From: Holosporales bacterium | GTDB taxonomy: Bacteria > Pseudomonadota > Alphaproteobacteria > RUG11792 | NCBI GenBank assembly: GCA_031260085.1 | Contig: JAIRKP010000113.1 | Location: 1-10,784 of the forward strand | DNA: 10,784 nucleotides | Reading direction: 5' to 3' | Shown here: piece by piece, positions 1-10,784 of the stretch | Layout of the letters: each line of letters begins with the position of its first letter | Position numbering within the stretch: position 1 is the first letter of the stretch | The notes under the pieces: generated by a model | The model's input: only the letters and a program-made list of their open reading frames with translations | Databases searched by the model: none | What the model was told of the DNA's origin: nothing | Made by a program: the position numbers and the translations under genes

Positions 1-38
1 TGTATTTTTTAGCCAATTTACTGGTAAATTTATTTGCT

Positions 39-1199
39 ATGCTATATGATAACTATAACCAAAGTGCAATACTAGGCATTTTTATGAAGCTCTACTCTTC
101 TATAAGTTGTGTTTTACGTATATCCCTTTTTCTTGTATTAGTGTGTGCTCTCGTTATTTCCTTATTTGATGTTTTGAAATCTGCCTTCATGTATAACATC
201 CAGATTAATTCCGTAATTTTATTATCTGCTTTAATCGGAATTATTTCTGTTTATCAAAGATTATTTTTATATTCTAGAGAATATTCACTTCTTTGTAAAT
301 TTGATGATCTTTCGTTGAAAACTATAAATAAACTAAAAATCATAAAACCTATAACATTATATATTACTAAATCCAATAAATTGATCTCCCAAGCAAAATT
401 ACAAACTATAATGGCTAGTATTGAAAAAAAAATGGATGATTACGTATCGTTTCCTAAATACATTTCTGGAATTTTAATCTTTCTTGGCTTATTGGGAACT
501 TTTTGGGGATTGTCTCACACAATCGGAAATGTTGCGAACATAATAGACAATTTGGGCATAGGGCAATCTGATGCAGCTGAATCGTTTCTGAAATTAAAAA
601 ATAGCTTAAAAATTCCCCTAGCAGGTATGGGAATTGCATTTGGATGTTCTTTGTTTGGATTATCGGGATCCCTCATAGTAGGGTTTTTAATGGCTAGCCA
701 AAAAAAAGCTGCAGATGATTTTCTTTATAAAATCGAGGAATGGATAACAAAGCATACAGTTAGCTTTGATTCAATTGACAATCAGCCTGAATTCCATGGC
801 ACCGTTTTTTCGATGGGGCTTTTGGAAAAAACGATTGAAACGATGTATGCATTCCAAAATCAATTGAAAGATCTTGATGAAAATAGAATAAATTTGTTCA
901 ATATGCAAAAAGAAATTTCGGAAAAAATATCTAAATTAACAGACGCTTTAACTGTTCATCAAGATATTATAAAAGCTTTGGGGAAAAATCAACTGGAGCT
1001 GCAAACGTTAACAATCTCAACATCACAAAAGATGACAGACGTTGTTTGGAAAGACATCGCAACAAAATTGACATCTATAGACACCTCATTAAATTCATTA
1101 GTTCACGAATCAGTTTCTGGGAAAAAATATATTGTTGAAACATTAGGGAATGATATACGCATGATATCTAAAACTTTGTCAGTACTCATGAGAGAGTAG
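39..1199 (+). CDS. MotA/TolQ/ExbB-family proton-channel protein with long cytoplasmic tail
   Basis: An inner-membrane protein of the MotA/TolQ/ExbB superfamily, whose members use the proton gradient to drive a partner that crosses the periplasm. Four hydrophobic segments are visible at about residues 27-43, 58-77, 142-158 and 194-217. The third carries GLLGTFWGL and the fourth [18 protein letters not shown], the two conserved channel helices of this family. After residue 220 the chain is hydrophilic, helical and probably coiled-coil to the end. The whole is 386 aa, much longer than ExbB/TolQ (about 230-245 aa). The true start may be Met16 (ATG at 84): this gives a cleaner N-terminus (MKLYSS) and has TAGG a few bases upstream. 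The usual MotB/OmpA-like or ExbD/TolR-like partner is not the next gene, because prfA follows 1 nt after the stop. A ZorA-like role is possible from architecture but no ZorB/C/D is visible. The family call is firm, the exact role is not. Confidence 0.8.
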
Positions 1200-1200
1200 T

Positions 1201-2283
1201 ATGGATAATTCGTTTAGAGAAAAATTAATCTCTATATTGAATAGATGCGAAGTGGTGCGAGAACAGCTCAATAATCAAATAGATTTTGATCCTAAAGCGT
1301 TTGCAACGTTATCAAAAGAATTTTCAAATCTATCCGGAATTTCAAAGGAGATAACTTTATTATTTGCTAAAGAAGAAGAATTAAAAGCAACAATTGATTT
1401 ATCTGAAAATTCTAATGACAAAGAAATAAAAGATATGGCCTATGATGAAGTTTTAAAGATAAGACAGACCATTGAAGAAATAGAATATAAAATAAAAATT
1501 TTATTACTTCCAAAAGACATTGATGATGACAAAAACGCAATTCTAGAAGTCCGAGCAGGAACAGGAGGAGATGAAGCGGGGCTGTTTGCGGCGGCTCTGT
1601 TTAGAATGTATGAACTTTATTCTGAATTTCATGGGTGGACTTTTGAAGTTTTAGATTTTAACGAAAGTGGAATTGGCGCAATAAAAGAAGCAAGCGCTAG
1701 CATTTCAGGGAAAGGAGTTTTTTCTAGACTAAAATTTGAATCCGGAGTTCATAGGGTGCAAAGAGTTCCCGAAACAGAAGCTTCCGGACGAATCCATACT
1801 TCAGCGGCTACCGTCGCTGTTTTGCCAGAGGCGGAAGAAGTCGATATTCAAATAGATGAGAAAGATCTGCAGATAGATACGTATAGATCTTCCGGCGCTG
1901 GTGGTCAACATGTAAACAAAACAGATAGTGCTGTTCGTATAACGCATATTCCAACGGGAACAATAGTCGCAGTTCAGGATGAAAGATCTCAACATAAAAA
2001 TAAAGCAAAAGCTATGAAAATTTTGAGAGCGAAGATATACGAAAATGAAAAAATTAAGCAAGATCTTTCTAGGTCTACAGATAGAAAAAACCAAGTAGGC
2101 TCTGGAGATCGATCTGAAAGAATTAGAACTTATAATTTTCCCCAGGGGCGAGTTTCTGACCATCGTATTAACCTCACACTTTATAAAATAGACAAAATTA
2201 TGGACGGAACTGCTCTTGATGAAATTATTGATAAGTTGATTGAATTTGATCAAGCTGAGAAATTAAAAGGCGAGAACATATAA
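1201..2283 (+). CDS. prfA: Peptide chain release factor 1 (RF1)
   Basis: Cytosolic class I release factor that recognises UAA and UAG in the ribosomal A site and triggers hydrolysis of peptidyl-tRNA. Its 360 aa is the normal RF1 length. Visible landmarks are RAGTGGDEA at residues 118-126, the codon-recognition tripeptide P-E-T at 190-192 within [19 protein letters not shown] (RF1 type, not the SPF of RF2), and the catalytic GGQ at 234-236 within [18 protein letters not shown]. The C-terminal [20 protein letters not shown] block is also typical. The middle residue of the tripeptide is Glu where Ala or Val is common. The start is set by ATG one base after the upstream TAG, with a purine-rich GAGAGAG just before it, so translational coupling to the upstream gene is likely. 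The frequent neighbour prmC (RF methyltransferase) is absent here; a divisome gene follows instead. Confidence 0.97.
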
Positions 2284-2290
2284 GATACGA

Positions 2291-3067
2291 ATGGCAAAAA
2301 AGAAAATCAATAGGCGTACTAATAAAATTAAACCCAAATTGTTTCTTATTATTTTTATATTATGCTTGATACTAGGAGGATATTATTTTTATACGAATGC
2401 AATAATTTCAATTTGGAATACCATATTCACTACGAGTCTGAAAAATTTGGGTCTGACTTTAAATACCATAAAAATTACGGGGGCAAACTCGAGAACAGAA
2501 AAATTAATTATAAATAATTTAAATTTTAAAAAAGGAGACAATATCTTCAAGTTCTCTACAGATGAGATATATACTAAAATAAAACAGATCGGATGGATTA
2601 AAGAGGCAATCGTAAAAAAATTACTACCCAACACTTTGCAAATTAAAATTGTTCAACGCACCCCGATTGCTGTGTTTCAACATGATTCAATTCTTACACT
2701 TATAGATAGCGAAGGAACCTTCATAGAAGATATCAAGACAATGCAGCAAAGACTTCCTATAGTGGTGGGTGAAGATGCCAATATCTATGCTGGGCCTGTT
2801 TTATCTTCTATTTTTAAATATGAAAATATAAATAAAGAGTTGTGTTCGATGGTATTTGTCAGGAAACGTCGCTGGGATTTGTTTATTTGTAATGGAATTC
2901 AAGTAAAGTTGCCGGATAATAATATCGAAAAATCCTTGAATATTTTAGAGGATTTGCTGAAGCAAAAAAAACTCAACAACAAGATAGTTAAATCCATAGA
3001 TCTTCGAATCCCAACGCAAATAATTATCAAAGGACTAAAACCGAAAAACAATCACAATGTTGTATAG
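2291..3067 (+). CDS. ftsQ: Cell division protein FtsQ
   Basis: Bitopic inner-membrane divisome protein that bridges the early cytoplasmic ring and the periplasmic FtsB/FtsL complex. A lysine-rich cytoplasmic N-terminus (residues 1-16) is followed by one membrane helix (about 17-36). A POTRA domain spans about 57-126 (LNTIKITGANSRTEKLI, then IKEAIVKKLLPNTLQIKIVQRTP). The FtsQ/DivIB beta domain follows: LPIVVGEDA, RKRRWDLFICNGIQVKLPD at about 191-209, and a closing SIDLRIPTQIIIKGL. The RRWDL and IDLR blocks are characteristic of alphaproteobacterial FtsQ. The 258 aa length is a little short but within family range. It starts 7 nt after prfA and is probably in the same transcript. Its normal context is the dcw cluster between ddl and ftsA; here it sits behind prfA and before a tRNA, so the division cluster appears to be broken up. 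Confidence 0.92.
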   Translation: MAKKKINRRTNKIKPKLFLIIFILCLILGGYYFYTNAIISIWNTIFTTSLKNLGLTLNTIKITGANSRTEKLIINNLNFKKGDNIFKFSTDEIYTKIKQIGWIKEAIVKKLLPNTLQIKIVQRTPIAVFQHDSILTLIDSEGTFIEDIKTMQQRLPIVVGEDANIYAGPVLSSIFKYENINKELCSMVFVRKRRWDLFICNGIQVKLPDNNIEKSLNILEDLLKQKKLNNKIVKSIDLRIPTQIIIKGLKPKNNHNVV

Positions 3068-3183
3068 TTGTAACTTATTAGTTAATTTGTGTCAAAAAAA
3101 GATAAGAATTTTCGGGCAATATGCTCATAAGTATACTCAGCTTCTGGCTCCGTGTCTTTTTGTAATAATTAAGGTGTGAAACC

Positions 3184-3242
3184 AAATTTATCATTAACTT
3201 ATAACTAAACAATTGTAATAAGATTATTGTTATGATAAATTT
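3184..3242. repeat. AT-rich inverted repeat upstream of tRNA-Asn
   Basis: AAATTTATCATTAAC at 3184-3198 is mirrored by GTTATGATAAATTT at 3229-3242, giving 11 paired bases plus three more across a single-base bulge. A second, competing pairing (AACAAT at 3208 with ATTGTT ending at 3231) lies inside. The right arm overlaps the place where the tRNA promoter should be; TATGAT at 3242-3247 is a plausible -10 box, 6 nt before the tRNA. The -35 is not clear. The repeat could be an old terminator for ftsQ, a regulatory palindrome or an AT-rich coincidence. Confidence 0.4.
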
Positions 3243-3253
3243 ATGATGTGCAT

Positions 3254-3329
3254 TCCTTGGTAGCTCAGTCGGTAGAGCAAGTGGCTGTTAACCACTGGGT
3301 CGGCGGTTCGAGTCCGTCCCAAGGAGCCA
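3254..3329 (+). tRNA. tRNA-Asn (anticodon GUU), CCA encoded
   Basis: A complete cloverleaf can be drawn by hand. The acceptor stem TCCTTGG (3254-3260) pairs with CCAAGGA (3319-3325). The D stem is GCTC/GAGC. The anticodon stem AGTGG/CCACT encloses the loop CTGTTAA, with GTT at 3287-3289. The variable loop is GGGTC, and the T stem GGCGG/CCGTC has one G-U pair around TTCGAGT. The discriminator is G, and CCA is encoded at 3327-3329. The gene stands alone between ftsQ and trmL. A candidate -10 (TATGAT, 3242-3247) lies just upstream; no clear U-tract terminator follows. Confidence 0.97.
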
Positions 3330-3595
3330 AGATTAACTATTTTTCAGAACGTTCTATGAATGCAAATATTTCAGAAGTAAATCATTCAATGTATTAACAG
3401 GCGCAACGTTCACTAAAATTAAATAAAGCCATTGCTGCACTAATTAGTGTTTTCAATCTCTTTTTGTTTTTGAAATAATTCCGACATTAGAATGAAAGAA
3501 TATTGGAACGCCTGGATATGCTTTTTGAATTATAGCGCCATGAGGTAAAATAAAATTATGTTTATGGTATAAAATACAAAAGGATAAGTTAAAAA
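3330..3595. other. Intergenic region, tRNA-Asn to trmL
   Basis: No RNA gene or convincing coding sequence is seen in these 266 bases. TTGAAT (3525-3530) and TAAAAT (3546-3551) form only a weak promoter pair (spacer 15), and TATAAAAT at 3568-3575 is an alternative -10 for trmL. A minus-strand open frame running out of the trmL 5' end through this region lacks a start signal and is not called. Confidence 0.4.
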
Positions 3596-4045
3596 ATGGA
3601 AATTTGCCTGTTCGAACCTGAAATAGCTCAAAATGCGGGAACAATTGCCAGGTTGTGTGTTTGTTTTGGAATCGATATGAGTATTATAGAACCATCTTCG
3701 TTTATATTAACTGATAAGAACTTTAAACGAGCAGGTATGGATTATTTACAGAAAACAAATATCAAACTACACTCTTCATTTGCTGAATTTAAAAAACAGT
3801 ATCAGGGTAGAATAATATTATTCGATACTAAAGCTACTAAAAATTATTATGATTTTCAATTTCAAAATACAGACTGCTTAATATTTGGCAAGGAAAGTAT
3901 AGGGATTCCAAGGGAAATTTTTAAACAATGCGACGAGGCATTAGTTATCCCAATGATCAAAGACGCAAGATCCCTAAACTTAGCAATTACAGTAGCCATC
4001 GGCTTATCCGAGGCAATAAGACAGATTCATAAACATCTGAGTTAA
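3596..4045 (+). CDS. trmL: tRNA (cytidine(34)-2'-O)-methyltransferase TrmL
   Basis: A small SPOUT-fold (trefoil-knot) enzyme that uses S-adenosylmethionine to methylate the 2'-OH of the wobble base in tRNA-Leu isoacceptors, improving codon-wobble reading. The three SPOUT motifs are present: motif 1 FEPEIAQNAGTIAR (about residues 6-19), motif 2 LIFGKESIGIP (95-105) and motif 3 IPMIKDARSLNLAITVAIGLSEA (118-140). In the knot motif Asn128 takes the conserved place. At 149 aa it is the minimal TrmL type without an RNA-binding extension. The ATG start agrees with the family N-terminus and has AGGA at 3581-3584, a rather long 11 nt upstream. The gene stands alone. Its 3' side leads within 22 nt into a stem-loop and the first copy of the multi-hairpin repeat. 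Confidence 0.93.
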   Translation: MEICLFEPEIAQNAGTIARLCVCFGIDMSIIEPSSFILTDKNFKRAGMDYLQKTNIKLHSSFAEFKKQYQGRIILFDTKATKNYYDFQFQNTDCLIFGKESIGIPREIFKQCDEALVIPMIKDARSLNLAITVAIGLSEAIRQIHKHLS

Positions 4046-4056
4046 TATGAAAGATA

Positions 4057-4155
4057 TCACTTTTTATCCAAAAAGCTTAAGTTTTTTGGCCCACGGGGCG
4101 CGAGTATGGTATAATAATTATACCATACTCGCGCCCATAGTCTGTCAAGGATCAC
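4057..4155 (-). other. Repeat-borne mini-ORF with its own ribosome binding site (copy 1)
   Basis: Read on the minus strand, the second stem-loop of the repeat has AAGGAGGA (4170-4163), then 7 nt, then GTG (4155-4153). This opens a 32-codon frame through the palindrome, beginning MILDRLWARVWYNYYTIL and continuing APRGPK before ending at TGA 4059-4057. The first 23 codons are repeat-derived; only the tail is local. The same frame exists in copy 2 (from 7219) with two substitutions, Trp7 to Met and Tyr15 to Asp. Because the repeat itself is conserved as DNA, an open frame in both copies is not independent evidence of translation. I therefore record it as a candidate only. Confidence 0.2.
4068..4089 (+). 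terminator. A-rich/T-rich hairpin behind trmL (H1 of repeat copy 1)
   Basis: CCAAAAAGC (4068-4076) pairs with GTTTTTTGG (4081-4089) around TTAA, nine pairs including one G-U. It lies 22 nt after the trmL stop where a terminator is expected. The U-rich stretch is the 3' arm itself and no U run follows, so intrinsic termination is possible but not canonical. The same position before repeat copy 2 holds a hairpin of different sequence (7128-7154). Confidence 0.4.
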
Positions 4156-4177
4156 TTCGTTCTCCTCCTTGACAGAC
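4088..4177 (+). repeat. Multi-hairpin palindromic repeat, copy 1
   Basis: A 90 nt unit matching 7152-7241 at all but four positions (one inside the palindrome, three at 4136-4138 just after it). It begins GGCCCACGGG. It then holds a perfect palindrome at 4096-4136 with 20-nt arms around a single central base: GGGCGCGAGTATGG on the left, CCATACTCGCGCCC on the right. Next comes a second stem-loop, GTCTGTCAAGGA (4140-4151) with TCCTTGACAGAC (4166-4177), around a 14 nt loop. It lies 43 nt after the trmL stop, directly behind hairpin 4068-4089, whose last two bases it shares. No transposase is encoded. Confidence 0.9.
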
Positions 4178-4200
4178 CATATTATAATATATTTAATATC

Positions 4201-4335
4201 TCAGATCTCAGCACGGAGTTTCTTTTTTCCTATTCTTTTTAAGCTTTTCTCGTATTTGACGAGCATAGACTTCTTATTACAACCAGCAGCTGTCTGTCCA
4301 AAAGCATTAGCTATCTTTAGCGTTATAAGAGCTAA
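4201..4335 (-). pseudogene. Possible gene remnant, 44-codon open frame
   Basis: The stretch 4178-4422 is AT-rich and holds no intact gene. On the minus strand, 4335-4201 reads open for 44 codons with protein-like content: LKIANAFGQTAAG, then KSMLVKYEKSLKRIGKKKL and a TGA stop. No start codon or ribosome site precedes the frame, and in-frame TGA (4338-4336) and TAA (4347-4345) lie directly upstream. It could be the 3' end of a decayed gene. I do not recognise the family, and chance is not excluded. Confidence 0.2.
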
Positions 4336-4422
4336 TCAATTGGCTTACTCTATATATTAACCGTCTTAACCATTAGTTTTACCGAATTAATTCATACTAC
4401 AGATTAGATATCATCTAAAATA

Positions 4423-4942
4423 ATGCTTCGTCCGTGTTTGTGCTTTTTCCTCACCTCGAACAGGGACGTCTGTGGGGCGCACTGTGCCAACCGATTGTCA
4501 GCAATGCAGACGAGATCATCGGCGGAGCGACGCAGCAGGAACCAAATCGGCAACTCCCACAATCATCACACCACTGCACCCGCCTTACCATATGCTACCG
4601 GAAGCTCACCAACCCGATAGCGCCGCAGAGATCGGGCACGCGAACTCCTATCGACCACTTTCCGGGCTATTATTCATCGTTAATCAAATTTCTGAAGCTC
4701 GCTCTTCCCGAATATCCGATTACACAGATCAAAATGAGCAGAAAGAGGTCTCCGCCAAAATTGACGTTGTTACAACTTTGCCCCACAGATCACAGCCAGG
4801 GAATCCTATGCCAAACTCCGAGGAGCACGCCAACGCATGCTCCGACCATTTGCCCCGATCACTAAGTTCACGGGCATGTAACAACACCTACTATCTCGCG
4901 GTGACCCCAGCGCAGATAAACGCAATCAGCTCTTCCTAAAAA
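4423..4942 (+). pseudogene. GC-rich segment, possible decayed gene of foreign origin
   Basis: This stretch is clearly richer in G+C than its neighbours (36 of 60 in 4501-4560) and C-rich on the plus strand. It has open stretches in all three plus frames: from ATG 4423 (65 codons), GTG 4434 (143 codons) and GTG 4472 (155 codons, ending at the TAA around 4939). None has a Shine-Dalgarno sequence. The 4434 frame is the most protein-like at its start (LFPHLEQGRLWGALCQPI, then SNADEIIGGATQQ). The 4472 frame looks better later (NSYRPLSGLLFIVNQISEA and YYLAVTPAQINAISSS). This pattern would fit one gene broken by frameshifts, but high GC alone also lengthens chance frames. Composition resembles the secreted-protein gene at 9942-10658; I could not align the two convincingly. 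Confidence 0.3.
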
Positions 4943-4956
4943 CAAAGGGGACAAGT

Positions 4957-5023
4957 AAGGTCACACCTGGCCACCTTGGTTCTCCCCCAGCCCAACCGAA
5001 CATGGCTTGGGGGCAAACCAGGT
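4957..5023. repeat. Strong GC-rich hairpin cluster
   Basis: A long imperfect stem runs GGTT (4978-4981) with AACC (5016-5019), CCCCCA (4984-4989) with TGGGGG (5008-5013), and GCC (4990-4992) with GGC (5004-5006), around an 11 nt loop. Alternative outer pairings exist (ACCTGG 4965-4970 with CCAGGT 5018-5023; AAGGT 4957-4961 with ACCTT 4973-4977). It lies 41 nt beyond the stop of the leftward MFS gene and at the end of the GC-rich segment, so it may act as a terminator, but no U run follows on either strand. Confidence 0.5.
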
Positions 5024-5063
5024 ACCACAATTTCTAACGATATAGGAGAAAGTAATATCTCCT

Positions 5064-6323
5064 CTAAAATACCGCCTCCTTGTTGTTTTTACTTTTTGCT
5101 ATAAGATATAAGATATATCCCATAACGCCGACGGTCGCTAGGGATCCTGCGATAAATGGCCCTGCTGAGCCTTGCAACCCAAGAACTTGAGCAAATTTGG
5201 ATGATTCTCCTGCTATGTAATTTGAGCAAAATAAAGCTATGGCGTCGATTCCATAGTATATTGCAAATGCTGTTCCTATCAATGATTTCGGAGCCGATTT
5301 AGCAATGACTGAAGATAAAAGGCCGTGGGTCGATCCCATATGAATTCCGACGAGAATATAGACTAACACCATACTGAGCGTCCCGCAGGCAAACAAAGCC
5401 GTCAAGTGTGCTATCAAAAATATAAATGTTCCCCCAAGAAATATAAGTTTTTTATCAATTTTATCAGATATTTTCCCAATAGGAATGGCGATTATAGCTG
5501 CGCAGATTTCATACATTGCCATGAAAAGAGGAAAGCTGGCTATGTTATTAGGGAGAACTTCCTTTGCGCGAAGCGTCAGAAATCCTTCGCTAAACCTAGC
5601 AAACATAAGAATCGAAACCATTATAATAAAAGACCAATAAGATTTTGGCAATTTGGAAATGTCTTTTATATTCCACTTATGTTTTTGCGATAGTTTATTA
5701 TTTTTTTCTTCTTTATAGTTAATTTTGATTTTATTATTATAAATATATAAAGCTATTATTGTCGGAATAATTGCAAGCGTAAATATTAATCTAAAATTGC
5801 AACCTAATAATTTTACAATCAAAGATGTAAGAACTGAGCCTGTTAAATTTCCGGATATGTTCATCGTATAGCGGACTGAATATGCAAATCCTTTAGCAGT
5901 CGATATTTCGGCTAATATTGCATCTGATGGAGCTTGCCTCAATCCTTTTGCAAATCTATCTAATGATTTTGCAATGAAGACAAATAAAATGTTAAAAGAG
6001 CAGGCCAGTGATACTTTACTCAATGCCGTTAAACAAATCCCAGTGAATAACATTGACTTTTTTTTCTTAAATATATCTATCAGAAATCCAAAGAGTAATT
6101 TGGATATGAATGATAAAAATATAACAGTACCTTCGAGCAAGCCGAACGATTTATAGCTTCCTTTTAACTCATCTATTATAAAAATAGGAAGTAATGTAAA
6201 AATCATAGCTGAGGCAAAACCCCAAAAATAATGCATAATACAAAGCCAAAGAGCAATTTTACCATCTACACTGTTTTGAGAAAATTTAAAAAATGAGGAA
6301 ATTTTAGAAATCATTAATTGCAT
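5064..6323 (-). CDS. Major facilitator superfamily transporter
   Basis: A 419 aa multi-pass inner-membrane transporter with about twelve hydrophobic segments, in two halves joined by a basic cytoplasmic loop near residues 197-225. MFS loop signatures are visible: GFLIDIFKKKK (79-89) between helices 2 and 3, DRFAKGLRQAPSDAILAE (122-139), which resembles the DRxGKGxRxAPRDAL motif of one group of bacterial MFS permeases, and GKISDKIDKK (283-292) in the second half. The substrate cannot be read from the sequence; export of a small molecule or metabolite exchange with a host are both possible. The start is Met1 or Met4 (6314); neither has a clear Shine-Dalgarno sequence. The gene is divergent from the BioC-like gene, sharing a 72 nt promoter region. 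It ends 41 nt before the GC-rich hairpin at 4957-5023. Confidence 0.88.
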   Translation of the reverse strand: MQLMISKISSFFKFSQNSVDGKIALWLCIMHYFWGFASAMIFTLLPIFIIDELKGSYKSFGLLEGTVIFLSFISKLLFGFLIDIFKKKKSMLFTGICLTALSKVSLACSFNILFVFIAKSLDRFAKGLRQAPSDAILAEISTAKGFAYSVRYTMNISGNLTGSVLTSLIVKLLGCNFRLIFTLAIIPTIIALYIYNNKIKINYKEEKNNKLSQKHKWNIKDISKLPKSYWSFIIMVSILMFARFSEGFLTLRAKEVLPNNIASFPLFMAMYEICAAIIAIPIGKISDKIDKKLIFLGGTFIFLIAHLTALFACGTLSMVLVYILVGIHMGSTHGLLSSVIAKSAPKSLIGTAFAIYYGIDAIALFCSNYIAGESSKFAQVLGLQGSAGPFIAGSLATVGVMGYILYLIAKSKNNKEAVF

Positions 6324-6395
6324 AAAATTATGTTCGCAAACTTTTTACTATAATACTAAGTTATAGCTTAGAAGTTATGATTACAAGGAAACTTT
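6324..6395. promoter_or_regulatory. Shared divergent promoter region, MFS gene and bioC-like gene
   Basis: The 72 nt between two divergent start codons must hold both promoters or very short leaders. It is AT-rich with TATAAT-like strings (for example ACTATAATAC at 6348-6357, readable as -10 on the plus strand). An AAGGAA Shine-Dalgarno at 6385-6390 serves the rightward gene. No operator palindrome stands out. Confidence 0.4.
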
Positions 6396-7181
6396 GTGAA
6401 ATCTAAAATATGTAATAAATTTAATAAAGCTGCGAAAGAGTATGATCAGTATGCAAAAGTACAGATTGAATCTTCCAACTATTTAGCAAAAATTATTAAT
6501 AATGCTCTCAGTAATTTTGAAGTTAAATCGATCATAGACATAGGCGCCGGAACAGGAAAGACTACTCTTGCGATTAAGGAGTATTACCCTGAAGCAAATT
6601 GTACATTATTAGATATTTCGGAAAAAATGCTTAAACAAGCTGAGTCAAATATAAAAGATGTAAATATTATTGTAGCAGATGCTGAAAAGTATGAATTTAC
6701 TGAAATATATGATCTCTGTATATCTAATTTATCGGTGCAATGGTTTGAAAATCTTAAAAATTTTCTTGCAAAAATTAAGAATCACTGCAGATATTTTGCA
6801 TTCTCAACTCTATTAGATTCGAGTTTTAATCAATATAAAAATATGTTTATAAAAAAAAATATAACACCTCCAACATTTGAGTATTTTAACGAAATGAATT
6901 TAATAAAATTAATAAAGAGATATGGAAAAATTATTCAAAAAGACATTATTTCATATAACGAATATTTTCCGAATGCAGTCTCGGCTGCGCGTCAATTCAA
7001 ACAAACAGGGGCTAATCTTTCGCCGATTGAAACAAACAAAAATATGTCAGTATTGTTATCCAATAAACAAAAAATCGCTTTAGAATATGATATCTTTTTC
7101 GTAATTTTTAGAACAATAAGTTCAGTTGCCCGAAAAAACCATAGCTTTTCGGGCCCACGGGGCGCGAGTATGGTATCATAA
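6396..7181 (+). CDS. bioC: BioC-like malonyl-[ACP] O-methyltransferase with repeat-derived C-terminus
   Basis: A class I SAM-dependent methyltransferase that best fits BioC, which methylates malonyl-ACP to start pimelate synthesis for biotin. Seen: FNKAAKEYDQYAKVQ (residues 9-23), SAM motif I IIDIGAGTGK (46-55), the acidic ribose-binding LLDIS (71-75), ADAEKYEF (94-101), SNLSVQW (110-116), FAFSTL (134-139) and the late BioC signature SAARQFKQTGAN (196-207). The start is GTG with AAGGAA 5 nt upstream. The 261 aa includes an abnormal tail: residues 245-252 are encoded by a hairpin, and residues 253-261 plus the TAA by repeat copy 2, giving GPRGASMVS. The natural end was probably near residue 240-244. 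No other biotin gene is nearby, so the BioC assignment rests on sequence alone; a related methyltransferase is the alternative. Confidence 0.8.
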   Translation: MKSKICNKFNKAAKEYDQYAKVQIESSNYLAKIINNALSNFEVKSIIDIGAGTGKTTLAIKEYYPEANCTLLDISEKMLKQAESNIKDVNIIVADAEKYEFTEIYDLCISNLSVQWFENLKNFLAKIKNHCRYFAFSTLLDSSFNQYKNMFIKKNITPPTFEYFNEMNLIKLIKRYGKIIQKDIISYNEYFPNAVSAARQFKQTGANLSPIETNKNMSVLLSNKQKIALEYDIFFVIFRTISSVARKNHSFSGPRGASMVS

Positions 7182-7219
7182 TTATACCATACTCGCGCCA
7201 TCAGTCTGTCAAGGATCAC
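6992..7219 (-). other. Repeat-borne ORF antisense to the bioC-like 3' end (copy 2)
   Basis: This is the copy 2 equivalent of the mini-ORF at 4057-4155. AAGGAGGA (7234-7227) and GTG (7219-7217) open a 75-codon frame, beginning MILDRLMARVWYNYDTIL, then APRGPEK. It runs out of the repeat and antisense through the bioC-like gene. Everything beyond about codon 23 is a shadow of bioC. The ribosome binding site is good, but the frame is at least partly an accident of insertion. Treat as a candidate for spurious or repeat-driven translation. Confidence 0.15.
7128..7154 (+). repeat. A-rich/T-rich hairpin before repeat copy 2 (H1)
   Basis: GCCCGAAAA (7128-7136) pairs perfectly with TTTTCGGGC (7146-7154) around a 9 nt loop. 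It lies inside the last codons of the bioC-like gene and runs into the repeat. The structure is equivalent to 4068-4089 but differs in sequence. The 3' arm AGCTTTTCGGGC recurs exactly at 9396-9407. It may be the original terminator of the gene, now read through as coding sequence. Confidence 0.5.
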
Positions 7220-7241
7220 TTCGTTCTCCTCCTTGACAGAC
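7152..7241 (+). repeat. Multi-hairpin palindromic repeat, copy 2
   Basis: A 90 nt unit aligned with 4088-4177 without gaps and with four differences. The palindrome (core 7161-7199) carries C at 7177 in place of A, which breaks one pair. The second stem-loop, GTCTGTCAAGGA/TCCTTGACAGAC (7204-7215 and 7230-7241), is identical to copy 1 including its loop. The copy supplies the last nine codons and stop of the bioC-like gene. The A-to-C change turns the consensus tandem TAA TAA of this frame into TCA TAA. Confidence 0.92.
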
Positions 7242-7553
7242 TAAACCGCTAATCTCAGTTCCATATAAGAAACACTGAAAACTTTAGGATTTGTATACTT
7301 GAAAAGTGAAATTAGGCGATGTACTTTTTAAGTTGCCCGCCAAGCTGTAGATTGTCAGACTCGCGCCCCCGCAAATATTTTGAAAATCGTGATTTTCAAA
7401 ATAAGCAATGCACTCAACTCATGTGAAGTTGTAAACGATATGCTGCAATACGGTTACAAGAGTTAAGTAGAGTGATTTATTAAAGTAATATTATTTATAC
7501 CAGAATAAAATCAAAGTGCCCTTGTAAAATTTCGTAATTATAAAAATTAAATT
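7242..7553. other. Intergenic region between repeat copy 2 and tRNA-Arg
   Basis: These 312 bases hold no gene that I can support. They contain a perfect AT-rich palindrome (7376-7403) and an 11-base match, ACTCGCGCCCC (7359-7369), to the reverse complement of the repeat's GGGGCGCGAGT. That match could be a relic of a further copy. No clear U-tract terminator for the leftward tRNA-Arg was found. Confidence 0.4.
7376..7403. repeat. 28 nt perfect palindrome
   Basis: TATTTTGAAAATC (7376-7388) and GATTTTCAAAATA (7391-7403) are exact reverse complements around GT. It could be an operator for a dimeric regulator or a bidirectional terminator between the converging bioC-like gene and the proS/tRNA-Arg unit; as RNA it would form an 11-12 bp stem. 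No flanking U run decides the matter. The sequence is unrelated to the multi-hairpin repeat. Confidence 0.55.
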
Positions 7554-7630
7554 TGGTGTACCCGATAGGATTCGAACCTACGACCTCTTCCTTCGGAGGG
7601 AAACGCTCTATCCAACTGAGCTACGGGTAC
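7554..7630 (-). tRNA. tRNA-Arg (anticodon CCG), CCA encoded
   Basis: Reverse-complement reading gives the acceptor GTACCCG/CGGGTAC, D arm GCTC-AGTTGGATA-GAGC, anticodon stem TTTCC/GGAAG around CTCCGAA with anticodon CCG (CGG codons), T arm with TTCGAAT, discriminator A and encoded CCA (7556-7554). The length is 77 nt. It starts 26 nt after the stop of proS in the same direction, so it may share the proS transcript. Confidence 0.96.
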
Positions 7631-7656
7631 TTTTTACTTTGACAACTTTGCGCAAA

Positions 7657-9132
7657 TTAGTAACTTTTTGCGAAAATAGCTTCCATCGTCGTCTTTTCAC
7701 CGGTCAATATACAGTTACCCGGAGAATTATTTTGCAATAGAGGAATGCATCTTATTGTAACCGATAAATTATCTAATAGCTCTAAATTATTTTTAGATCC
7801 TGCCCAATTTGCCGTAACAAATCCGAAATCGTGTTCTACGAAAAATTCTTTTAATTCCTCAAATGAAGAAGCAGTTATCGATTTTTCTTTGTAGGTTTGC
7901 AGCACTCTTTCTTCCAAAATTTTATTATGTTGTTCTAATAACTCGTCTATTGAAGTTATAAATTCTTCTAATTTCAAATTAAATCGTTCTAAATTACTTA
8001 ATCTTTTTGTAAAGAATATAGTATTTTCGATTACTTCTTTTGATCCAATTTCACAAACAAATGGAACTCCTTTTTTAATATAAGCCCATTTTTTATCTTG
8101 CGGCGGCACATCTTTGATATCTATAAATGCTCTAATGTTCTTAGGTAAAGAGGTTTTTATTTTTTTACAATACTCTAATATTTCCTGTTGTGTTTTTTCA
8201 CCCTTAAACAAAGGTATGATAACGATATGATAAGGAGCTATTGAAGATGGTAAATTTAATCCATCATCGTCAGAGTGTGACATTATTAAGCCGCCGACAA
8301 TTCTTGTTGAAATTCCCCAAGATGTTGTATGCGCAAATTGCAAGCTTCCATCTCTTGCTTGAAATTGCATATTCACAGCTTTTGCGAAATTTTGCCCTAA
8401 ATAATGACTAGTAGCTGCTTGAAGAGATTTTCCATCTTGCATCATTGATTCGATGGTGAATGTATCAATTGCTCCTGGGAATTTTTCATGCTCAGGTTTT
8501 TTCCCAGGGATTGCATGCATCTTTAAAATATCTTGTATAAACCATCGATAAACCTCGTGCATTGTTTTTGTTTCATATTCAGCTTCTTTTTTTGTTTCAT
8601 GAGCTGTGTGCCCTTCCTGCCACAAAAATTCAGTGGTTCTAAGAAACATTCTCGTTCTCATTTCCCACCTGACGACGTTACACCACTGATTGATGAGAAT
8701 TGGTAAATCTCGATAAGATTTCATCCAATTAGCCATTGATTCTCCAATTATTAATTCTGAAGTAGGCCTAATTGCCAAAGGAACTTCCAATGACGCAGCA
8801 GGAACTAATTTACCATCTTTTTGCTCTAATCTATGGTGAGTAACAATAGCCATCTCCTTAGCAAATCCAGCAATGTGCTCTGCTTCTTTTTCAAAAAGAT
8901 TTATTGGTATAAATAAAGGAAAATAGCAATTGTGATGTCCCAATTCTTTGAATTTATTATCAAGAATATTTTGCATATTTTCCCATATTGCAAAACCATA
9001 TGGCTTTATTACCATGCATCCTCTAATACTCGAATTTTCAGCCAACTCAGCTTCTGTTATGACTTCTTGATACCATTTAGAAAAATCCTCTCTTCTTGTT
9101 ACCGATAATGCATTATTTCTCTTAATCGCCAT
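7657..9132 (-). CDS. proS: Prolyl-tRNA synthetase, archaeal/eukaryotic type
   Basis: A class II aminoacyl-tRNA synthetase that charges tRNA-Pro in the cytosol. At 491 aa it is the archaeal/eukaryotic-like form (TIGR00408 type). The N-terminus has DFSKWYQEVITEAELAENS then RGCMVIKPYGFAIWE. Motif 2 is FLRTTEFLWQEGHTAHET, and motif 3 is RIVGGLIMSHSDDDGLNLPSSIAPY. An anticodon-binding domain and a C-terminal extension ending in FAKSY follow. The bacterial-type editing insertion between motifs 2 and 3 is absent. Most of the zinc-ligand cysteines of the C-terminal domain are missing; RCIPLLQNN and GNCILTGEK remain, as in other bacterial members. Most alphaproteobacteria carry a shorter bacterial-type ProRS, so lateral acquisition is plausible. 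The ATG start fits the family but has no strong Shine-Dalgarno sequence. tRNA-Arg(CCG) follows 26 nt downstream. Confidence 0.96.
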   Translation of the reverse strand: MAIKRNNALSVTRREDFSKWYQEVITEAELAENSSIRGCMVIKPYGFAIWENMQNILDNKFKELGHHNCYFPLFIPINLFEKEAEHIAGFAKEMAIVTHHRLEQKDGKLVPAASLEVPLAIRPTSELIIGESMANWMKSYRDLPILINQWCNVVRWEMRTRMFLRTTEFLWQEGHTAHETKKEAEYETKTMHEVYRWFIQDILKMHAIPGKKPEHEKFPGAIDTFTIESMMQDGKSLQAATSHYLGQNFAKAVNMQFQARDGSLQFAHTTSWGISTRIVGGLIMSHSDDDGLNLPSSIAPYHIVIIPLFKGEKTQQEILEYCKKIKTSLPKNIRAFIDIKDVPPQDKKWAYIKKGVPFVCEIGSKEVIENTIFFTKRLSNLERFNLKLEEFITSIDELLEQHNKILEERVLQTYKEKSITASSFEELKEFFVEHDFGFVTANWAGSKNNLELLDNLSVTIRCIPLLQNNSPGNCILTGEKTTMEAIFAKSY

Positions 9133-9148
9133 GAATTACCAAATAAAA

Positions 9149-9265
9149 TTAACAAATTATATAACTTTTAGTATATTGCATGTACTTGCTCAATTCATAA
9201 CGGTTTTTAAGATTTTTATTTCTTATAAATGCCTTAGTCAAAAAATAGAATTCTTTGATTTTCAC
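9149..9265 (-). other. Small open frame with GGAGGTGA in front of proS
   Basis: The intergenic stretch 9133-9443 (311 nt) holds no clear gene. On the minus strand a GTG (9265-9263) opens 38 codons, beginning MKIKEFYFLTKAFIRNK and ending 16 nt before the proS ATG. GGAGGTGA (9269-9262), a full match to the 16S anti-Shine-Dalgarno core, overlaps this GTG. It is therefore too close for that start, and no ATG, GTG or TTG stands at normal spacing after it. It may be a leader peptide, a gene remnant or chance. There are no proline codons, so proline-dependent attenuation is not supported. Confidence 0.18.
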
Positions 9266-9355
9266 CTCCGCTGAACAATATATCTATGAGTGCGATATTA
9301 AGTGAAGTTTATGGATCTATAATTAAATTAAAAGTATACTATCTTACAACATTAT

Positions 9356-9407
9356 CCCGAACCATTCCTTCTTCTATGGGGACTCAAAAAACAGAAGCTT
9401 TTCGGGC
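9356..9407. other. Weak inverted repeat, relic of H1-type hairpin
   Basis: CCCGAACCAT (9356-9365) and AGCTTTTCGGGC (9396-9407) recall the arms of hairpin 7128-7154. The 3' arm is a 12-base exact match to 7143-7154. CCCGAA and TTCGGG can pair but across a 39 nt loop. It lies just downstream of the small leftward gene at 9444-9650. It may be a degenerate terminator family member. Confidence 0.3.
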
Positions 9408-9443
9408 TATTATGTTCATTAAATTTCTTAAGAATCAAAATCT

Positions 9444-9650
9444 CTAAGCGACATCTCCATCGCCATCTGGGCGATATCCTAAAATTTTTAGTTTCGTATG
9501 GACCTTTTCTAGCTCTTTTTTTATCATAATGTCTTGAAAATCTTTAACAACTCCTGAGCCGTCGTCTTTCACGTGAATTTTATTTTTCAACTCCCGCTCT
9601 TTTTCTAGCAACGACTGTATTTCATTTCGGCCTATTGAAAAAAAAGACAT
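9444..9650 (-). CDS. Small hypothetical protein, 68 aa
   Basis: I do not recognise the product. The translation is hydrophilic and mostly helical: NEIQSLLEKERELKNKIH, a central GSGVVKD turn, then KKELEKVHTKLKILGYRPDG, suggesting a short helical hairpin or coiled coil. It ends in an acidic DGDGDVA. There is no signal peptide or membrane segment. The ATG is chosen because MSFFSIGR reads naturally, but upstream there is only a weak GGTAA and no real Shine-Dalgarno sequence. It is the only open frame of note between proS and the secreted-protein gene, and its codon use is mixed but not unlike the AT-rich genes. It is divergent from the 9942 gene. Existence as a gene is moderately likely. Confidence 0.45.
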   Translation of the reverse strand: MSFFSIGRNEIQSLLEKERELKNKIHVKDDGSGVVKDFQDIMIKKELEKVHTKLKILGYRPDGDGDVA

Positions 9651-9941
9651 ACGTTATTACCGAAAAAGCATTCTATACTCATAGTCCTATATGAGAAAAA
9701 AATGTTCAAGAGAAAAAGTTAAAAAATCATTAAATTATTTGACTATTTATGCTCACAACGATTATTTAAGCAATAGTAAAATGAAAAGGTTCCTTCGACC
9801 TTGAAGGGCTCAATTTCCCTGAGATACACTTAATAATAGAAGTTGGGCGTCCATATCAAGCTCAAAGGGGAGAATATTTTCGAAATGGATATCATACGAA
9901 TACCAAATACGTCCAATACATTGTAGATAAGGAGAACCAAA
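9651..9941 (+). promoter_or_regulatory. Upstream region of the secreted-protein gene
   Basis: These 291 bases hold no gene. Two weak promoter candidates point right: TTGACT (9739-9744), with only poor -10 options at 17-18 nt spacing, and TTGAAG (9801-9806) with TACACT (9825-9830), spacer 18. CCTTC (9792-9796) and GAAGG (9803-9807) form a small hairpin over the second -35. AAGGAG at 9929-9934, 7 nt before the ATG, is a strong Shine-Dalgarno sequence. Confidence 0.3.
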
Positions 9942-10658
9942 ATGAAAGCAAATATTAAAAAGATATCATCAATAGCAGCCACAATAATGGCGACAGGATC
10001 GCTTTGCCCACAAACACAGGCAATGGACCACTTTCGGTTTCTGCATGTTCCCATAGTCCAGGATCCTGACCTATTCGTTGAGGTAGCGCCGGAGTTTCTT
10101 CCAGATCTCCCTCCTCCCGGCTTTGTTCAAGCCACATGGATCAATCTTCGACACTATCAAGCTCCTCGGGTTATCCCATTCACCGACGTCGCCGATGGCT
10201 TTGGGTCTGGTCTCTCAATTGTGATATTCATCCTTGGCCAAGCTCTCGACTCAGATACAGCAGCCTTTCGACCTCACTCCCTAGACACAATATTCCGACT
10301 CATAGAGCGGAACAGACCAACACCACAAACAATGAACGTCCTCCAACAGGCTGTTTCTTACTTTCTTCCACAAGATCCGCAAGCCCATATTCCCACCATG
10401 ACAGAAATTCAGGGCAATCCAGCTGGATTACATTATTTTAAGGCAATTGAGGAAACGCTGCTATTCCTACTGATAAACGATGGAATGTACCCTATTCACC
10501 AGGCATGTCTCGCTCATCCCGCAACATTTCAGTTGCTTACAAACAATGGACAACGCGCAGCTCCAATAGATAGTGGGCAGCAACTGTTTGAATCCCTCAA
10601 ATCAGCCGATAGTAGGCTATTTCCTCTGCCTCCCCCTCCTCCAGAGGTCTTTGCTTAA
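9942..10658 (+). CDS. Hypothetical secreted protein with Sec signal peptide
   Basis: A 238 aa protein that I cannot assign to a family. The N-terminus is a textbook Sec signal: MKANIKK basic region, ISSIAATIMATGSL hydrophobic core, and a likely cut after QTQA (Ala27). Cys22 lacks a proper lipobox, so a lipoprotein is less likely. The mature part is mixed: proline-rich near 50-60 (PEFLPDLPPPGF), then DVADGFGSGLSIVIFILGQAL, a predicted-helical middle, IHQACLAHPATFQLL and a proline-rich end (PLPPPPPEVFA). The start is well supported by AAGGAG 7 nt upstream. The gene is far richer in G+C than its neighbours (34 of 60 in 10081-10140), which suggests acquisition or a different evolutionary history. 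A periplasmic, surface or host-directed protein is possible. The gene ends 87 nt before the third repeat palindrome. Confidence 0.75.
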   Translation: MKANIKKISSIAATIMATGSLCPQTQAMDHFRFLHVPIVQDPDLFVEVAPEFLPDLPPPGFVQATWINLRHYQAPRVIPFTDVADGFGSGLSIVIFILGQALDSDTAAFRPHSLDTIFRLIERNRPTPQTMNVLQQAVSYFLPQDPQAHIPTMTEIQGNPAGLHYFKAIEETLLFLLINDGMYPIHQACLAHPATFQLLTNNGQRAAPIDSGQQLFESLKSADSRLFPLPPPPPEVFA

Positions 10659-10745
10659 GTCAACCAACCAGGGTGCCACGCTGGTGCCTCGGTTTATGGG
10701 GAAAAGTTTTAGGCTTGAGCAATGGTGTGCCGAGTATTAGAGCAT

Positions 10746-10784
10746 GGGCGCGAGTATGGTATAATAATTATACCATACTCGCGC
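10746..10784. repeat. Multi-hairpin repeat palindrome, copy 3 (cut by window end)
   Basis: From GGGCGCGAGTATGG to the last base of the window, this is identical to the copy 1 palindrome 4096-4134, including A at the position where copy 2 has C. The left flank differs: no GGCCCACGG precedes it and no H1 hairpin is seen, only GAGCAT. The second stem-loop, if present, lies beyond the window. Orientation cannot be told from the palindrome alone. It lies 87 nt after the stop of the secreted-protein gene. Confidence 0.88.

Follow-up and report, generated by a model that had tools for sequence, protein, structure and literature searches.

A dispersed, non-coding palindromic repeat, represented by two complete copies and one incomplete copy in the window (the whole 10,784-nt stretch of DNA analyzed here), carries a conserved core, TTGACA-N20-TATAAT, that most likely represents a sigma-70-type promoter facing outward and lying on the strand opposite to the direction running from its hairpin A to its hairpin B. 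Judged from sequence comparison, we give a probability of about 0.5 to the fuller reading that the element is a non-autonomous MITE- or REP-like repeat bearing such a putative promoter with an over-long spacer. The preliminary description of the repeat had missed this one-sided pair of hexamers.

The repeat, its family and its constant parts

The two complete copies, each 90 nt in length (positions 4088–4177 and 7152–7241), differ by eye at four positions (86/90 identical), as had been described, and a repeat search recovered the pair mechanically as a 108-nt match of 91% identity (4070–4177 and 7134–7241), along with a 39-nt palindrome at 4096, 7160, and 10746. Given that the window is an entire contig (G000:C33, 10784 bp), the third copy, comprising palindrome A alone on the forward strand (10746–10784; repeat search), is truncated by the contig end, which falls inside the repeat. 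Copy 1 follows a gene for a SpoU-type RNA methylase (3596–4045, forward strand; Pfam SpoU_methylase, 2.4e-33), with 50 bp between the stop of this gene and palindrome A. Folded as RNA, positions 4066–4180 reached −61.6 kcal/mol, compared with an average of −22.0 for shuffled sequences (z −12.2; 0/200 shuffles as good), and formed three forward-strand hairpins, including both of those described previously: palindrome A (4096–4136; the repeat search gives 20-bp arms, the fold 19-bp arms) and stem-loop B (4140–4177; 12-bp stem, 14-nt loop). In copy 2, palindrome A spans 7160–7199 (repeat search) and hairpin B spans 7203–7242 (13-bp stem by eye), again on the forward strand. On the reverse strand of copy 1, reading toward lower coordinates, a −35-like TTGACA within the stem of B (4143–4148) is separated by 20 nt from a −10-like TATAAT (4117–4122), and the same spacer separates the reverse-strand TTGACA (7207–7212) and TATAAT (7181–7186) of copy 2, all coordinates being counted from the sequence.

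The remaining hairpin of the copy 1 fold, H0 (4068–4089, forward strand), had been overlooked and often sits just 5′ of A; in copy 2 it lies, by eye, at 7128–7154 of the forward strand (GCCCGAAAA..TTTTCGGGC). H0 was considered as a possible host terminator; no T tract follows it in the copies read.

The preliminary description inferred a large family from the window copies, and this was borne out. In the window's own 613-kb assembly, the 34-nt core of B occurs in 88 places at ≤3 mismatches (66 exact; 46 vs. 42 between strands), where a reversed-pattern control gave 0 matches, and a covariance-model search found at least 99 sites (among the best 147 of 574 candidates scored). These counts are lower bounds, because this assembly (G000) is 64% complete and divided into 118 contigs, some ending in repeats; the congener G001 and G018 are 92% and 84% complete, respectively. 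The family is also present in separately assembled relatives (by contig scan, possibly omitting the own genome, and by model), with covariance-model matches (E ≤ 0.01) in 17 of 35 genomes of the taxonomic family, G000 included, those with 1–3 matches lying near the threshold and possibly reflecting chance. Counts in relatives reach at least 72 model matches in G001 and 83 elements in G002 (E ≤ 0.001). Across a class-wide sample of 385 genomes, searched with stricter filters and the best 13 candidates per genome, only two had matches, both from the same family. The earlier comparison to REP/BIME, MITEs, and Rickettsia palindromic elements holds in concept, the repeat being a genome-wide family without coding capacity. 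It also does not appear to be a named one: the element scored below threshold for every Rfam model (best, MIR2670 at 23.2 bits vs. a gathering score of 117), and a literature search of titles and abstract beginnings found no description of this repeat among the entries listed.

Hairpin B is the more constant of the two palindromes. Its stem pairing is kept through compensatory changes between genomes, with 99.4% of cells paired over 11 pairs and two-sided changes at four of them, compared to ≤48.9% pairing in slid controls. The B loop is conserved too, and the strictest part of the family is GTCAAGG/CCTTGAC, itself palindromic. B was readable in 29 of 30 model loci across genomes, the exception being L214. 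Palindrome A, previously described as common to all three window copies, does not define the family, given that other genera have B without A, several of them carrying B on a longer stem in its place; A-like palindromes without B also exist. The constant parts are instead hairpin B and an opposite-strand TTGACA-N19–21-TATAAT-like sequence. In genus g3 and the genus of the window, the −10 of this sequence falls at the tip of palindrome A; other genera have it next to an inner stem below B. In G018 and G002, the long form has, by eye, inverted repeats at its ends (TTCCTTTTTGGA..TCCAAAAAGGAA and CTTTTGG..CCAAAAG), which are absent from the A–B form of the window.

One-sided conservation of the hexamers

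As the covariance model (R1) includes the −10 columns, counts based on it are biased toward copies with a −10, and only two counts are free of this bias. The first concerns the arms of A in G000, where TATAAT is present on the 3′ arm in 71/83 copies (65 at exactly 20 nt) and on the partner arm in 21/78 readable copies. The second uses sites located by B only, at which a −10 (≥5/6 matches, 19–21 nt) was found in 76/82 sites in G000 and 20/20 in three other genomes, as opposed to 3/85 and 0/20, respectively, when the palindrome's mirror-image TTGACA was used instead (19/85 and 1/20 at any spacing of 13–24 nt); in G000, copies with >3 mismatches or short flanks were excluded, leaving 82 and 85 of 88. 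Seven of eight non-edge A-like palindromes without B also have TATAAT on exactly one arm (by eye), so the asymmetry of the A arms does not require B.

Among 29 model matches read of 151 in eight genomes, TTGACA occurs in 28 and TTAACA in one, all with a −10 of 4–6 of 6 matches at 19–20 nt; this set overlaps the B-only set in one genome, G004, and in one site of that genome. Consensuses from 11 genomes retain TTGACA (11/11) and the −10 positions A4 (11/11), T6 (11/11), A5 (10/11), and T3 (7/11), with T1 and A2 required by the filter outside G000, and the majority of their spacer positions are variable. A G018 copy with an altered left half (L103) lacks the −10. Part of this hexamer pattern could reflect shared ancestry rather than selection.

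Both sigma-70-type hexamers are thus found on one strand; the usual sigma-70 spacer, however, is 17 nt, and the element spacers are 19–21 nt, mostly 20. At 3 nt beyond the norm, a 20-nt spacer would give a weak promoter unless it were helped by an extended −10 or by an activator that distorts the DNA, and the −10 flank is not always TGn (CGG in eight G018 copies). Outside the elements in G000, a perfect TTGACA combined with a 5–6/6 −10 showed no clear spacer peak, with spacers of 16 and 17 nt occurring eight times each and those of 20 nt 11 times. RNA polymerase would use the two hexamers, with the −35 block built into the stem of B and the −10 block placed at the apex of A or beside the inner stem, depending on the genus. 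With the promoter end (the A side) toward the neighbor gene, a copy could read it in sense or antisense, and transcripts arriving from that gene would meet the hairpins as a roadblock at their 3′ end. The conserved B loop is unexplained by the promoter reading.

MerR-type promoters similarly have hexamers 19–20 nt apart (PMC1526738, PMC11049809), a spacing shared by the copies here apart from a few at 21. They differ in that the promoter-like core here rides on a dispersed repeat; no MerR-type dyad was shared, by eye, within the element spacers read, and palindrome A crosses the −10. A more far-reaching version of the promoter reading, which we regard as a long shot, would have a promoter dispersed about a hundred-fold with its halves locked in palindromes and an over-long 20-nt spacer, forming a topology- or regulator-gated network across several genera in which the palindromes were rebuilt. 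Such promoters would be silent as long as the DNA is in the relaxed B form and would be activated either by a regulator that underwinds it or by hairpin extrusion, the latter bringing the hexamers to a near-normal distance; by hand count, stacking of A on B would leave 17 paired bases between the hexamers in copy 1 and 16 in a typical G001 copy.

Gene context and mobility

The A side abuts genes closely and the B side faces long intergenic DNA, a geometry observed in G000 (A side nearer, Mann-Whitney p 6e-10) and in G001 (p 0.009; 18 placed copies of the 72 model matches). Most copies are outside called ORFs. The preliminary description placed the repeat at gene 3′ ends, which was correct for 40 copies whose A side faces a 3′ end (median distance to that end, 41.5 bp) and incorrect for 33 facing a 5′ end; these 73 are the copies with a called gene on the A side, based on crude calls by a simple longest-ORF script over 184 kb of the 613 kb. 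Hexamers were intact in 29/33 copies facing gene starts and in 29/40 facing gene ends (p 0.15). A selected role as promoter of host genes was rejected on this ground, as there is no significant preference for gene starts and selection for driving host genes is therefore unsupported.

Comparison of orthologous loci between G000 and G001, one of the checks proposed earlier, gave a mixed outcome overall, with two differences in presence or absence of the element. The first involves the bioC-like methyltransferase ORF of the window (6396–7181, forward strand; ORF, Pfam, and orthologue comparison), which ends inside copy 2, its C-terminal extension being encoded by H0 and A and its last codons and TAA stop lying there. 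The congener orthologue (58–60% identical) ends before this extension, and no element was found within 500 bases downstream of it. Given that the window gene runs into copy 2 and the congener gene is shorter without the element, the difference suggests an insertion. At the second locus (C16), G000 has two genes separated by 6 bp, and G001 has an element (L122) between the two orthologues. The 23 gene alignments cover genes beside elements in both genomes and may reflect shared inheritance or independent insertion; by eye, side and orientation of the element agree between the genomes in some (e.g., C39, C65, C88, and C94) and differ in others (e.g., C16, C25, C35, and C61). Searching the full set of available DNA with the joined 80-nt flanks of 73 copies returned 25 junction-spanning alignments and no clean empty site from which a target-site duplication could be read, all 25 being the source copy itself or weak similarity (64–75%).

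An enzyme or recombination presumably moves the element. A RAYT/REP mobilizer was considered and is disfavored, as the best Y1_Tnp matches in these incomplete assemblies are partial (positions 65–104 in G000, 62–121 in G001, and 1–37 in G018, of 121) and Y1 counts are unrelated to element counts; G002 has 83 elements and no Y1, and G006 has 88 Y1 and one element match.

Alternative explanations and related repeats

It is possible that the palindromes are selfish or decaying and functionless, with recombination or recent amplification keeping them uniform within genomes, and that the blocks are no more than their oldest shared part. Copies are alike inside one genome and unlike between genomes, they are embedded in mosaics with other palindromic repeats, and their promoter side shows no clear gene-start preference, all of which this explanation would accommodate; it fits less well with the preservation, on one side of B only, of the blocks and the distance between them despite extensive turnover of spacers and outer stems. 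We consider it doubtful that the element acts as RNA, with gene-end hairpins stabilizing or ending transcripts as proposed for REP/BIME and the hexamers irrelevant. The consecutive, very stable hairpins, the covarying B stem, and the short distance to gene 3′ ends point in that direction, yet A is oriented toward gene starts nearly as often, in copies inspected by eye neither A nor B is directly followed by a T tract, and pairing leaves a TATAAT on one arm only unexplained.

The blocks are unlikely to be recognition sites of a mobilizing enzyme (a transposase, recombinase, or Y1-type nuclease) with a coincidental or secondary likeness to sigma-70 promoters, since they match both consensus hexamers in the correct order on one strand, and the partial Y1_Tnp matches do not track element numbers. 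Nonetheless, a numerous family that differs per genome, the palindromic nature of its strictest part, the conserved B loop, and Y1_Tnp remnants in G000, G001, and G018 are what such sites would lead one to expect. An assembly artefact is scarcely credible: contigs do end in repeats (the window, and copies cut on C5, C24, C34, C52, C72, and C116) and the bin is incomplete, but flanks differ between copies and the same family recurs in independently assembled genomes, which refutes it. Single-strand-priming origins, like the complementary-strand origins of phages or plasmids, were dropped since the conserved −10 is misplaced for a folded template strand.

Under the promoter reading, a core outliving the palindromes that were replaced around it would reveal what selection keeps in repeats, and these uncultured bacteria would have a ready stock of portable sense and antisense promoters. 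Non-coding DNA is expected to be lost from the genomes of host-restricted bacteria (~1 Mb or less), yet some of the genomes here carry tens to a hundred copies of a composite hairpin repeat. Rickettsia palindromic elements are likewise dispersed palindromes in host-dependent Alphaproteobacteria, and one copy here (in bioC) extends a reading frame as they do; compared by description only, they differ from the present repeat in that most of its copies are outside called ORFs.

REP/BIME, with GTAG- and CGTC-tagged palindromes associated with RAYTs, share short intergenic palindromes, side-by-side hairpin modules, and head-to-head pairs (PMC3733652), our count of neighboring pairs including one degenerate copy with 4 mismatches and another with 6. 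They differ in that only partial Y1 transposase matches occur in G000, G001, and G018; by eye, no GTAG or CGTC tag was conserved beside the stem in the 83-copy G000 consensus or in 29 cross-genome copies. Caulobacter CIR are also alphaproteobacterial intergenic repeats with two arms and a linker (PMC2229807), whose GANTC methylation site in the arm loop is absent from the G000 consensus (by eye). Some MITEs are known to carry sigma-70-like promoters (PMC10969869), and these, together with the Correia elements of Neisseria (CREE/NEMIS), resemble the present repeat in being small, non-coding, and hairpin-forming, with tens to hundreds of copies and promoter-like sequences (PMC10969869, PMC2229807). 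Compared by description only, they differ in their hosts, in the 19–21-nt spacer seen here, and in that the window copies consist of two adjacent hairpins, not paired ends. The repeat itself is small, non-coding, and present in many copies, as expected of a MITE, and the inverted repeats seen by eye at the ends of its long form may be comparable to those of these elements.

The repeat in the window and its distribution

The repeat, a palindrome (A) followed by a hairpin (B), occurs in two full copies in the window, one after the SpoU-type methylase gene and one after the bioC-like methyltransferase gene, each preceded by a further hairpin (H0) 5′ of A; a third copy is truncated by the contig end. 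The fold of the first copy is far more stable than those of shuffled sequences (z −12.2). The window is one entire contig (C33) of a 613-kb bin (G000; 118 contigs, 64% complete), and also carries MotA/ExbB-like, prfA-like, ftsQ-like, MFS and proS-like genes as well as tRNA-Asn and tRNA-Arg. Two stretches of the contig (4501–5100 and 9901–10500) have a G+C content of 45–52%, the other listed 300-bp windows having 24–44%; the former may be degraded coding sequence, and the latter contains a 238-a.a. ORF (9942–10658) with no Pfam match. The H0 hairpins (..GAAAAGC NNNN GCTTTTC..; 4068–4089 and 7128–7154) lie directly 5′ of A in many G000 copies, with outer stems that vary in sequence while their pairing is kept (by eye), and also occur without A.

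The large genomic family expected in the preliminary description was borne out, with 88 sites in G000 matching a 34-nt B core at up to three mismatches (66 exact; none in the control) and 99 found with a covariance model (R1; B plus the −10 region, built from 29 sequences). R1 also matched the congener G001 (72) and other genomes of the family, namely G002 (85), G018 (44), and G003, G019, G020 and G049 (13–18 each), with fewer in others; at E ≤ 0.01, 17 of the 35 family genomes matched, G000 included. When 385 genomes sampled evenly across the class were searched (stricter filters, 13 candidates scored per genome), R1 matches at 1e-4 were confined to G000 and G019, which both belong to this family. 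Using a degenerate B pattern on one genome per species (84,980 species, possibly without G000 itself), matches were found in three bins only, Iy174_bin24, Rs511_bin80 and Gsp477_bin1 (G018, G001 and G004, respectively), all titled Holosporales bacterium.

A promoter-like core facing outward

On the strand opposite to the A-then-B reading, a TTGACA within the B stem is followed, after 20 nt, by TATAAT. Of the 83 G000 copies whose flank was long enough, 71 have a perfect TATAAT as their best −10, and the spacer measures exactly 20 nt in 65. The opposite arm of the palindrome held TATAAT in 21/78. The cleanest test used sites found via B alone, with the mirror TTGACA as control and a −10 of at least 5/6 matches at 19–21 nt: the −10 was present in 20/20 sites versus 0/20 controls in other genomes, and in 76/82 versus 3/85 in G000. 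At any spacing of 13–24 nt, the mirror control gave 1/20 and 19/85, respectively. Concordantly, the 29 copies read from 151 R1 matches, across eight genomes, had a −10 of 4–6/6 matches (variants TACAAT, TATACT and TAAAAT) and spacers of 19–20 nt, a set in which R1 itself favours copies having a −10. Against a promoter core, however, one G018 copy (locus L103) lacks the −10, the B loop is conserved as well, and 7/8 A-like palindromes without B also carry TATAAT on one arm (by eye).

Two hexamers in this order and on one side only match the requirements of a sigma-70 promoter; the 20-nt spacer does not. MerR-type promoters have spacers of 19–20 nt, according to the available parts of two reports (PMC1526738, PMC11049809). 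For these reasons, we put at about even odds (roughly 0.5) the reading, drawn from sequence, that the repeat is a non-autonomous element carrying a promoter that faces outward and is probably weak or gated. The hexamers are kept about equally in copies facing gene ends and gene starts, which makes selection exerted by host genes less likely and favours either a function in the life of the element itself or a young age of the copies. MITEs with sigma-70-like promoters are already known (PMC10969869, available part). REP elements carry tags (PMC3733652, available part) that the repeat lacks, as it does the CIR site. No published description was found among the titles and abstract openings of the literature searched.

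The A side, toward which the core would read, lies closer to genes in G000 (medians of 41.5 bp to 3′ ends and 103 bp to 5′ ends) than the B side (291 and 400 bp; p = 6e-10), and likewise in 18 copies from G001 (p = 0.009). The placement at gene 3′ ends proposed earlier holds in part, the A side in G000 pointing to a 3′ end 40 times and to a 5′ end 33 times. Of 14 neighbouring pairs less than 1.3 kb apart, 12 were arranged A-B..B-A, two in tandem and none the other way round (binomial versus one quarter, p = 3e-6), and therefore outward-pointing copies often stand at both ends of intergenic islands; between them lies a patchwork of other palindromic repeats.

A possible insertion and two architectures

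The window's bioC-like ORF ends in ..EYDIFFVIFRTISSVARKNHSFSGPRGASMVS, its final residues being encoded by H0 and A and its TAA stop falling in the middle of A. In G001, the orthologous ORF ends in ..EYDIFFAVLIAS, with no repeat copy in the 500 bases downstream, and six of eight homologues read stop within 6 residues past the aligned part, the other two extending 17 and 44 residues. This comparison is consistent with the repeat having inserted at the end of the gene in the lineage of the window. Elsewhere, a gene pair separated by 6 bp in G000 (C16) has the element between its two members in G001 (L122). No target duplication was seen, and there was no clean empty site among the 73 copies compared.

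A separate palindrome precedes B in two genera, that of the window (G000, G001) and another (G003, G020, G049), examples being GGCGCGAGTATGGTAT..ATACCATACTCGCGCC, GGGCGGATATGGTA..TACCATATCCGCCC and GGGGCGCGATGTGGTA..TACCACATCGCGCCCC. Copies read from G018, G002, G004, G046 and G013 instead have an inner stem under B (e.g., ACCGATTACC/GGTAATCTGGT, ACCGATTTAT/ATAAATCGGT), flanked in G018 and G002 by outer inverted repeats (e.g., TTCCTTTTTGGA/TCCAAAAAGGAA). At least one copy of this long kind is present in G000 (C65:4111), and the right flank of some G000 copies (e.g., C17:5977) resembles its right half. A 30-nt B core is identical between most G000 copies and 7 of the 10 G018 copies found, and is absent from G001 within three mismatches, a pattern that would follow from exchange between lineages or from two B types having survived differentially.

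Other dispersed repeats

A second kind of A-like palindrome without B (e.g., GGCGCAATTATGGTAAAATAATTATACCATAATTGCGCC) was noted in G000, at C40:10565, C25:6655, C38:5500, C35:3772 and C65:4485. Another repeat of ~75 nt (L031:1020–1110 on C3; also C49, C94 and C103) folds as a four-way junction, with an outer stem (GACGCGATTAT/ATAATCGCGTC) enclosing three perfect hairpins (z −8.9); four copies with exact inner arms occur within 184 kb of G000, and more by BLAST. Some family genomes carry the consensus of parS, the ParB centromere (TGTTNCACGTGNAACA), as a dispersed repeat, with 156 sites in G010 (0.9 Mb), 61 in G002, 23 in G000 (e.g., C85:225–1015; L155–L172), 7 in G001 and 0–11 in each of the other 31; parB is present in 27/35. 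In G000, four of the 23 are found on C85, the contig with parB, and several others inside intergenic repeat mosaics; binding of ParB to dispersed parS-like sites, if it occurs, would be remarkable. Finally, G006, a 1.1-Mb relative, has 88 Y1 (IS200-type) transposase matches, many partial or with stops.
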